Shown: positions 1 through 53,671 of the stretch, one piece after another
Numbering within the stretch: the stretch's first letter is position 1
How the letters are laid out: the number at the start of each line of letters is the position of its first letter
IMG/VR virus record: IMGVR_UViG_3300045911_000047
Location: 1-53,671 of that record
Direction: 5' to 3' (one strand)
Source of the DNA: a virus
Length of the DNA stretch: 53,671 bases
Made by a program: the position numbers and the translations under genes
Notes under the pieces: generated by a model
Told to the model about the DNA's origin: nothing
The model's input: the letters and a program-made list of their open reading frames with translations, nothing else
Database searches by the model: none

Positions 1-27
1 GGAGGAAAGAACATGAGGAAACTATAC
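1..27. repeat. Left copy of 27-bp terminal direct repeat
   Basis: Bases 1-27 are identical to 53645-53671. The repeat holds the Shine-Dalgarno site (GGAGGA) and the first five codons of the gene at 13. An exact short overlap at both ends of a contig is the usual signature of a circular or circularly permuted phage assembly, so the window probably is the whole genome. A true 27-bp physical terminal repeat is less likely, but the sequence alone cannot exclude it. Confidence 0.9.
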
Positions 28-240
28 AAGCTTACGAATACAAAAAACACAATCATTAACTTCGGCTATCTTGCCGACATGCTACGTACTAGATCTTATT
101 TAAATAATTCCAAATTTCGAATTGAGGAATTAACTAGATCGGAAGCATTAAGATTATGGCGAAGCTATCGCGACGCATTACGAAATGGTAGTAATTGCCA
201 AGAAATTTTTACGATATTAGATGATTTCATAAATAATTAA
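13..240 (+). CDS. Small hypothetical early protein (75 aa)
   Basis: A 75-residue basic protein that I do not recognise. The start is well supported: GGAGGA lies at 1-6, six bases before ATG. It has an N-terminal stretch with many Asn and Lys residues and a predicted helical second half containing an EALRLWRSYRDALRNG segment. There is no cysteine cluster, membrane segment or enzyme motif. Joined across the contig ends it sits directly after the 134-aa gene at 53230-53634 and before the amidoligase gene, so it belongs to the early rightward transcription unit. Function unknown. Confidence 0.75.
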   Translation: MRKLYKLTNTKNTIINFGYLADMLRTRSYLNNSKFRIEELTRSEALRLWRSYRDALRNGSNCQEIFTILDDFINN

Positions 241-260
241 TTAAACCAAGGAACTAAAAC

Positions 261-1694
261 ATGACAGATACCGAAAGACTGTATTTAATCAATGATAGAT
301 CCAATGAATTAATTGATCTAGGCCTCTATAAACTTCACGGCAATTATATATATAATGAGAAATTACAAGAAATCTGCAATAAATTAAATATAATGAATCC
401 TACCTATATAAGATTACAAAAGTATGATCTACACGAATTATCAGTACTGATGAATTATAACCAGAGAATGCGATTAGTGAATCATTTCACAAATTGCCGA
501 AATTCAGGATCATTTAAAAGATACCATCACTGCGGAGAATACCTTAGCCAAGATCATTTTAATCAATCTAATATCTGCAATGATTGCATTGAAGAAGACT
601 ATGTATGTTGCTTTACATGCTCCCAAAGCATCACAATCGATACTGCATCACTAGTAAATAATCGATATTACTGCGAGGAATGCTTTTCTGAACATTTTGT
701 TTACTGTTGTAACTGCAACGATCCGATAGACATATCTAATTCAATCTACCAAAATGATGATTATTGGTGCGACATATGCTTCAATGAATCCTTTACACAA
801 TGCGAGCATTGCGAAAATTATCATTATTATGATTCCGAATGTCCCCATTGCGACAAATACTCGCTATTACCATATAACGCAAAGATAAGCGACATTTTGC
901 ACAAAGAACGATATAACGAAACATGTTTCGGTTTGGAAATTGAATTAAATATTGATGAAAAAGACAATCTTCAATATGCGATACGATATACAAAAGATCA
1001 TATAAGTATACCTCATATATGGAAGCAAGACGGATCCTTATCTAATGGCGGCGAATTAGTACTTGCTCCATGCGATAGAGAGCGGCTATCCAGTCTTAAT
1101 TGGCGAACAATACTAAAAGATTTACGTAATTTAGGTTGTCGCGGCTACGACTCAGGCGAGTGCGGAATCCACATCCACGTCTCAAAAACTGAATTCAATC
1201 ATCTATCATCTGATGAATTCAACGCACTGATCCTTGATTTTTTACTATCTCAAAGACCGTTTCTAAAGCCATTCTCACAACGTAAAAAATTCAATTATTG
1301 CGAATTGCCTGAAGACTTTTGTGATATTCAATGGCTTTTAAACTCACGATACCGAGCTATAAACGTATTGCCAACAAATACCTATGAATTCCGAATATAT
1401 CGGAGCACTACTGATTACCAACGCTTCTATGCATCATTACAATTTACTTTCCTAGCTCATAAGTATTTAGTTTACCAAGCTAGAAATAAAACCAGTAATC
1501 TACATCTAAAAGACTATTTGCTACAAAATAAAAATGAGCATAAGCCAATTTTCGACTACCTAATAAAATCTGATTTAATAAATTTATTAGATCGAAATTT
1601 TACAAGAAATCATTTTAATATTGAAAGGAAGAAATACTATGTGCGTTATATTTCATACCACCAACAAAGCAATGCTCAAACACTCAGAGCTTGA
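261..1694 (+). CDS. Zinc-cluster amidoligase (COOH-NH2 ligase, Amidoligase_2-like)
   Basis: Predicted ATP-dependent amide-bond ligase of the glutamine-synthetase/GCS fold, which joins a carboxylate to an amine. Residues 91-197 carry a run of CxxC pairs (CNDC, CFTC, CEEC, CCNC, CDIC, CEHC, CPHC), a multi-zinc treble-clef or LIM-like region. The ligase part follows: FGLEIEL at 223-229, DGSLSNGGELVLAP at 257-270, CGIHIHVSK at 301-309, RYRAIN at 363-368 and YEFRIYRST at 375-383. These match the acidic strand, DGSL/G-E, HxHV and E-F-R motifs of the amidoligase_2 family. The 3' end overlaps the glutamine amidotransferase gene, a pairing known in phages. The substrate is unknown; small metabolites, peptides or cell-wall peptides are possible. 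The zinc region may bind a protein or nucleic-acid partner. Confidence 0.8.
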   Translation: MTDTERLYLINDRSNELIDLGLYKLHGNYIYNEKLQEICNKLNIMNPTYIRLQKYDLHELSVLMNYNQRMRLVNHFTNCRNSGSFKRYHHCGEYLSQDHFNQSNICNDCIEEDYVCCFTCSQSITIDTASLVNNRYYCEECFSEHFVYCCNCNDPIDISNSIYQNDDYWCDICFNESFTQCEHCENYHYYDSECPHCDKYSLLPYNAKISDILHKERYNETCFGLEIELNIDEKDNLQYAIRYTKDHISIPHIWKQDGSLSNGGELVLAPCDRERLSSLNWRTILKDLRNLGCRGYDSGECGIHIHVSKTEFNHLSSDEFNALILDFLLSQRPFLKPFSQRKKFNYCELPEDFCDIQWLLNSRYRAINVLPTNTYEFRIYRSTTDYQRFYASLQFTFLAHKYLVYQARNKTSNLHLKDYLLQNKNEHKPIFDYLIKSDLINLLDRNFTRNHFNIERKKYYVRYISYHQQSNAQTLRA

Positions 1695-2214
1695 ATCAAT
1701 GTATTATAGCAATCCCGACGGTATCGGACTTGCGGTTAGATTCAACAAGCATTGGGAAATCCTAAAAGGATTAGTAGATGCTTCAGATCTAAAATATCTA
1801 TATAAAGATCTACAATCCGCCAACGAGATAGTAGGTCATTTTAGACTTGCAACGCACGGAGCAATATCCAATGAGAATTGTCATCCGTTTGCAATCTCTG
1901 AGTGTATGGATACTGCCTCTAAGTGTGAATCCATAGACTTAGGCGTACTGTTCCACAACGGCGTTATCCAAGGGTTCGGCAATAAAGATGTTTCGGATAC
2001 CCTACATTTTACGACATCAGTATTAGCTAAGTGTAGGGATTCTATTCCAAACATACTGCAAGCTACCAATGGCAAATTCGTATACATCTCACCTGATGGG
2101 AAAGTGCATAGGTTTGGCTTGATCGAGCTTAGAAAGGATCTGTGGGTATCAAATACCTATTGGAATCCCAATTATGATTTAGATTTCATACATTGGGATA
2201 AGAAATGTGTATAA
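1639..2214 (+). CDS. Class II glutamine amidotransferase (Ntn hydrolase, 191 aa)
   Basis: Predicted to hydrolyse glutamine and deliver ammonia, or to form or cleave an amide, using an N-terminal cysteine. The start at ATG 1639 is chosen because it gives Met-Cys: removal of Met exposes Cys2, the required nucleophile. An upstream in-frame TTG at 1621 would bury that Cys. A GAAAGGAAG ribosome site lies just upstream. Conserved class II motifs are visible: GHFRLATHG at 66-74 (family GHxRxATHG), NENCHPF at 78-84 and LFHNGVI at 104-110 (family HNG). It is short, a bare GATase domain without a synthetase partner domain. It overlaps the amidoligase gene by 56 bases, which suggests coupled translation and joint function. 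Confidence 0.87.
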   Translation: MCVIFHTTNKAMLKHSELESMYYSNPDGIGLAVRFNKHWEILKGLVDASDLKYLYKDLQSANEIVGHFRLATHGAISNENCHPFAISECMDTASKCESIDLGVLFHNGVIQGFGNKDVSDTLHFTTSVLAKCRDSIPNILQATNGKFVYISPDGKVHRFGLIELRKDLWVSNTYWNPNYDLDFIHWDKKCV

Positions 2215-2232
2215 TTTAGGAGGAATAATATT

Positions 2233-2934
2233 ATGAACAAACCAAAAGTAACATTTGAATTAAAGCAAGATGACCTAGACTTTATTAAAGAGAATGATAG
2301 TAAATTCTCTAATTATGGGATCACTCATATAGAATTAAATAGGAACCTATCAAGCATAATTTGCTATGTTGAATATTATGAATCTTTGCTTATTCATTCC
2401 TTTGAAAGAAAAATAGGAAATAATTTAATATTCAACTACGATAAGCATCTAATTATTCACAGACCCCCTACAATTAAGTGGTATAAAACATTAACCATAG
2501 GTACAAATTCAATAGAAATATACAAAGACGGTTCAGCAATACTATCCACTGCCAAAGGATCTTTCGAGATTTCGGAACATTGGATCGAACATATCCCACA
2601 GAAAATCTATAAGGTATCTGATTCCTGCGAAATCCTTAGATACCTTGATACTTTAAGCTTAGATTATACAGACAAGAGCTATAATATCTTTAAACTTAAA
2701 CAAGATATCGAGAATCTAATTATCAAAGAACTAAAAGAAAAGGATGAATATGAAAGATATGACAAGATAGAGATTGATAAGCTAACACTTATCCGAAAAT
2801 TCCTAAGCAATAAGTATAGATATATAGCTAGGCTTTTGAAGAAAGAGTACTTGGATGCGCAAACAACTATGGAATTAGAGCATATCTTAGAATCAATAAA
2901 AAGATACGCATCAGCATTTGAATTGCGTCTTTAA
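2233..2934 (+). CDS. Hypothetical early protein, paralogue of the 134-aa gene at 53230
   Basis: A 233-residue protein of unknown function with a strong AGGAGG ribosome site. Its first 130 or so residues align with the whole 134-aa protein at 53230-53634: both have a tryptophan, then IGTN or FGTN, then a DGSA motif followed by a serine-rich strand and GSF or GSY. The remaining 100 residues are charged and helical (many Glu, Lys and Leu) and have no counterpart there. No catalytic motif is visible. It follows the amidotransferase gene by 18 bases in the same direction and is probably part of the same early operon. Confidence 0.75.
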   Translation: MNKPKVTFELKQDDLDFIKENDSKFSNYGITHIELNRNLSSIICYVEYYESLLIHSFERKIGNNLIFNYDKHLIIHRPPTIKWYKTLTIGTNSIEIYKDGSAILSTAKGSFEISEHWIEHIPQKIYKVSDSCEILRYLDTLSLDYTDKSYNIFKLKQDIENLIIKELKEKDEYERYDKIEIDKLTLIRKFLSNKYRYIARLLKKEYLDAQTTMELEHILESIKRYASAFELRL

Positions 2935-2952
2935 CTAAAGAGAAGATATGAT

Positions 2953-3117
2953 ATGGTAGACCAAAAAATATTTATAAATTCATTACACGATTTTCTATCT
3001 AAGGTAGTAATTCCAAACATGGAATATATAAATCAAAGATTAGGGCAAGAAAACGATCCTAGATTTATTAGCTATCTAATTGAATACATTTTAATAAGAG
3101 AAAGAACAATACAATGA
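2953..3117 (+). CDS. Short hypothetical protein (54 aa)
   Basis: An open frame from ATG 2953 to TGA 3115-3117, 54 codons, in the same direction as and 18 bases after the preceding gene. An AAAGAGAAG ribosome site lies 9 bases or so upstream. The product begins MVDQKIFINS and ends IRERTIQ, is predicted helical and has no recognised motif. Its stop codon lies inside the perfect dyad at 3113-3135. The evidence for translation is position, ribosome site and the absence of any competing gene; no homologue is recognised. Confidence 0.5.
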   Translation: MVDQKIFINSLHDFLSKVVIPNMEYINQRLGQENDPRFISYLIEYILIRERTIQ

Positions 3118-3135
3118 CGGTCATTGACCGTCATT
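3113..3135. promoter_or_regulatory. Perfect inverted repeat with partial third repeat
   Basis: Two perfectly complementary 11-base arms, AATGACGGTCA and TGACCGTCATT, are separated by a single T. Directly after, TTGACCGCCATCA repeats the right arm with changes, so the unit TGACCGtCA occurs in tandem. A stem with a one-base loop is a poor RNA terminator and no T-tract follows, so a DNA-binding operator for a dimeric protein is more likely. It marks the left edge of the non-coding region ending at 3660. Confidence 0.6.
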
Positions 3136-3212
3136 GACCGCCATCATTAACAGCAACCTCTAAGAAATAAAACAGTATTTCACAAAAATCTTAAAAATAT
3201 TTCAAAAATCTC

Positions 3213-3555
3213 TGCCACCACTCTGCCACCACTTCTGCCACCACTAAAAACAAGATAAGTATTTGATTTTATTAACTTCTGCCACCACTGCCGTCATTGC
3301 CAGCACATACCCCTTTATATATTCCAAACACACTATATAACACCCACTTTATACATATCTTATATAGTCATTTTGTCAAAGTCTTAACAAAAAAATTTTA
3401 AGTGGTGGCAGTAAGGCATTTCAATAACTTAGCCTATGTTAAAAATCGATTTTGCCACCACATTTTTTAAACAAAACCCCTATGTTTATTGCCTCAAATC
3501 ATTTTGCCACCACATTGCCAAAAAAGTGGTGGCAAAAAATGGCAAAGTGGTGGCA
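3213..3555. repeat. Nine TGCCACCAC iterons in both orientations
   Basis: TGCCACCAC occurs on the plus strand at 3213, 3224, 3236, 3280, 3453 and 3505, and as GTGGTGGCA at 3402, 3526 and 3547. The first three are spaced 11 and 12 bases apart, close to one helical turn, so proteins would bind on one face. Related half-sites (TGCCGTCA, TTGCCA, ATGGCA) are interspersed. The clustering is far beyond chance in such AT-rich DNA. Candidate binder: the phage primase-helicase, or the HTH protein encoded at 11247. Confidence 0.8.
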
Positions 3556-3590
3556 GAAACACAAATTTTCAATATTTTGTATCTTTTCTG

Positions 3591-3619
3591 TTGACACTAC
3601 CAATTTTTTCTAGTAAAGT
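3591..3619 (+). promoter_or_regulatory. Sigma70-like promoter upstream of the replication genes
   Basis: TTGACA at 3591-3596, a 17-base spacer, then TAAAGT at 3614-3619 (four of six matches to TATAAT). Transcription would begin about 35 bases before the ATG at 3661 and would read the helicase-primase-polymerase block. No phage RNA polymerase is encoded, so use of host sigma70-type promoters is expected. Confidence 0.45.
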
Positions 3620-3660
3620 TTCACAAAAAAAGATTTACTATTGACAAAAGGAGAAAAAAC

Positions 3661-3903
3661 ATGAAAGCAACCCCACTAGACAATCCCCAATATTCCCTTG
3701 TAAAAGAAGCACTATTAAAACTTCCTGATCTAACAAAAAAGAAGATCACGATTGAACAAGTAGAGGATAGGGTTTATTGGTCATTTGATAAATACCCAGA
3801 TCTTGTATTTCAACAGATAACGATCAACTCTTGGCGTGTACTTTGTACGAATAAAACAATCGGACTTTCTAGGATGATAAATTTAATAGAGGAGTTTGCA
3901 TGA
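3661..3903 (+). CDS. Hypothetical protein preceding the SNF2 helicase (80 aa)
   Basis: An 80-residue protein with a good AAAGGAG ribosome site. It has a predicted mixed alpha/beta make-up, with a central segment VYWSFDKYPDLVFQQ and a later NSWRVLCTN strand; no enzyme motif is recognised. It ends with ATGA overlapping the helicase start by 4 bases, so the two are probably translationally coupled and its role is likely tied to replication or the helicase. It is the first gene after the candidate origin. Confidence 0.7.
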   Translation: MKATPLDNPQYSLVKEALLKLPDLTKKKITIEQVEDRVYWSFDKYPDLVFQQITINSWRVLCTNKTIGLSRMINLIEEFA

Positions 3904-5141
3904 AAACACTTTATCCACATCAAAGAGAAACAGTAGATTTCACCATCAATCGTTTCAAAACACATAAAGGCGTGTATAACGCATCAGATGTGGGAACAGG
4001 GAAAACGCTCTCAACTATTGAGACATGGAAAGCACTTGGATCACCCCTAACACTAATACTTTGCCCTGCTGTTGTTGTACACAACTTTGCACGGGAGTTT
4101 CGAGAATTTGCTCCCAGTGCAAACATTCAAATAACGACCAAAGACAATCAAACAGGAGATGTTCTGATTACCTCGTACGACATATTCTCAAGACACTACC
4201 AAAAATTCCCACGTGTATCTTTGCTTGTATGTGATGAAGCACATTACCTAAAGAACTATCAAGCAAAACGCACTCAAACGGTGCTAACCTACATAAGACT
4301 TCATGATCCGTATAGGATCTTTCTGTCAGGAACCCCATTTGTAAATTCAGCAGTGGATGCCTTTGTTTGTTTTCGTTCCTGCGATCCAAAGACATTCATA
4401 TCTTTTGAACAATTTGCTAATCGCTACACAAACATTCACACGATTCGTTTGCGTAACCGCATGGTTACTCAGTATAAAGGGATTCGCAATGCAGATTCAT
4501 TAAAGGAACTATACAAATCTTTCCTAATTCGTTTCACTAAGGAAGATGTTATAAAGACCTTGCCACAATTAATGCATTCAACGTGCTACTTTCCTAACAC
4601 TTCAAACTTTAACCGTGCAATAGTGCAACAAGCACTAGATGATTTCCATAATGGAAGGAGAGATTCAACCTCAGTTTCAACAATCAGGTATGAGTCTGGT
4701 CTTGCTAAAGTGAAATATGCCACTGATTATGTAAAAAATATGCTAGAGCAAGGCGAGCCAGTTATCCTATTTGCACATCATAGGGAAGTTATTAAAAAAT
4801 TAGCAGAAGCTTTACATGAGTATGCTCCCTCAGTTATCACAGGTGACACCATAGACCGACAAAACCAAGTAGATCGTTTTCAGAACGAACAAACGAATCT
4901 AATCATCATGAACATTCGAGCTGGCGGTGTTGGGATAAATCTAACCCGTGCGCGTCATGTCATCTTTGCTGAATTTGATTGGACGTATGCCGCCCAAAGT
5001 CAGGCAATCGGACGTGCTTATCGAAACGGTAATTCTAATGCCTATGTACAAGCACATTATTTATTGCTAGAAGATTCATTAGATGAGGTTATGTATAGAG
5101 CCATTAACTTTAAGGAGGAGATGGAAAAAACCCTGATGTAG
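3900..5141 (+). CDS. SNF2-type superfamily 2 helicase/translocase
   Basis: ATP-driven double-stranded DNA translocase, 413 residues. Visible motifs: Q-like PHQ near residue 6, Walker A GTGKT at 32-36 (motif I), DEAH at 112-115 (motif II), LSGTP at 142-146 (motif III), and in the C-terminal RecA-like lobe AGGVGINLTRA (motif V) and QAIGRAYRNGN (motif VI, arginine finger). The protein is a minimal helicase core without extra domains. Stand-alone SNF2 helicases are typical of phage replication clusters that also contain DUF2800, DUF2815 and a family A polymerase, as here. Likely role: remodelling or unwinding at replication or recombination intermediates. Confidence 0.93.
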   Translation: MKTLYPHQRETVDFTINRFKTHKGVYNASDVGTGKTLSTIETWKALGSPLTLILCPAVVVHNFAREFREFAPSANIQITTKDNQTGDVLITSYDIFSRHYQKFPRVSLLVCDEAHYLKNYQAKRTQTVLTYIRLHDPYRIFLSGTPFVNSAVDAFVCFRSCDPKTFISFEQFANRYTNIHTIRLRNRMVTQYKGIRNADSLKELYKSFLIRFTKEDVIKTLPQLMHSTCYFPNTSNFNRAIVQQALDDFHNGRRDSTSVSTIRYESGLAKVKYATDYVKNMLEQGEPVILFAHHREVIKKLAEALHEYAPSVITGDTIDRQNQVDRFQNEQTNLIIMNIRAGGVGINLTRARHVIFAEFDWTYAAQSQAIGRAYRNGNSNAYVQAHYLLLEDSLDEVMYRAINFKEEMEKTLM

Positions 5142-5161
5142 TATATAAAACCACATCAGGG
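5131..5161. terminator. Strong hairpin at the end of the helicase gene
   Basis: CCCTGATGTAG (5131-5141) pairs with CCACATCAGGG (5151-5161) with one internal mismatch and a loop of 9 bases. The helicase stop codon TAG lies in the left arm. On the plus strand no T-run follows, but on the minus strand the stem is followed by six T's (5130-5125), so as an intrinsic terminator it would act on leftward transcripts. On the plus strand it may instead stabilise or process the mRNA between the helicase and primase genes. Confidence 0.45.
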
Positions 5162-5183
5162 AAAATAGTTAATTAGGAAAAAC

Positions 5184-7544
5184 ATGACGAACCTAACAAC
5201 TACGACAACTATATCAGATTTGTCTCCATATATCAAGTTATTTGTGACAAATCCGTCCGACCCTTGGACATTTCGTTTTGAGCTAGATGGGCAGTCAAAA
5301 ATCCGTACCATATCCTTTAATGCTCTTATATCTTTGATAAATAATAATCGAGGTGTCTCAGTACACACCGTGTTAAACGCTACCAATGGGCTAGGGGCGT
5401 CTGCAAAGGACATCATAGGGGTACGCGTTCTCGCCTGTGATATAGACTCCCCTACGACCCTAAAATCGCTCCTAAGCTACAGATTTGCCCCACATTTAAT
5501 TGTTGAGTCTTCCCCTAGTCGTTACCACTGCTACTGGGCAATCCCCCCACAGGAGCAATCCTCGTTCGTTTATGACAATTTTAAGAAATGGCGTGATTAC
5601 CAGCTTTGCCTAAGCTGTGACCTTAAAGGCGATCCCTCCTTGGCAGTAATAACCCACCAATTACGCTTTCCAAGCATTTATAGGGCTGATAAGGACTTTA
5701 CCCCCGCGATTGTTCATGTAAATGATACTGATACCTTACCCATATTCACAGATGAGGAGATCCGATTAGCCAGAGAATATCAGAAAAAACATCGTTCTAA
5801 GCAAAAAAGACAATTAAAGAAAGGAACCCTAAGGGAGGGGCGTCACAACACAATCTATTTTTCTGTACTCTCAGGAGAATTATCAGCTAGCGAGGCACGA
5901 GCGTTTAATGATAGCCTTGAAAATCCCTTGAAAGAACATGAGGTAGAGCACGCAATTAAGATGGCAGAGAAACTTCGTGCACAAAAATTATCAGAATCTT
6001 TCCTACCCATTGAAGAGCAACTACCTAAAGCTCCATTCTTTGAGACCCTATTTGGATATAGTGGAATTAGTAAAACAAACACCAAGGGAGCAGGAGTGTT
6101 TTCTACCTTAAATGGCAATGCGATTGTATATCAAGACTATAAAACTCAGATAACCTCCTTAATAGGCGATATTGAGCCTATGGTAGCTGAGAGATTCGAG
6201 TCTTGTTTTGTCTCCATCGCTGGTGCCGCGCTTGTATATCATCCAAAGGATATTACTTGGTACAGCATCGAAGATAGATCAGCCATTAGGGCGGTAATCT
6301 TCATGATAGAAGCCTGCATGATTGATTGGGTAAATCATCCAAGATTTAATATGCCATCTGATATCTCAAAGATCCTAAAAGTTCTAAGGAACCAATCCTC
6401 GATATTTGAGATGGCCAATAGGATCCTAAAGAAAATAACCTATAAACCCATATCTCCTACTGTAATTAATAATGCCCTTGTTGGTGTTAAAAATGGAACA
6501 TTTAACCTAGAGACTGGAGAACACCGTGATAGTCTTGAGGAAGACTATATACTGCACAGGGTAGCTATTAATTACACCAAAACTACAAAGTTAGCACATG
6601 GAATAAGGAAGTTCCTAATAGATATGTTCCAATACTCATATGATGCATCGACTGATTCCATCCTAGATCTACTCTTTGAGATGTTTGCCTTATCATTGTC
6701 CAGAAGGCAAGGAGAATATTTCTTCTTCCATGTTGGTGTTGGTGGTAACGGGAAAACAACCCTGTTAGCAATATTGCAAGATCTATTTGGAGACACTTTC
6801 TCCCTAATGCCTGCTCGTTTCTTCTCGGATCGGACTATCTCAGAGGAGTATTTCTTCTCTGGCAAGGCTGGTAAAAGGCTTATTCATTTTGCAGAGGTTG
6901 ATGATAAAAAATTCGATACCCAGAAACTAAAGTTTTTCTCAGAGCGTGTAGTCTCTGCTCGTAGCCAATATGAGGCAAAGCATCAGATCCTAAATGAAGC
7001 TACGATCCATTTTACGGCTAATCGATTTCCTACCTATGATGAGGCAGATTTAGCCTTAGCAAGAAGATTAGTCATATTACCCTATAACAAATGTTATTCT
7101 CAGAATCTCTATGAAAGGTTCCCACCTCATCTAAGGGGAGAACCTAAAGAGCTAAAAGATCTTATACAAATATTTAGAGCAGAAGAGTCAGAGTTCTTAT
7201 ATGAATGCCATTTAGCCTATAAGAGACTTCTTAAAAACGACTTCAAATTATCCTTACAAGAAAAATTGGTAGAAGAGGCTAACAACCTTATCGACGAGCA
7301 AAATGAGATTGTCTCTTATCTAAGGGAGTCTTTGATCTTAATAACCCAATCAGAAGAAGAAGAAGAGCATGGCATGCAATTATCAGATATACAAGAGTTA
7401 CTTATGGCTAGATTCCCAATGGATAATCGTCTTAAAAGGAATAACTTTGTTGGGGCACAGCTTCGGTGTGCTTTTCCCAATATCATAATGAAAAGGGTAA
7501 ACAATAAAAGATTTTGGAACGTAATAAGAAAAGGTTATGAATAA
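5184..7544 (+). CDS. Primase-helicase: AEP-like primase fused to D5-type SF3 helicase
   Basis: A 786-residue replication initiator. The N-terminal part (about 1-190) looks like an archaeo-eukaryotic-type primase: LACDIDSPT carries the metal-binding D-x-D, SSPSRYHCYW the catalytic histidine motif, and LRFPSIYRAD the third motif. A D5_N-like linker follows near 430-480. The SF3 helicase has Walker A GGNGKTT at 520-526, Walker B within LIHFAEVDD and motif C around FTANRFPTYDEAD. The last 60 residues form a winged-helix-like tail that is duplicated as the next gene. It should prime and unwind at the phage origin, probably the iteron region upstream. The start has an AGGAAAAAC ribosome site, and the stop overlaps the next gene by 8 bases. 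Confidence 0.9.
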   Translation: MTNLTTTTTISDLSPYIKLFVTNPSDPWTFRFELDGQSKIRTISFNALISLINNNRGVSVHTVLNATNGLGASAKDIIGVRVLACDIDSPTTLKSLLSYRFAPHLIVESSPSRYHCYWAIPPQEQSSFVYDNFKKWRDYQLCLSCDLKGDPSLAVITHQLRFPSIYRADKDFTPAIVHVNDTDTLPIFTDEEIRLAREYQKKHRSKQKRQLKKGTLREGRHNTIYFSVLSGELSASEARAFNDSLENPLKEHEVEHAIKMAEKLRAQKLSESFLPIEEQLPKAPFFETLFGYSGISKTNTKGAGVFSTLNGNAIVYQDYKTQITSLIGDIEPMVAERFESCFVSIAGAALVYHPKDITWYSIEDRSAIRAVIFMIEACMIDWVNHPRFNMPSDISKILKVLRNQSSIFEMANRILKKITYKPISPTVINNALVGVKNGTFNLETGEHRDSLEEDYILHRVAINYTKTTKLAHGIRKFLIDMFQYSYDASTDSILDLLFEMFALSLSRRQGEYFFFHVGVGGNGKTTLLAILQDLFGDTFSLMPARFFSDRTISEEYFFSGKAGKRLIHFAEVDDKKFDTQKLKFFSERVVSARSQYEAKHQILNEATIHFTANRFPTYDEADLALARRLVILPYNKCYSQNLYERFPPHLRGEPKELKDLIQIFRAEESEFLYECHLAYKRLLKNDFKLSLQEKLVEEANNLIDEQNEIVSYLRESLILITQSEEEEEHGMQLSDIQELLMARFPMDNRLKRNNFVGAQLRCAFPNIIMKRVNNKRFWNVIRKGYE

Positions 7545-7839
7545 ACAACAAAAACTAAGGATGCTTCTTATGGAGGCTTTGAATTTGCTAGAAGAGAATC
7601 ATACGGATCTTGTATGTATAGAGATTCTTCATGAGACCTATATTGTTGATTTTCTCGCTAAGACCCCATTAACGGAAATACAACAATTATTAGAAGATAT
7701 CCCTACTGCTCGCAAACGTGCTTGGGTAGCATCTATTGTACGGAGCGCTTTTCCAAACGTGCGTACGTTGAAGGTAAAAACAAAAACATATTGGACATTA
7801 AGAAGGAAAAAAGGAGTAATCTATGGCCAAGAAACATAG
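7537..7839 (+). CDS. Stand-alone copy of the primase-helicase C-terminal domain (100 aa)
   Basis: Residues 36-95 align with the last 60 residues of the upstream primase-helicase. Shared positions include IQxLL, a KR pair, the stretch R-x-AFPN, then K and a terminal (F/Y)W followed by RK. The shared part is probably a winged-helix DNA-binding domain of the kind that follows D5-type helicases. The first 35 residues are unrelated and helical. It starts inside the primase stop codon (ATGAATAA, 8-base overlap), so it is translationally coupled. Possible roles: helicase accessory, loader or competitor for the origin. I know no named family for it. Confidence 0.75.
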   Translation: MNKQQKLRMLLMEALNLLEENHTDLVCIEILHETYIVDFLAKTPLTEIQQLLEDIPTARKRAWVASIVRSAFPNVRTLKVKTKTYWTLRRKKGVIYGQET

Positions 7840-8953
7840 TGAATGTGGCGCGTCTGGAGCTAGTAGGTGGCTTACGTGTCTTGGCAGTGTGGCCTTATCT
7901 AGGACTGTTCCAAGACTTCCATCTACAGAACACGCTGATCGCGGCACCAAATTACACAGTGAAGTAGAGCGTTTTGTGAAACAAAAGATTCAGAATCGTA
8001 TTGATGGGTCGATTGTTGATGAGCCTACAGATGAGGAATCAAGGATCCTATGTAATCTAGTATGGGATACGCTTTATGAGCGAGTCTTTGAACATTCAGT
8101 AACAGGAAAGAATTTCTCCTTTGAAACCACACTCACCTTGTTACCTGAGTATGATATGTTTGGTACTGTAGATCTGATTGTAACTGGGATTGACTCTAGA
8201 GGAGAAAGGTACGGTTGGATCATAGATTATAAGTTTGGCTATCATGAGGTACCTATTGAAGATAATGCCCAAATTGCTTTCTATGCTTGTGCACTACAAA
8301 AGTTATGCCAAGCTAAAGGAAAGCCCTTAGCTTATATTCGTACTGCAATTCTGCAGCCTGCAAGCGAAGTTGTTTGGAAAGAAAGTAAACTTACAGAGAA
8401 AAACCTTGAATCTTGGATGAAAAGATTCAGGAAAGTAGCCCATGATATCTATATTAAGAAAGTTACAAAGCTAAAGGCAGGCCCCTATTGTGGGTTCTGT
8501 CCTGCACGAGCAATCTGTCCTGAGTATGCAAAGAACATACAGATAGACAAGATAGATTTTGAATTGCCAAATGTTCAAAGTATTCCAGTTGAGAAACTAA
8601 TTACAATTTGGGAACAATCAGGAAAGATAAAATCTTTCCTAGTAGATGTAGAAGAGTTCCTAAAAGCTGCCTGTTCTGCGGGAGCCCTCCCCGGATATGA
8701 GCTAAAAAGCGCTTCAAGGCGTAGATGGAGAGAAGATGTGCATCCACTTGAAGTTGAGAAAGCTCTAGGCACTATTGCCACTCGTTGTGAGCTATTACCG
8801 ATCACCGTATTAGAGAAGAAACTAGATAAAGCTAAGAAAGAGATACTTCAAGAATTTCTTGAGGTGTACAAAACAGCTCCTAGACTTACTCGAATCGGTG
8901 AAACATCAAACGTAGTTGTGTTTGATGCTATAGAACAAAAATTAACGGAGTAA
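7823..8953 (+). CDS. Cas4-like PD-(D/E)XK nuclease (DUF2800 family)
   Basis: A 376-residue nuclease typical of phage replication modules. The N-terminal HSECGASGASRWLTCLGS is the hallmark opening of DUF2800. A central YDMFGTVDLIV supplies the D, and GWIIDYKFGYHEV the (D/E)xK with a following acidic strand; QIAFYA is the conserved motif IV-like helix. GPYCGFCPARAICP is a cysteine cluster resembling the iron-sulfur site of Cas4/AddB nucleases. Expected to process DNA ends during recombination-dependent replication. The start ATG has GGAG upstream and overlaps the previous gene by 17 bases. Confidence 0.9.
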   Translation: MAKKHSECGASGASRWLTCLGSVALSRTVPRLPSTEHADRGTKLHSEVERFVKQKIQNRIDGSIVDEPTDEESRILCNLVWDTLYERVFEHSVTGKNFSFETTLTLLPEYDMFGTVDLIVTGIDSRGERYGWIIDYKFGYHEVPIEDNAQIAFYACALQKLCQAKGKPLAYIRTAILQPASEVVWKESKLTEKNLESWMKRFRKVAHDIYIKKVTKLKAGPYCGFCPARAICPEYAKNIQIDKIDFELPNVQSIPVEKLITIWEQSGKIKSFLVDVEEFLKAACSAGALPGYELKSASRRRWREDVHPLEVEKALGTIATRCELLPITVLEKKLDKAKKEILQEFLEVYKTAPRLTRIGETSNVVVFDAIEQKLTE

Positions 8954-8960
8954 TAATAAA

Positions 8961-9545
8961 ATGGAAGAATATTATAAAGATAAATACGGAAACATTCATG
9001 GGCCTGAAGTAATAACACCTATTCTTAGGTGCATGTACGTAAACTTGGCTAAGCCATCTGAGTACATTAAGGATAAACCTCAATGGGGATGCCTGCTTGT
9101 TTGGGACAAAACGGAGAGTCCAGATTGGGCACCTATTATAGGGGTTGCTAAGTCTGTGATTGAGCAACATCCAAAGAAAAAGAATTTCCAAGCTGATAGT
9201 TTTATAAAGGATGGAGATGAGCGGATCGATGATGAAGGTCGTGTTAAAAAAGATTTTGCTGGGCGTTATTATGTATCTCTTAGTAGCAGCAAGCCTATTG
9301 TGGTTCTTGACCGAAGCCGTAACCTTATGGATCCGGCTTCAATCTTAGGGGGGATGCTGATTCGTGCTCGTGCTCGTGTGATTGCCTCAACCCCAAGTGG
9401 CTCATTCAAGGTGTCCCTCAAACCTACTGCAATACAGCTTGTACAGGATGATGGGGTTCGTTACGGTGGATCTGCAATAGACAGGATGTTTGATGATCTG
9501 CCTATGGAAGGATTAGCGGAGGATGATCTTTTCAAGAATCTCTGA
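8961..9545 (+). CDS. Phage single-stranded DNA-binding protein (DUF2815 family)
   Basis: A 194-residue OB-fold-type ssDNA-binding protein. The order DUF2800-DUF2815-PolA is a recurrent phage replication block, and DUF2815 members have been characterised as ssDNA-binding proteins. Family features seen here: GPEVITPILRCMYVNLAKPSEY near the N-terminus, QWGCLLVWDK, a DG-x-x-R motif (DGDERIDDEGR), and an acidic C-terminal tail ending EDDLF, as in T7 gp2.5-like proteins whose tails bind replication partners. GGAG precedes the start by about 10 bases; the polymerase gene overlaps its end by 23 bases. Confidence 0.88.
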   Translation: MEEYYKDKYGNIHGPEVITPILRCMYVNLAKPSEYIKDKPQWGCLLVWDKTESPDWAPIIGVAKSVIEQHPKKKNFQADSFIKDGDERIDDEGRVKKDFAGRYYVSLSSSKPIVVLDRSRNLMDPASILGGMLIRARARVIASTPSGSFKVSLKPTAIQLVQDDGVRYGGSAIDRMFDDLPMEGLAEDDLFKNL

Positions 9546-11250
9546 TCCTATTCCTGTAAGGGCGGTGTACATCGAGGATGTTACCGCCCTTTCTAGGGTT
9601 CTAGAAGCTTTTAAAGGGCAAGAAACCCTTGGTCTTGATACTGAGACCACGGGGCTTGACCCTTATACAGCTAAGTTGTGCCTAATCCAGATTGGAACAA
9701 AGCATAATAGTGCTGTTATTAGGTTTAAAAAAGAGATGGTTCCTGTGCTTCAGGAGTTCTTTAATAGTGAGCGACTGTTTGTAGCTCACAATGCTGTCTT
9801 TGATTATAAGTTCCTTGAAGCTAATGGCATCTTGATCAACAACATTTGCTGCACCCTGATTGCCTATAGATTCTATCAACATGAAAGAGGATTAGAAGGA
9901 AGTGGCTCCTTAAAGAGTCTAATGAGCAAGTTCTTTGGTCGAGATGTTATCAAGGGAGTTCAAGTATCTGATTGGGAGGGTGCCCTAACGCAGGAACAAT
10001 TTGAGTACGCAGCTCTTGATCCATGTTTTTCAATACTTTTATGGGAGAAATTAAAGCCTTTCGTACCAAAGACTCCATTTAAGCTTTCCTGTGAACTAAT
10101 AAAAGCAGTCTCTCGTATGGAATTAAACGGGATTGGGTTTGATGCTGTAGCACATAGAGAAGCTTACCGAGAATGGAGCTTAAAGGTATATGAAAAAAGA
10201 ACAGAGCTTGAGAAGATCCTTGGGGACAAGGTGACAAATGCGCGTATTGCAAATTACCTTGAGGCGAGCTTGCCTAAGGATGTCCTAGAGAATTGGCCTA
10301 GAACAAAGACTGGGATCCTAAAGACGGATTCGGATGTATTCTCTATGTTCCCTGATATTCCTGTGATTCGATTGCTTCAAGAGTTCTCTCATTATCTAAA
10401 GTTATGCTCCACCTATGGGGAGCGTTTTACTAGGTTCATAAATCCCGTTACCAAAAGAATCCATCCTAATTTCCTTATTCAGGGGACTAGAACAGGGCGT
10501 ATGAGTAGTCAGAATCCAAATGGGCAGAATATGCCGCGTTCTAAGGATTTCCGAAGGTTCTTTATCCCTGCTCCCGGGGCTTATCTTATAATTGCTGATT
10601 ATTCCCAGATTGAGGTTCGAGTGGCTGCAGAGATCTCAAAGGATCCTGAGATGCTAAAGGTGTATAGGGAAGGGCTTGATATCTATCTATACACTGCAAG
10701 TAAGGTTTTAAGGAAACCTATGGAGTCAGTGACCAAACAAGAGCGGCAGATCAATAAGCAATTAGTTCTTGGTCTTCTTTATGGTCTAGGAGCTAATGGC
10801 TTTATCCATTATCTACGCAAAGGGACTGGTGTTGTTATATCGCTTTCTGAGGCTCAAGCCTTGGTCTCAGGCTTTAGGAATACCTATCGTACCTATTATG
10901 AATGGCAATGTGCCCAAGCTAAGCAAGGGGAAGCCACCCTTGTTGCTAGAACAATCTTAGGGAAAATTAGAAAGCTTGAAGAAGATAATACCTATGGAAC
11001 CTCTATGAATGTGCCTATCCAAGGGACTGCATCTGAGATTCTAAGCTATGCGTTAATAAACTGTTTACAAATCCCTGATGTTAAGTTATGTTTAACAGTG
11101 CATGATGAGATTCTCCTAGAGTCCACTCGTGATTGTAGGGCGGAGCTAGAGGAGGCCATGCGTAGTGCGTATCTAAAGGTATTTCCACAAGGTATTACAC
11201 ATGGTTTGGTAGAAGCACAATTATGTAAGAATTGGAGTGAGAAAGCATGA
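9523..11250 (+). CDS. Family A DNA polymerase with 3'-5' exonuclease domain
   Basis: A 575-residue replicative polymerase, compact and without the 5'-3' exonuclease domain of bacterial Pol I. The DEDD exonuclease residues are visible: DTETTG at 39-44 (D39, E41), HNAVFDYKFL around 85-95, and YAALDP near 165. Polymerase motif A is DYSQIEVR starting at D359; motif B is in RQINKQLVLGLLYG; motif C is HDE at 527-529. All catalytic residues appear intact. It overlaps the SSB gene by 23 bases and ends with ATGA overlapping the HTH gene. It should replicate the phage genome together with the upstream primase-helicase. Confidence 0.95.
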   Translation: MIFSRISDPIPVRAVYIEDVTALSRVLEAFKGQETLGLDTETTGLDPYTAKLCLIQIGTKHNSAVIRFKKEMVPVLQEFFNSERLFVAHNAVFDYKFLEANGILINNICCTLIAYRFYQHERGLEGSGSLKSLMSKFFGRDVIKGVQVSDWEGALTQEQFEYAALDPCFSILLWEKLKPFVPKTPFKLSCELIKAVSRMELNGIGFDAVAHREAYREWSLKVYEKRTELEKILGDKVTNARIANYLEASLPKDVLENWPRTKTGILKTDSDVFSMFPDIPVIRLLQEFSHYLKLCSTYGERFTRFINPVTKRIHPNFLIQGTRTGRMSSQNPNGQNMPRSKDFRRFFIPAPGAYLIIADYSQIEVRVAAEISKDPEMLKVYREGLDIYLYTASKVLRKPMESVTKQERQINKQLVLGLLYGLGANGFIHYLRKGTGVVISLSEAQALVSGFRNTYRTYYEWQCAQAKQGEATLVARTILGKIRKLEEDNTYGTSMNVPIQGTASEILSYALINCLQIPDVKLCLTVHDEILLESTRDCRAELEEAMRSAYLKVFPQGITHGLVEAQLCKNWSEKA

Positions 11251-11483
11251 ATCAATTAAAAGAAATATTACTAGATCGCTACGAAACAATTCAAAGAGCA
11301 TCTGAGGAGCTAGGTGTAACAAGGCAATTACTTTATAAATGGATTCGTAATGGAGTGTGCCTAAATAAGTGTGCAAAGGTTGGAAAGAAACTAAAGGTGC
11401 ATCCAGCAAAATTAAATTACCCTAAGATTAAAGAAATTGTTCCTGAATTGGAGGATTATGACGATCTGGTTGACCCCGACTGA
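11247..11483 (+). CDS. Small helix-turn-helix protein (78 aa)
   Basis: A short DNA-binding protein. Residues 16-36, QRASEELGVTRQLLYKWIRNG, form a classical helix-turn-helix of the Cro/YdaS type, followed by a basic segment and an acidic C-terminal tail ending DYDDLVDPD. It overlaps the polymerase stop by 4 bases, so it is co-translated with replication genes. It may be an early repressor or an activator of the late region. Possible targets are the dyad at 3113 or the repeats in 52715-53229; this is inference. No partner repressor or integrase is present, so it need not be a lysogeny regulator. Confidence 0.75.
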   Translation: MNQLKEILLDRYETIQRASEELGVTRQLLYKWIRNGVCLNKCAKVGKKLKVHPAKLNYPKIKEIVPELEDYDDLVDPD

Positions 11484-11676
11484 AGTATCAAAAAAAATGC
11501 GAGAGTGTCTCGAAGACGAAGAATGGAAGAAACAGGCTCTAGAGTATGTAATGTTTGCTTCTCAATTGTTCCCAGAAGACACTTTTAAGAAAGATGAGAA
11601 TATAGAGCTATTCCTATCTGGAATATTATTCTTGTACGCATTATCGCAGTTTGAAGATTCTAAGGAGATTAATTAA
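11458..11676 (+). CDS. Hypothetical protein (72 aa)
   Basis: A 72-residue acidic protein starting MTIWLTPTEV. ATG 11458 is chosen over an upstream TTG because GGAGG lies just before it (11450-11454), though the spacing is short. The product is helical, with a hydrophobic segment ELFLSGILFLYALSQF near the C-terminus that could be a buried helix or a membrane helix. It overlaps the HTH gene by 26 bases and shares one base (TAATG) with the next gene. No family recognised. Confidence 0.6.
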   Translation: MTIWLTPTEVSKKMRECLEDEEWKKQALEYVMFASQLFPEDTFKKDENIELFLSGILFLYALSQFEDSKEIN

Positions 11677-12662
11677 TGAAATTTGCAATTGATTACCTAG
11701 GTGGCGCCCGCTATGGAGATATAATCCTAAAAGCTCACCCAAAGGATTTTGGAGCAGGGTTTTTTTCTTTTGTAGATGGTTTTGGGTCTTCCTTGCCTGT
11801 TGCAAGAAAACTTGCATCTACCAATCGCTGTCCCTTCATTCGCTTTCATCTTTGGTGGCGTGATAATCATAACTTTAACGGCTATGAAGATGAGATCATA
11901 AACCAAGCCGAAGACGTAAGAAAGTTAGTTAAAGATTTCCCTAAGATTCAATTTGAAGTTTCCCCAGCTTGTGAGCATCTTTGGCGGAAGGAGAAAGCAG
12001 ACTTAGTTTGTGCTAATGTAGAGAAAATATTTAAAGGGCTTTCTAATGTAGAAGTAATCAATACCCCATATCTTGGCGGCGGTGGACAATTATCAAGCAA
12101 ATATAAAAACGAAGTACATAGAGCTGATAATCAAGTCCCTCGTCAAGGGCGCTTCAATTTCTCTTATGATGGGAGATCCGCTGTGGACTCTCCTGTCTCT
12201 AAAGACAAAAGAAGATGGCAGAAGGCTGAGTGGTTTTTCTTCTGGACATATCAGCTAAATCTAAAGCGAAATGAGAAAGATCGTACCCCAAGAAAAGATA
12301 GAAAAGCTAAGCCTACTAAAGAGCTTATTGAGTCTTTAGCTTACCTAGCTACAGAGAAAGGAAGAACTTTTATAGAAAAAGGATGGTTATTAAAAAGTCA
12401 TGCTGAGCAAATAGGGGATACTCCTACTGCTCGAGAAAATAAAGTATTAGTGCTTGCTCCAATTAAAGCTAGTAAATGTGAGCTTATTACTGAAGATGGC
12501 AAAGTTGTAGCAAGGGCTCCTTATTACGGGTCATTTGAAAAACTACATAGATACTACTTTGAAGTATGGGGCTATAAGCTTCCTAAAAGAGTTAGAGTAG
12601 TAATCAATGGGAAAAGTTATGGGATTGTAAATCCGGGGTTTCGAGAAGGATATTTTAGGTGA
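11676..12662 (+). CDS. Hypothetical protein, possibly TIM-barrel-like (328 aa)
   Basis: A 328-residue protein that I do not recognise with confidence. The N-terminal two thirds show alternating strands and helices with conserved-looking strand ends (CPFIRFHLWWRD, IQFEVSPACEH, VEVINTPYLGGG), reminiscent of a TIM-barrel hydrolase. The last 90 residues look like a small beta domain (KVLVLAPIKASKC, RVVINGKSYGIVNPG). There is no signal peptide. It sits between small regulators and the cytosine methyltransferase, sharing a TAATG junction upstream; its stop overlaps the GTG start of the methyltransferase. An enzymatic role is a guess. Confidence 0.75.
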   Translation: MKFAIDYLGGARYGDIILKAHPKDFGAGFFSFVDGFGSSLPVARKLASTNRCPFIRFHLWWRDNHNFNGYEDEIINQAEDVRKLVKDFPKIQFEVSPACEHLWRKEKADLVCANVEKIFKGLSNVEVINTPYLGGGGQLSSKYKNEVHRADNQVPRQGRFNFSYDGRSAVDSPVSKDKRRWQKAEWFFFWTYQLNLKRNEKDRTPRKDRKAKPTKELIESLAYLATEKGRTFIEKGWLLKSHAEQIGDTPTARENKVLVLAPIKASKCELITEDGKVVARAPYYGSFEKLHRYYFEVWGYKLPKRVRVVINGKSYGIVNPGFREGYFR

Positions 12663-13606
12663 ATGGCTTGGATCTATTTTCGGGAATTGGAGGACTCACA
12701 CTTGCTCTTAAAGAATGGGTCACCCCAATCGCCTATTGCGAATCGGATGAGTACGCGCAAAAAGTTCTCCTTAAACAAATGGTTTCAGGAAACTTACCCG
12801 TTGCCCCAATCTGGGATGACGTTAGAACGCTCAGAGAGCTACCCTGCCCAATTGACATCATCTATGGAGGATTTCCATGTCAGGATATCTCGGTTGCAGG
12901 CAAGCGTCTCGGCTTGGAAGGAGAGCGAAGCGGATTATTTTTCGAGGTCGTGCGGTTGGTCAAAGCGTTCAAGCCCACGTTCCTATTCCTTGAAAATGTC
13001 CCAAACATCAGAACAAAAGGATTGGATAGAGTTCTCCAAGAACTTACCTCCGCAGGGTATGATTGTAGATGGTGTATGCTATCCGCTAAGGAAATTGGAG
13101 CGAATCACAAAAGAAATAGATGGTGGCTTTTGGGCTACTCCAAATACTATGGATTGGATGCCCTTAAGGAGCATGGAAGCCTTAAAGAGACAATTCAATA
13201 CTACAAGGAAGGGGAGAACGAAACCTTCAAATCTCAGAGAACAAGTACACCCCCAGTGTTGGCCCAAGAACCTAATGCTTCCAACGCCAGATGCAAGTCC
13301 AAGAGGGCCAACAAAATACTACGACCCAAAACACAAAAGCTACATATACAGGACATTGCAGAGCTTTGTTCGGATGTATCCAACCCCTTGTGCAAGAGAT
13401 TGGAAGGACAATGGTCAGAGCAAGGCAGAATTACAGAGGAACACAAAGACTTTATGCACCCATGCTGGTGGACTGTTGAACCCGACGTGGGTCGAGTGGC
13501 TAATGGGGTACCCTCTAGGGTGGACAGAATAAGAGCATTAGGAAATGCAGTGGTACCATTGCAGGCGAGGACAGCTTTCATGGAACTAATGGGAATAAAA
13601 GGATGA
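12659..13606 (+). CDS. DNA (cytosine-5) methyltransferase
   Basis: A 315-residue C5 methyltransferase that transfers a methyl group from AdoMet to cytosine in a specific DNA sequence. Motif I LDLFSGIGGLT at 4-14, motif IV GFPCQ at 71-75 with catalytic C74, motif VI ENVP at 112-115, motif VIII HKRNR at 150-154 and motif X-like RIRALGNAVVP near 290 are all present. The target-recognition region between VIII and X is short. The start is GTG overlapping the previous stop (GTGA). No cognate restriction enzyme is nearby, so it probably protects phage DNA. Almost its whole length is also open in a second plus-strand frame (12663-13532) that looks like a real protein. Confidence 0.93.
   Translation: MNGLDLFSGIGGLTLALKEWVTPIAYCESDEYAQKVLLKQMVSGNLPVAPIWDDVRTLRELPCPIDIIYGGFPCQDISVAGKRLGLEGERSGLFFEVVRLVKAFKPTFLFLENVPNIRTKGLDRVLQELTSAGYDCRWCMLSAKEIGANHKRNRWWLLGYSKYYGLDALKEHGSLKETIQYYKEGENETFKSQRTSTPPVLAQEPNASNARCKSKRANKILRPKTQKLHIQDIAELCSDVSNPLCKRLEGQWSEQGRITEEHKDFMHPCWWTVEPDVGRVANGVPSRVDRIRALGNAVVPLQARTAFMELMGIKG
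12663..13532 (+). CDS. Overlapping-frame protein inside the cytosine methyltransferase gene (289 aa)
   Basis: A second open frame of 289 codons lies in the +1 frame of the methyltransferase, from ATG 12663 (directly after the TGA of the preceding gene) to TAA at 13530-13532. Its product reads like a protein: EDFHVRIS, SSPRSYSLKMSQTS, GMIVDGVCYPL, FWATPNTMDW, LPTPDAS, YPTPCARDWKDNG and the ending LNPTWVEWLMGYPLGWTE. I recall these PTPxARDWK and LNPxxVEWLMGxPxGWT motifs from phage and bacterial proteins near C5 methyltransferases; that is memory, not a search. A stop-free run of this length in another frame of AT-rich DNA is very unlikely by chance. It could be true dual coding or a by-product of codon constraint. 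Confidence 0.6.
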   Translation: MAWIYFRELEDSHLLLKNGSPQSPIANRMSTRKKFSLNKWFQETYPLPQSGMTLERSESYPAQLTSSMEDFHVRISRLQASVSAWKESEADYFSRSCGWSKRSSPRSYSLKMSQTSEQKDWIEFSKNLPPQGMIVDGVCYPLRKLERITKEIDGGFWATPNTMDWMPLRSMEALKRQFNTTRKGRTKPSNLREQVHPQCWPKNLMLPTPDASPRGPTKYYDPKHKSYIYRTLQSFVRMYPTPCARDWKDNGQSKAELQRNTKTLCTHAGGLLNPTWVEWLMGYPLGWTE

Positions 13607-14025
13607 AAAAGAATCTAAAAAGAATCGCTAAAGAGCTCTTTCATTCTCAAGATATAGGCGGGCATAAAGGTCTTTTAGGAAGTCTCGCTCAACTTAGAGG
13701 AGATTGCACAAATATTATAGGGGAAGCTTCAAGAATTTATGGAGATGTTTCAAATCTAAGAGGGGATGTTTCGAATCTCGTAGGAGATGTCTCAGGGATT
13801 TCTGGGGGTATATTCATAAGAGGTTATGTCTCAGGACTTCGAGGAGAAGTCTCTAGACTTCGAGGTTCTGTTTCTTGGCTTACTGGTGATGTCTCAGGGC
13901 TTTCTGGAGAAGCTACAGGCGTTATTGGAGATGCTTCTGGGGTCATTGGAAACCTAGATGACTGTGAGCTTACTAAGGAAGAGAGAGCTAAAGGGGTTCT
14001 ACTAGAAGATTTAATAGGAGATTAA
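13603..14025 (+). CDS. Heptapeptide-repeat (GDVSxLx) protein, beta-solenoid-like
   Basis: A 140-residue protein whose middle (about 25-115) is built of 7-residue repeats of the type G-D-V-S-x-L-x (for example GDVSNLR, GDVSNLV, GDVSGIS, GEVSRLR, GSVSWLT, GDVSGLS). Such regular repeats with small and aliphatic positions suggest a short solenoid. The N-terminus is basic; the C-terminus LDDCELTKEERAKGVLLEDLIGD is charged and appears separately conserved. I recall similar repeats in other phage proteins of unknown function. It starts at the methyltransferase stop (ATGA overlap). Its last 33 bases are duplicated at 15210-15242. Confidence 0.8.
   Translation: MKKNLKRIAKELFHSQDIGGHKGLLGSLAQLRGDCTNIIGEASRIYGDVSNLRGDVSNLVGDVSGISGGIFIRGYVSGLRGEVSRLRGSVSWLTGDVSGLSGEATGVIGDASGVIGNLDDCELTKEERAKGVLLEDLIGD
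13984..14016. repeat. Cassette repeat R1, copy 1 (3' end of heptapeptide-repeat gene)
   Basis: These 33 bases recur at 15210-15242 with one mismatch (14001/15227), and their right half (TAGAAGATTTAATA) recurs again at 14136-14149. In the two later copies the TTA inside the repeat is the stop codon of a leftward methyltransferase gene. The repeat marks one boundary of a duplicated cassette. Confidence 0.85.
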
Positions 14026-14026
14026 A

Positions 14027-14128
14027 ATGCAACAGATTATTTATTTAAGATATGCTCCTTCTGGGTGTGCTGTTCCTTTCTGCTACCCGTTCTACTGCCC
14101 ATTTTGCTATCGATTCTATAGAAGCTAG
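14027..14128 (+). CDS. Short Cys- and aromatic-rich peptide (33 aa)
   Basis: An open frame of 33 codons with GGAG six bases upstream of ATG. The peptide is rich in Tyr, Phe, Pro and Cys in the second half (CYPFYCPFCYRFY), hydrophobic but with no clean membrane helix. It lies directly after the heptapeptide-repeat gene in the same direction and ends before the convergent methyltransferase. Evidence for expression is only the good ribosome site and spacing. It may be a remnant left by recombination at the cassette boundary. Confidence 0.4.
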   Translation: MQQIIYLRYAPSGCAVPFCYPFYCPFCYRFYRS

Positions 14129-14135
14129 GGCTAAT

Positions 14136-14151
14136 TAGAAGATTTAATAAG
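14136..14151. repeat. Cassette repeat R1, shortened copy 2
   Basis: TAGAAGATTTAATAAG here is identical to 15229-15244. Upstream bases (AGCTAGGGCTAAT) look like a shortened form of the AGCTAAAGGGGTTCT found in the two longer copies. The TTA at 14144-14146 is the stop codon of the first leftward methyltransferase. Confidence 0.8.
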
Positions 14152-15145
14152 GTGAATGTTTCTTTGCACGTATTAAGATACGGGTATATTTTTCAACACC
14201 ATTTATGAGTGGTCTTCCATGTGGAGTACCCTTATATCTTATACCTATATTTTCTTCGCCTGTATTCATAATTCCAAGTAACTCAAACTGTTCGGGATTG
14301 TATTTATTGATGAAGGTGATAGGTACGCCCATAACGCCATCATAATCTATTGGAATATCTGTGGTCTTAGAGACTTCTATTGCATCATAATTATCATATC
14401 TTGGGTACTTTTCAGGGATATATTTTTTATGAAGTATTAAATAATTCTGATAGCGTGTTTTGTAATCTAGGTTCGTAAACCATCTTACACCATTAACCGA
14501 AACATACTTATTGCCTTCATTATCAGTTCGATAGTTACTAGTCTTTAGTTGATAATCATTTGATATTCTAAATTCTAAAGTGCCGCTACGAATACTTGCA
14601 CCAAGCCACATTTTGTTTTCTTTAATATATTTGAAAACTTCTTTACATATTATTGCGTTTTGATTCCCTAAGATTAAAAACTTTTTCTCATATCTCATTA
14701 GTTGAGCAACATATTCCCTAAATAACGAGAATGGAGGATTAGTTACTACAATATCAGCTTGTTTTAATAACTCTATGCACTCTTCACTTCTAAAATCTCC
14801 ATCACCGTGAAGAAAGGTAGAAACGTTTTTATTATGTCTTAATAGCTCTATAACATCATCTTTAATAGGTTCTAATACTTCATTTATTTCAACCCTCTTT
14901 GGGGTTGAATGATAGTTTGTAACTATAAGTTTCTTTAGTCCTAGTTTGTTAAAATTTAAAGTGAAGTACTTAAAGAAATTACTCTCATACGGATCATCGC
15001 AGTTACAATAAACTATTTTGTCATAAAACTGGTCTTCATAGTGTGCTAACTCTTTCTCAATATCACTTAATTGAGTATAAAACTCATCTTTCTTGGCTTT
15101 CCTTGCATTGACTAATTTTCTATTTGATAGTTTTGTCATAGCCAT
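14144..15145 (-). CDS. Adenine-specific DNA methyltransferase, EcoRI-methylase family
   Basis: A 333-residue N6-adenine methyltransferase. DEFYTQ at 20-25, CNCDDP at 47-52, LGLKKLIVTNY, GDGDFRS at 114-120 and the catalytic NPPF at 136-139 match the M.EcoRI-type family. No restriction partner is nearby, and GAATTC sites remain in the genome (for example 1191, 1215, 1386, 53338, 53413), so if it has EcoRI-like specificity it would protect them; the specificity is not proven. It runs against its neighbours, has no clear Shine-Dalgarno site, and is bounded by repeats shared with the next methyltransferase, so it was probably acquired as a cassette. Confidence 0.9.
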   Translation of the reverse strand: MAMTKLSNRKLVNARKAKKDEFYTQLSDIEKELAHYEDQFYDKIVYCNCDDPYESNFFKYFTLNFNKLGLKKLIVTNYHSTPKRVEINEVLEPIKDDVIELLRHNKNVSTFLHGDGDFRSEECIELLKQADIVVTNPPFSLFREYVAQLMRYEKKFLILGNQNAIICKEVFKYIKENKMWLGASIRSGTLEFRISNDYQLKTSNYRTDNEGNKYVSVNGVRWFTNLDYKTRYQNYLILHKKYIPEKYPRYDNYDAIEVSKTTDIPIDYDGVMGVPITFINKYNPEQFELLGIMNTGEENIGIRYKGTPHGRPLINGVEKYTRILIRAKKHSPY

Positions 15146-15169
15146 TTTTATATTAAATTATCTTATAAA
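15145..15169. repeat. Cassette repeat R2, copy 1 (leader of first methyltransferase)
   Basis: Twenty-five bases that recur at 16349-16373 with a single mismatch. Read on the minus strand they form the AT-rich leader just upstream of each methyltransferase start and contain TATAA-like stretches (TATAAGATAAT, TATAAAA) that could serve as a -10 element. They mark the other end of the duplicated cassette. Confidence 0.8.
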
Positions 15170-15180
15170 CGGAGATAGCT

Positions 15181-15206
15181 AAATGCCAGTAGACAATATT
15201 GATGAA
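15181..15206. repeat. Cassette repeat R3, copy 1 (5' end of phospholipase-like gene)
   Basis: Twenty-six bases starting AAATGCCAGTAGACAA recur at 16371-16396 with one mismatch (15197/16387). The second copy is the genuine start of the phospholipase A2-like gene. Confidence 0.85.
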
Positions 15207-15248
15207 GAAAGAGCTAAAGGGGTTCTCCTAGAAGATTTAATAAGATGA
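15183..15248 (+). pseudogene. Chimeric remnant joining two neighbouring genes
   Basis: A 21-codon frame whose first 8 codons (MPVDNIDE) copy the start of the phospholipase-like gene at 16373 and whose remaining codons (ERAKGVLLEDLI) copy the end of the heptapeptide-repeat gene. This is exactly the junction expected if a unit running from the 3' end of the repeat-protein gene to the 5' end of the phospholipase gene was duplicated in tandem. It keeps a GGAG ribosome site, so it may still be translated, but it is most simply a recombination scar. Confidence 0.75.
15210..15242. repeat. Cassette repeat R1, copy 3
   Basis: Matches 13984-14016 at 32 of 33 positions. The TTA at 15237-15239 is the stop codon of the second leftward methyltransferase, the same position within the repeat as in copy 2. 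Confidence 0.85.
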
Positions 15249-16343
15249 TTTCTTAAGAAGCCAAAGCAATTCTTTAACTTTTATATCTCTATTGCGTAAG
15301 TTTCTTGAACCACGATAGGTATTATAATCCTGCTCCATTAGTTCCCATGTTCCGTATTTGGAAAGGATTTTCTTAAATACCTCAATCGGTATAATACCTT
15401 CATCATTGTAAGATATAACTATAAACCTTGCTTGTGTGTCAGCTAAAAGCTGATCCATGGCTTCCTGAGCTTCCTTTCGTTTGTTGTACGCAGATCTATT
15501 CCATTCTTTTGCTATCCCACTTATGCCATCTTGTATCTCTACAGGCTTACCGCTGTTGATAATATTGAGCATAAAGTAATTAGATCCATATGGGTGCTGA
15601 TTATAGGGCGGATCGTAATAGGCTAGATCGAATACAGGTAATTTTGGATCTTTTACTAATTGGTTTATATCTTGTTTATAGATATAAACTGGACATTCGA
15701 AATCAGACAATTCTGGCATCTCAAGCTCAATTTCTTTTTTAATTCGCTCCAAAGCATTTTCGCCACGCCCACCAAAATGTCCAACACCATTTCGTTTGTG
15801 AAATCCCTTGAAGACTCCAGATGTATTAGTGTGAATTGATGCTTTTACTAAGAGTGAAGCAAGGCAAAAATGTCTGTACTCTTTCGGCACTTTTTCAATC
15901 AATCTACGAAGATTATCTATAATTTTTGCGTTAATGTTCGTATAAAAAACTCTTTCTCCCGGCTGAACATTATTATCGTCTTTTGGAGCATAATTTGTCT
16001 CGATAAACCCCGGGGCGTCTGTTCCTTTTAGTTTGTTCTTATTAAGCCAGTCTATGTATTTCTTTAATTGCTCTAGGTTCACTTCAGATTTATTTGCAAG
16101 ATAAGCACGATTCAAGGTCTCTGCATAATCCTTTAGGTCGTTTACATGAAGCTCTTTAGCAAATATCTTTAGAAGCCTAGAAACCGCACCGCTTCCTGCA
16201 AAGCCGTCAAACACAATTAGTTTTTCCTTATTAAGATTTTCCCTGACCCTAAGGAAACCTTTGTATAGAAAGGGAATTAGTTTCCGTTTATTTCCAATAT
16301 AGGTGATTAACTGTGAGGTTAGGTTAATATTATATTTTATCAT
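15237..16343 (-). CDS. DNA adenine methyltransferase, D12/Dam class
   Basis: A 368-residue N6-adenine methyltransferase. The order is motif X-like YIGNKRKL at 15-22, AdoMet-binding GFAGSG at 47-52, and catalytic DPPY at 244-247 followed by YGSNYF. This alpha-class arrangement matches D12 methyltransferases; the region between holds the target recognition part. It is not related in sequence to the EcoRI-type enzyme next to it, yet both end on the same TTA inside repeat R1 and both begin at repeat R2. There is no restriction gene and no obvious ribosome site. Likely role: protecting phage DNA from host restriction. Confidence 0.92.
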   Translation of the reverse strand: MIKYNINLTSQLITYIGNKRKLIPFLYKGFLRVRENLNKEKLIVFDGFAGSGAVSRLLKIFAKELHVNDLKDYAETLNRAYLANKSEVNLEQLKKYIDWLNKNKLKGTDAPGFIETNYAPKDDNNVQPGERVFYTNINAKIIDNLRRLIEKVPKEYRHFCLASLLVKASIHTNTSGVFKGFHKRNGVGHFGGRGENALERIKKEIELEMPELSDFECPVYIYKQDINQLVKDPKLPVFDLAYYDPPYNQHPYGSNYFMLNIINSGKPVEIQDGISGIAKEWNRSAYNKRKEAQEAMDQLLADTQARFIVISYNDEGIIPIEVFKKILSKYGTWELMEQDYNTYRGSRNLRNRDIKVKELLWLLKKSSY

Positions 16344-16348
16344 TATTG

Positions 16349-16373
16349 TTTTTATACTAAATTATCTTATAAA
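16349..16373. repeat. Cassette repeat R2, copy 2
   Basis: Matches 15145-15169 at 24 of 25 positions. It lies in the 29-base gap between the divergent methyltransferase and phospholipase-like genes, so it probably carries their promoter elements. Confidence 0.8.
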
Positions 16374-16396
16374 TGCCAGTAGACAACATTGATGAA
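16371..16396. repeat. Cassette repeat R3, copy 2
   Basis: Matches 15181-15206 at 25 of 26 positions and includes the start codon of the phospholipase A2-like gene. Confidence 0.85.
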
Positions 16397-16630
16397 TGTG
16401 GGATTTTCGGAATAGGGCGTTGTAAGAGATTCCGCACTGCCTGTAAATGGCACGATGATATGTACGTGATGAAGGAAGAAAAAGGAAATCCTCTATCTAG
16501 GGAAGAAGTAGATAAGAAATTCTATAATGCCATGCTAGCTGCTGCTGGGGATAGTCTTTATTATCAGCTTAAAGCAAAGGTTTATTATGGTATAGTGAGG
16601 GCAGTTGGCTGGTATTTTTGGAGATATTAA
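16373..16630 (+). CDS. Phospholipase A2-like small protein
   Basis: An 85-residue protein with the sequence ACKWHDDMY at 23-31, which resembles the C-x-x-HD-x-x-Y catalytic helix of phospholipase A2 enzymes (H27-D28 dyad). A second helix follows with SREEVDKKFYNAML, as in small bacterial and viral PLA2 domains. An N-terminal CGIFGIGRC could supply a calcium loop and a disulfide. If active it would hydrolyse host membrane phospholipids, either in lysis or during entry; no signal peptide is present. It follows the cassette repeats, and its first 24 bases are copied upstream. The assignment rests on the HD motif only. Confidence 0.6.
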   Translation: MPVDNIDECGIFGIGRCKRFRTACKWHDDMYVMKEEKGNPLSREEVDKKFYNAMLAAAGDSLYYQLKAKVYYGIVRAVGWYFWRY

Positions 16631-16632
16631 TT

Positions 16633-16776
16633 ATGCCATTGACTAAGAAAGGACAGAAAATAAGAAAAGCCATGCGTAGGTTCTACGGCCAAAAGAAAGG
16701 CGATCAGGTCTTTTATGCTATGATCAACGAGGGGAAACTCACCAAGGTAGAACAAAAGAGTAAAAAGAAACGGTGA
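16633..16776 (+). CDS. Small basic conserved-type phage protein (47 aa)
   Basis: A 47-residue basic protein beginning MPLTKKGQKIRKAMRRFYG and ending KSKKKR, with GGAGA about 9 bases upstream. I recall very similar small proteins (MPLTKKGkKI...YGxKKGxxVFYA) in many podoviruses, where the function is unknown. The single segment QVFYAMINEGKLTKVE forms the conserved core. It overlaps the resolvase gene by 4 bases (GTGA), which supports real translation. Confidence 0.7.
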   Translation: MPLTKKGQKIRKAMRRFYGQKKGDQVFYAMINEGKLTKVEQKSKKKR

Positions 16777-17231
16777 ATTATCTCGGTATTGACCCCGGGA
16801 AAGATGGGGCTATAGCAATATTATTACTCCCTAATAATCTTCAAGTATTTAGGTTCTCTAAGGATCTTCCTAGTTTCCTAGACCTATGGCGTACTGTGCA
16901 CCTAGACACCATAGTGTATCAAGAAGATGTGCATGCCATATACCGAGCCAAGGCAAGCTCTACCTTCTCCTTTGGCCGCTCTGTTGGTTTTTGGGATGGT
17001 CTTTTCTATGCCTTACCGCCTAAAGATAGATTCTTTGTAACTCCTACTGTATGGCAAAAATCGGTGCAGATTGCTCAAGCTAGAGTAAAAGGTAGATCTA
17101 GGAAGGAACATAGGCAAAGAATAAAGGCTGCCTCCATGAGGGTAGCGTCTTTGTATGCTGGATTTAAAGTCTCGCACGATGGGGTTGCAGATGCTATAAA
17201 TATATTACGATATGGGTTATTACAAGACTAA
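16773..17231 (+). CDS. RuvC-like Holliday-junction resolvase
   Basis: A 152-residue RNase H-fold nuclease. GIDPGKDGAIA gives the first catalytic Asp (D7), IVYQEDVHA the Glu (E51) and SHDGVADAINI the terminal acidic residues (D136/D140). The length and arrangement match phage RuvC-like resolvases that clear branched DNA before packaging. It starts with GTG overlapping the upstream small gene. Its position between the methyltransferase cassette and the fibre genes suggests action on replicated concatemers late in infection. Confidence 0.85.
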   Translation: MNYLGIDPGKDGAIAILLLPNNLQVFRFSKDLPSFLDLWRTVHLDTIVYQEDVHAIYRAKASSTFSFGRSVGFWDGLFYALPPKDRFFVTPTVWQKSVQIAQARVKGRSRKEHRQRIKAASMRVASLYAGFKVSHDGVADAINILRYGLLQD

Positions 17232-18000
17232 TAATTGTGGGTGCACCCAGTCAGTGATTGTGGAGGAAACTCCTATTACTCCTGTAGATACAAACACTGT
17301 TGATCTTAGTGTCTCAGGGCAATATAACCATACGCTCAAGGCGGATGTTAAGGTGTCAAATGCCTCTGGGAACTCTTTGACTATAAACTCAGATGGCCTG
17401 TATTGTTCTTTAGATGTATCAGATTGTGAGGCACTCAGGGATTGTATAGATGTTGAAGATACTAACACTGTTGATCTAATTTATCTTGCTGGAGCACTTA
17501 GTGCGAATGTTAAAGTATCTCCCAATTCTTGTAACTCCTTACAGACTCTTAACAATGGACTATATATAAATGCTAATAATCGTTTTGGTGCACAAGAGGC
17601 CTTAGCTGTATATCAAGGAAGCCCTATACAGGTAGGAACTACTCCAATTATTCTTCTTACGACTGGTACTGTTTCAGCTATCCCCGCTCAATGTAGAAGC
17701 ACCTCGGTTGGGTTTGTGGTAACTGGACGGTTAAGGATCCAGAAAAACGTAGGTCTTGATTTTGTGATTGATATTCAGATTCAAAAGAATACCAATGGTT
17801 GGGGGCCACAAAGCACTTTTAGGATAGGGAATAATATGCTTTGGGATGCTGATTATGTATTCACGGATGTGGGAACAGTGTTAGGCCCCGGGCAAGTTCC
17901 AGATACATATCAAATTAGAATGCTAGTTTATTCTAATGGATCCTTTGTTACTGTCACAGGCGGGGAATTAAATTTATTATTATTCTACGGGTCTGTATGA
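17212..18000 (+). CDS. Fibre-like virion protein A (first copy of a duplicated module)
   Basis: A 262-residue structural protein with an N-terminal Cys tag (NNCGC). It contains two internal repeats of about 45 residues: D-TNTVDL, a short turn, K-x-D-VKVS or SANVKVS, G/CNSL and DGLY or NGLY. The C-terminal half is beta-rich, as in fibre or head-decoration knobs. It is clearly paralogous to the protein at 18236. It overlaps the resolvase gene by 20 bases and the small partner gene by 4 bases. Probably a host-recognition or surface fibre; placement on the virion is unknown. Confidence 0.75.
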   Translation: MGYYKTNNCGCTQSVIVEETPITPVDTNTVDLSVSGQYNHTLKADVKVSNASGNSLTINSDGLYCSLDVSDCEALRDCIDVEDTNTVDLIYLAGALSANVKVSPNSCNSLQTLNNGLYINANNRFGAQEALAVYQGSPIQVGTTPIILLTTGTVSAIPAQCRSTSVGFVVTGRLRIQKNVGLDFVIDIQIQKNTNGWGPQSTFRIGNNMLWDADYVFTDVGTVLGPGQVPDTYQIRMLVYSNGSFVTVTGGELNLLLFYGSV

Positions 18001-18185
18001 TAAAATATTATCGTTATATCGATGAGAATGGAACTTATCTAGTTACCAGTGATTCTGAGATGCCTGAACCTTTCCTAGAGATAACTAAGACTGAGTTCCT
18101 AACAACATATTCTAATATCTTAGGTATGGGGACTCAGGTGCAAGATTGGCTATTCCCAGAGTCAATACAAGAAGCGCCTCAATAA
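17997..18185 (+). CDS. Small fibre-partner protein A (62 aa)
   Basis: A 62-residue acidic protein beginning MIKYYRYIDENGTYLVTSD and translationally coupled (ATGA) to fibre protein A. It is weakly paralogous to the 48-aa protein at 19171: both open with several tyrosines, then a D/N-G turn, and share T-x-T/AEF/AQY spacing. Small acidic genes directly after fibre genes often act as assembly chaperones or fibre tips; that is inference from position. Confidence 0.65.
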   Translation: MIKYYRYIDENGTYLVTSDSEMPEPFLEITKTEFLTTYSNILGMGTQVQDWLFPESIQEAPQ

Positions 18186-18235
18186 GAAAAAGTTCTAATG
18201 CATCTATATTCATTAGATGGTATAAAATAAGAGGT

Positions 18236-19174
18236 ATGTCTTGTTGTTGTAAGCCTCAAGAGTGTAAATGTATCAGTATCACCTCTATTGCAGAGGAGAC
18301 TCCGATTACCCCCTTAGACAGTAATACCGTAGATCTTACTGTCTCGGGAGCCTATGATCATACAATCAAGGCTGATGTGCGGGTATCCGCTGCCTCTGGG
18401 AATACTCTATCTGTACTTTCTGATGGGCTATATGTCTCAGGTACCAATGTTGATTGTAATCAGGTTCGATCTTGCCTGTCTGTAGAGGACACTGACACTA
18501 TTGATTCAAGCTATAATCAGATTACAGGGCAATTCTCTGCGAATGTTAAGGTATCTTCTAATCCCAATAATAATCTATCAATCGCTTCAGATGGCTTATT
18601 CGCTTCTGGGGTAGATAATCTAGTAACAGTTAATCCGGGCAATCCAAACTGTCAGCTTGTTGGGCCTAATAGCATGATAAAGAATGCTAGTATCGTAGGG
18701 GATACCCTAAATATTTGGGGTGCTCCAGAGGTAGCACAGCAGATAACTAGTATCAGTGCCTTTAATATCATTTCCTATTCTCCACCAGTTGGCTCCTTAG
18801 GATTGGCATTAGAGACCACCAATTTAATTGTCTCTTTTAATCCTTGTAGAAGCACCGTTGGATATATATTTATAAGATTAGCCATAGAGTTAAATAAGCC
18901 TAGTGCTGTTGGGTGGTATTGTGAGTTAGACGTTAGTACCAATAGTGGCGTTACTTGGACAACCATCTCAACCTATAATCTAAACTCTGGGGTAGCTTAC
19001 AATGGAACTTTTGATGTTTCTGCTAGTCCTTTTCCAGTAGCAGTTCCTATAGGAGGCCCAAACCAAACTGTTAGGGTACGAGCTAGGATGCGACAAAATG
19101 GTGGCGCTTTTGGAGATATTGTTATAGTGTCTAGGAACATAGTATTAAGTAGTTTTGGAGTTTCCCTAGGATGA
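18236..19174 (+). CDS. Fibre-like virion protein B (second copy of the module)
   Basis: A 312-residue paralogue of fibre protein A. ATG 18236 is chosen because it gives the Cys-rich opening MSCCCKPQECKC, matching the Cys tag of copy A; the GAGG site just before it has very short spacing. Residues 20-140 hold the same two repeats (EETPITPLDSNTVDL, KADVRVS, DGLY; then SANVKVS, DGLF). The C-terminal knob differs from copy A, so the copies may bind different receptors. It overlaps the next small gene by 4 bases. Confidence 0.75.
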   Translation: MSCCCKPQECKCISITSIAEETPITPLDSNTVDLTVSGAYDHTIKADVRVSAASGNTLSVLSDGLYVSGTNVDCNQVRSCLSVEDTDTIDSSYNQITGQFSANVKVSSNPNNNLSIASDGLFASGVDNLVTVNPGNPNCQLVGPNSMIKNASIVGDTLNIWGAPEVAQQITSISAFNIISYSPPVGSLGLALETTNLIVSFNPCRSTVGYIFIRLAIELNKPSAVGWYCELDVSTNSGVTWTTISTYNLNSGVAYNGTFDVSASPFPVAVPIGGPNQTVRVRARMRQNGGAFGDIVIVSRNIVLSSFGVSLG

Positions 19175-19317
19175 ACTATTATTATACTAAAAATGGTGAT
19201 ATTGATATCCTAATTGCTACAACAGAGGAGTTAACAGGGTATACGGTTATCACCGAAGCTCAGTATAGAGATGCCCTAGATTCCTTGGCTAAGAAGGAAC
19301 CTGTTCAGATACAATGA
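19171..19317 (+). CDS. Small fibre-partner protein B (48 aa)
   Basis: A 48-codon frame from ATG 19171 to TGA 19315-19317, coupled by ATGA to both neighbours. The product MNYYYTKNGDIDILIATTEE resembles the start of the 62-aa partner A gene (tyrosines followed by a turn and an ITxTEF/ITEAQY segment). Its place directly after fibre B repeats the fibre-plus-partner order of the first module, which supports it as a true gene despite its size. Confidence 0.65.
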   Translation: MNYYYTKNGDIDILIATTEELTGYTVITEAQYRDALDSLAKKEPVQIQ

Positions 19318-20048
19318 ACATTGTAACTATCATTTACAACGAAGCCCCCTATCTAAAGGAGTGGATTGAGTTTCACCTAGCTCAAGGTTTCCAGAAGTTC
19401 TATATCTATGATAATGACTCTACGGATTCCCCGTTAGATGTCCTAGCTAAGTATATGGATACAGGGATTGTATCCTATATTAGATGGCCAATCGTGCCCG
19501 GCCAAATTGCAGCGTATCAGGATTTTATAAACAAGAATAAGCACCTTGAGACCTTGACAGCTTTTATAGATCTGGATGAGTTCATTGTGGGGGAAATACC
19601 TAAGGATGCAGATGGGGTGCTACTTAATTGGTATCTATTTGGATCTAATGGGCATGAGCATTATGTGGATCTGCCTGTAACTCAAAGATTCACTAAAAGG
19701 CAAAAGAAGATTAATCCTCATGTGAAATCTATAATAAGGCCTAATAAGTTCATAGGGCCTCTAATTGACCCTCATTATATCCCTGTACAAGGCCTGATTG
19801 TAGATGGTAATGGGACAAAGATTGAAAAGCCTACGCCCCTATATACCCCTAAGAAAAAGACCTTAAAATGTAGGATTCATCATTATGTAGTTAAGTCTAA
19901 GGAAGAGTGTCATAAGAAATGTACTAGACCTAGGGCTGATAGTGGGGAGATTAGGGATTTCTTATGGTATTTTAAAGAGCATGATTGTAATGAAGTAACG
20001 GATGAAAGTGCTAGTAACACTTATAACCGCAACAGGGAACAGGCCTGA
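19314..20048 (+). CDS. Glycosyltransferase, GT92-like (DUF23/Glyco_tranf_2_4)
   Basis: A 244-residue GT-A fold transferase. The N-terminal TIIYNEAPYLKEWIEFHLAQGFQKFYIYDNDS is the hallmark of the GT92/Glyco_tranf_2_4 group; DLDEF at 86-90 supplies the metal-binding D-x-D. A late HHYVVKSKEE segment also fits. It is soluble with no membrane segment. Placed next to fibre genes, it may add sugar to host surface glycans or to virion proteins. It overlaps the next glycosyltransferase by 47 bases. Confidence 0.87.
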   Translation: MNIVTIIYNEAPYLKEWIEFHLAQGFQKFYIYDNDSTDSPLDVLAKYMDTGIVSYIRWPIVPGQIAAYQDFINKNKHLETLTAFIDLDEFIVGEIPKDADGVLLNWYLFGSNGHEHYVDLPVTQRFTKRQKKINPHVKSIIRPNKFIGPLIDPHYIPVQGLIVDGNGTKIEKPTPLYTPKKKTLKCRIHHYVVKSKEECHKKCTRPRADSGEIRDFLWYFKEHDCNEVTDESASNTYNRNREQA

Positions 20049-20703
20049 GGCGTTTAAGATTTGTGAACAATTAATTGATGCCCAAACGTATAAGAACATT
20101 CAATGGATTGTTGTGGATGACTCTGGGGATACTGTGTGCACCAAAAGGCAAACGGTCTTAGAAGGGCCATTAAGGTGGCGTAAGGGGTTTAATACCCAAA
20201 GGTTTAATCTATGGAAGGCATTACCCTATGTAAAGGGGGAATATCTATTCTTCATAGAGGATGATGATTTCTACCGAAGTGATTACCTAGAGTATTATCT
20301 CAAGCTATTTGAGTCTGGGGCTGATATAATAGGGGAAGCAAATGTTAAGTATTATAATCTGCCCTATCAGGCCTACCAAGCAATGCAGAATCTAGAGCAT
20401 ACTTCCTTATCCGCTACCGCTATTAGGACAAAGACTATGTTAGATACCTTTGAGGAGGCCTTGCATAGTGGGGAGAAGTTCTTTGATATTACCTTATGGG
20501 AGTTAGCAAGAAAGAAAAATACTCTTTTATTTACAAATCAAAATGTTAGTATAGGGATTAAGGGCTTACCCGGAAGAGCTGGGATAGGGTATGGGCATGA
20601 ACCAAAGGGGTTCATAACTGATACTGGCGGCAGACAATTAAAGAAATGGGTTGGGCCTGAGTGGTTTAATGTTTATTCAAAATATCTAGGAGTTAGGAAA
20701 TGA
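20002..20703 (+). CDS. Glycosyltransferase, GT2-like
   Basis: A 233-residue GT-A transferase. It opens KVLVTLITATGNRPEAF, has VVDDSGD near 38-43 and the metal-binding FFIEDDDFY around 84-91, the expected D-x-D spacing for GT2. The C-terminus ends in a WFNVYSKYLGVRK segment. No membrane helices. It overlaps the GT92-like gene upstream and shares TGA/ATGA with the small basic gene downstream, so the two transferases are co-expressed and may act sequentially on one glycan. Confidence 0.85.
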   Translation: MKVLVTLITATGNRPEAFKICEQLIDAQTYKNIQWIVVDDSGDTVCTKRQTVLEGPLRWRKGFNTQRFNLWKALPYVKGEYLFFIEDDDFYRSDYLEYYLKLFESGADIIGEANVKYYNLPYQAYQAMQNLEHTSLSATAIRTKTMLDTFEEALHSGEKFFDITLWELARKKNTLLFTNQNVSIGIKGLPGRAGIGYGHEPKGFITDTGGRQLKKWVGPEWFNVYSKYLGVRK

Positions 20704-20789
20704 AAAAGAAATGTAGCACTAAAGCTAAAGATTCTTTGAAACTTCATATAAAGAAGCCAAAAGTCAAGATCTCTAAAGGTAAAAAGTGA
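20700..20789 (+). CDS. Very short Lys-rich peptide (29 aa)
   Basis: A 29-codon frame overlapping the stop of the GT2 gene (ATGA) and the GTG start of the next gene (GTGA), with AGGAG upstream. The product is almost entirely lysine with a few hydrophobics (MKKKCSTKAKDSLKLHIKK). Double overlap with its neighbours and a good ribosome site argue that it is translated; function unknown. Confidence 0.5.
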   Translation: MKKKCSTKAKDSLKLHIKKPKVKISKGKK

Positions 20790-21097
20790 GTTCTAGAAGA
20801 TTAAAAGGACAGATATTGGCGGGTAAGCCAGTATCTGTTCGTCAGATTAAAAAATACGCTAAAGAACCTGTAAAAGATAAGAATCCTATACATGCTGAGT
20901 TTAGGAATAATCTGATACAGCAGGTAATGAGACAAGTTGAGCAAGGACGTAATTTGTCTTCGGATAAGAAGATGGTTACCCCTACAAACATACAGGTAAC
21001 TCCAAATCAGCAAACAGTCATAGAGGGGCCTAGGATTAAGACCACATCTAATATGGCTGGTACTCTTACTACTAACAAGAAAGTTAAAAAGAGGTGA
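20786..21097 (+). CDS. Hypothetical basic protein (103 aa)
   Basis: A 103-residue basic protein starting at GTG 20786 with AAAGG upstream. It has a helical N-terminal half (KGQILAGKPVSVRQIKKYAKE, HAEFRNNLIQQVMRQVEQG) and a disordered Thr/Asn/Lys-rich C-terminus ending KKVKKR. It is similar in style to small virion or DNA-associated proteins, but no family is recognised. It lies 3 bases before the holin-like gene. Confidence 0.65.
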   Translation: MSSRRLKGQILAGKPVSVRQIKKYAKEPVKDKNPIHAEFRNNLIQQVMRQVEQGRNLSSDKKMVTPTNIQVTPNQQTVIEGPRIKTTSNMAGTLTTNKKVKKR

Positions 21098-21100
21098 GAT

Positions 21101-21424
21101 ATGTTTAAATCAAAGACAGTAAAAAGAGTGATAGCTTCTGCCTTGGCAACAGCTACAAGTGTCCTGACTTTTATCCCGGGAACTAGCGAAGTTGTTGCGG
21201 CATTAATATGGATTACTGGAATCCTAGGGGGTGTTGGTGTAAGCCATGCGGCAATAGCAGGTACCTTAGGAGCTAATAATCTAGCAACGCTCTCTAGTGT
21301 GCTCTCAGCCTTAGTTCTTGTATTCCAAAGCGTGCCCGAGCTAGCGCCTTATGCTGAATGGGTCTTGTACTTAGCAGGAGTTCTTGGTATCCCTGTAACA
21401 ATAAAGAAACTTGGAAAAGTTTGA
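21101..21424 (+). CDS. Small multi-span membrane protein, holin candidate
   Basis: A 107-residue hydrophobic protein with a basic N-terminus (KSKTVKR) and three hydrophobic segments: about 10-45 (broad, Ala/Val/Ile-rich), about 50-75 (ATLSSVLSALVLVFQSV) and about 85-100 (WVLYLAGVLGIPVTI). The size, charge and topology suit a phage holin that permeabilises the inner membrane at lysis. It sits at the end of the rightward genes, followed by one small gene. No endolysin is adjacent; lysis enzymes in this genome would be the transglycosylase and DUF5675 proteins of the leftward block. Confidence 0.6.
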   Translation: MFKSKTVKRVIASALATATSVLTFIPGTSEVVAALIWITGILGGVGVSHAAIAGTLGANNLATLSSVLSALVLVFQSVPELAPYAEWVLYLAGVLGIPVTIKKLGKV

Positions 21425-21671
21425 AAATATAAAAATAGATGAAGAGGTAAGCGAGACTTATGTTCCAGAAAAAGCTTTAATGCTTGCTATCTTGGAACGT
21501 GCTTTAATGGATCTCAATCTTCCAGACACAAAAAATCGTAGATGTGCACTGAAATGGTTTATGGGGGAATCTACAGATTACATATTTTCTTATAAAAGTT
21601 GTATAGAGACACTTGATCTTACTAAGGATCAAATACAAGCTATTCAAGCTAAGATTAATAAGAGGGTTTAG
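21411..21671 (+). CDS. Hypothetical conserved-type phage protein (86 aa)
   Basis: An 86-residue protein in the last rightward frame before the late leftward genes. The start is uncertain: TTG 21411 overlaps the holin-like gene, and the first in-frame ATG lies 20-odd residues further on. The core ERALMDL, ALKWFMGESTDYIFSYKSCIETL resembles a small phage family in which a W-F-x-S segment is followed by an F-S-(F/Y) and a helix; function unknown. Its 3' end overlaps the end of the convergent giant virion gene by 17 bases, so the two transcription blocks meet tail to tail. Confidence 0.65.
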   Translation: MEKFENIKIDEEVSETYVPEKALMLAILERALMDLNLPDTKNRRCALKWFMGESTDYIFSYKSCIETLDLTKDQIQAIQAKINKRV

Positions 21672-24600
21672 TCAAATATTTTAAAAATTTCTCAGACTCC
21701 TCGTCTAACTTATCTATCCAATATTGATATTCTTCTAAATCATCTTTCTCTTTAGCGTTTAAGATATTAGATTCAATCTCTTTATATCTTTTATACCAAT
21801 TCATAACAACTTTGGCTTCTTTAACTTCGTTTTTATTTCGTCTCTCTTTCTTTACAGATTTAACTTGAGTATATCTAAAGTACATCTCATTAGCAGCATC
21901 TCCAGCTTCCAATCTAATTCCGCTAAGATCCGCTAAACGATCCTTGAACTCTTCCTCAGAAGCTTCTACGTCTCCATAATTAGAGACCCTAAAGAAAGAC
22001 CTAGACAGTGGCCCTGCCAAAGGAATCTTAGACAGTTCATCATACCAAGTTCTAGCGGTAATAGTTCTATAAGGATCAAACCCTATTATATTAGGTGCTA
22101 ATTGATTAGCCATGTATTGTGCCATGATTGAGGTTCTATCCCAAAATCCACCAGCTTGTGCAACGTCTTTAGGAAACACTGGCTTATTCCTAAAAAAATC
22201 ATGTGGATTACCTCCTGTGGCGTATTGAGCTATATTGTATGCCCACTGTAATGGTGGGGTCATTCTTCCCAATAGACCAGATCCTAGTGACATTATTCCT
22301 TCCCCAGTCTTAGAATACACGTCTTTAAAAGGATCGTCCTGTCCTGCTAAGAACTTACTTGTAGCATTAATCAGAGGCCACAAAACCCTAGTAAGATCTG
22401 TGTAAGTATGTGCTTGTGGTATCCCAATGTTAGCAGATTTCCAATTTGCTCCTATTTCTTTTGATTCAAAAGTTCCCCAAACTCTTAAATCACCTTTATC
22501 ATCGATAAATCCTATAGGAATCATCAATCTCGATATTTTATCAAAAGAAGGAACTTTTCGTAGGAATTTTTTATAAATATCTTCAGCTTCCTTCCCATAG
22601 ATAGCCGCAATAATCGATAAAAATCCACTTGTATATAGAATCCTAGGTAAGATTATATTTATCCCTGCAGCAGCAACTCCGTAGGGGCCATAGTCTTTAA
22701 TTAAAATTGCAGAGTTTCTAATACTGTTTAAATATACCCTACCAAACAAAGTAAAATTATTTATATCCTTGGCTAGGTATCCCCCTCCTGTAGGATCAGG
22801 AACTCCTCCATGGTTCCTTGCAAAATTAGCTGCAACTTCTTTAGGCATTCCAGAATCTATAGCCATTTTATAAGTGGCAAACTTAGATATAGCATCTACA
22901 TGTTCTGCCATAGATTCAGTAGCTTTAAACAAACCTTTTGTTTTACGACTAAGCCAAGTTTTATCTAATAGTTCAGCTCCTTTCTTGTGGACGCTTTCTA
23001 GGAAAGTATTTGGAACCTCTAACTCAACTTCATACGCCATTGCCATGTTAGTGAGGAAATTATCTAGTACAGATTTTGTTCTTAATCCAGCCCCATATTC
23101 CATCTGAATAGATGGGAATAGATTAAATCTAATGGCATCTTCAAGTAATTCAGATTTTGGAGCATCAGGATTTTTAAAGTATTCCCTAACTTCCTTAGTT
23201 GCTTCTGGTAAAGTTTGAGCCAATTTTTTAGCTATAATGAAAGGATTTATAGTTTTATAAATAGGCATAGTTAAAGAAGCAAGGTTTTGAAACTCTCTTA
23301 TTGGCTCGTTTATAAAAGAAAATACGGGATTAAAGACAGTTCTAAACTGTCTTACCATTAATAAGTCTCTAATATATCCAAGAGTATTTCCTATAGTTCC
23401 TAGTACAGGGCCTAGATGCCCTTGATCTGGAGTGTTAATAATAGGTGATAATTGTTTTCCTCCTTTTATAATTGCAGCATAGGGAACTCCGTTGGCATAA
23501 ACAGGCACTACTAGATCATTTGGGTCTACTTTAACGTCATTAGCCTTAAAGCTCTTAGAAAGTCTTTTATATTCAACGTTATACCCAAGATTACTTGCTA
23601 AAGATGCTAAGGTGTTTTTAGCAATTTGAACGTATGATCTAGCTACTAATGCTTGTACCTTAAATATGCTGGTAGGGATTACTGGGGTTCTATCTCCATA
23701 AGCTCCTGTAGCAGCTTTTATAGCCCCGTCAATATCATAAAAGTCTGTAAAATAATCTACTAATTGATAATGAACCCAATTATCTGCATTAAGTGCTATT
23801 GTACTTAAAAGCCGATTGTTAAAGATTCCTGCTTTATCGTATATTGGAAGAGCATTGCTAAGGACTTTATAAAAATCCTTACTAGCTTTCTCTAATAAAA
23901 AATAATTCTCTCCCCATTTATCTTTTAGATTTTTGATTGTTTGATTAGCATCAAACCAAGTAGTACCTCGTTGGTTTAACATGTATTTTCGTACATGATA
24001 AGTCTTAGGGTCAAACAAGACAGTTGCAATATCGCCAGTATAAAGTTCCTTGAATATATCATTAAAAGCTTTTCTATTAGGAGCTACATCAATTTTTTCA
24101 AATCTACGATAATAAGATTCTATTATGTTTTGTTTTTTTAATTCATATTCTGGGTCATTAACATCTAATCTGTCTATTCTTCTTATAATATAATCTGGAA
24201 GTTTATCTGGGGGTTTAGTAGATACCTCCATATCAAAAGTAGCCATTAAATCTATAAGATCATTTATGGATCTCACTTCCTTTAAAGCGTTTCGTAATTT
24301 ATCGGGAATAATTTTTTCAAAAACAGGGTTTTCAAAAACATTTTTAACAATAGAATAAGCATCTTCAAATTTTACTTTTTTTATAATTTCGATTCCAAGT
24401 GAAGTATTTCTAAGAAGTCTTCTAGCGTTTAGGAAGTTATTCCAATCAACCATAGCTTCTTGTTTTGAAATTTGATAAAGATTTCCGTCTTTATCTTTAA
24501 CCATTGGCAAATTTTTTATAAAATAATTTATTATTTTTTGTGTGGGAGATACTAAGAAGTTTTTAGTGTAATCTGATATAAAAGTATTCCTATCTTTTAT

Positions 24601-27036
24601 AATCCTAAGCATACCTTGTAAGATATTACGAGTGTCTGGGTTAGATACTCGGTCTATTTTGCTTTGTAATATTCCATTAACATTAAATAATGCGAGTCTA
24701 ATTTCTTGAATTAAGTTTTTCCCAATAGTCCATAAAGATTTGTTATTTTGTTTTAATTTTTGAGAAGCCTCGTGTCTTTTAAATGTCTTTTCAATACTAG
24801 AAACAGTGTCATCAATATTAAGGTCTTCTAATACCCTAAGATTGTTTGAAATATTCTTCCACCAATTCCAAAGATTTTTTAGCTCTGGGGACTTACTAAA
24901 TCCTTCATCTAGTGTTTTATAGACTTGCGGATACTCTTTAACTAAATCTGGAGCCAGCATAAGAGCTGAGAATACATCTGCATATATTTCTTTAGCAGTG
25001 TTGCGATAACCATCTTTCTTATATCCCGGACGCCATCTAGCCGATATATCTTCAGCTTGTCTCCATAACTCTGTATTTTCAGGAAGTCTGAAAGACAGAT
25101 CATCTTTCATAAACTTTAATTTCATTACTAGGGTTTTAGTATTTGGATTTACCTCTACCCCTTGATTAAGCATGTAATCATTTAGGATATCTATAAAATG
25201 CCCTAATTCATGTGCCATTGTTTTTATAGCTGCTATTGGGTTAGAGAATAGTTTCTTAGATAAGACAACCCTAGCATCTCGTATAGTTGTGTCGTTTGGT
25301 TGTACTGTTTTAGTATCTTTCTTTGGCCAAGAAAAATAGCCATATTTACCTACCGTATTCTTGACAAACTTTAAAAACTCCTGTGGATTTTTTTGTACTA
25401 ATTCTGCTGCTAAAGAAGTAGCTACTCTTAAAGCTCCTGGGGCATACTCAAGGTCACTAAAAACTCCATTAGGAAATCTTGATATAAAAATCTTATCTGA
25501 AGTGTTAACCTTACCATCTTCTGTAAGAACTGTATTATCTACTACAGATTCTACTACTGTATCATTAGGGTCAGCGATACTATCTAATTCTGGAAGTTCT
25601 ACTGGTTTTAACCCTGTAACTTCTTCTGGAATAGGAACTACAGACTCACTTTCTATTACTTCCCCATCTTTAAGTATATATGTAGAATCCTGTTTATTAA
25701 ATACAACTTCCTCTGGAGTTGGTTGTCCCATTAAGTCTTCTTCTCTAAGAACACTTGCAGCCTCTAGTCCTCGCAACCTAGCTTCATCGTTCTTAACCCC
25801 TTTTTCTACTGCTTCTACGCCAGTTAAAGCTGTATCTATCTCTGAAATGTCTTCTTTTGGTTTTATAGGGGAACCATAAGAAGCTATCCCTTGTAAAGCT
25901 CCTCCTAATATACCTCCATACACCGCACTTTTAGCCACCCCATCAAAGAATCCTATGTCTTTATTATCAAGAGCATAGGCTAAAGACTCATTAGAAATCC
26001 CTGATTGAATTGCTTCTACAGTAGCTCCTTCAAGAGCTGCCTTAGAAATTAAAAATTTACTACCTTCAAATATCTGTTTTTTTAACAATCTATCAACAGC
26101 TCTACCACCATATCTAACAAAAGGAATAGTTCCTATTATCTGAGCTGCTGCTTCTATCCCTGCTGCTTTTGTTGCTCGATCTTCTTCTCCTGTAACATCT
26201 AATCCAGTCTCATACCGCTCTCTTACAAATCCTAACATGGCTGGTATACTTCCTAGAGTGAAAGCAACAGAAGAGCCAGCTCCAGATATAATTAAAGGTA
26301 CCGCTGGAATAGTATATCCTGCTAAAGTTCCTAAGATACTAGATACTTCCGATGAAATATCCTCATTCCTAGAAGGATCTATATATTTATCCAAACTCTT
26401 AAAGTCTTCCCCAGTTACTAATCTGTACAATGGGTCTACAGCCCCCTCAGCAAACCTTAAAGGAGCGTCCAGCACTTTGCCAAATATCCCACGAGAACGA
26501 CCACGAATACTCCCCTCTGTAAAATTAGCTGCTGTCTCTACGGAATTTTTCCAGATATCTTTGTTTAAAATTACTCTAGGGTCTGTAGTATTTTCTATAT
26601 ATTCTAGGTTAGCATCTCGCCACCGTCTAATTCGATCTATATCATCTTCTTCGATGGTATCAGACTCTAACTCGCTTAAATGAACAATAATATCGTTATT
26701 ATAAGTAAAATTAGGATCAAACTCTTTTATTCTAAATCTTTGTCTAAGAAGAGCTCCTACCTTAGACAATTCTTCCTCTGCTCCTTCCCCAGGATATATA
26801 TCAAGAATTTTTTGATAAGCACTCTCAAAAGAATCTTCTTCGGCAATAATAGCCATAGCCTCTATTTCAAAATCTACATTTGATTTAATTTTTGATGCCT
26901 TTGATATAGGCTCTTCTGCTATAGGCTCTTCTGCTGTAGAACTTTGTTCAGAAATTGGTGTTAGGGTATTGGGAGAGGTTAACGCCTCTTCTTTCTCTTC
27001 TCCATCATCTCCCTCATCATAAATAATTTTATGCAT
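21655..27036 (-). CDS. Giant virion protein with zinc-metallopeptidase motif (1793 aa)
   Basis: The largest gene, last in the leftward late block, with the position and size of an internal or ejected virion protein. HELGHFID at 609-616 is a zincin HExxH motif, followed about 80 residues later by KEIYADVFSALM, a plausible third ligand helix. Hydrophobic stretches occur near residues 235-275 (IPAVPLIISGAGSS), 365-385 and 1450-1480, which could insert in membranes during DNA ejection. The N-terminal 40 residues are acidic and repetitive. Likely role: entry channel component with a peptidase that degrades cell-wall crosslinks or a virion partner. It overlaps the upstream gene by 8 bases; start ATG at 27036. 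Confidence 0.8.
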   Translation of the reverse strand: MHKIIYDEGDDGEEKEEALTSPNTLTPISEQSSTAEEPIAEEPISKASKIKSNVDFEIEAMAIIAEEDSFESAYQKILDIYPGEGAEEELSKVGALLRQRFRIKEFDPNFTYNNDIIVHLSELESDTIEEDDIDRIRRWRDANLEYIENTTDPRVILNKDIWKNSVETAANFTEGSIRGRSRGIFGKVLDAPLRFAEGAVDPLYRLVTGEDFKSLDKYIDPSRNEDISSEVSSILGTLAGYTIPAVPLIISGAGSSVAFTLGSIPAMLGFVRERYETGLDVTGEEDRATKAAGIEAAAQIIGTIPFVRYGGRAVDRLLKKQIFEGSKFLISKAALEGATVEAIQSGISNESLAYALDNKDIGFFDGVAKSAVYGGILGGALQGIASYGSPIKPKEDISEIDTALTGVEAVEKGVKNDEARLRGLEAASVLREEDLMGQPTPEEVVFNKQDSTYILKDGEVIESESVVPIPEEVTGLKPVELPELDSIADPNDTVVESVVDNTVLTEDGKVNTSDKIFISRFPNGVFSDLEYAPGALRVATSLAAELVQKNPQEFLKFVKNTVGKYGYFSWPKKDTKTVQPNDTTIRDARVVLSKKLFSNPIAAIKTMAHELGHFIDILNDYMLNQGVEVNPNTKTLVMKLKFMKDDLSFRLPENTELWRQAEDISARWRPGYKKDGYRNTAKEIYADVFSALMLAPDLVKEYPQVYKTLDEGFSKSPELKNLWNWWKNISNNLRVLEDLNIDDTVSSIEKTFKRHEASQKLKQNNKSLWTIGKNLIQEIRLALFNVNGILQSKIDRVSNPDTRNILQGMLRIIKDRNTFISDYTKNFLVSPTQKIINYFIKNLPMVKDKDGNLYQISKQEAMVDWNNFLNARRLLRNTSLGIEIIKKVKFEDAYSIVKNVFENPVFEKIIPDKLRNALKEVRSINDLIDLMATFDMEVSTKPPDKLPDYIIRRIDRLDVNDPEYELKKQNIIESYYRRFEKIDVAPNRKAFNDIFKELYTGDIATVLFDPKTYHVRKYMLNQRGTTWFDANQTIKNLKDKWGENYFLLEKASKDFYKVLSNALPIYDKAGIFNNRLLSTIALNADNWVHYQLVDYFTDFYDIDGAIKAATGAYGDRTPVIPTSIFKVQALVARSYVQIAKNTLASLASNLGYNVEYKRLSKSFKANDVKVDPNDLVVPVYANGVPYAAIIKGGKQLSPIINTPDQGHLGPVLGTIGNTLGYIRDLLMVRQFRTVFNPVFSFINEPIREFQNLASLTMPIYKTINPFIIAKKLAQTLPEATKEVREYFKNPDAPKSELLEDAIRFNLFPSIQMEYGAGLRTKSVLDNFLTNMAMAYEVELEVPNTFLESVHKKGAELLDKTWLSRKTKGLFKATESMAEHVDAISKFATYKMAIDSGMPKEVAANFARNHGGVPDPTGGGYLAKDINNFTLFGRVYLNSIRNSAILIKDYGPYGVAAAGINIILPRILYTSGFLSIIAAIYGKEAEDIYKKFLRKVPSFDKISRLMIPIGFIDDKGDLRVWGTFESKEIGANWKSANIGIPQAHTYTDLTRVLWPLINATSKFLAGQDDPFKDVYSKTGEGIMSLGSGLLGRMTPPLQWAYNIAQYATGGNPHDFFRNKPVFPKDVAQAGGFWDRTSIMAQYMANQLAPNIIGFDPYRTITARTWYDELSKIPLAGPLSRSFFRVSNYGDVEASEEEFKDRLADLSGIRLEAGDAANEMYFRYTQVKSVKKERRNKNEVKEAKVVMNWYKRYKEIESNILNAKEKDDLEEYQYWIDKLDEESEKFLKYLTKPSY

Positions 27037-29089
27037 AATAAGCGTATAAGAATTTAGCTACTTGATCAGGATATTCTTTTATTTCATCTGCCTTTTTCTT
27101 AGACAATCGGCCTTTTTTAACTTCTTGGTCTAGGAAATTCTTTACTGCTGTAACATCTGTTCCTACTTTTCGCACTGCTTTTCTAATTAACCCCGGGCCT
27201 CCATTGTATGCCATAAGCATTAAAGGCAGATTCCCTTCAAACTCTGCTAATAATAAAGCAAGATACGCCGTACCTGCTGCAACATTTTCTATAGGGTCAG
27301 TAACATCAAAAGGTTTTTCACGTCCTACAAACTTAGCAGCATCTATAGCAGCAGCTTTTGTAACTTGCATTAATCCTTTAACTTCTGTAGGGCTTACAGC
27401 TTTACGGTTTCCAGCAGATTCTTGAGCAATCACAGATTTTACAACAGGGTGTAATGGTTGAGTTAATGGGTCTCGGTCTATTCGTTCAAATATTTTATTT
27501 ATACTTTTTATGTCTTTATCAATCATTTTCTTAATATTAGAAGGAATTAACCCAACTCTAGATCGTGTTTCAACATCTTGAACAGTTGTTAGCATATTTC
27601 TAAAAGGAGATGAGGAAAGATCAATATCTCCTACATCTGCTTCTCCTCTAAATACTGCTATTTCCGTAGGAATAAGAGGTTCTAAATCATTTACAGATAT
27701 TGGGAATTTTGCTGTAATTTCTTTAAATAAAGATGGTGTAGGCGTAGGCACAGGTATAGACATAGATGTAGGAGTAGATGCAGGTGCAGGTGCAGGTGCA
27801 GGTGCAGGTGCAGGTGCAGGTGTAGGTGTAGGTGTAGGTGTAGGTGCAGACGTATCCTCCTCTAACAGATTATTCAATCTTAAGAATCTCTCTCTTGCTG
27901 CTGGATCTTTAATTTGTTCTGCTCTTTTACGCAACCTATTCTCACGTTCCTCTGCTGTAATATTTTCTTTAGTATCTTGACTCGATCTTTCTGGTAAAGA
28001 TTGTCTTTCTGGTGAAGACCGTTTCTCATTGGATTCTCTATCTCCTTTAGCAGTCGCTAAATTATCGGCTAAATCCACCTCATAAGCACTTTTAGCAGCT
28101 GTAAAAGCATTTACATCCTCTCTAGATAGATTAGAAGAATACACTCTACCAGTAGTACGATTTATAAGAGAATATTGCTTATCAGAAAGATTTATTCCTG
28201 CTCCTGTACCAGGAACAGCTTTTTTAATTTTTGTTGTTTTTTGTTTCCCCGTTGTAGGATCTATAACGGCAGTTGGAACATCTTCTTCTTCTATATCTAT
28301 CTCGGAATTAGGAACTGCTATTACAGAATCCAAAAAAGAAGCTTTTCCAAAACTTTTAGGAATTTTTCTTGTTTTATTTTCTTCAATTATTTCATTACGA
28401 AAAGCATCATAAGCAATATTAATATTAAAGTTTGAAGTAAAAGCCTTATTCAACATTTTCTGTCTTTCTGTGGCTTCTTTAGTTTCAGCTCTAATAATAG
28501 ATTCTCTTATCTTATCGTCTAAATCTTTATAGATAATCCTATCAGCGATCTCTCTCTGATCTGCATTATACATTGAATAAAAACTTAATAATCCTTTTTC
28601 CTGTAACCCTTTCTTTTCTTGAAAAATAGGTGCAAATCTTGGGTCTAAGAAAGCCTGTGCTTTTTCTTCATCGCTTCCTTGAGCTAAGATTTGATTAAAT
28701 TGGTTCTGTAATAGAGCTTTATCTCTTAGATTCTTAGCTTCATACAAAGCTGCTTCTTTGGTTTCTTCTTCTGTAATTTGAGCGGCTTCGGCTTTTAGTT
28801 GGTCTAAGATGTTTTTATACTGAAGTTGTTTAAGCTGTTCAGCCTCCATCTCAGGAGCAAGTTCAGCAATAACTTTATTCCTATCAGCAATAGCTTGCCT
28901 ATTCTCGTTATCAATAGCGTTTGCTTGAATTTTTTGACCCCTTTCTATTCCAGAAAAAAATCCTTCAACCGCAGAAGCAAAAGGGCTTGGAATAGCGTTA
29001 CCGATGTTTGCTCCTTGAGTAGCAGCTTGTCCGAATAATGATATATTTATATTTGGGCCTGTCGGTTGTGAGAAAATATTATAAGCCAT
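27029..29089 (-). CDS. Virion protein with C-terminal lytic transglycosylase domain (686 aa)
   Basis: ATG at 29089 is chosen because it follows the stop of the preceding gene by one base and has AGGAG upstream; a longer frame to 29155 would overlap that gene. The N-terminal two thirds are helical. A Pro/Thr/Ala linker at about 414-440 precedes an SLT domain with catalytic E557 (AQESAGN), GLMQV and AYNGGP, diagnostic of soluble lytic transglycosylases. It should open peptidoglycan locally during genome delivery. It sits between two other giant virion proteins, as in the T7 internal-core gene order. Confidence 0.88.
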   Translation of the reverse strand: MAYNIFSQPTGPNINISLFGQAATQGANIGNAIPSPFASAVEGFFSGIERGQKIQANAIDNENRQAIADRNKVIAELAPEMEAEQLKQLQYKNILDQLKAEAAQITEEETKEAALYEAKNLRDKALLQNQFNQILAQGSDEEKAQAFLDPRFAPIFQEKKGLQEKGLLSFYSMYNADQREIADRIIYKDLDDKIRESIIRAETKEATERQKMLNKAFTSNFNINIAYDAFRNEIIEENKTRKIPKSFGKASFLDSVIAVPNSEIDIEEEDVPTAVIDPTTGKQKTTKIKKAVPGTGAGINLSDKQYSLINRTTGRVYSSNLSREDVNAFTAAKSAYEVDLADNLATAKGDRESNEKRSSPERQSLPERSSQDTKENITAEERENRLRKRAEQIKDPAARERFLRLNNLLEEDTSAPTPTPTPTPAPAPAPAPAPAPASTPTSMSIPVPTPTPSLFKEITAKFPISVNDLEPLIPTEIAVFRGEADVGDIDLSSSPFRNMLTTVQDVETRSRVGLIPSNIKKMIDKDIKSINKIFERIDRDPLTQPLHPVVKSVIAQESAGNRKAVSPTEVKGLMQVTKAAAIDAAKFVGREKPFDVTDPIENVAAGTAYLALLLAEFEGNLPLMLMAYNGGPGLIRKAVRKVGTDVTAVKNFLDQEVKKGRLSKKKADEIKEYPDQVAKFLYAYYA
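27780..27848. repeat. Hexanucleotide repeat encoding a Pro-rich linker
   Basis: GCAGGT units, then GTAGGT units, run without interruption; on the coding (minus) strand they give alternating Ala-Pro and Thr-Pro. Such pure repeats may change length by slippage and so tune the linker before the transglycosylase domain. Confidence 0.85.
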
Positions 29090-29090
29090 A

Positions 29091-32000
29091 TTAGCCCACA
29101 CTCCTAAGCATAAGAGGAGGTAACTTACGTTTACCAGAGATAGAGGTTTCTGCATCCTTCGGTCTCCTTGTGAATCTAGGATCTGGAGCCTCGACAGAAT
29201 TCAAATCAGACTCCTCTCTTGACGTTGAATAAGTTGGAGAACTTTTAACACCCTTACTACGGTATTTAGCCTCTAACTCTTTAATTCTTTTTTTATTATA
29301 AATTATAGGAAGATCGTCTGGTCTGTTTATTGTAATACGATTATCTAATTCCTTTATCTCTATAGGATCTTCATCTGGATACATTTCGTAGTATTTTTCA
29401 GGATATTTTTCTCTTAAGTACATTAAGCGATACGCATCATTTTTATCTTGAATAACTGCTTTATTGTCTTTAGTTATTATAATGCCGTATTTTTTACTCT
29501 CTTCAAAATTAATATTAGCATTACGCCCTTTCATCAAGTTTAAAGCATAATCATAATTTTTATTTCCATAAAGCATCTCTGCCGTTTGATGCATACTAAT
29601 CATCTGAGTTTGATTTATTCTACCTTCTTTAAACATTAAATTAGCTAACTGATAAAGATCTTCTCGACTTTTAATTCCTGCCTTAGCATAAATAGCTCTA
29701 GCATTAGTAATAAGCTTATCAAAATTTTCTTTAGTTAATTCTTTTCCTGTTCCAATATTAGCTAATAATGCATTACCCATTTGACTTCCAACTTGATTTA
29801 CATTAGTAGCCACTGCTCCAGAGAGAACTCTTGATAATGTAATTCCAAACATAGAAGACATGAAATCTAAATCGTTGGTATAATCAGTATCATAAGGATT
29901 TAATTTCCTATCATCTTTGCCTATAAACTTAGATCTATCTTTAACTTCTCGTTGCTCTGATTTTCCATCTTTCCCTATCGTTGCTATAGTTCCATCTGGA
30001 AGTTCAAATTCTCCTCTATCATTAGTAACTCCAAGCTCTTTAAACACATTTCTAACAAGGTCTCTTTTTAACTGTTCTTTACTTTTCCCAGTGTGCACAG
30101 CCCCTCCAGCAATAGCAGTAACAGCTATAGCTGCTGCTACATATGGGTTCCACATTCCAATAGCAGTCATCCCTGCTGATACACCAGCAGCACCTATAGC
30201 TCCTTGTATACCCCCTTGAACTCCCCCAGTACCCCAAGAATTATATATAGTATATAATCCAGAGGCTATTGATAAAGCTCCTCCAGCTACTTGAAGGCCA
30301 CTAGTAGCGCCAGCTCCCCCAGCTCCCCCAGCTGCGCCAGCTCCCCCAGCTCCCCCAGCTCCCCCAGCTGCGCCAGCTCCCCCAGCTATCCTAGAAGCGG
30401 ACTCAATAGTTGGGGCAGTTAGTCCACTTACAGCAGATGAACTGCTTCCAGAAAGTAATCCCAAATTATCAGCCAATCTAACAATAGACTGTATTGTTTG
30501 ACCTGTTCCAAGAATTTTTCCTATTGCATTTAATTGATCCCAATTTTTTATAAGATTATGAGCATTGTATCCGTTAGAAATTAGATCCATTGCTTGTCCA
30601 AGGTTCATCCCAGTGAACATTCCGTTAGGTGACATAATCTGTTTACTAAACAGATTAGTTCCATCTGCAAAGTGGTATAGCTTCATTGCATTATTAGCTA
30701 AAGCCAAACCTTTTTGCATGGTACTCATATTTCCCCAGTTTAAGAACATATTAGCTAGTCCTAATATTCCTGAGATACCTGCTGAGTTCTGACCTAGTTT
30801 CTCTAGCTGTACTTTCTCTGCATCCGTTAGATCGCCTTTTGCAATTCTTGCAGGGTCGATTCCAGATAGCCACTCAATAACTGGTTTATTAAATTTATTC
30901 TTTAAAAGGTTTAGGAACCCAAGATAGTTATTATTAGAAGCAGCACTAGTTAAGCTGTTAATAAAAGATATATCCCCTACAGTATCTTTTATCCCCTCCC
31001 AAGAGGTTAAATCCTCTGTGTTAAAAGGTATTAACTGAGCTATTTGTTCTCCCCAGAAATCTAAGGCAGACTTTCCTGCAAAAGTGCTGTTTCCTTTTGC
31101 GAACTCTTCGTAACTGTATGTAGGCTCTCCAACAGCATTGTATCCTGAAAACTTAAACCCAAGTCTTTCTTCATTGCTGATACCAGCAACTTTTAAAGCC
31201 TGTTTACCATAATTTTGCAAAGAGAATTTTTGAATGTCTTTAGTATTTCCAAAAGTCTTAATAAAACTTTTTGATAAATTTCCGCTAGATTTTATTAGAG
31301 TGTTAGATGTGGGAGAATACTTTGTACTAGATACCTGACTTTCCAGATTTAATTTTGGCCCTAAGGTATACTTTCCACTATCAGAATTAAGTCCAAACTT
31401 ATAATCAGATCTTGAGTTGTATTGCTCTGGATCAAAATAATCAAAATCTGGAGTACCAAATCCAGATTGTTGATCTCCGCTAAACCATCCTATAATAGCG
31501 TCTCCAAAATTATTCCAAAAAGCACCTGCAATTTGACCAATAGTAGCCCAATCTTTACTTCTTCTAGCTTTTTTCTCGTACTCACGAGCTATCTCTTCAT
31601 AACGACGTTGCTGCTCAATGGCTAGTATTGTGTTAATATCTGTCTGCAACGCTCCCGCATAAGCCCCTGCCAAATTAGCCATATAGCTAAATTTTCCAAG
31701 AGCAAAGTTATTTATATTATTAGCATTGAATTCGTTAGTTCTTTGAATAAGATTAGCAAGAAATTGTCTTTCATTTGTATTTAACTGTGATGCTGCTATG
31801 GTAGAGATCATAGTCTGTGCATCAAGTCTTTGCTGCTGAGAACCCATTAACTGGCTTGCAGATTGACTGGGCATTACTCTAATTTGTGATCCTGCTGTAG
31901 AGTAAGCAGTTGGAGCCAATTCAAATTGAGACCTAGTAGTAATGTTTGACTGTAGCAACTTATCTCCGTACTCGGAAAGTTGTAGCCTTCTGTCTGCTGA

Positions 32001-32852
32001 CATCAGATCCGAAACTTTCCTAGCAACGCTAGAAGATGCTCCAAAACCGCCTTGAACAGCTTGGTCAGCAGCAGCACTCCGCCCTGTTAATTCAAACGCA
32101 CGGTCTTCTATTTCATCTGGAAGTCTACCTTTAGCTAAGGTTTGTGCTCTTTGTGTCTGTTCTGCAAGAGCTTCTCGTGTGCCTGGCATCGCTGCATCAA
32201 TCTGAGAAGTACGCTGCAATTGATTAAATATGTTATCAATAGCAGTTTCCCTTCTAGCTAAAGCAGCAGCGGCTGGAACAAAACTTTGCATCCCAGCAAG
32301 CTCAGTGTCTAACGTATCTAAAGCTAAACGTTGCGACATTTTGTAATTCTTAAGAAGTTCCTGCCTATTAAAATTTCCAAAAGCTTGTGCAAACTTTGGA
32401 ATGTCCATGGGGTCATATGGGGCTGGTTTTATGAGAAATGGGTTTGGATACAATGATGTTAGATTTGCCGGCACTGCTCCATACCCAATCTGACCCGGTG
32501 CTAATGGCCCTAGATTCTTAAGATCCTTATTAGGAGCCTCAAATACGGCAGATAAGCCCCCATCTTCAGTCCTATACTCTGTAGTAGGGTTTAATACTAT
32601 TGATTTCCTAGAGCCACCAAACTCTATATCAATAGGCTGACCATAATCAGCCTCAGTAAAATCTGGAAATGCCCACTGCATGGTGGGCTTTCCCTGATCT
32701 ACTCCCTTAGAGACCCCACCGACTTTCTCTGCAGGCACAGCAGTAATGACTCGACCATTTGGAAGATAAATTTTTGGTGGAGGAGAATTGACATCCGTCG
32801 TCAGGAACACTAAACCTTTTCTTCTGGTTGGACGAATTACAATCTTGGCCAT
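29091..32852 (-). CDS. Large internal-type virion protein (1253 aa)
   Basis: The first of three giant leftward genes. The product begins MAKIVIRPTRRKGL, has long helical segments with heptad-like patterns (for example around 160-240 and 400-425), a low-complexity Gly/Ala stretch at about 821-849, and a hydrophobic Ala/Gly segment soon after (TAIGMWNPYVAAAIAVTAIAGGAV). No enzyme motif is found. Size and position suit a component of the internal core or an ejected channel protein. No strong Shine-Dalgarno site precedes the start. Confidence 0.75.
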   Translation of the reverse strand: MAKIVIRPTRRKGLVFLTTDVNSPPPKIYLPNGRVITAVPAEKVGGVSKGVDQGKPTMQWAFPDFTEADYGQPIDIEFGGSRKSIVLNPTTEYRTEDGGLSAVFEAPNKDLKNLGPLAPGQIGYGAVPANLTSLYPNPFLIKPAPYDPMDIPKFAQAFGNFNRQELLKNYKMSQRLALDTLDTELAGMQSFVPAAAALARRETAIDNIFNQLQRTSQIDAAMPGTREALAEQTQRAQTLAKGRLPDEIEDRAFELTGRSAAADQAVQGGFGASSSVARKVSDLMSADRRLQLSEYGDKLLQSNITTRSQFELAPTAYSTAGSQIRVMPSQSASQLMGSQQQRLDAQTMISTIAASQLNTNERQFLANLIQRTNEFNANNINNFALGKFSYMANLAGAYAGALQTDINTILAIEQQRRYEEIAREYEKKARRSKDWATIGQIAGAFWNNFGDAIIGWFSGDQQSGFGTPDFDYFDPEQYNSRSDYKFGLNSDSGKYTLGPKLNLESQVSSTKYSPTSNTLIKSSGNLSKSFIKTFGNTKDIQKFSLQNYGKQALKVAGISNEERLGFKFSGYNAVGEPTYSYEEFAKGNSTFAGKSALDFWGEQIAQLIPFNTEDLTSWEGIKDTVGDISFINSLTSAASNNNYLGFLNLLKNKFNKPVIEWLSGIDPARIAKGDLTDAEKVQLEKLGQNSAGISGILGLANMFLNWGNMSTMQKGLALANNAMKLYHFADGTNLFSKQIMSPNGMFTGMNLGQAMDLISNGYNAHNLIKNWDQLNAIGKILGTGQTIQSIVRLADNLGLLSGSSSSAVSGLTAPTIESASRIAGGAGAAGGAGGAGGAGAAGGAGGAGATSGLQVAGGALSIASGLYTIYNSWGTGGVQGGIQGAIGAAGVSAGMTAIGMWNPYVAAAIAVTAIAGGAVHTGKSKEQLKRDLVRNVFKELGVTNDRGEFELPDGTIATIGKDGKSEQREVKDRSKFIGKDDRKLNPYDTDYTNDLDFMSSMFGITLSRVLSGAVATNVNQVGSQMGNALLANIGTGKELTKENFDKLITNARAIYAKAGIKSREDLYQLANLMFKEGRINQTQMISMHQTAEMLYGNKNYDYALNLMKGRNANINFEESKKYGIIITKDNKAVIQDKNDAYRLMYLREKYPEKYYEMYPDEDPIEIKELDNRITINRPDDLPIIYNKKRIKELEAKYRSKGVKSSPTYSTSREESDLNSVEAPDPRFTRRPKDAETSISGKRKLPPLMLRSVG
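30307..30387. repeat. Short-period GC-rich repeat encoding Gly/Ala
   Basis: CTCCCCCAG and GCGCCAG units alternate through this 81-base stretch, giving GGAG and GAAG peptide units on the minus strand. The composition is much more GC-rich than its surroundings. It is a flexible hinge in the 1253-aa virion protein and a likely slippage site. Confidence 0.8.
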
Positions 32853-32855
32853 AAC

Positions 32856-33809
32856 TTAAAATATAATGTTCTTAATTGAACCTCCTGCTAATGGTACAAA
32901 CATCTCTACAGGTTTACCATTATTTACATTCTTAGTCTCATTTTCCCTAATTATTATATCTCTTAATTGAGTATCCTTCGCTATAGCAGTCTCAGGATTA
33001 TTATTATAATTAGAGTATATAGCCTGTGCTGCTAGGGACAAAGCATAAAGATTATCAAAAGGGATAAGATCATTGTCTGAATAATATTCTTTAAGGCGTA
33101 TTCTTCCTAAGACCTCTACCCTAGCATTAGGAGCACAAGCTATCTTGATCTTATAACGCCTATACTTAGGATATTGCTCAAATGGAGAATAATCAGAGAG
33201 GAATCCTTTCTCTAGCCCTTTTATCCAATATAATTGCACATAACCGTTGGTCTTAGTTTTCACTACCTCAGTTATCTTAGAGAAAGCAACATGAGAGACT
33301 CGAATCTGACCTTTCCGAATGGATAGATATTCTCCTACAAGCTGTTCCCCCTTATGATCCGTTATTACCTCTCGACCAGTAGCATCTAGTCCTTTGATTA
33401 TTACATGAGCATTGGGGTCTTCCTCGCAGATCGATTGAACCCCAACATTAGCTACTCCCGGAATATCATAAGCTGTAGGGACATAATTAGGCTCCTCTAA
33501 TACCGCATTGGCTGGGATACAATCTGATAGATCCGAGTACCCATACCACTCAAACCAACGATCCCAAGAAGAAGCTATAGCACCATCAATCTTTACCTTC
33601 AGTATGCTTTCTAACTCATAAGGTACAGTAAAGGAACCATTAACCGCATTGAATACAAATTTGCGTAGATTACCATATTGCCCACTTATGAGCATGTAAT
33701 CTAGTACTTCACGTAGGAATAAGGCTACCTCAGCATTAGAGGCACATTTACCGCCCCTACCTGCCCATTGAGCGACTCGTTTCTTGGCATCACCAAAAGT
33801 TATAGCCAT
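32856..33809 (-). CDS. Putative tail or head-tail connector protein (317 aa)
   Basis: A 317-residue structural protein. The order (nozzle-like protein, small proteins, this gene, then giant internal proteins) and the content suggest a connector or tail-tube component, comparable in role to T7 gp11, but I see no decisive motif. It begins FGDAKKRVAQWAGRGG and has predicted helices at the N-terminus (VALFLREVLDYMLISGQYG), with beta-rich middle parts such as HVIIKGLDATGREV. AAAGGG precedes the start at a usable distance. Confidence in the exact role is modest. Confidence 0.6.
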   Translation of the reverse strand: MAITFGDAKKRVAQWAGRGGKCASNAEVALFLREVLDYMLISGQYGNLRKFVFNAVNGSFTVPYELESILKVKIDGAIASSWDRWFEWYGYSDLSDCIPANAVLEEPNYVPTAYDIPGVANVGVQSICEEDPNAHVIIKGLDATGREVITDHKGEQLVGEYLSIRKGQIRVSHVAFSKITEVVKTKTNGYVQLYWIKGLEKGFLSDYSPFEQYPKYRRYKIKIACAPNARVEVLGRIRLKEYYSDNDLIPFDNLYALSLAAQAIYSNYNNNPETAIAKDTQLRDIIIRENETKNVNNGKPVEMFVPLAGGSIKNIIF

Positions 33810-33815
33810 TGGTGA

Positions 33816-33968
33816 TTACCCTTTCTTTCTTATTACACCACGTACTACTACCTGAGTGTTCTTAGATTGAGCCTGATTAGTGGCACTATTGCTAGTGCCA
33901 TTATTACTTGGCTGCTGAGGCTGAGGCTGTTGTTGCATTAGTGCTCCCAATTTCTTACAAGAGCACAT
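33816..33968 (-). CDS. Short Cys-tagged, Gln/Pro-rich protein (50 aa)
   Basis: ATG 33968 is chosen; it follows the stop of the upstream gene by 4 bases and gives the opening MCSCKKLGAL. A Gln/Pro/Asn low-complexity middle (MQQQPQPQQPSNNG) precedes a basic C-terminus. The Cys tag resembles that of several other virion proteins here. Function unknown; likely a minor structural protein. Confidence 0.5.
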   Translation of the reverse strand: MCSCKKLGALMQQQPQPQQPSNNGTSNSATNQAQSKNTQVVVRGVIRKKG

Positions 33969-33972
33969 ATAG

Positions 33973-34212
33973 CTAAGAATTAGCCTGATTAATGCACACA
34001 CCAGCTGCCTTAACAAACTCTAATTGTTTATAAGGCGCTGAAGTAGTCAAAGATTGATTCTGCGGTACTAATGCATTAGGGAAAGACAATCTCTTTCCAT
34101 CAGCATACCAATAACCATAGAAAGGTAGCATGAATCCTGCATTAGCTCCAGCATAACCATCCCTAGTAGCTAACTTTGGGAGTTCGCATAAAGGTAACAA
34201 ATTAAGTGCCAT
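33973..34212 (-). CDS. Small structural-block protein (79 aa)
   Basis: A 79-residue protein starting MALNLLPLCELPKLATRDG, with an AAGGAG ribosome site. The middle is aromatic (FMLPFYGYWYADGKRLSF). No membrane helix or known motif. It is spaced 2 bases from the upstream gene in the late block, so probably a virion or assembly component. Confidence 0.6.
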   Translation of the reverse strand: MALNLLPLCELPKLATRDGYAGANAGFMLPFYGYWYADGKRLSFPNALVPQNQSLTTSAPYKQLEFVKAAGVCINQANS

Positions 34213-34214
34213 AA

Positions 34215-34424
34215 TTATCTCCTTGCCCCATTATTAGGCCTACGCTCAGACCATGGATTATCCACAAACCCTTGCACAGGCTCAGTTTTCATAGCTTTCA
34301 TTTTATTAGACCCAATGCCTTCTACAAACTTAAGCTCAGGTACTTTGTTATAAGTATGTCCACTTGAGGTAATTCCTGCTCGAAATTTCTTCAAATGAAC
34401 TTCTTCATCAAATTCTTCAACCAT
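34215..34424 (-). CDS. Small structural-block protein (69 aa)
   Basis: A 69-residue charged protein beginning MVEEFDEEVHLKKF, with AGGAGA upstream. No recognised domain. It lies in a run of four small genes between the nozzle-like gene and the connector candidate, and its reading frame is preserved between good ribosome sites. Confidence 0.6.
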   Translation of the reverse strand: MVEEFDEEVHLKKFRAGITSSGHTYNKVPELKFVEGIGSNKMKAMKTEPVQGFVDNPWSERRPNNGARR

Positions 34425-34471
34425 AGACTAAAAATCTCCTATGAAAGAATTATATAAGAATATCTAAGATT

Positions 34472-34921
34472 CTAAAAGCCACTAAAAGTAACTGCAAAAT
34501 AACTATATGGCCCAGCTCCTGCAGGGTAATAGAAACTTTTAATATGGTTAACTTGAGCAATCGTGAAATTCGGATTATTTGAATCCACTAACTGGAACCC
34601 AACAGGGACATTGTTACTATCTCCATACATCCAGATCACCTGATTAGGAGCAGGAATTACCTGAGCCCATGTGGTGCCAGTGAACATGTAAATGCCCGTG
34701 AAGGTTCCAGAGTTTGAGAGTCTAAACCAAACTGAGTTCCTCTCAGTAGATTGCGGTTGTGCATTAGAGACTATTACATTGGTAATTGTATTAGGAATAA
34801 CAGCCTTAAAGTTTTGCTCTATTGCTTTCAATAACTCTGAGGTACTACTGAAGCAAAAATCATCAGCTAGCCCTACACTCCTAAGATTTGCTAAGGTTAC
34901 ATCTACATCTTCGGTTGACAT
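34472..34921 (-). CDS. Hypothetical structural protein (149 aa)
   Basis: ATG 34921 is chosen because GGAGG lies eight bases upstream; an upstream TTG at 34936 would place that site inside the gene. The product MSTEDVDVTLANLRSV has a helical N-terminus and a beta-rich C-terminus (SVWFRLSNSGTFTGIYMFTG, WMYGDSNN), like small head or tail decoration proteins. It overlaps the nozzle-like gene by 19 bases. Confidence 0.65.
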   Translation of the reverse strand: MSTEDVDVTLANLRSVGLADDFCFSSTSELLKAIEQNFKAVIPNTITNVIVSNAQPQSTERNSVWFRLSNSGTFTGIYMFTGTTWAQVIPAPNQVIWMYGDSNNVPVGFQLVDSNNPNFTIAQVNHIKSFYYPAGAGPYSYFAVTFSGF

Positions 34922-36729
34922 TCTGGTATCCTCCAATCAGTATCACAATCAGCACAAATGGTTATTGCTGGGTAGCCCCCACAATCGGTCTCTGTAACAT
35001 TCATAGGCAATTCCGAGGCCATTATTAGAAATTCCTCTAGTTCCCAATAAATCCCCTCAATCTCAAATAGTAATTGTACCCTGTTAAACGTATCATAGGT
35101 CTCTAAGGTCACGGGGTTGCAACCCGGATCCTCTGGAGACCCTAGCATAATCTCCCTAAGATCATGAGGGGAGAAATTAAAACAAGTAAGATCCCCTTCA
35201 CAATACCTATAAGGAGCTTCATGCGTAAATTCCCTCCAAAGAATGAAGGTACTTCCATGACTTGGCTTATAACTTATCCTAAGTCGAAAATTTCCTTTAA
35301 TCTTGGAGATCCCAAGTATTATCTGATTTAGCACCTTTGGTTGGAAAGGGGTTTGAAAAGAGTATTCCCTAGTATAAATCTTTGATCTAATCTGTCGCGG
35401 CTTACCTTTGACTATATCATAGCTCAGATCTGATCTAAGCTCCCACAAGGTATTTATGCCAGATTCCTTAGATATAATAAAACATCTATTATCATTCTGA
35501 ACAATATCCATCGGCCTACAGCTAACCCTAATACCTGCCCATGCAGGGAAACTATCTTTACCTAAGGTAGCTATGCTATCTAACTCTAAGACCCCAAAGC
35601 CCCCAAAGGCATAATCAAATGTTTGCTTATAATCTGTAGTCTGAGCCAAAGTTCTAAAGGGGTTTATAGTAAAAAGCACCTTATTCTTGTAATAGGCCAT
35701 TGTAGAGAATCTAAGTAACTCTAAGGGAGGATCCCCTATGTAATTCTGCATCTCCTTTGAGATAGCAGATCTACTCCATTTCCCTAGATCCTCCCTAGAC
35801 ATAGAAAGGGAATAAACAAACCCATCTGCTCCTATAAAGAATAGATCAGCATTTACATTGCAGAATGCTCTAGGGCCTACAATACCTGTACCATACAAGA
35901 ACACACTTCCAAACTGGCTAGCTTCCCACTGATTCCTAGGTAGATTCGTTTGATATGAATAGATAGCATTGATCGTTGATACTAACAAAGGGCCAATGCC
36001 TGTAGATCTATCTACAACCTGCAGGAACGTCATAGCTGTTATAGGATCATTATTGTAATTGGTAGAGAGCTGGAATATCTGTCCAAAATATGGAGCAAGA
36101 AGAACCTCCTCAAAGGTCACAGGCCCATCAGGAAATCCTACAGCAGCAGGATCTCCTGCAGTAAACTCATTACCTGCATTTGCAATAAAAAGTCTATTCT
36201 GGTTATATGTTCCAAGAACTGATCTAGGAACCTCTAACTTATTAGGATCAGCCCTCTTGGCAGTAAGACCCTCTATGATCACTGGATACGCAGGAAAATC
36301 AAAGATAACAATGAAACGACCAGCAGCACTCCAGTTTATCCTAGGATGTAGCTCATTTAGCTTACTTCCATCAGATATCTCTACTACAGTTACTTCTCCT
36401 GTACCTTGATTATAAAAGAATATAACTCCTGAGATAATAATTATTAAGAAAGATTCCGTTCCTACAGAATACGGGATAATCGCCTGATATTTTCCATAAC
36501 GAAAGATACTTTCATAACTTCTAGTATCTCCATTAGGAAACTCAAAGAATCCGTAGATATCTAAAGATTTCTCCTCTAGGCCATAAGGAGGGGATATTGC
36601 ACCATCTTTGGTAGATACATTAACCCCAGCATAGTACGCATTCTCAGGTATCTTATGTGGGACTAAGGCCGCATTCTGGCCACCTGAGAAATCTGCTGAA
36701 CCATCCTGAAGCACACTAATCAACCCCAA
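34903..36729 (-). CDS. Nozzle-like tail protein (608 aa)
   Basis: A 608-residue beta-rich protein with the style of podovirus tail-tube or nozzle proteins (T7 gp12-like): repeated short strands of the type FIVIFDFPAYPVI, LFIANAG, FGQIFQLSTNYNNDPITAMTFL with beta-propeller-like spacing. A Cys-rich C-terminus (TETDCGGYPAITICADCDTDW) may hold metal or disulfides. Position just upstream of the connector candidate supports a tail assignment. It overlaps the preceding gene by 14 bases. Exact role is inferred from layout and fold style. Confidence 0.7.
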   Translation of the reverse strand: MGLISVLQDGSADFSGGQNAALVPHKIPENAYYAGVNVSTKDGAISPPYGLEEKSLDIYGFFEFPNGDTRSYESIFRYGKYQAIIPYSVGTESFLIIIISGVIFFYNQGTGEVTVVEISDGSKLNELHPRINWSAAGRFIVIFDFPAYPVIIEGLTAKRADPNKLEVPRSVLGTYNQNRLFIANAGNEFTAGDPAAVGFPDGPVTFEEVLLAPYFGQIFQLSTNYNNDPITAMTFLQVVDRSTGIGPLLVSTINAIYSYQTNLPRNQWEASQFGSVFLYGTGIVGPRAFCNVNADLFFIGADGFVYSLSMSREDLGKWSRSAISKEMQNYIGDPPLELLRFSTMAYYKNKVLFTINPFRTLAQTTDYKQTFDYAFGGFGVLELDSIATLGKDSFPAWAGIRVSCRPMDIVQNDNRCFIISKESGINTLWELRSDLSYDIVKGKPRQIRSKIYTREYSFQTPFQPKVLNQIILGISKIKGNFRLRISYKPSHGSTFILWREFTHEAPYRYCEGDLTCFNFSPHDLREIMLGSPEDPGCNPVTLETYDTFNRVQLLFEIEGIYWELEEFLIMASELPMNVTETDCGGYPAITICADCDTDWRIPECQPKM

Positions 36730-38176
36730 TTACAAAGAATAAACCTCTTACTCCTAGGGTACTACCTCCTCCATACTTCAATCCATAATTTATATCATTT
36801 GCTAGATCAGAGACACTACGAATAGAAGCTCTAATCCTAAAAGATGATACTTGAGTATTGGTAAAGGAATACACTAACCCAAAAGATGGCTCTATATTAT
36901 GAGGTCTAGTAGCTGCACTATCATTTTGATTACGCAGGTACACATATTGCTCTTGTAAATTACTCTGATTATCTGAGGTTGGAAGGATACGGTCTATCTC
37001 AACCCTTGCTCCTATAACCCCAGCTGCAGGGGTGCTAGGCTGAGCAGGTGGAGGCGGGGTTGCAGGCCCAATCCTACAATTAGCTTGTCCAATTAATATA
37101 ATATAAACTATATAATTCCTGCCCAATGGGGGCGTGATTGTTAACACAGAACTCCAAGCAGTATTATAGGTTTGTCCCGGCTCTACAAAAGGAACAGAAG
37201 AGTCTGAGACTATCAATTCATAGGCTTGAGGAACATACTTAGGAATAGTTCTAATGACTCCGCTAGCAGAACAGTAGATAGGAGATCCATTTGTATCAGG
37301 GCCTGAATAGGACAAGGAAGGGTCACCCCATATCCCAGAGACATTCACTGAAGGGGTAAAGGTATTTGGATCAATCCTTAAACCACACCCAGCAGGTTTA
37401 AAAATCCCAGCCTTATTTGAGTGATTCCCTATTAAGAATGATGGAGAATCTGGAACTGTAAGTGGTGCAGATACCCCTTCCTTACATACTATTACTGGCC
37501 CAGAGTCTACAGGATCTACAGCACAAGGATTCCTACTAAGAAGTATTACTCTGTTCTGACATCTACCAAACTGATCTAATCCATATACAGGAGTCCCGGG
37601 AATAGCTCCTTCCCCTTTATTTATAATCGTAACTACATTATTTGGCTTAATTGTTTGAAGTAAATATATAGCTGAACCAATCTGGATATAATTCCCAGCA
37701 ATTAAACCCTCTACAGAAGTCAAGGTAATATCTACAGGAGTGTTCAAAGGAGGAGCAGTAAAGTCTAGCTTTACACATACTCCTGTGTTTAACACATCCT
37801 CACAACATGGAGGATCCGTGACTATGAATGTGGTACATTTTGGAACACTGGTTCCCGGAGCAGCATTGTCCACTAAGCATGGATTAGTAATGGTTATTGT
37901 TTGCTTCTCTGTATCAACAGATACAATCTCAAAATACCCAAAAGAACTATTCCAAAGATAGGAACCGGGAGACGCTCCATAAAGTCCGGGCACAGAGATT
38001 ACTGCAGATCCGCCACAGGTCGGAATATTCCATGCTGAGGTTATCTGAATACCTAATGAATATTGAGGGACATAGGTAACGTTACAATGATCCTCCTTGC
38101 ACATTATCCCACTTAGATAATATGGCTCTGGGGTAGCATGACAAACACACGGATTCTTATTGCAAGAACAGCTCAT
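36716..38176 (-). CDS. Cys-tagged structural protein (486 aa), paralogue of the next gene
   Basis: A beta-rich virion protein opening MSCSCNKNPCVC, a dense Cys tag. It holds a repeated module: NIPTCGGSAVISV, PGSYLWNSSFGYFEI, then PGTSVPKCTTFIV, which also occurs in the 233-aa protein at 38173. Such modules are frequent in phage fibre and baseplate-like proteins. A late part has PATPPPPAQPSTPAAG as a linker. The C-terminal half resembles a receptor-binding or decoration domain. No enzyme motif. Confidence 0.7.
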   Translation of the reverse strand: MSCSCNKNPCVCHATPEPYYLSGIMCKEDHCNVTYVPQYSLGIQITSAWNIPTCGGSAVISVPGLYGASPGSYLWNSSFGYFEIVSVDTEKQTITITNPCLVDNAAPGTSVPKCTTFIVTDPPCCEDVLNTGVCVKLDFTAPPLNTPVDITLTSVEGLIAGNYIQIGSAIYLLQTIKPNNVVTIINKGEGAIPGTPVYGLDQFGRCQNRVILLSRNPCAVDPVDSGPVIVCKEGVSAPLTVPDSPSFLIGNHSNKAGIFKPAGCGLRIDPNTFTPSVNVSGIWGDPSLSYSGPDTNGSPIYCSASGVIRTIPKYVPQAYELIVSDSSVPFVEPGQTYNTAWSSVLTITPPLGRNYIVYIILIGQANCRIGPATPPPPAQPSTPAAGVIGARVEIDRILPTSDNQSNLQEQYVYLRNQNDSAATRPHNIEPSFGLVYSFTNTQVSSFRIRASIRSVSDLANDINYGLKYGGGSTLGVRGLFFVIGVD

Positions 38177-38874
38177 ACACCTCTATAGATAATAGATAAC
38201 ATTAAGGTATTAGCCCCAGCGGCGTAGGCTCCAGAATTATCTATCCTTATTGTACCTTCATTAGCTAGAGCAAGTCTTCTATTTACAGAGACCACTGCAT
38301 AATTATGGCTTGGAGAGTTTAAGGTACCATGCCCTATTAGGATATTAGGAACAGCTCCAAAAACAGTAACAGGCAGATTAATATACAATTCTGTACCAGA
38401 CCCAGCCAAGGTAAAGTCTATATGCATCCTAAGAGATACATCCTTAGTTACATTATTAACGGAATATTCTGAGAGATTAAACACTATCCCAGAGGCAGCT
38501 AGGGTTCCATTGCCCGTTATGGCAGTAGTCCAGTTATTCCAGCCAGAGAACGCTGGCGGCCCTGCTAGTACAAACATAGTGCTAGCAGGCACTACAGTTC
38601 CCGGAGGTGGATTGACTGCTTGACATTCATTAACAACCACCATCTCTCCAGTTACAGCATTAAAAGAAGTTATCTTTAGATATCCGTATGTAGGACTATA
38701 AAGGTAGCTTCCAACAGATACGTTCTTTAGATTTGCAAATGTGAGTACAGCAGTGGAATTGCATGCAGGCAGATTAAAAGAGTTCTGAACTACAAGAGCG
38801 CCACACACTGTTGCACAATTTGTAGTAGATACGCATGTAGTTACTATATTACTATTGCACCCACAATTACTCAT
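38173..38874 (-). CDS. Cys-tagged structural protein (233 aa)
   Basis: Opens MSNCGCNSN with further Cys pairs. Residues 30-105 carry the same module as the 486-aa gene: NLPACNSTAVLTF, VGSYLYSPTYGYLKI, PPGTVVPASTMFVL. The rest is beta-rich and hydrophobic in the manner of a fibre knob (NVTKDVSLRMHIDFTLAGSG). It overlaps its neighbours by 4 bases on each side. Structural component of tail or head; exact place unknown. Confidence 0.7.
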   Translation of the reverse strand: MSNCGCNSNIVTTCVSTTNCATVCGALVVQNSFNLPACNSTAVLTFANLKNVSVGSYLYSPTYGYLKITSFNAVTGEMVVVNECQAVNPPPGTVVPASTMFVLAGPPAFSGWNNWTTAITGNGTLAASGIVFNLSEYSVNNVTKDVSLRMHIDFTLAGSGTELYINLPVTVFGAVPNILIGHGTLNSPSHNYAVVSVNRRLALANEGTIRIDNSGAYAAGANTLMLSIIYRGV

Positions 38875-39239
38875 AAGTCCTCTATTAACATATAATCTTT
38901 CTTTATAACATCTAATAACTTAGATAATGTATTCCTACTTTCCCTTACAGAGTTACCATGTCGCACCCCTACCAAGATACACCCTTCAGTATCTGCCACA
39001 GTGTTCCCAGCATGGATTAGTATCCCAGATCTACCTTTGACCTCAGATACAGCAATACATTTTCCATGCCTAGATGATAATATAGATTCTACAGGATAAA
39101 TACCTAAAGGAATACAGGATATATTCTGCGCATTCTGTCTCCAAGGTAATTCCAAGGTGTCACAAAAGTAATGCCCGTCTACGATTAGTACGCCTAAGGT
39201 CTCAGTATTGGATCGTTTGTACCTAAAAATTCTAAGCAC
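38871..39239 (-). CDS. DUF5675-family protein, candidate peptidoglycan enzyme
   Basis: A 122-residue protein with the DUF5675 pattern: ETLGVLIVDGHYFCDTLELPWR near the start, CIPLGIYPV, and GILIHAGNTVADTEGCILVG. The spaced His and Cys in that last motif resemble an L,D-transpeptidase-like active site, which is why a cell-wall role is suspected for the family; activity is unproven. It lies among virion structural genes and has no signal peptide. It is one candidate for the missing endolysin. Confidence 0.75.
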   Translation of the reverse strand: MLRIFRYKRSNTETLGVLIVDGHYFCDTLELPWRQNAQNISCIPLGIYPVESILSSRHGKCIAVSEVKGRSGILIHAGNTVADTEGCILVGVRHGNSVRESRNTLSKLLDVIKKDYMLIEDL

Positions 39240-39546
39240 TACAAACCTGCGTATTAGTAGGGGTTATCCCAGTCACTATTGAATTAGTATTCTCATTTAT
39301 ATACGTAACGATAAAAGACGTAGGCGGTAGTTGTGCGGTATCAAACCACCGAATAACTTGGATTCTATCCCCTACAGAACCCCAAGCCCCAGCTACAGTA
39401 ACAGTTAGGCAGCTAGTTATGGGCACTAAGGATTGTTTACAGAGGATCTGTTGTAAAAGACAAACGACATCCGAGCAACATCGCTCTAACTCTGAGCTTT
39501 GCTTAGTGCACCCAAGATCTTTAACACCAAAAGAGGCAACAACCAC
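39232..39546 (-). CDS. Cys-rich small structural-block protein (104 aa)
   Basis: Starts at GTG 39546, supported by GGAGG six bases upstream. The N-terminus has CTKQSSELERCCSDVVCLLQQILC, similar to the CC plus LQxxLC pattern near the start of the 436-aa protein at 40492. The C-terminal half is a beta sandwich-like region. Function unknown, probably a virion accessory protein. Confidence 0.6.
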   Translation of the reverse strand: MVVASFGVKDLGCTKQSSELERCCSDVVCLLQQILCKQSLVPITSCLTVTVAGAWGSVGDRIQVIRWFDTAQLPPTSFIVTYINENTNSIVTGITPTNTQVCSA

Positions 39547-39595
39547 AAAAATCCTCCGTAATACATTGTATCCTAAAGCCTATATTAGCCCAATA

Positions 39596-39781
39596 CTATT
39601 CTTTAGTTTTATTCTTAGCCCACTGCCTTGGAGTGAATACCAATTCCTCAAACTGATCGTCTGTATGGAATGTGACAGTGACCGAGACATCCAAGAAATC
39701 AGCAAACTCTTGAACATCATCCTTGAATATTTCTAATTCTTTCTTTATCTTTGCTAAAGCTATTTCCTCTTTATTTCCCAT
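39596..39781 (-). CDS. Small charged protein (61 aa)
   Basis: ATG 39781 is chosen because GGAGG lies eight bases upstream; the longer frame to 39808 would overlap the previous gene. The product MGNKEEIALAKIKKEL is a likely helix with alternating charges, then a beta part (VSVTVTFHTDDQFEEL). No family recognised. Confidence 0.6.
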   Translation of the reverse strand: MGNKEEIALAKIKKELEIFKDDVQEFADFLDVSVTVTFHTDDQFEELVFTPRQWAKNKTKE

Positions 39782-39794
39782 ATCTGTACCCTCC

Positions 39795-40490
39795 CTAACT
39801 AACACCACACAATGGTAATAAATTTACACCACTTGGTGGCGCTGAATCAATTAAAGCATACTCTAGGAAAGCGCTATTCTTATTAGCTCCAGTAAAAGTT
39901 ACTGACATCGTATTAGAAGAAGGTGTGCCTAGATCCCCATCAGAAGATACCATTCCTATGGTATTATAAGCTTGGATCTCATTCTGGGTTGTTACCCCTC
40001 CAGAATACGCTGTAGCTACAGAGTTATCCTGTGCTCCAGTGTATGCATAAAATCCTACTAACTTACAATTAGGATTCGATGTAGGGCCTATAGGATTATT
40101 ACTTTGTGGCGAGCCGCCACTAGCTGTTCCAGTAACAGAGGAGTCTAGGTATGTAGGAGATGCTACACCTGAATAAACCCTAGCATGTATAACATAATTA
40201 TAGGATCCAGATAAGATTGGCCCACTTATAGTAGTAGATGCTCCTGCAAAGGCGCTTATTACAATAAAAGATTGAATTTGTATCCCAGCAGAGTTTACAG
40301 ATGAAAGGAAATCAGTATACGTATTACCTAAGGTATCACTGGGAGAGCCTGCCACAGGAACTAAGATAGGAGCAGGCAAGGCATAGGTGTACATTATCAG
40401 ATCTCCAACAGCTATTGAATTAGACAAGGTAATACTAGGATTAGTTCCACTTCCTGTATTAGTTGCTGTTTGAGTTAATACTATTGCCAC
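39795..40490 (-). CDS. Beta-rich structural protein (231 aa)
   Basis: A 231-residue Ser/Thr/Ala-rich protein, MAIVLTQTATNTGSGTNPSI, with predicted beta strands throughout and almost no charged residues, as in small decoration or fibre-knob proteins. It is separated by one base from the 436-aa gene in the same direction. No known motif. Confidence 0.65.
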   Translation of the reverse strand: MAIVLTQTATNTGSGTNPSITLSNSIAVGDLIMYTYALPAPILVPVAGSPSDTLGNTYTDFLSSVNSAGIQIQSFIVISAFAGASTTISGPILSGSYNYVIHARVYSGVASPTYLDSSVTGTASGGSPQSNNPIGPTSNPNCKLVGFYAYTGAQDNSVATAYSGGVTTQNEIQAYNTIGMVSSDGDLGTPSSNTMSVTFTGANKNSAFLEYALIDSAPPSGVNLLPLCGVS

Positions 40491-40491
40491 A

Positions 40492-41802
40492 TTAAGGAGC
40501 TATAAAACCACTAACAGAAATATAAATTGTTGTACTAGCTGTCTCAGCTTGTACAAACAAGGCAGTGTTGGCATTGGTAAAGAAAGGCACATGCAATGTT
40601 ACATTAGAGCCTCCTTTATTAGGAGCTATTGTCCTCCATAATGTTGCTCCTCCTGATCCATTCTGGAATGTGATCAATGAATCATTAGTGCCTGTATTAG
40701 TAATAGAGATATTAGTTACATAGATCCTAAGACCTGCTCCAGCAGCTGCTACTAAAGAGGTAGAAGATGTATTCGTCAAGGATAAATTGCCAAATACATA
40801 AGAATTAACAGGAGCAAAAAGATTTACTAACCTTCTACCAAAGGAATCTACAACACCTACAGATATATCTAAGTTAGCATCCGTTCTATTCGCTAAGGAA
40901 TCAGTTCTAAGGAACAAGGAAGGTATACCAGAAGCATTACTTGTAGTAGGCTCATCATTTGTATAAATGGATCGCTCAGAAAACGCTAAGGCATTTGCCC
41001 TAACCAAGGTCTCTAAGCCAACCCCCTTCACCGTCTTAGCATTGGCAATATAATCCCCTTCTTGAGCAAGGTCTATTAGGTTCTGATTCGCTACCCCCAA
41101 TGGAAATACACCAAAATGCCCAGAGGCATGAGGAGCATCTTCTTGCTTTAATAACCCAAGCGTAGAACTAGTCTGATCTGAGGCCTGTACTGCAACCTTT
41201 AGATGCCCTGCAGGGCCAGTTGATAAAGGAATATACTCTTGGTTAGCATTGGTAAGTATAGAATCAGCATCATTTCGAACCCCTAGAATGAACTGCCCCA
41301 CTGAACCAGAAACATGAGCTGAGTCTTCTGCGTAGATCCCAGAGCATCCACCAGCCTGCACCAATGACCAATTAGTAGGCGCTGTAGAGGCTGTCCTATC
41401 TAATAAAAGATATACAGGCGTCCCTAGAACGCCATTATTTACAGGAATCTGAACAATCTTATTAACACCATTATCGCAGATTAGATACTCAATTACAGAT
41501 ACAGAGCCACCACATGCAACCAAAGAACTAATAGAACCAGTGTACACTGATCCATTTAGGTTATAGGCCGTAGGGGTTCCACGAGTACCATCTACATTAT
41601 AATTATAACTATAGATTACAGGCTGTCCTGTATTTGGATCACATAGAATCTCTACATCAATCCTATTCCCGGGCAACCCGCCACCACCGCCCCCACTATT
41701 AGCAATAGAGCATAGGATCTGTAGAACTGCCGCCTGATAAGAACTTTGAACCCTTGCAAGCTCTATAGGATTACAACATGGATCGCAATTCGATCTAGGC
41801 AT
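40492..41802 (-). CDS. Cys-tagged fibre-like structural protein (436 aa)
   Basis: Begins MPRSNCDPCCNPIELARVQSS, a Cys-tagged helix, followed by a Gly linker (NSGGGGGGLPG) and long beta-rich regions. The middle repeats AEDSAHVSG and EDAPHASGHFG, two copies of a short turn motif (D-S/A-x-H-x-SG-x-x-G), typical of phage fibre shafts. One base separates it from the spike gene upstream. Likely a virion surface protein. Confidence 0.7.
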   Translation of the reverse strand: MPRSNCDPCCNPIELARVQSSYQAAVLQILCSIANSGGGGGGLPGNRIDVEILCDPNTGQPVIYSYNYNVDGTRGTPTAYNLNGSVYTGSISSLVACGGSVSVIEYLICDNGVNKIVQIPVNNGVLGTPVYLLLDRTASTAPTNWSLVQAGGCSGIYAEDSAHVSGSVGQFILGVRNDADSILTNANQEYIPLSTGPAGHLKVAVQASDQTSSTLGLLKQEDAPHASGHFGVFPLGVANQNLIDLAQEGDYIANAKTVKGVGLETLVRANALAFSERSIYTNDEPTTSNASGIPSLFLRTDSLANRTDANLDISVGVVDSFGRRLVNLFAPVNSYVFGNLSLTNTSSTSLVAAAGAGLRIYVTNISITNTGTNDSLITFQNGSGGATLWRTIAPNKGGSNVTLHVPFFTNANTALFVQAETASTTIYISVSGFIAP

Positions 41803-41803
41803 A

Positions 41804-43441
41804 TTATATGAAGTCCTTCAGATCTATATTCTGTGCTATCAATACATTAGAGATTGATGTTGGATGTAGACCATCCCTAGTGTACGGATCATATATCTTG
41901 TAGGTATCACCAACGGCTGGGGTAGGTGATATAATAGCTAGGGTCTCAAAAATATTAGCAGTGTTACCTGCAATACTCACCCTTTGACCTAACGCAGCAC
42001 CGCTAGTTATCTCTACTACATATCCTTTCCACTGATTAAGAGTCCAGTTCTTTATAGAATCTGTATAACTTGCGCCTGTTATAGAGGTTATACTCCCTGT
42101 AACAAGAGATGCGGCTTGAGCAGGTGGCCAATAACCACCATTTAAAGCATAAACCCCTTGAGAGTTCATTTCAAAGTTCTTACAAATGTCTATAACAGCT
42201 ACCTTCTTAGTGGTCTTGTACGTAGATAACACATTAGTTACAAAACCATCAGGGCCAGTATCACGAAGCCAATTATTCACCTCCACACGCTTAGACTCAA
42301 AGCTAGTTACAGATTGATTAGCTATAGTTAACCAACCATCTGTAGAAGTAGTCCTTGGTAAAAACGTAGTATGAATATAATTCTTATTCTGAGATAAATA
42401 ATACCAAGCTATATTAACTATCTTAGCTTTGATCTGAGCAACAGTTAATGAAGGTAGATCATTGGTACCACAATTATTAACCACTGTATCATGGAACTGA
42501 GCAAGCCATCTTCTAGCATAAGATTGAGATGCATTCTCCATCCTACCTAGAATCTCAGAGTTAATTCCAAACGCAGTATATGCAACCTTTGGGGTAGCAT
42601 TTAAAGAGTATACCCTTGATAATTGCCCAGTAGCATATCGCTCAAAAGGGCCACCACGTTGGATCTTGAAACCACCATCATCTAGACCAGAAATAATAGA
42701 ATCCCCTAAGAATATAATAGACTTAGGCCTATAAGAAGGATCACGTGGCTTCCCTAGGATCAATACAGGATAACACTGACCTCCTGTGGTGGATATATTG
42801 ATATTTCCAGAACCATCATAAACACGATCAGCACTTTCTGCGCCTTCCCCAGAGTTTAAACCTCCTATACCAGTACCTCCTACAAGACCGCCACCGCCCA
42901 TGTACTGCTCTGTATTAGAAGTGAAAACACCAGTACGTACAAAGAAACGCTCATTCTTATTTACTTCAAAAGGAACAGGATCGGTTATTAAGAATGACCC
43001 AACATCTAATGGCATTAATCTAGCACCCCTAGCAGTCACCCATGGTCTTGGAGCTGTTTGAGCATTCAGATTACCTCCAGCAACCTTCTCCAAAGATGCC
43101 CTAATATTCATAGGGTTATTACCTAATAACTCTAATCCACCAGATTGTCTAAAGTTACCATAGATCAAGACAATAGAAGAGGCATCAAACAAAGCTATAT
43201 GCCTTGATCTGGCAGTTCGAACACCAGCACCATTGACTAATCCAAACCTCATCTGACATCCTTCGGTTGCCAAAGGGTAATACCCCCTATAACCATGATC
43301 AGCTACTATATGATCTGCATAAACATGTTTAAAAGGCTTATCTGGACTTCCTATGTTTATTGTATGACCTTTAGTAGGAATTATATCTGTATGAGGCCCT
43401 CTAGGGTCATCCGTCCAAACTTTATCCTTTCCGTATGTCAT
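41804..43441 (-). CDS. Tail-spike-like protein with SGNH/GDSL hydrolase domain (545 aa)
   Basis: Residues 1-60 resemble a virion-attachment region (NIGSPDKPFKHVYADHIVA). A domain at about 60-230 is followed by an SGNH hydrolase: GDS with nucleophile S248, GTND at 325-328 and D523-H526 in the DGLHP motif, the complete catalytic triad. Between about 440 and 515 an inserted beta-rich segment (ASYTDSIKNWTLNQWKGYVVE) splits the hydrolase. GDSL/SGNH domains in spikes deacetylate or de-esterify host polysaccharide, so this is the best candidate for a receptor-cleaving spike. It begins just before the TM protein gene. Confidence 0.87.
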   Translation of the reverse strand: MTYGKDKVWTDDPRGPHTDIIPTKGHTINIGSPDKPFKHVYADHIVADHGYRGYYPLATEGCQMRFGLVNGAGVRTARSRHIALFDASSIVLIYGNFRQSGGLELLGNNPMNIRASLEKVAGGNLNAQTAPRPWVTARGARLMPLDVGSFLITDPVPFEVNKNERFFVRTGVFTSNTEQYMGGGGLVGGTGIGGLNSGEGAESADRVYDGSGNINISTTGGQCYPVLILGKPRDPSYRPKSIIFLGDSIISGLDDGGFKIQRGGPFERYATGQLSRVYSLNATPKVAYTAFGINSEILGRMENASQSYARRWLAQFHDTVVNNCGTNDLPSLTVAQIKAKIVNIAWYYLSQNKNYIHTTFLPRTTSTDGWLTIANQSVTSFESKRVEVNNWLRDTGPDGFVTNVLSTYKTTKKVAVIDICKNFEMNSQGVYALNGGYWPPAQAASLVTGSITSITGASYTDSIKNWTLNQWKGYVVEITSGAALGQRVSIAGNTANIFETLAIISPTPAVGDTYKIYDPYTRDGLHPTSISNVLIAQNIDLKDFI

Positions 43442-43712
43442 ATACCTTCTCCAATAATCCCCAAGAATCTAAACCATGTAAAATAATTATTATAAATGCG
43501 GCTATACCTGCCAATAAAAGTAATACATCTTTTCCAGAGAATTTATCAGTTCTTGATATAGCCGTAGTCGCTACAGTGATTAAAGCCTTAGACAAAGTTT
43601 CAAATCCACCATGAAGTGTATCTTTGATTTCCACCACATGCAGATTCAAATCATCTATTTTCTTCTCTAAGACTTCCATTCTTTTTTCAGCATTAAAAAA
43701 AGCTTTATTCAT
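43422..43712 (-). CDS. Coiled-coil membrane protein (96 aa), XhlA-like
   Basis: The N-terminal 60 residues are a charged helix with heptads (EKRMEVLEKKIDDLNLHVVEIKDTL), and a single strong hydrophobic span follows at about 65-85 (VLLLLAGIAAFIIIILH). That layout resembles XhlA-type small holin-associated proteins. It lies between the capsid and spike genes, unusual for a lysis gene, so a membrane-anchored assembly or superinfection role is also possible. Its 3' end overlaps the spike gene by 20 bases. Confidence 0.55.
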   Translation of the reverse strand: MNKAFFNAEKRMEVLEKKIDDLNLHVVEIKDTLHGGFETLSKALITVATTAISRTDKFSGKDVLLLLAGIAAFIIIILHGLDSWGLLEKVYDIRKG

Positions 43713-43728
43713 ATTTACAAAAGATCAG

Positions 43729-43745
43729 AGGGGGCAATGCCCCCT
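43729..43745 (-). terminator. GC-rich hairpin after the capsid gene
   Basis: AGGGGGCA and TGCCCCCT are complementary around one base, so a stem of up to eight pairs can form (a realistic loop would leave six). In the leftward direction it follows the capsid stop by about 12 bases and is followed by a weak T-rich stretch (ATCTTTTG). A partial terminator just after the major capsid gene would set capsid expression above the downstream genes, as is common in podoviruses. Confidence 0.5.
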
Positions 43746-43757
43746 CCTTAAAAAACC

Positions 43758-45596
43758 CTATGTACATTGTGAAACTACAGGCCCAGTGCCACAGCTTGGG
43801 CATGTTGCATCCGTTGTAGGCGGTACACAGACACTAACAACGCCACCGACTTTGTCACAGAACGCCGTATTGCCGATATCCACCTTCCATGTAGATGTAA
43901 CCATATCAAACGATACAACAGTCGCAGATACCGTAGTACCATTTCCATAGTACAATGTAACCACCTTGTTAACAGCATCAGCTTTGATCGGATTACTGAG
44001 TACCAGATCAAGTCTAGTATTATCGTTACAATCAACCTCGTAACTAATAACATTTGCTGAGCAGCCAAGTGTATTATCACAGAATAGACTGACGAAGTTA
44101 CAGTTAGGAGGTAACTGTCCTGTATAGATCACCTCAATAGTCTTCCTATCAGAAGATACTGCTACTAAGGTAGTATTCAAATATCCGCCAGTATCTAAGC
44201 CCAATTGAATAGTGTCATCTGGAACTACCAACGAGCTAAGCGGAGCAGATAGTTGAATAAATGCTCTGTTAGATTCTGTTGGATGTAGATAGCTACTTAG
44301 TATCAATGGACATGGACATCCCACAGGCGGTACCTCATTAGTACAAGTCTCAGTTACTGGAGGACATGATTGTTCTGGCAAGAATGTAGCAATAGCGCTC
44401 ACTTTTGGTCTCTCTACCAAGATACCTATCACACCCTCACTTGCCGCAGAAGATACAGAGATCTTAGCAGCAGTAATAAAGAATCCACTTCTCCTTAACG
44501 GATCTGTAGGAGTCTCAGGGTTCACAAACTTCCAATAATCAAAGTAACTAGGCTCAGGGCCAAAAGAAGTGTTACTGCCTAAAGAAGTCTCTGTAGGTAA
44601 TACCATAATCTCCATTGGGGTTTTACCCATCAATAGAACTTCCTCATACTCCGCACTCTCATATGCAGGATTCAATCCAGTATAGGATCCATAGTTCATA
44701 GGTATTCCTTGAACTGTAGGTAGCACCTGAACTAGGTTTCCTTGAGAGTCCTTATTGAATCTTCTAGGCCATAAGAAAGTAACTGGGAAGAACTGCCCCT
44801 GAATTGTGTTAACAAAGTTGTACTTGGTAATTAGGCTATTAGCATAGCCTGAGAACCTAAGATCCTGCCTTAGATTAGGATCATCCCTATACATATGCGA
44901 GATTAATTGCTTTGAAGCAACCAATGCATATACAGGAGAACCTTGGATAACCTCATAAGGTTCAATCTCAGGCATCTTAACCATCCACTCATAGAAGAAC
45001 TCTAGAATGTATGGGTTTAATGCTGAGATTCTTGCATTACCCAAAGGTCTATAAACATAAGGATTATCAGGATTTGGTTTAACGCCCGTAGAATCTACAA
45101 CAAACTTTTTAGCAATCTGAGTTAGGAAGTTAAAGTTAATATTCACTTCCTTCATCCAAGATACTTGCCTATAGAGATTCTCTACGAGTTTAGAGAATAC
45201 CTCTTTGAAATGAGCAGTTGTCTGAATATCTGCAATGCAGAACTCCTCTGAGACAAGCTCCCTTTGCATCAGCTCGCGGATCTTTTGATTAAAACCAAAA
45301 CCGCCAACCTTAGTTATATTATAACCACAACCGGGGCCTTGACATGGATCACAACCTACATTGTTTCTAAGCTTCGCCCATTTATCAAAGCTGGTCTCTA
45401 TAGGAGGCATTTCACCACGGAACTCAAGCTGAATCATAGCGGTTCCTTGACCAGTTTCCCATGGAATGATCTTGGCCGCATCACCAATAAAGGAGGGTGT
45501 TCTGATTGTGTAATCTTTGATTTCTTTTGCGAGTGCAGGAGGAGCTGCGAAAAACGCTCCCCTAACCTCGTCTAAGGAAAGTAAACAATTAGACAT
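43758..45596 (-). CDS. Major capsid protein (612 aa)
   Basis: The position between scaffold and spike, the size and the mixed alpha/beta composition suit a capsid subunit of HK97-like fold. The first 390 residues look like the capsid domain (GDAAKIIPWETGQGTAMIQLEF, ISALNPYILEFFYEWM, GSPVYALVASKQLISHMYRDD). A Cys-rich insertion CDPCQGPGC lies near residue 82. The last 200 residues contain two beta-rich repeats, each with Cys pairs, that look like surface decoration domains fused to the subunit. It is separated from the scaffold gene by a 152-base gap. Confidence 0.8.
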   Translation of the reverse strand: MSNCLLSLDEVRGAFFAAPPALAKEIKDYTIRTPSFIGDAAKIIPWETGQGTAMIQLEFRGEMPPIETSFDKWAKLRNNVGCDPCQGPGCGYNITKVGGFGFNQKIRELMQRELVSEEFCIADIQTTAHFKEVFSKLVENLYRQVSWMKEVNINFNFLTQIAKKFVVDSTGVKPNPDNPYVYRPLGNARISALNPYILEFFYEWMVKMPEIEPYEVIQGSPVYALVASKQLISHMYRDDPNLRQDLRFSGYANSLITKYNFVNTIQGQFFPVTFLWPRRFNKDSQGNLVQVLPTVQGIPMNYGSYTGLNPAYESAEYEEVLLMGKTPMEIMVLPTETSLGSNTSFGPEPSYFDYWKFVNPETPTDPLRRSGFFITAAKISVSSAASEGVIGILVERPKVSAIATFLPEQSCPPVTETCTNEVPPVGCPCPLILSSYLHPTESNRAFIQLSAPLSSLVVPDDTIQLGLDTGGYLNTTLVAVSSDRKTIEVIYTGQLPPNCNFVSLFCDNTLGCSANVISYEVDCNDNTRLDLVLSNPIKADAVNKVVTLYYGNGTTVSATVVSFDMVTSTWKVDIGNTAFCDKVGGVVSVCVPPTTDATCPSCGTGPVVSQCT

Positions 45597-45748
45597 AATA
45601 AGCCCTTAAAATAAGTAATAAACAATTAATTTATTTCCCATTCCCAGGCTTGTAACGGAGCTATCCGAATAAAGGTATGGTGCAGGTATTACGACCCTAC
45701 GCAACTCGTAATAACAAGATACTGTAAAATCGTCTATTTTAGCAATAG
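45597..45748. promoter_or_regulatory. Intergenic region upstream of the capsid gene with a hairpin
   Basis: The longest gap in the late block. It holds an inverted repeat, TATTACGA (45687-45694) and TCGTAATA (45706-45713), with an 11-base loop. In the leftward direction an AAGGG ribosome site (TTTTAAGGGCTTATT) precedes the capsid ATG. A dedicated capsid promoter or an mRNA-stabilising stem is likely, but no clear -35/-10 pair is visible. Confidence 0.45.
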
Positions 45749-47002
45749 CTATCTTCTAGCATATTGACGCCCAGCCTCCAGAAGGGCATTAATTCTATCT
45801 GCCCTAGTCTCTTCCTTAGGAGCCATGCCCCCATTAGGCCCATGCGTAAATCCTACCTTTGGACGTTCATAGGAGGTTTTCCTACGACTAGTTTCCACAA
45901 GCTCCTCGACCAAAGATAACGCTCTATCCCTAGTCTCATGAGCTACAGCAGAGGTGTGTGCCCTTTGAGTCATATTTGCTAAGGCATAAGCTAGATCATC
46001 AGGCAATTCTGTTAGCCCATGCTTTGCAAGCATAGTCACTATTTTTCCATACTCAGTTGCAGCTTTTACAGTTATAGGCTCAACGTAGGTGCTATTAAAC
46101 TCTGTATCATCTGGCCTTGGGATAAGCTCTATGATTTTCCCTTCCTTTTGTATGTCATTTAAAGACCTTTCCCAAGCTGCTTTAGCCTTAGAAGATATGG
46201 TATGCATACGAGATTGGATAGCTTCAGCGTGGGAACGCTCTAATTCCTCAATGATTTTCTGAGGCTCATTCTCGGCTTCTTTTGCTTGGATAATTATTTC
46301 CTTTGCGTCTTTTAAATGTTTTTTAATCTCTATAGCATCAAGATCATCAAAGTTTTCCCGAAGGTATTGATTTAATTCCCTAGAATTCTCTATCTTCAAT
46401 AATTCCTCTTCCAACCCTTCAGGAGCCTCATAGTTCTTAAGCACAGATTTAATGTTTTCTTTTATAGTCTGTAAAGGTTCTATAAATCTTTTTCGATACT
46501 CTGGAGAAGACTTTAGAGCATAGATTTTCTCATACTTTTCTAACTCTTTAATTCTCTTTTCTTTCTCAGAGAGAAACTCAGGTACAATAGTACCATTACG
46601 AATCCCCTCTAATTCCTCCATTAGCTTCGAGTATTCTTCTTCTTTTTTCTTTAATTCCGCCTTTAACTCTTGGTTAGCTTTCCTTAATTTTGAAAAATTT
46701 AATTCTTTGTCCGAAAGAATCTCCTCTACTATTTCTGTAGGCTTTGGTTCTTCTGTCTTTTGGACAATCTTTGGCTCTTCAGTAGGCTTAGTCTCTTCAG
46801 TAGGCTTAGTCTCTTCAGTAGGCTTAGTCTCTTCAGTAGGCTTAGTCTCTAACTTCGCTTCCTCTGGCTGCTTAATCTCTGTAGAAGTTACTGGTTTATT
46901 CAATTGACTAGTCGGCTCACGCTCCATTATCTTCTGAAGAAGTTCCATTGGATTAGATGCATCTGGTAGATTTGCTTTTACCTGTTCTTCTATCGCTCCC
47001 AT
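45749..47002 (-). CDS. Scaffolding-like protein (417 aa)
   Basis: A highly charged helical protein between portal and capsid genes, as expected for a scaffold. After a short leader it carries repeats of TEETKP (four copies in the TEETKPTEETKP stretch), then a long coiled-coil region (NQELKAELKKKEEEYSKLME) and a final helical and disordered tail (DRINALLEAGRQYARR). It should shape the procapsid and be lost or cleaved on maturation. GAGGAGG precedes the start. Confidence 0.8.
   Translation of the reverse strand: MGAIEEQVKANLPDASNPMELLQKIMEREPTSQLNKPVTSTEIKQPEEAKLETKPTEETKPTEETKPTEETKPTEEPKIVQKTEEPKPTEIVEEILSDKELNFSKLRKANQELKAELKKKEEEYSKLMEELEGIRNGTIVPEFLSEKEKRIKELEKYEKIYALKSSPEYRKRFIEPLQTIKENIKSVLKNYEAPEGLEEELLKIENSRELNQYLRENFDDLDAIEIKKHLKDAKEIIIQAKEAENEPQKIIEELERSHAEAIQSRMHTISSKAKAAWERSLNDIQKEGKIIELIPRPDDTEFNSTYVEPITVKAATEYGKIVTMLAKHGLTELPDDLAYALANMTQRAHTSAVAHETRDRALSLVEELVETSRRKTSYERPKVGFTHGPNGGMAPKEETRADRINALLEAGRQYARR
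46775..46846. repeat. Four tandem 18-bp repeats in the scaffold gene
   Basis: CTCTTCAGTAGGCTTAGT occurs four times without interruption from 46775, 46793, 46811 and 46829. On the coding (minus) strand each copy encodes the hexapeptide TKPTEE. The perfect DNA identity implies recent expansion or slippage, and length may vary between isolates. Confidence 0.9.
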
Positions 47003-47304
47003 AATTGTTTAATTTCCTCCTCAGTCAAATACTCATTCCCTTGTGTCGCCCCATAACTGGGCCTTAATGTACCCCTGTTTGCTGTAGTAAGGAATTTCTC
47101 TTTAAAGTACATCAGATTCTCTAGGGCTTCCATGTACCCTGCTACAAACCCTGCTGCATTTGCCATAGCATCTCGGTTATCTGATAGCTTAGGTCTAGCC
47201 AAGGTTTGCAAAAACTCTATTAGGCTTGGGTTTGATTTTAATTCGTTTGATATCCTAGACACCGCTATAGGGTCTACATTTTTTAAGATCTCATTCAAAA
47301 TCAT
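46990..47304 (-). CDS. Small assembly-block protein (104 aa)
   Basis: A 104-residue helical protein, MILNEILKNVDPIAVSR, ending TEEEIKQLWER. It overlaps the portal gene end by 14 bases and the scaffold start by 13 bases, so it is translationally embedded between them. No motif recognised; head assembly or portal accessory role is likely from position. Confidence 0.7.
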   Translation of the reverse strand: MILNEILKNVDPIAVSRISNELKSNPSLIEFLQTLARPKLSDNRDAMANAAGFVAGYMEALENLMYFKEKFLTTANRGTLRPSYGATQGNEYLTEEEIKQLWER

Positions 47305-49735
47305 ACTCTGCTGGTCGTTCCCCTGCTAGACGTTCTACCTCATTTTTTAACTGGTTGGTAGACATTTGTTCAAGCTGATTCTTCTGGGATTTGACTTGTA
47401 CATCCCCTTGAGCTTTTTGAGATTTGACTTGAGCATCTAGCTCTACAGCTAGACGCTTAATCTCAGCGTCTTTTTCAACCTTAGCCCTAGCAATCTCAGC
47501 CCTTGCCTCACTTTGTTGTTTACCACGATCAATCTTAGCTTGAGCCTCTCGTTCTTTTCTAGCTAATTCTGCTTGCAACATCATATTCTTTCTTTGCTCT
47601 TCATTCATTGCGGACTCAGTAGCAGCCTCCTCTTCTTGACGTTTACGCACAGCCGCCTCAGCCATCTTAGCAGCAAGAACCCTATTATTCCGAGCAAATC
47701 TAGTTATCTCTTTCCAAGCTGGATCAAATCCTGCAAGGAACTGCTTGGAGAATATTGATTGACTGTAGATCTGCAAATGCTCCTCAACATGAGGAATCAC
47801 TTGGGCAAATATCTTATCTCCATCTAATGGGGTCATTTGTTGTTGCTTAATAGCCCCAATTACTTCATTTAACAACGCTGCATGTGTAGAGATGTGCGCT
47901 TGATGCACATTAGATGGGGATACAACGGCGGACTCACCCATACGCATTACACTATTTTCTACAGCAGCTAGGGATGCTCCTTCTCCCTCATCTTCAGAGT
48001 TATCTGATTCAATGAAAGTATCTACGTACTCTGGGCCCATAACAGCACGAACCCACTGACGCTGATATTCTTTTGCGCCTTTTTCACTAAAATTAGGTGC
48101 AACAGGGGCTAAGGCTTCTAATCCAGCAATAAGTGCAGCAGTAGAGCCGTCACCAGCAACACGAGTAGCTGCAACATTAATATGACTTGGTAACTCATGT
48201 CTCTTAGCTCCTTTTAAATCAAACAATTCTTCTGGAACCCCGTCTGCTATACAAAGAGATTTCCATTTACTGACCGTTTCATGATTGGGGTATCCTTTCT
48301 TTGAATGAAGCATTTTGGTAACCATGTTCTGCAACAGTCTATCAAAGAAAGAGTAGAAATGTTGAATGTTGTTTTTCAACACACCAAACTCACGAAAGCT
48401 TCTCATCCTAGCTTCTGTAGGTGAAATACTTCCCTGATTACGATCTGCAAACGAAGGGTCATCCCCAGCATTTGCAGCATTAAAGTTAATCTTATTTAAA
48501 AGAAACTGTGATGTTCCGATTAGCTGAGAAATATTGGCTCCAAAGTTTGTTTGAACAAACTCCGCAGTTCCAATATTAGTTGGAGTTCCCGGGTACACTC
48601 GGATCTGTTCCATATCCTTTGAGGTTCCTTGAAGCGTCTTTAGGAATGGTGTGGATGTAATCTTAGCCATGTCCACAGTGGCACAGTCTATTTGCATCAT
48701 AGCTTGACAAGCTGAGAATATCTTATGCCCTACTCCACGATTTGAGTGGATGAGAAACTCTCCCGGGGATGCGGTAAAGATAATAAGGGCTTCCTCAAAA
48801 GAATTATATTGACGGTCGACAAAGTACAAGAAAGAGCCATTATCGAAATAACGATCAAACATATAATGAGAAATCTTTCCATCATACTCACGATAATACA
48901 AAGAAATCAGCTTGAATGAGTCAGAGAAAAACGCCTCAAACACCTGACCTCCAGATTGCAATTGCTGTTGAAGCTCCATCATATCTTGGTATTGCTTATC
49001 AGGTTTTACATAGCTATTAGCATAGAATAAAAGTAACTTAGCTAATGCGTCACAGTCCCAAGGAGAATTTGGATCATCTTTATAGGTCTCATAGACTTCC
49101 ATCAGATATTGAGCTGTATACATAGACTCAATACAAAGATTAGTTATCAGCTCTGTATCTGTTGATGTCTGGGGAGGTAGGAAAAATCTTTGAACCTCAA
49201 TAGTACGCCATTTCCAATCTAGCTCGTCATACCAGAACACAGGGGATATACCGAACTTCACAATCTGAGCTATTAGGGTATTAACTGCGGTGCGGAATGA
49301 AGGCCAATCTTCGTTTACTACCTGCCACCAACGATCACTCATAATCCTAGAGAACCTAGTAGCATCTGGAGTTCCTGGAAGATTAAAAGAAATATTTATA
49401 ATACACTCTGCATTGTGAAGAAGGCTCCAATATGCAAGAGCTGCTCTTTCATACAACGCACGACCATCAAGAGAATTAAAATTAGCGATATGGGAAAGAC
49501 CATTCTTTTGTAATTCAACTGGATCATAGGGAGGGTTTCCTGCAATCAAGCCCTCAATCTGGGAATATAGAAGTATCCGCTTTAGATGGTCACGACGATA
49601 TATCTCATACAAAGATCTTGCGGCTTGGGTAGTGGTGATAATGTTCTTTGGAGGTTTGATACTTCCATTATCGGTAGCAGTAATCATCCCACGAATAGGG
49701 GTAGAGGACATTCCAGGGGGATTATAAGTGCTCAT
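47291..49735 (-). CDS. Portal protein (814 aa)
   Basis: A large portal subunit in the expected place after the terminase and before scaffold and capsid. The N-terminal 500 residues contain the clip and wing regions (INISFNLPGTPDATRFSRIM, GISPVFWYDELDWKW, FGVLKNNIQHFYSFFDRLLQNM). The last 200 are a long charged helix (AARKRQEEEAATESAMNEEQ, EARAEIARAKVEKDAEIKRL), like the extended crown or barrel helices of podovirus portals. It overlaps the zinc protein gene by 4 bases. Confidence 0.85.
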   Translation of the reverse strand: MSTYNPPGMSSTPIRGMITATDNGSIKPPKNIITTTQAARSLYEIYRRDHLKRILLYSQIEGLIAGNPPYDPVELQKNGLSHIANFNSLDGRALYERAALAYWSLLHNAECIINISFNLPGTPDATRFSRIMSDRWWQVVNEDWPSFRTAVNTLIAQIVKFGISPVFWYDELDWKWRTIEVQRFFLPPQTSTDTELITNLCIESMYTAQYLMEVYETYKDDPNSPWDCDALAKLLLFYANSYVKPDKQYQDMMELQQQLQSGGQVFEAFFSDSFKLISLYYREYDGKISHYMFDRYFDNGSFLYFVDRQYNSFEEALIIFTASPGEFLIHSNRGVGHKIFSACQAMMQIDCATVDMAKITSTPFLKTLQGTSKDMEQIRVYPGTPTNIGTAEFVQTNFGANISQLIGTSQFLLNKINFNAANAGDDPSFADRNQGSISPTEARMRSFREFGVLKNNIQHFYSFFDRLLQNMVTKMLHSKKGYPNHETVSKWKSLCIADGVPEELFDLKGAKRHELPSHINVAATRVAGDGSTAALIAGLEALAPVAPNFSEKGAKEYQRQWVRAVMGPEYVDTFIESDNSEDEGEGASLAAVENSVMRMGESAVVSPSNVHQAHISTHAALLNEVIGAIKQQQMTPLDGDKIFAQVIPHVEEHLQIYSQSIFSKQFLAGFDPAWKEITRFARNNRVLAAKMAEAAVRKRQEEEAATESAMNEEQRKNMMLQAELARKEREAQAKIDRGKQQSEARAEIARAKVEKDAEIKRLAVELDAQVKSQKAQGDVQVKSQKNQLEQMSTNQLKNEVERLAGERPAEYDFE

Positions 49736-50310
49736 TTAACCTTTGCCCAACAAAAATCAGGAAACTTATCATTATATTGTTTATCTTTTGTAACATTTCC
49801 ATTCCATATCTTAACACGAAGGGGGCATGTGCAAACAGCACAAGTCCCTAGGCGCTCGTCTACCTCGGTAGAACGGCCTCCAAGAGAATGGTACGCTATC
49901 TCATTTGACCACTTTTCAAAGGCATTACGATCCTCTGGGAAGGTATTGTTTGGACAGGATAGGCAAATCTCGGCTCTCCTCATAGCCACTTCCTTTGTTG
50001 CATATGAGTTAAAGGCCATATTCCATAGGAGAGTTATTCCTCCTTTTAGATATCCCATAAGCCCTCTTGGAGGGGTGTAAGGCACGCAATTACCTCGATT
50101 CTCAGGCAAGGTGCAAAGATAGTTTTCTATTACGTCTGGTAGATTTTCAATCTCTTCTAGATTATTTTGTTTTCTATAATTTCGAACCTTCATCTCAAGT
50201 TCTAATCTTGTCTTTGCATGGAATAAATGCTGGGTGTCAGGATCTATAAATTTTAATTTACGAGGGCCTACAAACGGTTTAAACTTATAAAGAATCATGT
50301 CAATTCTCAT
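49732..50310 (-). CDS. Zinc-binding protein next to portal (192 aa)
   Basis: A 192-residue protein with two Cys pairs near the C-terminus: CLSCPNN and GTCAVCTCPLRVKIW, plus a final FCW, which fits a zinc-ribbon. The N-terminal half is helical with basic patches. Two starts are possible, 50310 or 50298; the latter's ATG overlaps the divergent terminase ATG. Its conserved place beside the portal suggests a role at the packaging vertex. Confidence 0.7.
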   Translation of the reverse strand: MRIDMILYKFKPFVGPRKLKFIDPDTQHLFHAKTRLELEMKVRNYRKQNNLEEIENLPDVIENYLCTLPENRGNCVPYTPPRGLMGYLKGGITLLWNMAFNSYATKEVAMRRAEICLSCPNNTFPEDRNAFEKWSNEIAYHSLGGRSTEVDERLGTCAVCTCPLRVKIWNGNVTKDKQYNDKFPDFCWAKVK

Positions 50311-52171
50311 TGAAAAAGAAGGGTGGGAAGAAATAGAGGAAGACGATAAAAGATATATTATCGCTTATGGCCAAAAGTTCCCCTATTGTCACCCTCTTAG
50401 TATTCACCTAAAACTTTACAAAGAAAATACAAATCCTGTCCAGAAGTTATTTCACTTAAAGAGTGCTCATGACTACCTTTGGCCAGACACTATATGGCAT
50501 TATTGGACAGAAGAGAGATTCCGTGCACATTGTGAGGGTAGGAATTATATAGTTCTTGCTGGGGGTGCTAGTACTGGAAAAAGCTTTTCTGCGGCACAGC
50601 TAGCGTTATTATTCTGGCTTGCATCCCCTCAAACAAGAGCGGTGATCGTAGCAAGCACAACATTAGAGAGTTTAAATAGCAGGATATGGGGGTACGTTAT
50701 AAGCCTATTAAAAACAGCCAAGATCAGGCTCCCTGTGATATATACAAAATCCCCAAATCAAAAAATTCTTTACGATGATGGTCAAAAGAAACAGGGGAAC
50801 CTTAGAGATACAATCCATGGAATGTTCGCAATCGCGGCTAAGAAAGGAGATGATGATGAGGCTATAAGCTCTTGGATTGGTCGACACCCAAAGGAAGGTT
50901 TGATGCTGGTACTCGATGAGGCAACCGATATGCCTCTTAGTATCATGAAAGCGTTACCTAACTTAGAAGCAAAATCAGACATATTTCAATGTATTGCAAT
51001 AGGAAACAGCCTTAGTAGATTTGACCTACATGGCACCTTGGCTACCCCTAAAGCTGGTTGGGATTCCATAGACCCAATGAAAGATAAGCAGTGGGAAACT
51101 ACACAAAGGAACGGAATCTGTCTTTTCTCTAGTTGTTACGATAGTCCAGCAATTCATGAGACAGACCCAGAAAGAAAGAAGAAGTTAAGTAAGTTCCTAG
51201 TTACACAAGAAGAAATAGAAGCAAAGAAAAAAGAGTTTGGAGAAGATTCTGATTCTTTCTTTCGATTTGTGCTTGGATTTTGGCGCAAAACATCCTCTGT
51301 TGAGGTTGTCATAGATCCTGATTACATAGACCGTTTTAGGGTACGAGAGGGTGTTTATTGGAGCGGTCTATACCCTTTAACATTGATTGGTGGGCTAGAT
51401 CCAAGCTTTAGTAGTGGTGGAGACGATTGCATACTCAGATTAGCCTATCTAGGAGTTGCTTCTAACGGGAAAGTGGTATTGGACTATCAAGGAGATAGAT
51501 TCCTATACAGGATACCAATCATAGCAAGTAGCCCGAAAGCACCTGAATTGCAGATTATCGATAGTGTCATAGATATAATGCGAGCTGAGGGGCTAGACAT
51601 TCGCTACCTTGCTATAGATTCCTCTGGGGCAGGGCGTATGCTAGGGGAGACCTTAAAACTTCGATTAGGGACTAATTACACGCCAGTAAAGATACTTACT
51701 GGTTACTATGGGGGAAAAGTCAAACAGCATGATCATGAGTGGGTTACAAAAGATGCTTATAATCTTTGGACTGATTTTCGTCCGTTCATAGAGCGAGAGC
51801 AAATTAAAGGACTTGATAGTACATCAATATTTCAACTAACCCATAGACTTACTTTTGTTAATGTAAAGACAGGTAAGATGACCTTGGAGTTAAAGCACGA
51901 ATACAAACGACGTATTGGGGCTATAATCAGAAACCAAGCAAAAAGCCCAGATGAAGCTGATGCTGCTGCGTTGACGTTACAAGCAGCTATATTAAGGGCA
52001 GGGTTTGTCCCAGGAGCTACGATGAACATTAATGTTGACCTAGATTGGATGCAACAAAAGTTAGCTGCATTAAAGCCACAAGAATCTGAGAAAAAAGTTG
52101 AGAAACCAGAGCTAAAAGCAACCTTTACTGGAGATATTCACGACCTGAATTTTCGGAGGTTTTTCTGGTAA
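50297..52171 (+). CDS. terL: Large terminase subunit
   Basis: A 624-residue DNA-packaging motor. Walker A GGASTGKS at 89-96 and Walker B VLDEAT at 205-210 form the ATPase; the RNase H-like nuclease has D368 (GGLDPSFSSGGDD), D441 (YLAIDSSGAG) and D near 555 (PDEADAAALT). All key residues are present. Unusually, the gene is on the opposite strand to the rest of the late block. Its start lies inside the N-terminal end of the leftward zinc-protein gene, and its stop overlaps the 52125 gene by 47 bases. It cuts concatemers and pumps DNA through the portal. Confidence 0.93.
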   Translation: MSILIEKEGWEEIEEDDKRYIIAYGQKFPYCHPLSIHLKLYKENTNPVQKLFHLKSAHDYLWPDTIWHYWTEERFRAHCEGRNYIVLAGGASTGKSFSAAQLALLFWLASPQTRAVIVASTTLESLNSRIWGYVISLLKTAKIRLPVIYTKSPNQKILYDDGQKKQGNLRDTIHGMFAIAAKKGDDDEAISSWIGRHPKEGLMLVLDEATDMPLSIMKALPNLEAKSDIFQCIAIGNSLSRFDLHGTLATPKAGWDSIDPMKDKQWETTQRNGICLFSSCYDSPAIHETDPERKKKLSKFLVTQEEIEAKKKEFGEDSDSFFRFVLGFWRKTSSVEVVIDPDYIDRFRVREGVYWSGLYPLTLIGGLDPSFSSGGDDCILRLAYLGVASNGKVVLDYQGDRFLYRIPIIASSPKAPELQIIDSVIDIMRAEGLDIRYLAIDSSGAGRMLGETLKLRLGTNYTPVKILTGYYGGKVKQHDHEWVTKDAYNLWTDFRPFIEREQIKGLDSTSIFQLTHRLTFVNVKTGKMTLELKHEYKRRIGAIIRNQAKSPDEADAAALTLQAAILRAGFVPGATMNINVDLDWMQQKLAALKPQESEKKVEKPELKATFTGDIHDLNFRRFFW

Positions 52172-52421
52172 GTTGATGACGTATCAAAGCTTTCCATTCT
52201 TTCTTTGCATGTTTTAACAAAGCATCTGGATGGATATAGAGGGTATTGTTGTGAATGAATCCGTAGGTCTTAGGGATTTTATTTAATGTCTCCAAGTTTC
52301 CTGCAAACAAAAGATAGTTAGTTATATACTTAGAGATTGGGTATGATCTTAGATTGTACTTTTCTTCTAAGATGTGTTTAAGAGAATCCGCATCTAGATA
52401 TTTAGAACGTAGAACTTTCAT
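52125..52421 (-). CDS. Hypothetical protein (98 aa)
   Basis: A 98-residue basic protein, MKVLRSKYLDADSLKHILEE, with a helical and beta mix; no motif recognised. It converges on the terminase, overlapping its 3' end by 47 bases, and overlaps the upstream gene by 4 bases (TCAT). Part of a two-gene leftward unit that would be read from the promoter region 52715-53229. Confidence 0.65.
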   Translation of the reverse strand: MKVLRSKYLDADSLKHILEEKYNLRSYPISKYITNYLLFAGNLETLNKIPKTYGFIHNNTLYIHPDALLKHAKKEWKALIRHQLTRKTSENSGREYLQ

Positions 52422-52714
52422 AGGATTTCAAACGGAAGTTCATCTAGCTTCTTCTCTGGAATCCTATTTAGGTCTGAATAGGAAGCGGGTTTAATTAAAA
52501 GATCACGACGTTTTTGTACAACATCCATCGTAGTGCGAGCCATCTCACAAACATGACGCACTGATTTCACTTGTCCCCAAGTATGATAAAGAGCTTTTAA
52601 AACAGAATTAGCTATGGCTACGTCTTCTTCTACGATCTGTTTTAAAGTTGAATCTGCTGTTAACTCTGCATACGGAGTTGGAGGCATCGATGGAGCGTTA
52701 AAATCTTTTGACAT
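52418..52714 (-). CDS. Hypothetical protein, possible small terminase (98 aa)
   Basis: A 98-residue acidic helical protein, MSKDFNAPSMPPTPYAEL, containing an HTH-like helix pair (QVKSVRHVCEMARTTMDVVQKRRD). Small acidic HTH proteins next to the large terminase are often its small subunit, but the divergent orientation and weak motif make this only a suggestion. No strong ribosome site precedes the start; an inverted repeat at 52723-52739 lies just upstream. Confidence 0.5.
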   Translation of the reverse strand: MSKDFNAPSMPPTPYAELTADSTLKQIVEEDVAIANSVLKALYHTWGQVKSVRHVCEMARTTMDVVQKRRDLLIKPASYSDLNRIPEKKLDELPFEIL

Positions 52715-52832
52715 ATAATTAAATTAACACAGAGTTAATATGTTCGGATAGAGGCGATAAGTGTAAGGGGGAATTGTTGTTTAAATAAAATTGATAAAAA
52801 TTAGTTGCGGTAGGTATGTAGTGTATAGGGGG

Positions 52833-52859
52833 GCGCGCGCGCGCGCGCGTGCGTGCGTG
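52833..52859. repeat. Alternating purine-pyrimidine tract (GC/GT repeats)
   Basis: Twenty-seven bases strictly alternate purine and pyrimidine, first as GC and then as GTGC/GCGT, in a region that is otherwise AT-rich. Tracts like this can adopt Z-DNA under negative supercoiling. It follows a run of G residues. Confidence 0.85.
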
Positions 52860-52953
52860 AAGCGGAGAAATAATAGATTCCTTAAATTTCTCTAAGAAAG
52901 TCGCAATTCATATACAATGCTCCTAGTATCCTACTGCACTAGTTTTATACTTC

Positions 52954-53070
52954 TAGTTCAGTATAACATGTTGATATGATTAAATAGTTCACTAACATTC
53001 ATTATAGCCCAATAAAAACATAACCAATTCAATAAGTTAGCCGACAGCAAGTAAAAAAACTAGTTCAGTA
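52954..53070. repeat. Three copies of TAGTTCA(G/C)TA
   Basis: TAGTTCAGTA at 52954-52963 and 53061-53070, and TAGTTCACTA at 52985-52994. The sequence TAGTTCACTA is nearly self-complementary. The copies lie in the non-coding region upstream of the early promoter and could bind a regulator. Confidence 0.55.
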
Positions 53071-53078
53071 AGCGTGTT

Positions 53079-53127
53079 AAAAAAAAGTGTAAAAAAGTGT
53101 AAAAAAGTGTAAAAAAGTGTAAAAAAA
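53079..53127. repeat. Phased A-tracts (10-bp tandem repeats)
   Basis: AAAAAAGTGT occurs four times in perfect tandem (53081-53120), with further A-runs before (from 53079) and after (53121-53127). Runs of six or more A spaced by exactly one helical turn make DNA curved. The curve ends four bases before a TTGACA -35 box, a position where A-rich UP elements stimulate RNA polymerase. Confidence 0.85.
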
Positions 53128-53130
53128 CTA

Positions 53131-53159
53131 TTGACAAGAGCAAGGAAATTAAATAATAG
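53131..53159 (+). promoter_or_regulatory. Early promoter candidate
   Basis: TTGACA at 53131-53136 is followed by AT-rich DNA with several possible -10 sequences (AATAAT at 53152, TAATAG at 53154). It lies directly after the curved A-tracts and before the early rightward genes. The 14-base context ACTATTGACAAGAG recurs at 3637-3650 with one change. Spacing to the best -10 is imperfect, so the assignment is moderate. Confidence 0.5.
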
Positions 53160-53185
53160 TACGATTAGTCGAGAATGACTCGATT

Positions 53186-53216
53186 AAATAATAATAATAA
53201 TAATAATAATAATAAT
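53186..53216. repeat. TAA trinucleotide microsatellite in the early leader
   Basis: About ten uninterrupted AAT/TAA units run up to the GAGGAG ribosome site of the gene at 53230. A pure microsatellite in a 5' leader can vary in length and shift the promoter-ribosome spacing. Confidence 0.85.
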
Positions 53217-53229
53217 TAGAGGAGAAAAC

Positions 53230-53634
53230 ATGGCAAAAACAAGACTATCAACAATTAAGATTGAACTACTACATCGAGACTATAATATCATTCGAGAGTA
53301 CTGTAATAATGATACCTATGATAGATTTCAATGGTTAGAATTCAGTAAAAACCACAATTACATCACTGCATACTGCTCGTACTCAGAGAAGCGTAAGTAT
53401 CCGCATATTCGAGAATTCGGGAGAATCTACTATTATAACACGCCATATAATTTAATTCGAATCCGATCAATTCCGTGTTTTAAATCATGGCAATGTATAC
53501 TCTCATTCGGAACGAATGAAATTAAATTTCTTCCCGACGGATCGGCTACGATATCTAGTATACAAGGATCATATACGCATATACCAAAAACCGATATAAA
53601 ACTCAATCCTGACCAAGTATGGCTACTTTGGTAG
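53230..53634 (+). CDS. Hypothetical early protein (134 aa), paralogue of gene at 2233
   Basis: The first early rightward gene. GAGGAG lies five bases upstream of ATG. The product MAKTRLSTIKIELLHRD is basic and tyrosine-rich; residues 85-115 (KSWQCILSFGTNEIKFLPDG, then SATIS) match the same region of the 233-aa protein at 2233. It precedes the 75-aa gene that crosses the contig ends. Function unknown; duplicated early proteins often counter host functions. Confidence 0.75.
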   Translation: MAKTRLSTIKIELLHRDYNIIREYCNNDTYDRFQWLEFSKNHNYITAYCSYSEKRKYPHIREFGRIYYYNTPYNLIRIRSIPCFKSWQCILSFGTNEIKFLPDGSATISSIQGSYTHIPKTDIKLNPDQVWLLW

Positions 53635-53644
53635 GATTAAAGTA

Positions 53645-53671
53645 GGAGGAAAGAACATGAGGAAACTATAC
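53645..53671. repeat. Right copy of 27-bp terminal direct repeat
   Basis: Identical to 1-27. It contains the ribosome site and first five codons of the gene whose complete copy is at 13-240, so the partial gene here (from ATG 53657) is the same gene repeated by the overlap, not a second gene. Confidence 0.9.

Follow-up and report, generated by a model that had tools for sequence, protein, structure and literature searches.

The window analysed here is the whole of IMG/VR virus record IMGVR_UViG_3300045911_000047, 53,671 nt in length. Close to its first position lie two plus-strand genes, P0001 and P0002, which encode a putative ligase with a cysteine-rich front end and a putative class II glutaminase, respectively. 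The ORF list opens the second gene at TTG 1621. This start was rejected, as homology places it at ATG 1639, giving a protein that begins MCVIF with a cysteine as second residue and leaving a gene overlap of 56 nt. An earlier sequence-only reading had described an amidoligase gene whose 3' end overlaps a Cys2 class II amidotransferase gene, and this arrangement is confirmed. The features of the locus are collected in Table 1.

Table 1. Positions of the ligase and glutaminase genes, their motifs and the nearby terminase gene in the window
Feature	Position (nt)	Strand	Basis
Shine-Dalgarno-like AAGGA ahead of the ligase ATG	248..252	+	read from sequence, inferred
Ligase gene, zinc-finger front end and Amidoligase_2 core (P0001, 477 aa, ATG)	261..1694	+	ORF, profiles, predicted structure
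LIM-like zinc-finger array, residues 106-197, seven CxxC pairs in units of ~32 residues	576..851	+	CxxC count, predicted structure, family profile
Predicted glutamine-synthetase-like ligase core, residues 217-441	909..1583	+	structure superposition and Pfam
FGLEIEL with ExE motif (G224, E226, E228), residues 223-229	927..947	+	conservation
HIHV (H304, H306), residues 304-307	1170..1181	+	hhalign with E. coli GlnA HCH (weak) and YbdK HVH
EFRIYRS (E376, R378), residues 376-382	1386..1406	+	hhalign with E. coli GlnA EVR (weak match)
AAAGGAAG, ribosome-binding-like, ahead of ATG 1639 and inside the ligase gene	1624..1631	+	read from sequence, inferred
Predicted class II glutamine amidotransferase (glutaminase) gene (P0002, 191 aa)	1639..2214	+	homology, predicted structure
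Cys2 codon, putative N-terminal nucleophile	1642..1644	+	alignment column
HFRLATHG, putative glutamine-binding motif (R69)	1837..1860	+	conservation; aligned with GlmS RWATHG
HNG, putative oxyanion motif (N107, G108)	1954..1962	+	conservation; aligned with GlmS HNG
Terminase large subunit	50297-52171		phrog_2 match, E = 4.4e-9

Besides FGLEIEL, HIHV and EFRIYRS, the ligase carries DGSL (residues 257-260) and GELV (residues 264-267), which completes the set of motifs on which the 477-aa protein had been read as an amidoligase. The core (residues 221-477) matches Amidoligase_2 (PF12224) with 23.1 bits, above the Pfam cut-off of 22; the whole protein scores just under it (20.8 bits, E = 3.8e-4). 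PHROG 16683 is matched at E = 3.3e-17, and 61 of the 66 members of the family alignment match Amidoligase_2 at E ≤ 0.01. A structure was predicted from an alignment of 66 sequences (mean pLDDT 78.8). In ten-residue blocks, the pLDDT is 90-98 over residues 111-180, lower after 180, and 91-98 across most of 221-440 with dips to 73-83 at 291-300 and 341-360, while residues 1-110 are poorly predicted.

The predicted core has the glutamine synthetase fold. Residues 217-441 superpose best on glutamine synthetase 8xlj_A (Z 11.2, rmsd 3.8, 185 residues aligned), 211 of 998 chains reach Z ≥ 8, and YbdK is superposed with Z 10.3 and rmsd 4.1 over 205 residues. The structural comparison proposed with the earlier reading has therefore come out in favor of a ligase fold. 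Foldseek alone returned no PDB match at E ≤ 0.001 (best E = 1e-2). At the profile level, hhalign against E. coli GlnA gave a weak match (E = 0.029, probability 1.7) that lays HIH over HCH and EFR over EVR, and against YbdK it aligned 29 columns around HVH (E = 7.6e-5). Among the distinct aligned ligase sequences, E226 and E228 (223/223), D257 (226/226), H304 (227/227) and both E376 and R378 (226/226 each) are invariant. The ExE, E, HxH and ExR catalytic motifs of the glutamine synthetase/GCS fold are thus present, with the GlnA alignment being weak. We take E226 and E228 to be metal ligands, and the four motifs together presumably correspond to the metal and ATP ligands of glutamine synthetase.

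Seven CxxC pairs precede the core (residues 106, 117, 138, 149, 170, 181 and 194), as the earlier reading had noted, and none of 10,000 shuffles of the 217-residue front reached this number (mean 1.6, maximum 6). The ligase family profile retrieves LIM proteins in the PDB (best 1.5e-5), and eight of the 66 family members match Pfam LIM (PF00412) at E ≤ 0.01, others matching RING or zinc-ribbon models. The front end of the window ligase alone has no Pfam LIM match and a best PDB LIM match of E = 0.078; several LIM structures are listed by Foldseek with the ligase model, all at E > 0.01. In classical LIM domains, a linker of 2 residues connects the two zinc modules. The modules of the front end follow CxxC-x17-CxxC as in LIM, but their linkers count 7 residues. 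Because of these longer linkers, and because the window protein stays below significance, the front end is graded LIM-like only, and so are those of most relatives sampled. Among the structural relatives, one phage entry in UniProt bears the name 'LIM domain containing protein'; a literature search combining LIM domain, bacteriophage and amidoligase, with subscription journals mostly outside its coverage, returned nothing. When phage, viral and window ligases were clustered at 70% identity, 74 of the 112 clusters had at least three CxxC ahead of the core, five had two and 33 had none. This zinc share is biased upward, since zinc fronts were present in two of the three seeds used to find ligases. 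That the zinc domain may be the target-binding part, as first suggested from the sequence, is plausible.

The partner protein is a predicted class II glutaminase with the GlmS/EgtC fold. Its family-level scores fall under the respective cut-offs for GATase_4 (18.6 bits against 23, E = 9.5e-4) and GATase_6 (15.6 bits against 27), and the match to GlmS model PRK00331 (E = 6.2e-8) lies far below the cut-off of that model. The partner family profile retrieves GlmS at 9e-13. In an alignment of partner residues 1-114 with E. coli GlmS (4.7e-10), the MC, R(x)ATHG and HNG motifs coincide. The predicted model (mean pLDDT 91.1) adopts an Ntn-hydrolase fold, matches the GlmS glutaminase at E = 2e-6 and superposes equally well on EgtC (Z 12.6, rmsd 3.5, 159 aligned) and GlmS (Z 12.4, rmsd 3.6, 161 aligned). 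Both enzyme classes given in the earlier reading are consequently upheld by predicted folds.

All class II signatures (Cys2, HxRxxThG, HNG and Asp) are present in the window partner. The Cys2 column holds cysteine in 127/127 aligned partner sequences, 88 of 215 rows not being aligned there, and of 238 partner ORFs, 235 have MC ahead of the HxR motif. The three others comprise one VC, one ORF cut by a contig end and L004, whose annotated protein begins MC and which is a failure of the pattern rather than a true absence. R69 (213/213 distinct aligned sequences), N107 and G108 (212/212 each) are invariant. H73 is histidine in 52% of the aligned sequences, and Asp120 is aspartate in 61% of the automatic alignment, a value that probably reflects misalignment of one subgroup.

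The contig termini share an exact 27-nt direct repeat, which suggests that the genome is probably a circle cut open at an arbitrary position. Across the contig join, the gene for the terminase large subunit ends ~1.7 kb upstream of the ligase gene. The stretch between the two holds two small ORFs on the minus strand and two on the plus strand (53230-53634 and 13-240). The placement of the pair among the first early genes, from which rapid action on the host had been argued, does not hold, since the circle is probably opened arbitrarily and the terminase lies just upstream. A T7-type terminase is also the representative, as named by Pfam, of the commonest neighbor family, found in 23 of 104 representative viral or phage loci. 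Single-protein scans of viral contigs with P0001, P0002, the terminase and the DNA polymerase yielded no near relatives of this phage: all DNA polymerase matches were below 60% identity, and tblastn with the terminase matched none of the phage records. The pair is flanked by two paralogue-like proteins (2233-2934 and 53230-53634; 30% identity, E = 7e-9 in a single comparison). The former has no match at E ≤ 0.05 in Pfam, PHROGs or NCBIfam, and the latter, scanned against PHROGs only, has none there. Elsewhere on the minus strand, the product of 15237-16343 strongly matches a DNA methyltransferase PHROG (9e-44), and the adjoining ORF 14144-15145 has a weak, partial match of the same kind (3e-6).

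To see how far the two genes occur together, loci were collected around ligase relatives (the best 80 of 430 viral ones and the best 80 of 345 genomic ones) and around the best 80 of 97 partner relatives. Ligases with at least three CxxC were called zinc-type, and 2.5 kb on both sides was required for full context. Counts of loci (both genes, geometry, context, resolvase) were not deduplicated, and some contigs occur twice, e.g. L032 and L096. Both genes were found in 70 of the 80 ligase-anchored and 73 of the 80 partner-anchored IMG/VR loci, and in 74 of the 80 loci from bacterial genomes. They lie on the same strand in all 226 loci that hold both, with the ligase first in 209 and the partner first in 17. 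The median gap in ligase-first loci is 3 nt; 58 overlap, 133 are within 30 nt (overlaps included) and 195 within 200 nt. Ligase and partner distances correlate (r = 0.30, 75 pairs), a value reached in none of 2000 permutations. The ligase and glutaminase genes thus form a module, and the amidoligase/amidotransferase pairing recognized from the sequence is found again in many phages and in some gut bacteria.

Zinc-type ligases with full context in the ligase-anchored samples were always accompanied by the partner (43/43 viral, 48/48 genomic), as against 6 of 13 non-zinc ligases. After clustering at 70% identity, which left out 18 clusters without full context, these numbers become 41/41 zinc and 6/8 non-zinc clusters. 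Fingers are not required for pairing, however, because 16 non-zinc clusters stand beside 19 zinc clusters in the partner-anchored sample. Among phage records, 22 of 25 with a ligase match also match the partner (19 mycobacteriophage records, MEP401, MEP402 and MW202733), and in a 23rd, MT839723, a partner ORF adjoins the ligase. The pair, whose absence from related phages would have spoken against it, therefore recurs in distant phages.

Exceptions to the pairing are of several kinds. Clostridioides phage AR1086-1 and Microcoleus phage My-WqHQDG have no partner in the stretch examined. Conversely, 14 of the 36 phage records with a partner match gave no ligase match, and six of these (L010-L015) were inspected. 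On closer look, a ligase is annotated or detected by profile in PV036454, C75C1, Rhizobium N3_19 and MT835576, and a divergent one was found by pattern in MW202828 (the profile missed one divergent ligase, L012, which the pattern caught). In Bifidobacterium phage BP677P8 (L010), neither profile nor pattern revealed a ligase next to the partner match. The ten ligase-anchored viral loci without partner consist of seven non-zinc ligases with full context, from which we conclude that this type works without a partner, and three zinc-type ligases with less than 2.5 kb on one side; in two of these zinc-type loci, L030 and L042, the downstream sequence (5.9 and 3.2 kb, respectively) contains no partner. 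All six genomic loci without partner end within 140 nt of the ligase ORF. Seven partner-anchored loci lack Amidoligase_2. L110 and L149 carry COOH-NH2_lig instead, as does L135 weakly and below the cut-off. The partner lies within 200 nt of a contig end in L102, L156 and L170, with no Amidoligase_2 in ~6 kb upstream in L102 and L170, and no ligase was found in L124.

One of the closest known counterparts is gp105-gp106 of mycobacteriophage Marvin, which shares the gene order, the zinc motifs before the core and the Cys2 partner. Its ligase is 26-27% identical to the window ligase over residues 149-449, but has four CxxC, its partner counts 299 aa, and the genes are separated by a 79-nt gap instead of overlapping. 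In Methylophilales phages MEP401 and MEP402 (Zobellviridae), the genes are adjacent and overlapping and the partner is ~30% identical to that of the window, whereas the ligase has a long N-terminus with only two CxxC. A phiEco32-like COOH-NH2 ligase (PF14395) stands beside the same GAT family in L110 and L149; this ligase family differs from that of the window, though both presumably share the glutamine synthetase fold. The whole L110 COOH-NH2_lig protein (L110:2963-4513), which is encoded beside a related glutaminase, scores above the cut-off for LIM (28.1 against 22.9 bits, E = 2.5e-6), with the score at its C-terminal side and no single stretch passing alone. Glutamine synthetase, the GlmS glutaminase domain and EgtC share fold and active-site residues with the window pair, which differs in that ligase and glutaminase are separate genes and zinc fingers are added.

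Pairs of this kind have been published. According to the accessible text, an amidoligase PF12224 and GATase PF13522 pair occurs in MEP401, MEP402 and over 30 metagenomic genomes (PMC10580990); this paper also relays the Marvin paper as well as the proposal of Iyer et al. 2009 that the phiEco32 genes change the cell wall against superinfection. The earlier attribution of phage amidoligase/GATase pairs to that comparative work agrees with the accessible parts of three later papers that cite it (PMC10580990, PMC11318856, PMC11253131). Phage UFV-P2 (LUZ24-like) is described with COOH-NH2 ligase, Amidoligase_2, GATase, ATP-grasp and AIG2 in one stretch (PMC3890496), and amidoligases are mentioned in further phages and prophages (PMC3517423, PMC10945688, PMC11318856, PMC11253131). 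The accessible portions of PMC10580990, PMC3890496, PMC3517423, PMC10945688, PMC11318856 and PMC11253131 report no enzyme assay or proven substrate. The window pair is a real, functional-looking and divergent new member of this published phage module.

In Clostridia, mostly gut Oscillospiraceae, a same-strand serine resolvase follows the pair within 1.5 kb in 49 of 74 genomic loci (e.g. L237:5513-8591, L252:5509-8588, L253:1853-3986 and L255:5910-8043), compared with such a gene within 1.5 kb of the pair in 6 of 161 phage or viral loci. Copies within one Clostridia genome are alike mainly over the pair, or over the pair plus resolvase, which suggests a small mobile unit. A shared left-end motif of these units was considered and dropped: it occurs at four boundaries, yet in only 5 of 73 loci. 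The type I restriction-modification gene hsdM lies directly downstream of one pair-resolvase unit (L237:8732-10474), and its family is found in 6 of 80 genomic loci. PADLOC has no match for the two window proteins; the L237 Clostridia partner matches an oligonucleotide-cyclase model weakly and in part (E = 1.1e-3).

No third metabolic enzyme is common near the pair in 104 representative loci or in the 253 loci searched. The candidates for such a general component were discarded, as a GGCT-like gene occurs in 6 of 253 loci and a Rhizobium-type ATP-grasp gene in three, the locus of the query included; the search started from three GGCT sequences and a single ATP-grasp sequence and may have overlooked distant forms. 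In L012:5001-6218 and L013:5001-5897, the glutaminase is fused to a gamma-glutamyl cyclotransferase-like (GGCT) domain, and both are annotated as such. In Rhizobium phage N3_19, the ATP-grasp gene lies between ligase and partner. Such neighbors suggest gamma-glutamyl or peptide chemistry for some relatives.

Predicted folds, conserved active-site residues, strict gene pairing and the finger array together form the basis for reading the two genes as subunits of one glutamine-dependent amide synthase, to which we give about even chances of being correct. The small protein would lose Met1, after which Cys2 would hydrolyze glutamine to glutamate and ammonia. The glutamine-synthetase-like core of the large protein would activate a carboxylate using ATP and Mg, and attack by the ammonia would yield a primary amide. 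The LIM-like fingers would hold a protein or peptide ligand, in the simplest case the substrate or possibly the partner subunit. We infer complex formation, ammonia as the acceptor and a protein-type substrate. Since no third metabolic enzyme is common near the pair, two proteins should suffice for the net reaction. It also counts in favor that, where partner-anchored loci lack Amidoligase_2, a different ligase family takes its place in three of seven (one below cut-off). Against it count the absence of any ligase-GAT fusion among the surveyed loci, the non-zinc ligases without partner, the pairing without fingers, loci L030, L042, L102, L170 and L124, and the weak Foldseek, GlnA and LIM matches.

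Two further points weigh against an amide synthase, namely that EgtC matches the partner as well as GlmS does and that GGCT-like or ATP-grasp genes neighbor the pair in some relatives, and rival readings are kept for these reasons. EgtC is a gamma-glutamyl hydrolase; in ergothioneine synthesis, EgtA adds a gamma-glutamyl group and EgtC removes it. By analogy, the ligase could join glutamate or another amino acid to an amine as a temporary handle, with the EgtC-like partner later removing the gamma-glutamyl group. The structural tie with EgtC, the superposition and HVH alignment with YbdK (annotated as a glutamate-cysteine ligase type) and the GGCT-like neighbors or fusions all fit this scheme. 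Adding and removing the group would nevertheless be futile without an intermediate enzyme, and no third metabolic gene is common; we consider it unlikely. It is unlikely, too, that the pair makes an amino acid or small peptide or attaches it to a protein or the cell wall, for which the glutaminase would provide glutamate or an aminated precursor, a reading that later papers, in their accessible text, attribute to Iyer et al. 2009 and phiEco32. The extended UFV-P2 cluster (PMC3890496, accessible text), the N3_19 ATP-grasp gene and the cell-wall peptide idea as relayed in the accessible part of PMC11253131 are consistent with it, but no such extra ligase gene turned up in the window or in most loci surveyed, the search for ATP-grasp having used a single query. 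A mere shift of host nitrogen or glutamine pools, i.e. auxiliary metabolism with no dedicated macromolecular target, is very improbable. Such a role is proposed for genes of phage ZRK32, for which the accessible text reports growth with phage and no gene deletion (PMC10945688), but it leaves unexplained the finger array of most ligase clusters.

Under the preferred reading as a glutamine-dependent amide synthase, candidate benefits to the phage would be amidation of the cell wall against superinfection or modification of a host or phage protein. In its most specific form, which we judge decidedly unlikely, the LIM-like fingers would recruit a specific host or phage protein, the pair would amidate an Asp or Glu side chain or the C-terminus, and the two genes would move together, needing no others, between phages and small resolvase-linked islands of gut Clostridia. 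Discussion of amidoligase/glutaminase pairs in phages goes back to Iyer et al. 2009, as cited in the accessible text of the later papers. The survey narrows the usual system down to a pair of genes, with the partner present for every zinc-type ligase that had full context in the sampled loci. With defined residues (Cys2 in the glutaminase; E226, E228, H304, E376 and R378 in the ligase), the old question of the substrate becomes directly testable by loss of function.

What the first reader, a model, noticed from the sequence alone, without database searches (positions are those of the whole stretch)
12659..13606. Two plausible proteins encoded in overlapping frames across one cytosine methyltransferase gene
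The sequence shows an intact C5 methyltransferase (GTG 12659) and a second 289-codon frame (ATG 12663 to TAA 13532) open over nearly the same DNA. The second frame ends LNPTWVEWLMGYPLGWTE, encoded by the same bases as the methyltransferase VEPDVGRVANGVPSRVDR region, and contains PTPCARDWK and GMIVDGVCYPL. I recall such motifs in database proteins next to C5 methyltransferases. Either this is long dual coding, with a partner protein (perhaps a methyltransferase cofactor or inhibitor), or a family of over-predicted shadow frames; both answers matter for annotation.
Basis: partly seen in the sequence, partly recalled or inferred. Interest (0 to 1): 0.85.

Follow-up and report, generated by a model that had tools for sequence, protein, structure and literature searches.

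The report
Nested second subunit of phage methyltransferase
One stretch of phage DNA is read in two frames to make two proteins that are probably the two halves of one DNA-methylating enzyme; the hidden half, which annotation almost always misses, appears to be the part that recognises the DNA target.

Summary
A C5-cytosine methyltransferase frame (alpha, GTG 12659-13606) and a +1 frame (beta, ATG 12663-13532) share about 870 bases. Beta is not a shadow:
- No synonymous reshuffle of alpha in 20,000 gives so long an open frame.
- In 73 relatives chosen by alpha alone, 72 keep the beta frame open between motifs VIII and X; the third frame is never open.
- In that region substitutions sit at beta wobble positions (805, against 250 at alpha wobble; 24 of 24 independent pairs). 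Alpha is the passenger frame there.
- Eight viral and two bacterial loci carry beta with the alpha frame closed (9-25 stops).
- Internal beta starts have Shine-Dalgarno sites far above background.

Beta's profile matches the target-recognition region plus motif IX of single-chain actinophage C5 methyltransferases (HHalign E about 1e-9 to 1e-10), where it lies in frame between motifs VIII and X. Alpha has motifs I-VIII and X but no IX. Best reading: a two-subunit C5 methyltransferase with the recognition subunit nested in the catalytic gene, the M.EcoHK31I kind (motif IX in a second polypeptide, 1995). Here the second frame seems to carry the whole recognition domain; it is widespread in phages and mostly unannotated. 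Expression and enzyme activity are inferred.

The parts
12659..13606 (+). alpha: C5-cytosine methyltransferase catalytic polypeptide (315 aa, GTG start); motifs I-VIII and X, no motif IX
   Evidence: PF00145 E 4.8e-42; matches M.HhaI only to its residue 171; HHalign to canonical C5 MTases stops at alpha residue 163; AF2 model matches M.HaeIII/M.HhaI over about 168 columns
12663..13532 (+). beta: 289-aa polypeptide in the +1 frame, nested in alpha; target-recognition region plus motif IX
   Evidence: phrog_1008 E 8e-18; +1 to alpha in 91/91 loci found with beta, open in 72/73 found with alpha; HHalign to in-frame TRD-IX of actinophage C5 MTases
12659..12665 (+). twin start GTGAATG: alpha GTG 12659, beta ATG 12663; stop TGA 12660-12662 of the upstream ORF lies between them
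   Evidence: sequence; twin start of this type in 32 of 145 loci, 22 of 73 in the alpha-selected set
12644..12649 (+). AGAAGG, possible shared Shine-Dalgarno site (9 nt before GTG, 13 nt before ATG)
   Evidence: sequence only; inference
12659..13168 (+). alpha catalytic domain (aa 1-170), motifs I to VIII (FSGIGG 7-12, PCQ 73-75, ENV 112-114, AxHxRxR 148-154)
   Evidence: invariant columns; AF2 pLDDT mostly above 90
13172..13468 (+). alpha linker (aa 172-270): low-confidence, fastest-changing part, passenger frame over the beta recognition region
   Evidence: pLDDT below 50 over most of it; codon-position test; alpha-frame identity 0.24 against beta 0.39
13517..13591 (+). alpha motif X block (aa 287-311, RVDRIRALGNAVVP...)
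   Evidence: invariant R287 R290 G295 N296; helices in AF2
13053..13466 (+). beta target-recognition region (beta aa 131-268) with three (W/L/Y)(P/A)TP modules at beta 157, 206, 239
   Evidence: conserved in A1/A3; kept where alpha frame is closed (E 9e-30); modules located
13476..13526 (+). beta motif IX (beta aa 272-288, LNPTWVEWLMGYPLGWT)
   Evidence: HHalign places it on LTPRECARLMGFPDTF of canonical C5 MTases, weak E 0.17; canonical motif-IX matrix picks it as top window in 68 of 74 betas; in-frame equivalent in actinophage enzymes
11676..12662 (+). upstream ORF (328 aa, no family) whose TGA stop overlaps the alpha start and abuts the beta start; candidate for translational coupling

Best explanation
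The locus encodes a two-polypeptide C5-cytosine DNA methyltransferase from one stretch of DNA. Alpha (frame of 12659) is the catalytic large domain: SAM binding, the PCQ cysteine, motifs I-VIII, then a linker of little sequence constraint and the motif X block. Beta (+1 frame, 12663-13532) supplies the small domain that alpha lacks: the target-recognition region with its PTPxARD modules and motif IX. The two chains assemble into one enzyme that methylates DNA at a sequence chosen by beta. Both are probably made from the same message by ribosomes choosing between two starts 4 nt apart (GTGAATG), possibly aided by termination of the upstream ORF on the TGA between them. Shown here: both frames, selection on both, beta existing without overlap, beta homologous to the in-frame recognition region plus motif IX of single-chain enzymes, absence of motif IX in alpha. 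Inferred: translation of beta, assembly, methylation activity, target sequence, how the starts are shared.
For: (1) Openness: 0 of 20,000 synonymous permutations. (2) Relatives: +1 frame in 91/91 loci, 78/80 genome loci; in 73 loci chosen by alpha alone 72 keep beta open between VIII and X, third frame open in none. (3) Selection: in 24 disjoint pairs, between motif VIII and IX/X, changes at alpha pos1 (beta wobble) 805, pos2 313, pos3 (alpha wobble) 250; pos1 > pos3 in 24/24; in alpha-only flanks the usual order holds (93/45/255 and 31/19/106). (4) Beta without overlap: eight viral loci L074, L077, L173-L178 (alpha frame has 12-25 stops inside the beta ORF, motif X in a third ORF) and L097, L147 (9-11 stops; motif X in the beta frame); the non-overlapped part of L077 matches window beta at E 9e-30. 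(5) Function: HHalign of the beta profile to Gordonia phage Upyo gp53 E 8e-11 and to actinophage C5 MTases E 1.6e-9; there the region is in frame between VIII and X. (6) Alpha lacks IX. (7) Internal beta starts: 62% with an SD match of 5+ nt against 5% of other ATGs in the same genes, p 4e-27. (8) Some Paenibacillus phage records annotate both frames, e.g. Diva 'g49 internal gene'.
Against: No expression or enzyme data. The direct match of beta to canonical motif IX (Dcm group) is weak (E 0.17); the assignment rests on the actinophage bridge and on position. The AF2 model of beta alone is poor (pLDDT 58) and finds no fold. The first ~60 beta residues lie over the strongly constrained alpha motif I-IV region, and constraint on beta there is only suggestive. 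The window has only relatives at roughly 60% nucleotide identity, where saturation blurs the codon-position test for the window itself.
Confidence: 0.88

Rival explanations
1. Beta is a real protein but not a subunit: a regulator or inhibitor of the methyltransferase (or of host restriction) that arose by overprinting.
For: It is always beside or inside a C5 methyltransferase gene, and phage overprinted genes are often regulators (general knowledge).
Against: Beta profile matches the in-frame recognition region plus motif IX of single-chain C5 MTases; alpha lacks exactly that part; in L097/L147 and Upyo gp53 the beta frame carries motif X itself, which fits an enzyme half, not an inhibitor.
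Confidence: 0.06
2. Programmed frameshift: ribosomes leave the alpha frame and enter the beta frame, making one fused chain (I-VIII plus TRD-IX), beside or instead of two separate chains.
For: Alpha and beta together give the canonical order I-VIII, TRD, IX; single-chain relatives exist.
Against: The fused product would lack motif X, which stays in the alpha frame. Beta has its own start with an SD site or a twin start. Beta ORFs reach far upstream of the junction that a frameshift would need. No slippery site was specifically searched for.
Confidence: 0.05
3. Shadow frame: the beta frame is open and similar only because alpha is conserved.
For: Beta is usually found inside alpha; in the alpha motif I-VIII region the alpha frame dominates the substitution pattern (R1).
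Against: Between VIII and IX/X the alpha frame is the less conserved one; beta persists where alpha is closed; openness far beyond chance.
Confidence: 0.01

Closest known systems
M.EcoHK31I (and, from memory, M.EaeI): two-polypeptide C5 methyltransferase (Lee, Kam and Shaw 1995, cited in PMC3404938; paper itself not held)
   Same: Larger chain with motifs I-VIII and X, motif IX only in the second chain (PMC3404938). From memory the second chain is read from another frame inside the first gene.
   Different: PMC3404938 places the predicted recognition domain of EcoHK31I in the larger chain; here that part of alpha is an unconstrained passenger and the recognition region lies in beta. Here beta starts 4 nt after alpha, in a phage.
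M.AquI: split C5 methyltransferase (alpha I-VIII plus part of the variable region; beta rest plus IX-X)
   Same: Catalytic and recognition/IX parts on two chains. L097, L147 and Gordonia phage Upyo gp54/gp53 have this order.
   Different: In the window motif X stays on alpha and beta is nested almost completely in alpha.
Single-chain actinophage C5 methyltransferases (Hamulus gp68, JoeyJr gp71, Jabberwocky gp4)
   Same: Same recognition modules LLPTPxAxD and same form of motif IX (EWMMGxPxGWV) as beta; same catalytic domain as alpha.
   Different: One reading frame, motif X after IX, no overlap.
phrog_1008 (PHROGs, 'DNA methyltransferase')
   Same: All 75 beta proteins tested match it (best E 6e-72).
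   Different: Library label only; function and nesting are not described there.
ShiLan domain: hidden HNH endonuclease in another frame inside a phage methylase gene (PMC11855218)
   Same: A phage methylase gene with a second protein in another frame.
   Different: That is a homing insertion; beta is no insertion, has no HNH match and is homologous to methyltransferase parts.

Membership tests
C5-cytosine DNA methyltransferase (PF00145), alpha | motifs I, IV (PCQ), VI (ENV), VIII, X | tested here: met
   Pfam E 4.8e-42; invariant columns; structure match to M.HaeIII/M.HhaI
C5-cytosine DNA methyltransferase (PF00145), alpha | recognition domain and motif IX in the same chain | tested here: not met
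   alpha matches canonical enzymes only to motif VIII; no motif-IX window above the 99% shuffle level in 71 alphas
M.EcoHK31I-type two-chain C5 MTase | larger chain has I-VIII and X, lacks IX | tested here: met
M.EcoHK31I-type two-chain C5 MTase | second chain carries motif IX | tested here: met
   HHalign to in-frame IX of actinophage enzymes E 8e-11 / 1.6e-9; direct match to the canonical Dcm group weak, E 0.17; motif matrix 68/74
M.EcoHK31I-type two-chain C5 MTase | second chain encoded in another frame inside the first gene (from memory for EcoHK31I) | tested here: met
M.EcoHK31I-type two-chain C5 MTase | recognition domain in the larger chain (as stated in PMC3404938) | tested here: not met
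   alpha region 172-270 unconstrained, beta frame selected there; recognition-type homology lies in beta
M.EcoHK31I-type two-chain C5 MTase | both chains needed for activity | not testable with these tools
   needs expression and methylation assay
M.AquI-type split | beta carries TRD, IX and X; genes in tandem | tested here: not met
   in the window X is on alpha and beta is nested; met in relatives L097, L147 and Upyo gp54/gp53
shadow (non-coding) ORF | only found in the overlap and no independent selection | tested here: not met

The most novel reading that the evidence does not exclude
A large, overlooked class of phage and bacterial C5 methyltransferases keeps its DNA-recognition subunit in the +1 frame of the catalytic gene. 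There the annotated methyltransferase frame is the passenger, the two subunits are balanced by twin or internal starts, and relatives show every stage from one chain, through two (AquI-like) and three chains, to full nesting, with the number of PTPxARD modules setting the target sequence.
Probability: 0.45. Interest if true: 0.82.

Novelty: new variant of a known kind. Interest (0 to 1): 0.7.

Why it matters
Many proteins called 'DNA cytosine methyltransferase' in phage records would be half an enzyme, with the recognition half unannotated. Cloning alpha with recoded codons would destroy beta and give a dead enzyme, and specificity predictions made from the alpha frame would use meaningless sequence. 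It is also a clear case of long same-strand dual coding in which the roles of the two frames can be separated by codon-position statistics, with un-nested and single-chain relatives as natural controls for how nesting evolves.

Tried and rejected
Pfam and NCBIfam find nothing for beta. A PDB sequence search with the beta profile finds nothing, and with the 25-column motif IX profile only chance hits to RapA. AF2 of beta alone is low confidence (pLDDT 58, pTM 0.30) and its Foldseek search gives no match; this says nothing either way. The first codon-position script found no loci because of a bad motif pattern and was redone. Direct HHalign of beta to E. coli Dcm and to a canonical set lands on motif IX but is not significant. 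Ascertainment was checked: searches found loci partly through WVEWLMG, so its invariance there is biased; the tblastn phage set and the alpha-selected set show a looser motif. Inhibitor, programmed frameshift and shadow readings are treated as rivals. A hidden HNH element as in PMC11855218 was considered and rejected. Literature searches for earlier reports of this nesting in phages found none in the held library; most older papers, including Lee 1995, are not held.

Full report
The window is an IMG/VR virus record of 53,671 bases. At 12659-13606 it carries a C5-cytosine methyltransferase frame (alpha; PF00145 E 4.8e-42) and, in the +1 frame, a 289-codon frame (beta) from ATG 12663 to TAA 13532. 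Beta has no Pfam or NCBIfam match but hits phrog_1008, labelled 'DNA methyltransferase' (E 8e-18).

Chance. Keeping alpha's protein and codon set and permuting synonymous codons 20,000 times, the longest +1 open run averages 75 codons (max 213); choosing codons by window usage it averages 54 (max 175), with 19 stops expected over the stretch. Observed: 289. Nineteen other long genes of the window reach 26-117 codons.

Conservation. tblastn with beta finds 59 phage records, one full-length at 29% identity (Acinetobacter phage ABMM1, E 1e-14). In the ten phage loci fetched, and in 80 IMG/VR loci, the frame is +1 to the methyltransferase (91/91 with the window), and so it is in 78 of 80 loci from GTDB genomes. 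Because these loci were chosen by beta, I repeated the search with alpha only. Of 73 loci analysable, 72 have no stop in the beta frame from motif VIII to the X block, while the third frame averages 5.6 stops and is never open. In that set the beta ending varies (LNPQFVEWLMG, LSPLFVELLMG, LNPPFVEEIMG and others), so it is a protein motif and not simply conserved DNA.

Which frame is selected. Beta pos3 is alpha pos1, and alpha wobble (pos3) is beta pos2. In 24 disjoint pairs (80-99.5% identity, aligned on alpha so as not to favour beta), the region between motif VIII and IX/X has 805 changes at alpha pos1, 313 at pos2 and 250 at pos3; all 24 pairs have pos1 > pos3. Alpha-only flanks show the usual order (93/45/255 and 31/19/106), and the overlapped motif I-VIII part is intermediate (260/131/459) (a beta-based alignment agrees). 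So in the centre of the gene the methyltransferase frame is the passenger. Amino-acid identity of the window to 121 relatives there is 0.24 in alpha and 0.39 in beta. In the window's own pairs, at roughly 60% identity, saturation blurs the codon-position signal.

Beta outside the overlap. In L074 and L077 the alpha frame stops after motif VIII (170 and 188 codons), beta runs on and motif X is a third ORF. Six more viral loci (L173-L178) show the same beta and separate X ORF (the three shortest, L176-L178, are cut before the alpha part); within the beta ORF the alpha frame has 12-25 stops, and the X ORF in most follows the beta stop closely, in several preceded by GAGGAG. In L097 (Spirochaetia MAG) and L147 (Paraburkholderia adhaesiva) alpha ends after motif VIII and beta carries TRD, IX and X in one frame, as in M.AquI. 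The non-overlapped parts match window beta (L077 E 9e-30, L147 2e-16, L097 3e-12 as single comparisons).

What beta is. Alpha aligns with M.HhaI/M.HaeIII and with canonical bacterial enzymes only through motif VIII. Its AF2 model is confident for residues 1-170 and a C-terminal helical block, with most of 172-282 below pLDDT 50. It lacks motif IX. Against canonical enzymes the best HHalign position of beta is exactly motif IX (LNPTWVEWLMGYPLGWT on LTPRECARLMGFPDTF), but weakly (E 0.17); a canonical motif-IX matrix picks this window first in 68 of 74 betas and gives nothing above shuffles in alphas. The bridge is in actinophages: Gordonia phage Upyo has gp54 (I-VIII) and gp53 (LLPTPxAxD modules, LNPKLSEWMMGLPDGHV, then motif X), and Hamulus gp68, JoeyJr gp71 and Jabberwocky gp4 have all of it in one chain. 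HHalign of the beta profile to gp53 gives E 8e-11, and to the actinophage alignment 1.6e-9 (probability 96-97%). Hence beta is the recognition region plus motif IX of a C5 methyltransferase, placed in the +1 frame of its catalytic half.

Expression. In 32 of 145 loci, the window included, the alpha and beta starts are 4 nt apart, mostly RTGAATG. In the window the TGA inside GTGAATG is also the stop of the upstream ORF 11676-12662, as in about half of the twin-start loci. In the other loci beta starts inside alpha; 62% of 81 such starts have a Shine-Dalgarno match of 5 nt or more, against 5% of 2,027 other ATGs in the same genes (p 4e-27). Translation itself is inferred. Some Paenibacillus phage records annotate both frames.

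Known or new. M.EcoHK31I is a two-polypeptide C5 methyltransferase with I-VIII and X on one chain and IX on the other (PMC3404938); that its second gene lies in another frame inside the first is from my memory, and the 1995 paper is not held. The window works like that enzyme. It differs from the description in that the recognition region is also on the second chain. I found no report of this arrangement as a widespread phage class in the held library. I therefore call it a new variant of a known kind.

Noticed in passing
window 14144-16343 (-): Two adenine methyltransferases (EcoRI-type PF13651 E 1e-126; D12 class PF02086) lie next to the cytosine enzyme: three DNA methyltransferases within about 4 kb.
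   Followed up: no
window 13603-14025 (+): 140-aa protein made of repeated GDVS-containing units (NLRGDVSNLVGDVSG...), starting at the alpha stop; no significant family match.
   Followed up: no
L173-L178, L074, L077: Three-ORF C5 methyltransferases: I-VIII, TRD plus IX, and a ~75-aa motif X polypeptide as a separate ORF. Possible three-chain enzyme.
   Followed up: partly
L216:1863-1869: E. coli prophage copy (annotated pseudogene, 'internal stop') has stops in both alpha and beta frames within 7 bases.
   Followed up: partly
L228:76-2175: Propionibacterium phage B22 C5 methyltransferase appears to carry an intein-like insert at the catalytic PCQ motif.
   Followed up: no
L224 and L225: JoeyJr gp71 and Hamulus gp68 are near-identical in the catalytic part but differ in the number of LLPTPxAxD modules, which suggests that module gain or loss changes specificity.
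   Followed up: no
window 11676-12662 (+): 328-aa protein without any family match, directly upstream and overlapping the alpha start by 4 nt.
   Followed up: no

Follow-up and report, generated by a model that had tools for sequence, protein, structure and literature searches.

The window, the whole stretch of viral DNA that was analysed (53,671 nucleotides, IMG/VR record IMGVR_UViG_3300045911_000047), carries two unrelated N6-adenine methyltransferase (MTase) genes in tandem on the minus strand, between neighbours on the plus strand. MTase 1 (14144..15145) is EcoRI-type (PF13651, E 1e-126) and MTase 2 (15237..16343) is of the D12 class (PF02086, E 4e-17); both matches lie above the Pfam cut-offs and bear out the two types that the first-pass annotation had named. 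Their sequences contain NPPF and DPPY, which we take to be MTase motifs. Neither protein has a sequence match among solved structures. The structure model of MTase 1 (mean pLDDT 62.7) is confident mainly in the N-terminal part, and Foldseek returned nothing below E 0.001 for it, the best matches being SAM-dependent MTases. No restriction enzyme family was recognised among the neighbours scanned, a class of enzymes that profiles often fail to recognise.

Four ORFs precede the pair on the plus strand. A gene of 328 amino acids (11676..12662), with a poor structure model (pLDDT 45) and without match in Pfam, PHROG or NCBIfam, is followed by a C5 cytosine MTase gene (12659..13606; PF00145, E 5e-42) that fills a first variable slot, here called slot A. 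The repeat-protein gene (13603..14025) encodes 7-residue GDVSxLx repeats and has no Pfam match; MW202691, the only phage record with a similar protein (36% identity), has no annotated MTase in the stretch shown. An ORF of 33 amino acids (14027..14128) comes next. On the far side of the MTases lies a gene of 85 amino acids (16373..16630, plus strand), for which the earlier label of phospholipase is not supported, as it has no Pfam match and the PHROG that matches it best has no known function.

Three types of repeat flank the MTases, and all the coordinates reported for them in the first-pass annotation hold. R1 (33 nt, one mismatch) occurs at 13984-14016 and 15210-15242, can be extended to 49 nt at 88% identity (13971-14019 and 15197-15245), and has a short copy at 14136-14155 (95% of 20 nt). 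R2 (25 nt, 15145..15169 and 16349..16373) and R3 (beginning at 15181 and 16371) each recur with one mismatch. When the window was compared with itself, R1 scored 64.4 bits and R2 together with R3 scored 49.1 bits, both above the best self-repeat of each of 20 Markov simulations, of which the largest scored 41.0. R1 is the tail of the repeat-protein gene, R2 the start region of the MTase gene and R3 the opening codons of the gene that follows; judged from the sequence, the three repeats are edges of neighbouring genes and not special sites. R2 was also considered as a phage-wide promoter, and this was ruled out, since at up to 3 mismatches the window has just its two copies (0 further matches expected).

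The copies of R1 differ in their state. In the intact repeat-protein gene R1 reads EERAKGVLLEDLI (13978..14016, plus strand), and the copy flanking MTase 2 (15204..15242, plus strand) holds the stop codon of that gene. The short copy belongs to a decayed copy of 35 nt with a 10-nt gap in the alignments (14121..14155, plus strand), which holds the stop codon of MTase 1 and whose score was not reached once when the surrounding 135 nt were shuffled 5000 times. The copy at 15210 has the AATAAGRTGA end of this decayed copy, and the copy at 13984 runs on as AATAGGAGATTAA; by this comparison the doubled unit is bounded on its left by the copy at 14121-14155 and not by that at 13984. Both MTase stops are the same TTA within GATTTAATAAG, in the 14136 copy for MTase 1 and in the 15210 copy for MTase 2, as had been noticed at first reading. 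The listed start of MTase 1 likewise abuts R2; if this start is moved two codons later, as in the relatives, both MTases begin in exactly the same position with respect to R2. The two R2 copies differ in what lies beside them. The first is followed by an intact ribosome-binding-site segment (15170..15182, plus strand), whereas 14 nt are deleted beside the second, including the GGAG ribosome-binding site that is retained at 15145 and in both relatives.

At the join of the two units lies a 21-codon chimera (15183..15248, plus strand), in which the R1 tail follows codons 1 to 8 of the 16373 gene, the R3 part. It reads MPVDNIDE followed by ERAKGVLLEDLIR, the head of the 16373 gene running in frame into the end of the repeat protein, and it is the chimeric remnant to which the first-pass annotation had pointed. 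R3 and R1 overlap at this join by only 3 nt, and the order of the window is R1-MTase1-R2-R3 joined directly to R1-MTase2-R2-R3.

Two other IMG/VR contigs, L002 and L003, hold the same flanks. They are siblings of each other with a phage backbone that differs from that of the window, and their TerL proteins fall in other PHROGs. The DNA that they share with the window is essentially one stretch, 11671-16628, with 83-91% identity where aligned; outside it the sole DNA match of L002 is a 71% stretch at 11222-11449, and L003 has none. Identity changes sharply at gene edges, namely at the ATG of the 328-aa gene on the left (91% amino acid identity) and, against L003, at the stop codon of the 85-aa gene on the right (96% amino acid identity in the two contigs); the repeat protein is 87-88% identical. 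The best reading is that an accessory block has moved between otherwise different phages. The block was not found in a genome collection queried with the 328-aa and 85-aa genes, in phage records or in plasmids, and scans with polA and TerL returned no relatives of the backbone of the window. These protein scans used exact short-peptide patterns, one of which recovered just one of the two known contigs, and an empty result from them is weak. Exact-pattern IMG/VR scans for R3 and R2, also without match, were too strict and missed even L002 and L003, because these carry MPVDNVDE and a slightly different R2.

Each of the two relatives has a single EcoRI-type MTase between single flanks, where the window has two MTases, and R1, R2 and R3 occur once each in both contigs. 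Aligning relatives at the locus, as the first-pass annotation had advised, thus gave the opposite of the same two MTases always present with diverged flanks, and a single MTase with single flanks is what a later doubling predicts. The flank copies of the window differ from each other at 4 of 88 sites and from the relatives at 9-11 of 88; 7 sites group the window copies together and 3 conflict. As the window copies are closer to each other, the doubling is younger than the split from the relatives; the single slot is taken as ancestral from two contigs, which are siblings. In both contigs the MTase stop lies 22 nt past the stop of the repeat gene, outside R1, and the layout with the stop inside R1 is therefore particular to the lineage of the window.

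The content of the shared block also changes at places other than the doubling. Slot A has three different contents in the three records: the C5-MTase of the window has no match in L002, and in L003 it has left a 3' scar, 90% identical to 13439-13507, the relatives carrying repeat-protein genes, which are unrelated to it, in the same slot. The 33-aa ORF lies in an insert absent from both relatives and is probably the leftover of a second repeat-protein gene, as L002 has in its SAT-repeat gene a match to 14078-14117 (82.5% of 40 nt, E 0.003) that is no more than suggestive. MTase 1 is 92.9% identical in amino acids to its L002 counterpart in the N part and 52% in the C part. Synonymous differences from L002 rise from 16/166 before codon 180 to 37/71 after it (p 5.6e-12), and those from L003 from 12/165 to 36/70 (p 2.2e-13), while L002 and L003 show no such jump between them. 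On this pattern MTase 1 is a recombinant after codon 180 relative to the two contigs, its C-terminal half owing its difference from theirs to recombination. The tandem EcoRI-type MTases of L006, whose amino acid identity drops in the C-terminal part, were considered as an independent half-gene replacement but not counted as support, the synonymous differences not being significantly different (37/166 versus 22/72, p 0.19).

Taken together with the transfer of the block, the preferred reading, to which a probability of about 0.6 is given, is that the mobile block contains an exchangeable one-gene slot for reversed orphan adenine MTases, which was doubled by one unequal recombination. The parents would have been closely related sibling phages that infected the same cell, the slot holding the EcoRI-type gene in one and the D12-type gene in the other, and they would have recombined out of register. 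At the 3-nt overlap, R3 from the one parent would have been linked to R1 from the other, with both MTase genes kept. The homology for swapping whole MTase ORFs or parts of them would be provided by the flanks, to which the MTase start region and the final codons over the repeat-protein tail belong. Plausible agents are the phage's own exonuclease and annealing protein; the phage encodes a PD-(D/E)XK nuclease (DUF2800/PDDEXK_1) and a Gp2.5-like annealing protein (phrog_112). The decayed state of the R1 copy to the left of MTase 1 speaks against this reading, as does the position of the MTase stop outside R1 in L002 and L003.

The earlier proposal of a tandem duplication stands as far as the duplicated flanks and the junction are concerned, but one duplication alone cannot yield two unrelated genes; it takes either an exchange between alleles or a replacement at a later time. 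The latter would mean that an EcoRI-type slot was doubled by slippage at the 3-nt overlap and that D12 then replaced the second copy through recombination at R1 and R2. It gives the same final layout, with flank copies that are sisters, and it can account for the ends of MTase 2 (368 residues): in alignments with the best homologues, similarity begins at residue 8-9 and ends at 360-365, inside the ORF, and the terminal MIKYNINL and SSY may be leftovers of the slot. Two events are needed, however, in place of one unequal exchange, and slot 2 has no EcoRI-type trace except at these ends, which leaves this order of events possible but rather improbable. That the MTases are interchangeable, as also proposed, agrees with the changing content between flanks, seen in slot A and in the C-terminal half of MTase 1, but the relatives hold the EcoRI type only; the searches, by exact short-peptide patterns, found no phage with D12 alone or with another MTase family in the slot. 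On the preferred reading, unrelated MTases would have been exchanged there.

To call the locus a cassette system overstated the case, the repeats being gene edges, the join overlapping by 3 nt and no dedicated recombinase being recognised among the ORFs scanned. An integron-like system, in which R1 and R2/R3 were the sites of a dedicated enzyme, would suit the fact that the two ORFs share their end point in R1 to the base and can share their start point with respect to R2 in the same way. It is nevertheless very improbable, since R1 and R3 belong to the coding ends of the adjoining genes and are single in the relatives, R2 has no extra copies in the window, no integrase or transposase was found among the ORFs scanned against PHROGs, and the recombination in slot A and MTase 1 took place at other points, namely gene edges and the interior of a gene. 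Just as little is to be said for an in silico joining of two co-occurring phage alleles: the record is a metagenome-derived contig and the supposed parents would co-occur, but the 3-nt overlap of R3 and R1 is too short for a k-mer join, and an in-frame 21-codon chimera and a 14-nt deletion are unexpected from assembly.

By their families, both MTases would have an anti-restriction role, methylating phage DNA at different sites and shielding it against different host restriction enzymes. Orphan MTases can also be regulatory, and a role in gene regulation, packaging or phage competition is conceivable on this ground. Such a role is unlikely here, as the recombined specificity half, the doubled slot and the turnover better fit changing host enzymes, and as protection has been reported among the published examples from lactococcal 936-type phages (PMC4190342). 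In the passages of that report, orphan MTases lie in variable places, as in the present phage, with two in one region of Phi93; the two MTases of Phi93 are separated by a homing endonuclease gene, which is absent here, where the origin of the pair can be read from the duplicated flanks.

The locus is a clear example of an already known process, by which phages change genes presumed to protect their DNA against the restriction enzymes of bacteria; a literature search, mostly of open-access papers, found no paper on the locus itself. In cryoconite phages, genes are exchanged at fixed places by recombination, as here, and orphan MTases are the most frequent known genes in the variable islands (PMC7468147). 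The variants of those modules alternate in a slot, as far as the passages of that report show, while here both stand in tandem and the join of the doubling can be read. Lambdoid phages similarly exchange modules between short conserved flanks with the help of phage recombination proteins, in the part of the work consulted (PMC2327257); Red beta acts there, and here the protein is Gp2.5-like and the recombination is read from sequence alone. The layout x-A-y-x-B-y, with repeats as the places of recombination, is shared with DOMO in the Type I specificity genes of Helicobacter pylori, where recombination at x and y can raise or lower the number of units (PMC3077401). In DOMO the units are target recognition domains within one gene, whereas the present locus has entire, unrelated MTase genes as units and, separately, half a gene.

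Three probable steps that widen restriction protection are thus recorded in one locus: block transfer between phage types, a half-gene swap and the doubling of a slot. It is tentatively suggested, as a possibility that is still doubtful, that the block is a 'modification island' travelling between unrelated phages and collecting MTase specificities, with ORFs and specificity halves swapped and alleles turned into a tandem array; if so, one phage would keep several specificities at once, as DOMO at the scale of whole genes. The repeats also give a testable prediction, namely that recombination between the R1 copies or the R2 copies would produce single-MTase descendants of either kind.

Both methyltransferase (MTase) genes lie on the minus strand of the IMG/VR virus record (53,671 bases), the EcoRI-type MTase 1 at 14144-15145 and the D12-class MTase 2 at 15237-16343. 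They are bordered on the left by a repeat-protein gene (13603-14025, plus strand) and on the right by a gene for an 85-aa protein (16373-16630, plus strand). The first-pass annotation had described three short repeats (R1, R2 and R3) around this pair, and every coordinate was re-found. Self-repeat scores of 64.4 bits for R1 and 49.1 bits for R2+R3 exceed the best in each of 20 simulated sequences (at most 41.0 bits). The repeats are edges of the neighbouring genes and not separate sites: R1 corresponds to the repeat-protein gene's coding tail (EERAKGVLLEDLI), R2 to the MTase gene start region, and R3 to the 8 opening codons of the 85-aa gene. Units 1 and 2 are joined in a 21-codon ORF, MPVDNIDE followed across the junction by ERAKGVLLEDLIR, with an overlap of 3 nt (GAA) as read by eye from the sequences.

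Protein scans were performed with exact short-peptide patterns, in collections that may omit records very near the window. The MTase 1 scan identified 12 loci, and the flanking genes are present at only two of these (IMG/VR contigs L002 and L003); the 85-aa protein scan recovered the same two contigs and no others. These two relatives, the only ones found, are siblings that align over 8.4 kb at 93.6% identity. Between the repeat-protein and 85-aa genes each holds a single EcoRI-type MTase, with R1, R2 and R3 once each; a search of both records for the D12 MTase, run there without a positive control, found none. DNA common to the window and the relatives lies within 11671-16628 (83-91% over the main aligned pieces), from the ATG of a 328-aa gene to the stop codon of the 85-aa gene. 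Outside it there is one weaker DNA match (71%, window 11222-11449 against L002), the other proteins give only a few weak matches (27.9-37.3% identity), and the terminases (TerL) of the relatives are assigned to PHROGs other than that of the window TerL. The block has therefore either moved from one to another of otherwise different phages or reached both from a third source.

MTase 1 is itself a mosaic. Up to codon 180, 168 of 180 residues are identical to L002, with 16/166 synonymous differences; beyond it, 73 of 145 residues are identical, with 37/71 synonymous differences (Fisher p 5.6e-12). Against L003, synonymous differences rise likewise from 12/165 to 36/70 (p 2.2e-13), and the same test between the L002 and L003 MTases gives no such jump (10/172 vs 2/138, p 0.07). 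Since selection at the protein level alone would not lift synonymous differences so far, one lineage, the window's or the relatives', acquired a new C-terminal half. The well-predicted core of the MTase 1 structure model stops near residue 180, and the C-terminal half would set the target site. By identity, this half of the L002 enzyme (52%) is no nearer to the window's than are MTases from the unrelated contigs L004 (54%) and L011 (64%). Hill et al., in 1991, reportedly described an MTase domain exchanged between plasmid and phage. Another unrelated contig, L006, carries two tandem EcoRI-type MTases (6001-8200), which resemble each other in the N-terminal part and diverge in the C-terminal part; the synonymous test on them gave no sign of replacement. 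At 53% identity, the nearest D12 MTase comes from L017, a contig that repeats itself as a long inverted duplication, which is probably an artefact of assembly.

The neighbouring place, bounded by the 328-aa and repeat-protein genes, is also variable. In the window it is occupied by a C5-MTase gene; L003 instead has a further repeat-protein gene together with a C5-MTase 3' scar, and L002 has genes for a 501-aa SAT-repeat protein and a 107-aa protein. This place too is replaced gene by gene. The window's C5-MTase gene (12659-13606) has a G+C content of 46.5%, against about 38% elsewhere, and may be of foreign origin. The R1 copy at 13984 does not flank MTase 1 directly; a decayed copy at 14121-14155, which has a 10-nt gap, does so instead. 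The insert between these copies, a 33-aa ORF (14027-14128), resembles a piece of the L002 SAT-repeat gene (82.5% of 40 nt, E 0.003), so that another repeat-protein gene, now broken and ending in the same tail, probably lies here. The intact repeat protein (13603-14025) weakly matches the RiPP precursor family TigB (NF047709; 32.5 bits, cut-off 70).

The first-pass annotation had proposed an MTase cassette-exchange locus built by tandem duplication. In the simplest history, and the most likely, two sibling phages that differed in the MTase of this slot underwent a single out-of-register exchange, by which both genes would be kept; the main rival, still plausible, is that a tandem duplication came first and one copy was then replaced. 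Over the 88 sites of R1+R2+R3, the two window copies differ from each other at 4; for the set at 13978/15145/15183 the count is 11 against L002 and 9 against L003, and for the set at 15204/16349/16373 it is 11 and 10. At 7 sites the window copies share a base that neither relative has, and at 3 one copy sides with a relative against the other copy. Being closer to each other than to the relatives, the flank copies show that the doubling is younger than the split of the window and relative blocks. The ribosome-binding-site segment present in L002 and L003 is retained in the first R2-R3 copy; the second, which precedes the complete 85-aa gene, has a 14-nt deletion at this place. For the out-of-register exchange, possible agents would be a PD-(D/E)XK nuclease of DUF2800 type and a Gp2.5-like ssDNA-binding and annealing protein, both encoded by the phage.

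Among the roles of orphan phage MTases, protection from restriction has the best support (PMC4190342, PMC7468147), and MTases 1 and 2 are putative shields of phage DNA. Published precedents are MTase exchange at fixed places in phages (PMC7468147), the swapping of modules across short flanks by lambdoid phages (PMC2327257), and the layout x-A-y-x-B-y, for specificity domains (PMC3077401). The window locus is a well-preserved new example of such exchange, unusual in that both alleles are retained and the join is still readable.

Elsewhere in the window, the neighbouring genes at 17212-18000 and 18146-19174 have 147 nt in common at 71% identity, plus NTVDL-type motifs, and are possibly another duplicated locus. 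An SNF2-type helicase of the phage (3900-5141) is similar to the helicase portions of ZorD and DpdE, two defence proteins, in PADLOC models. The two ends of the window (1-27 and 53645-53671) carry the same 27 nt, a hint that the genome is complete and is circular or circularly permuted.
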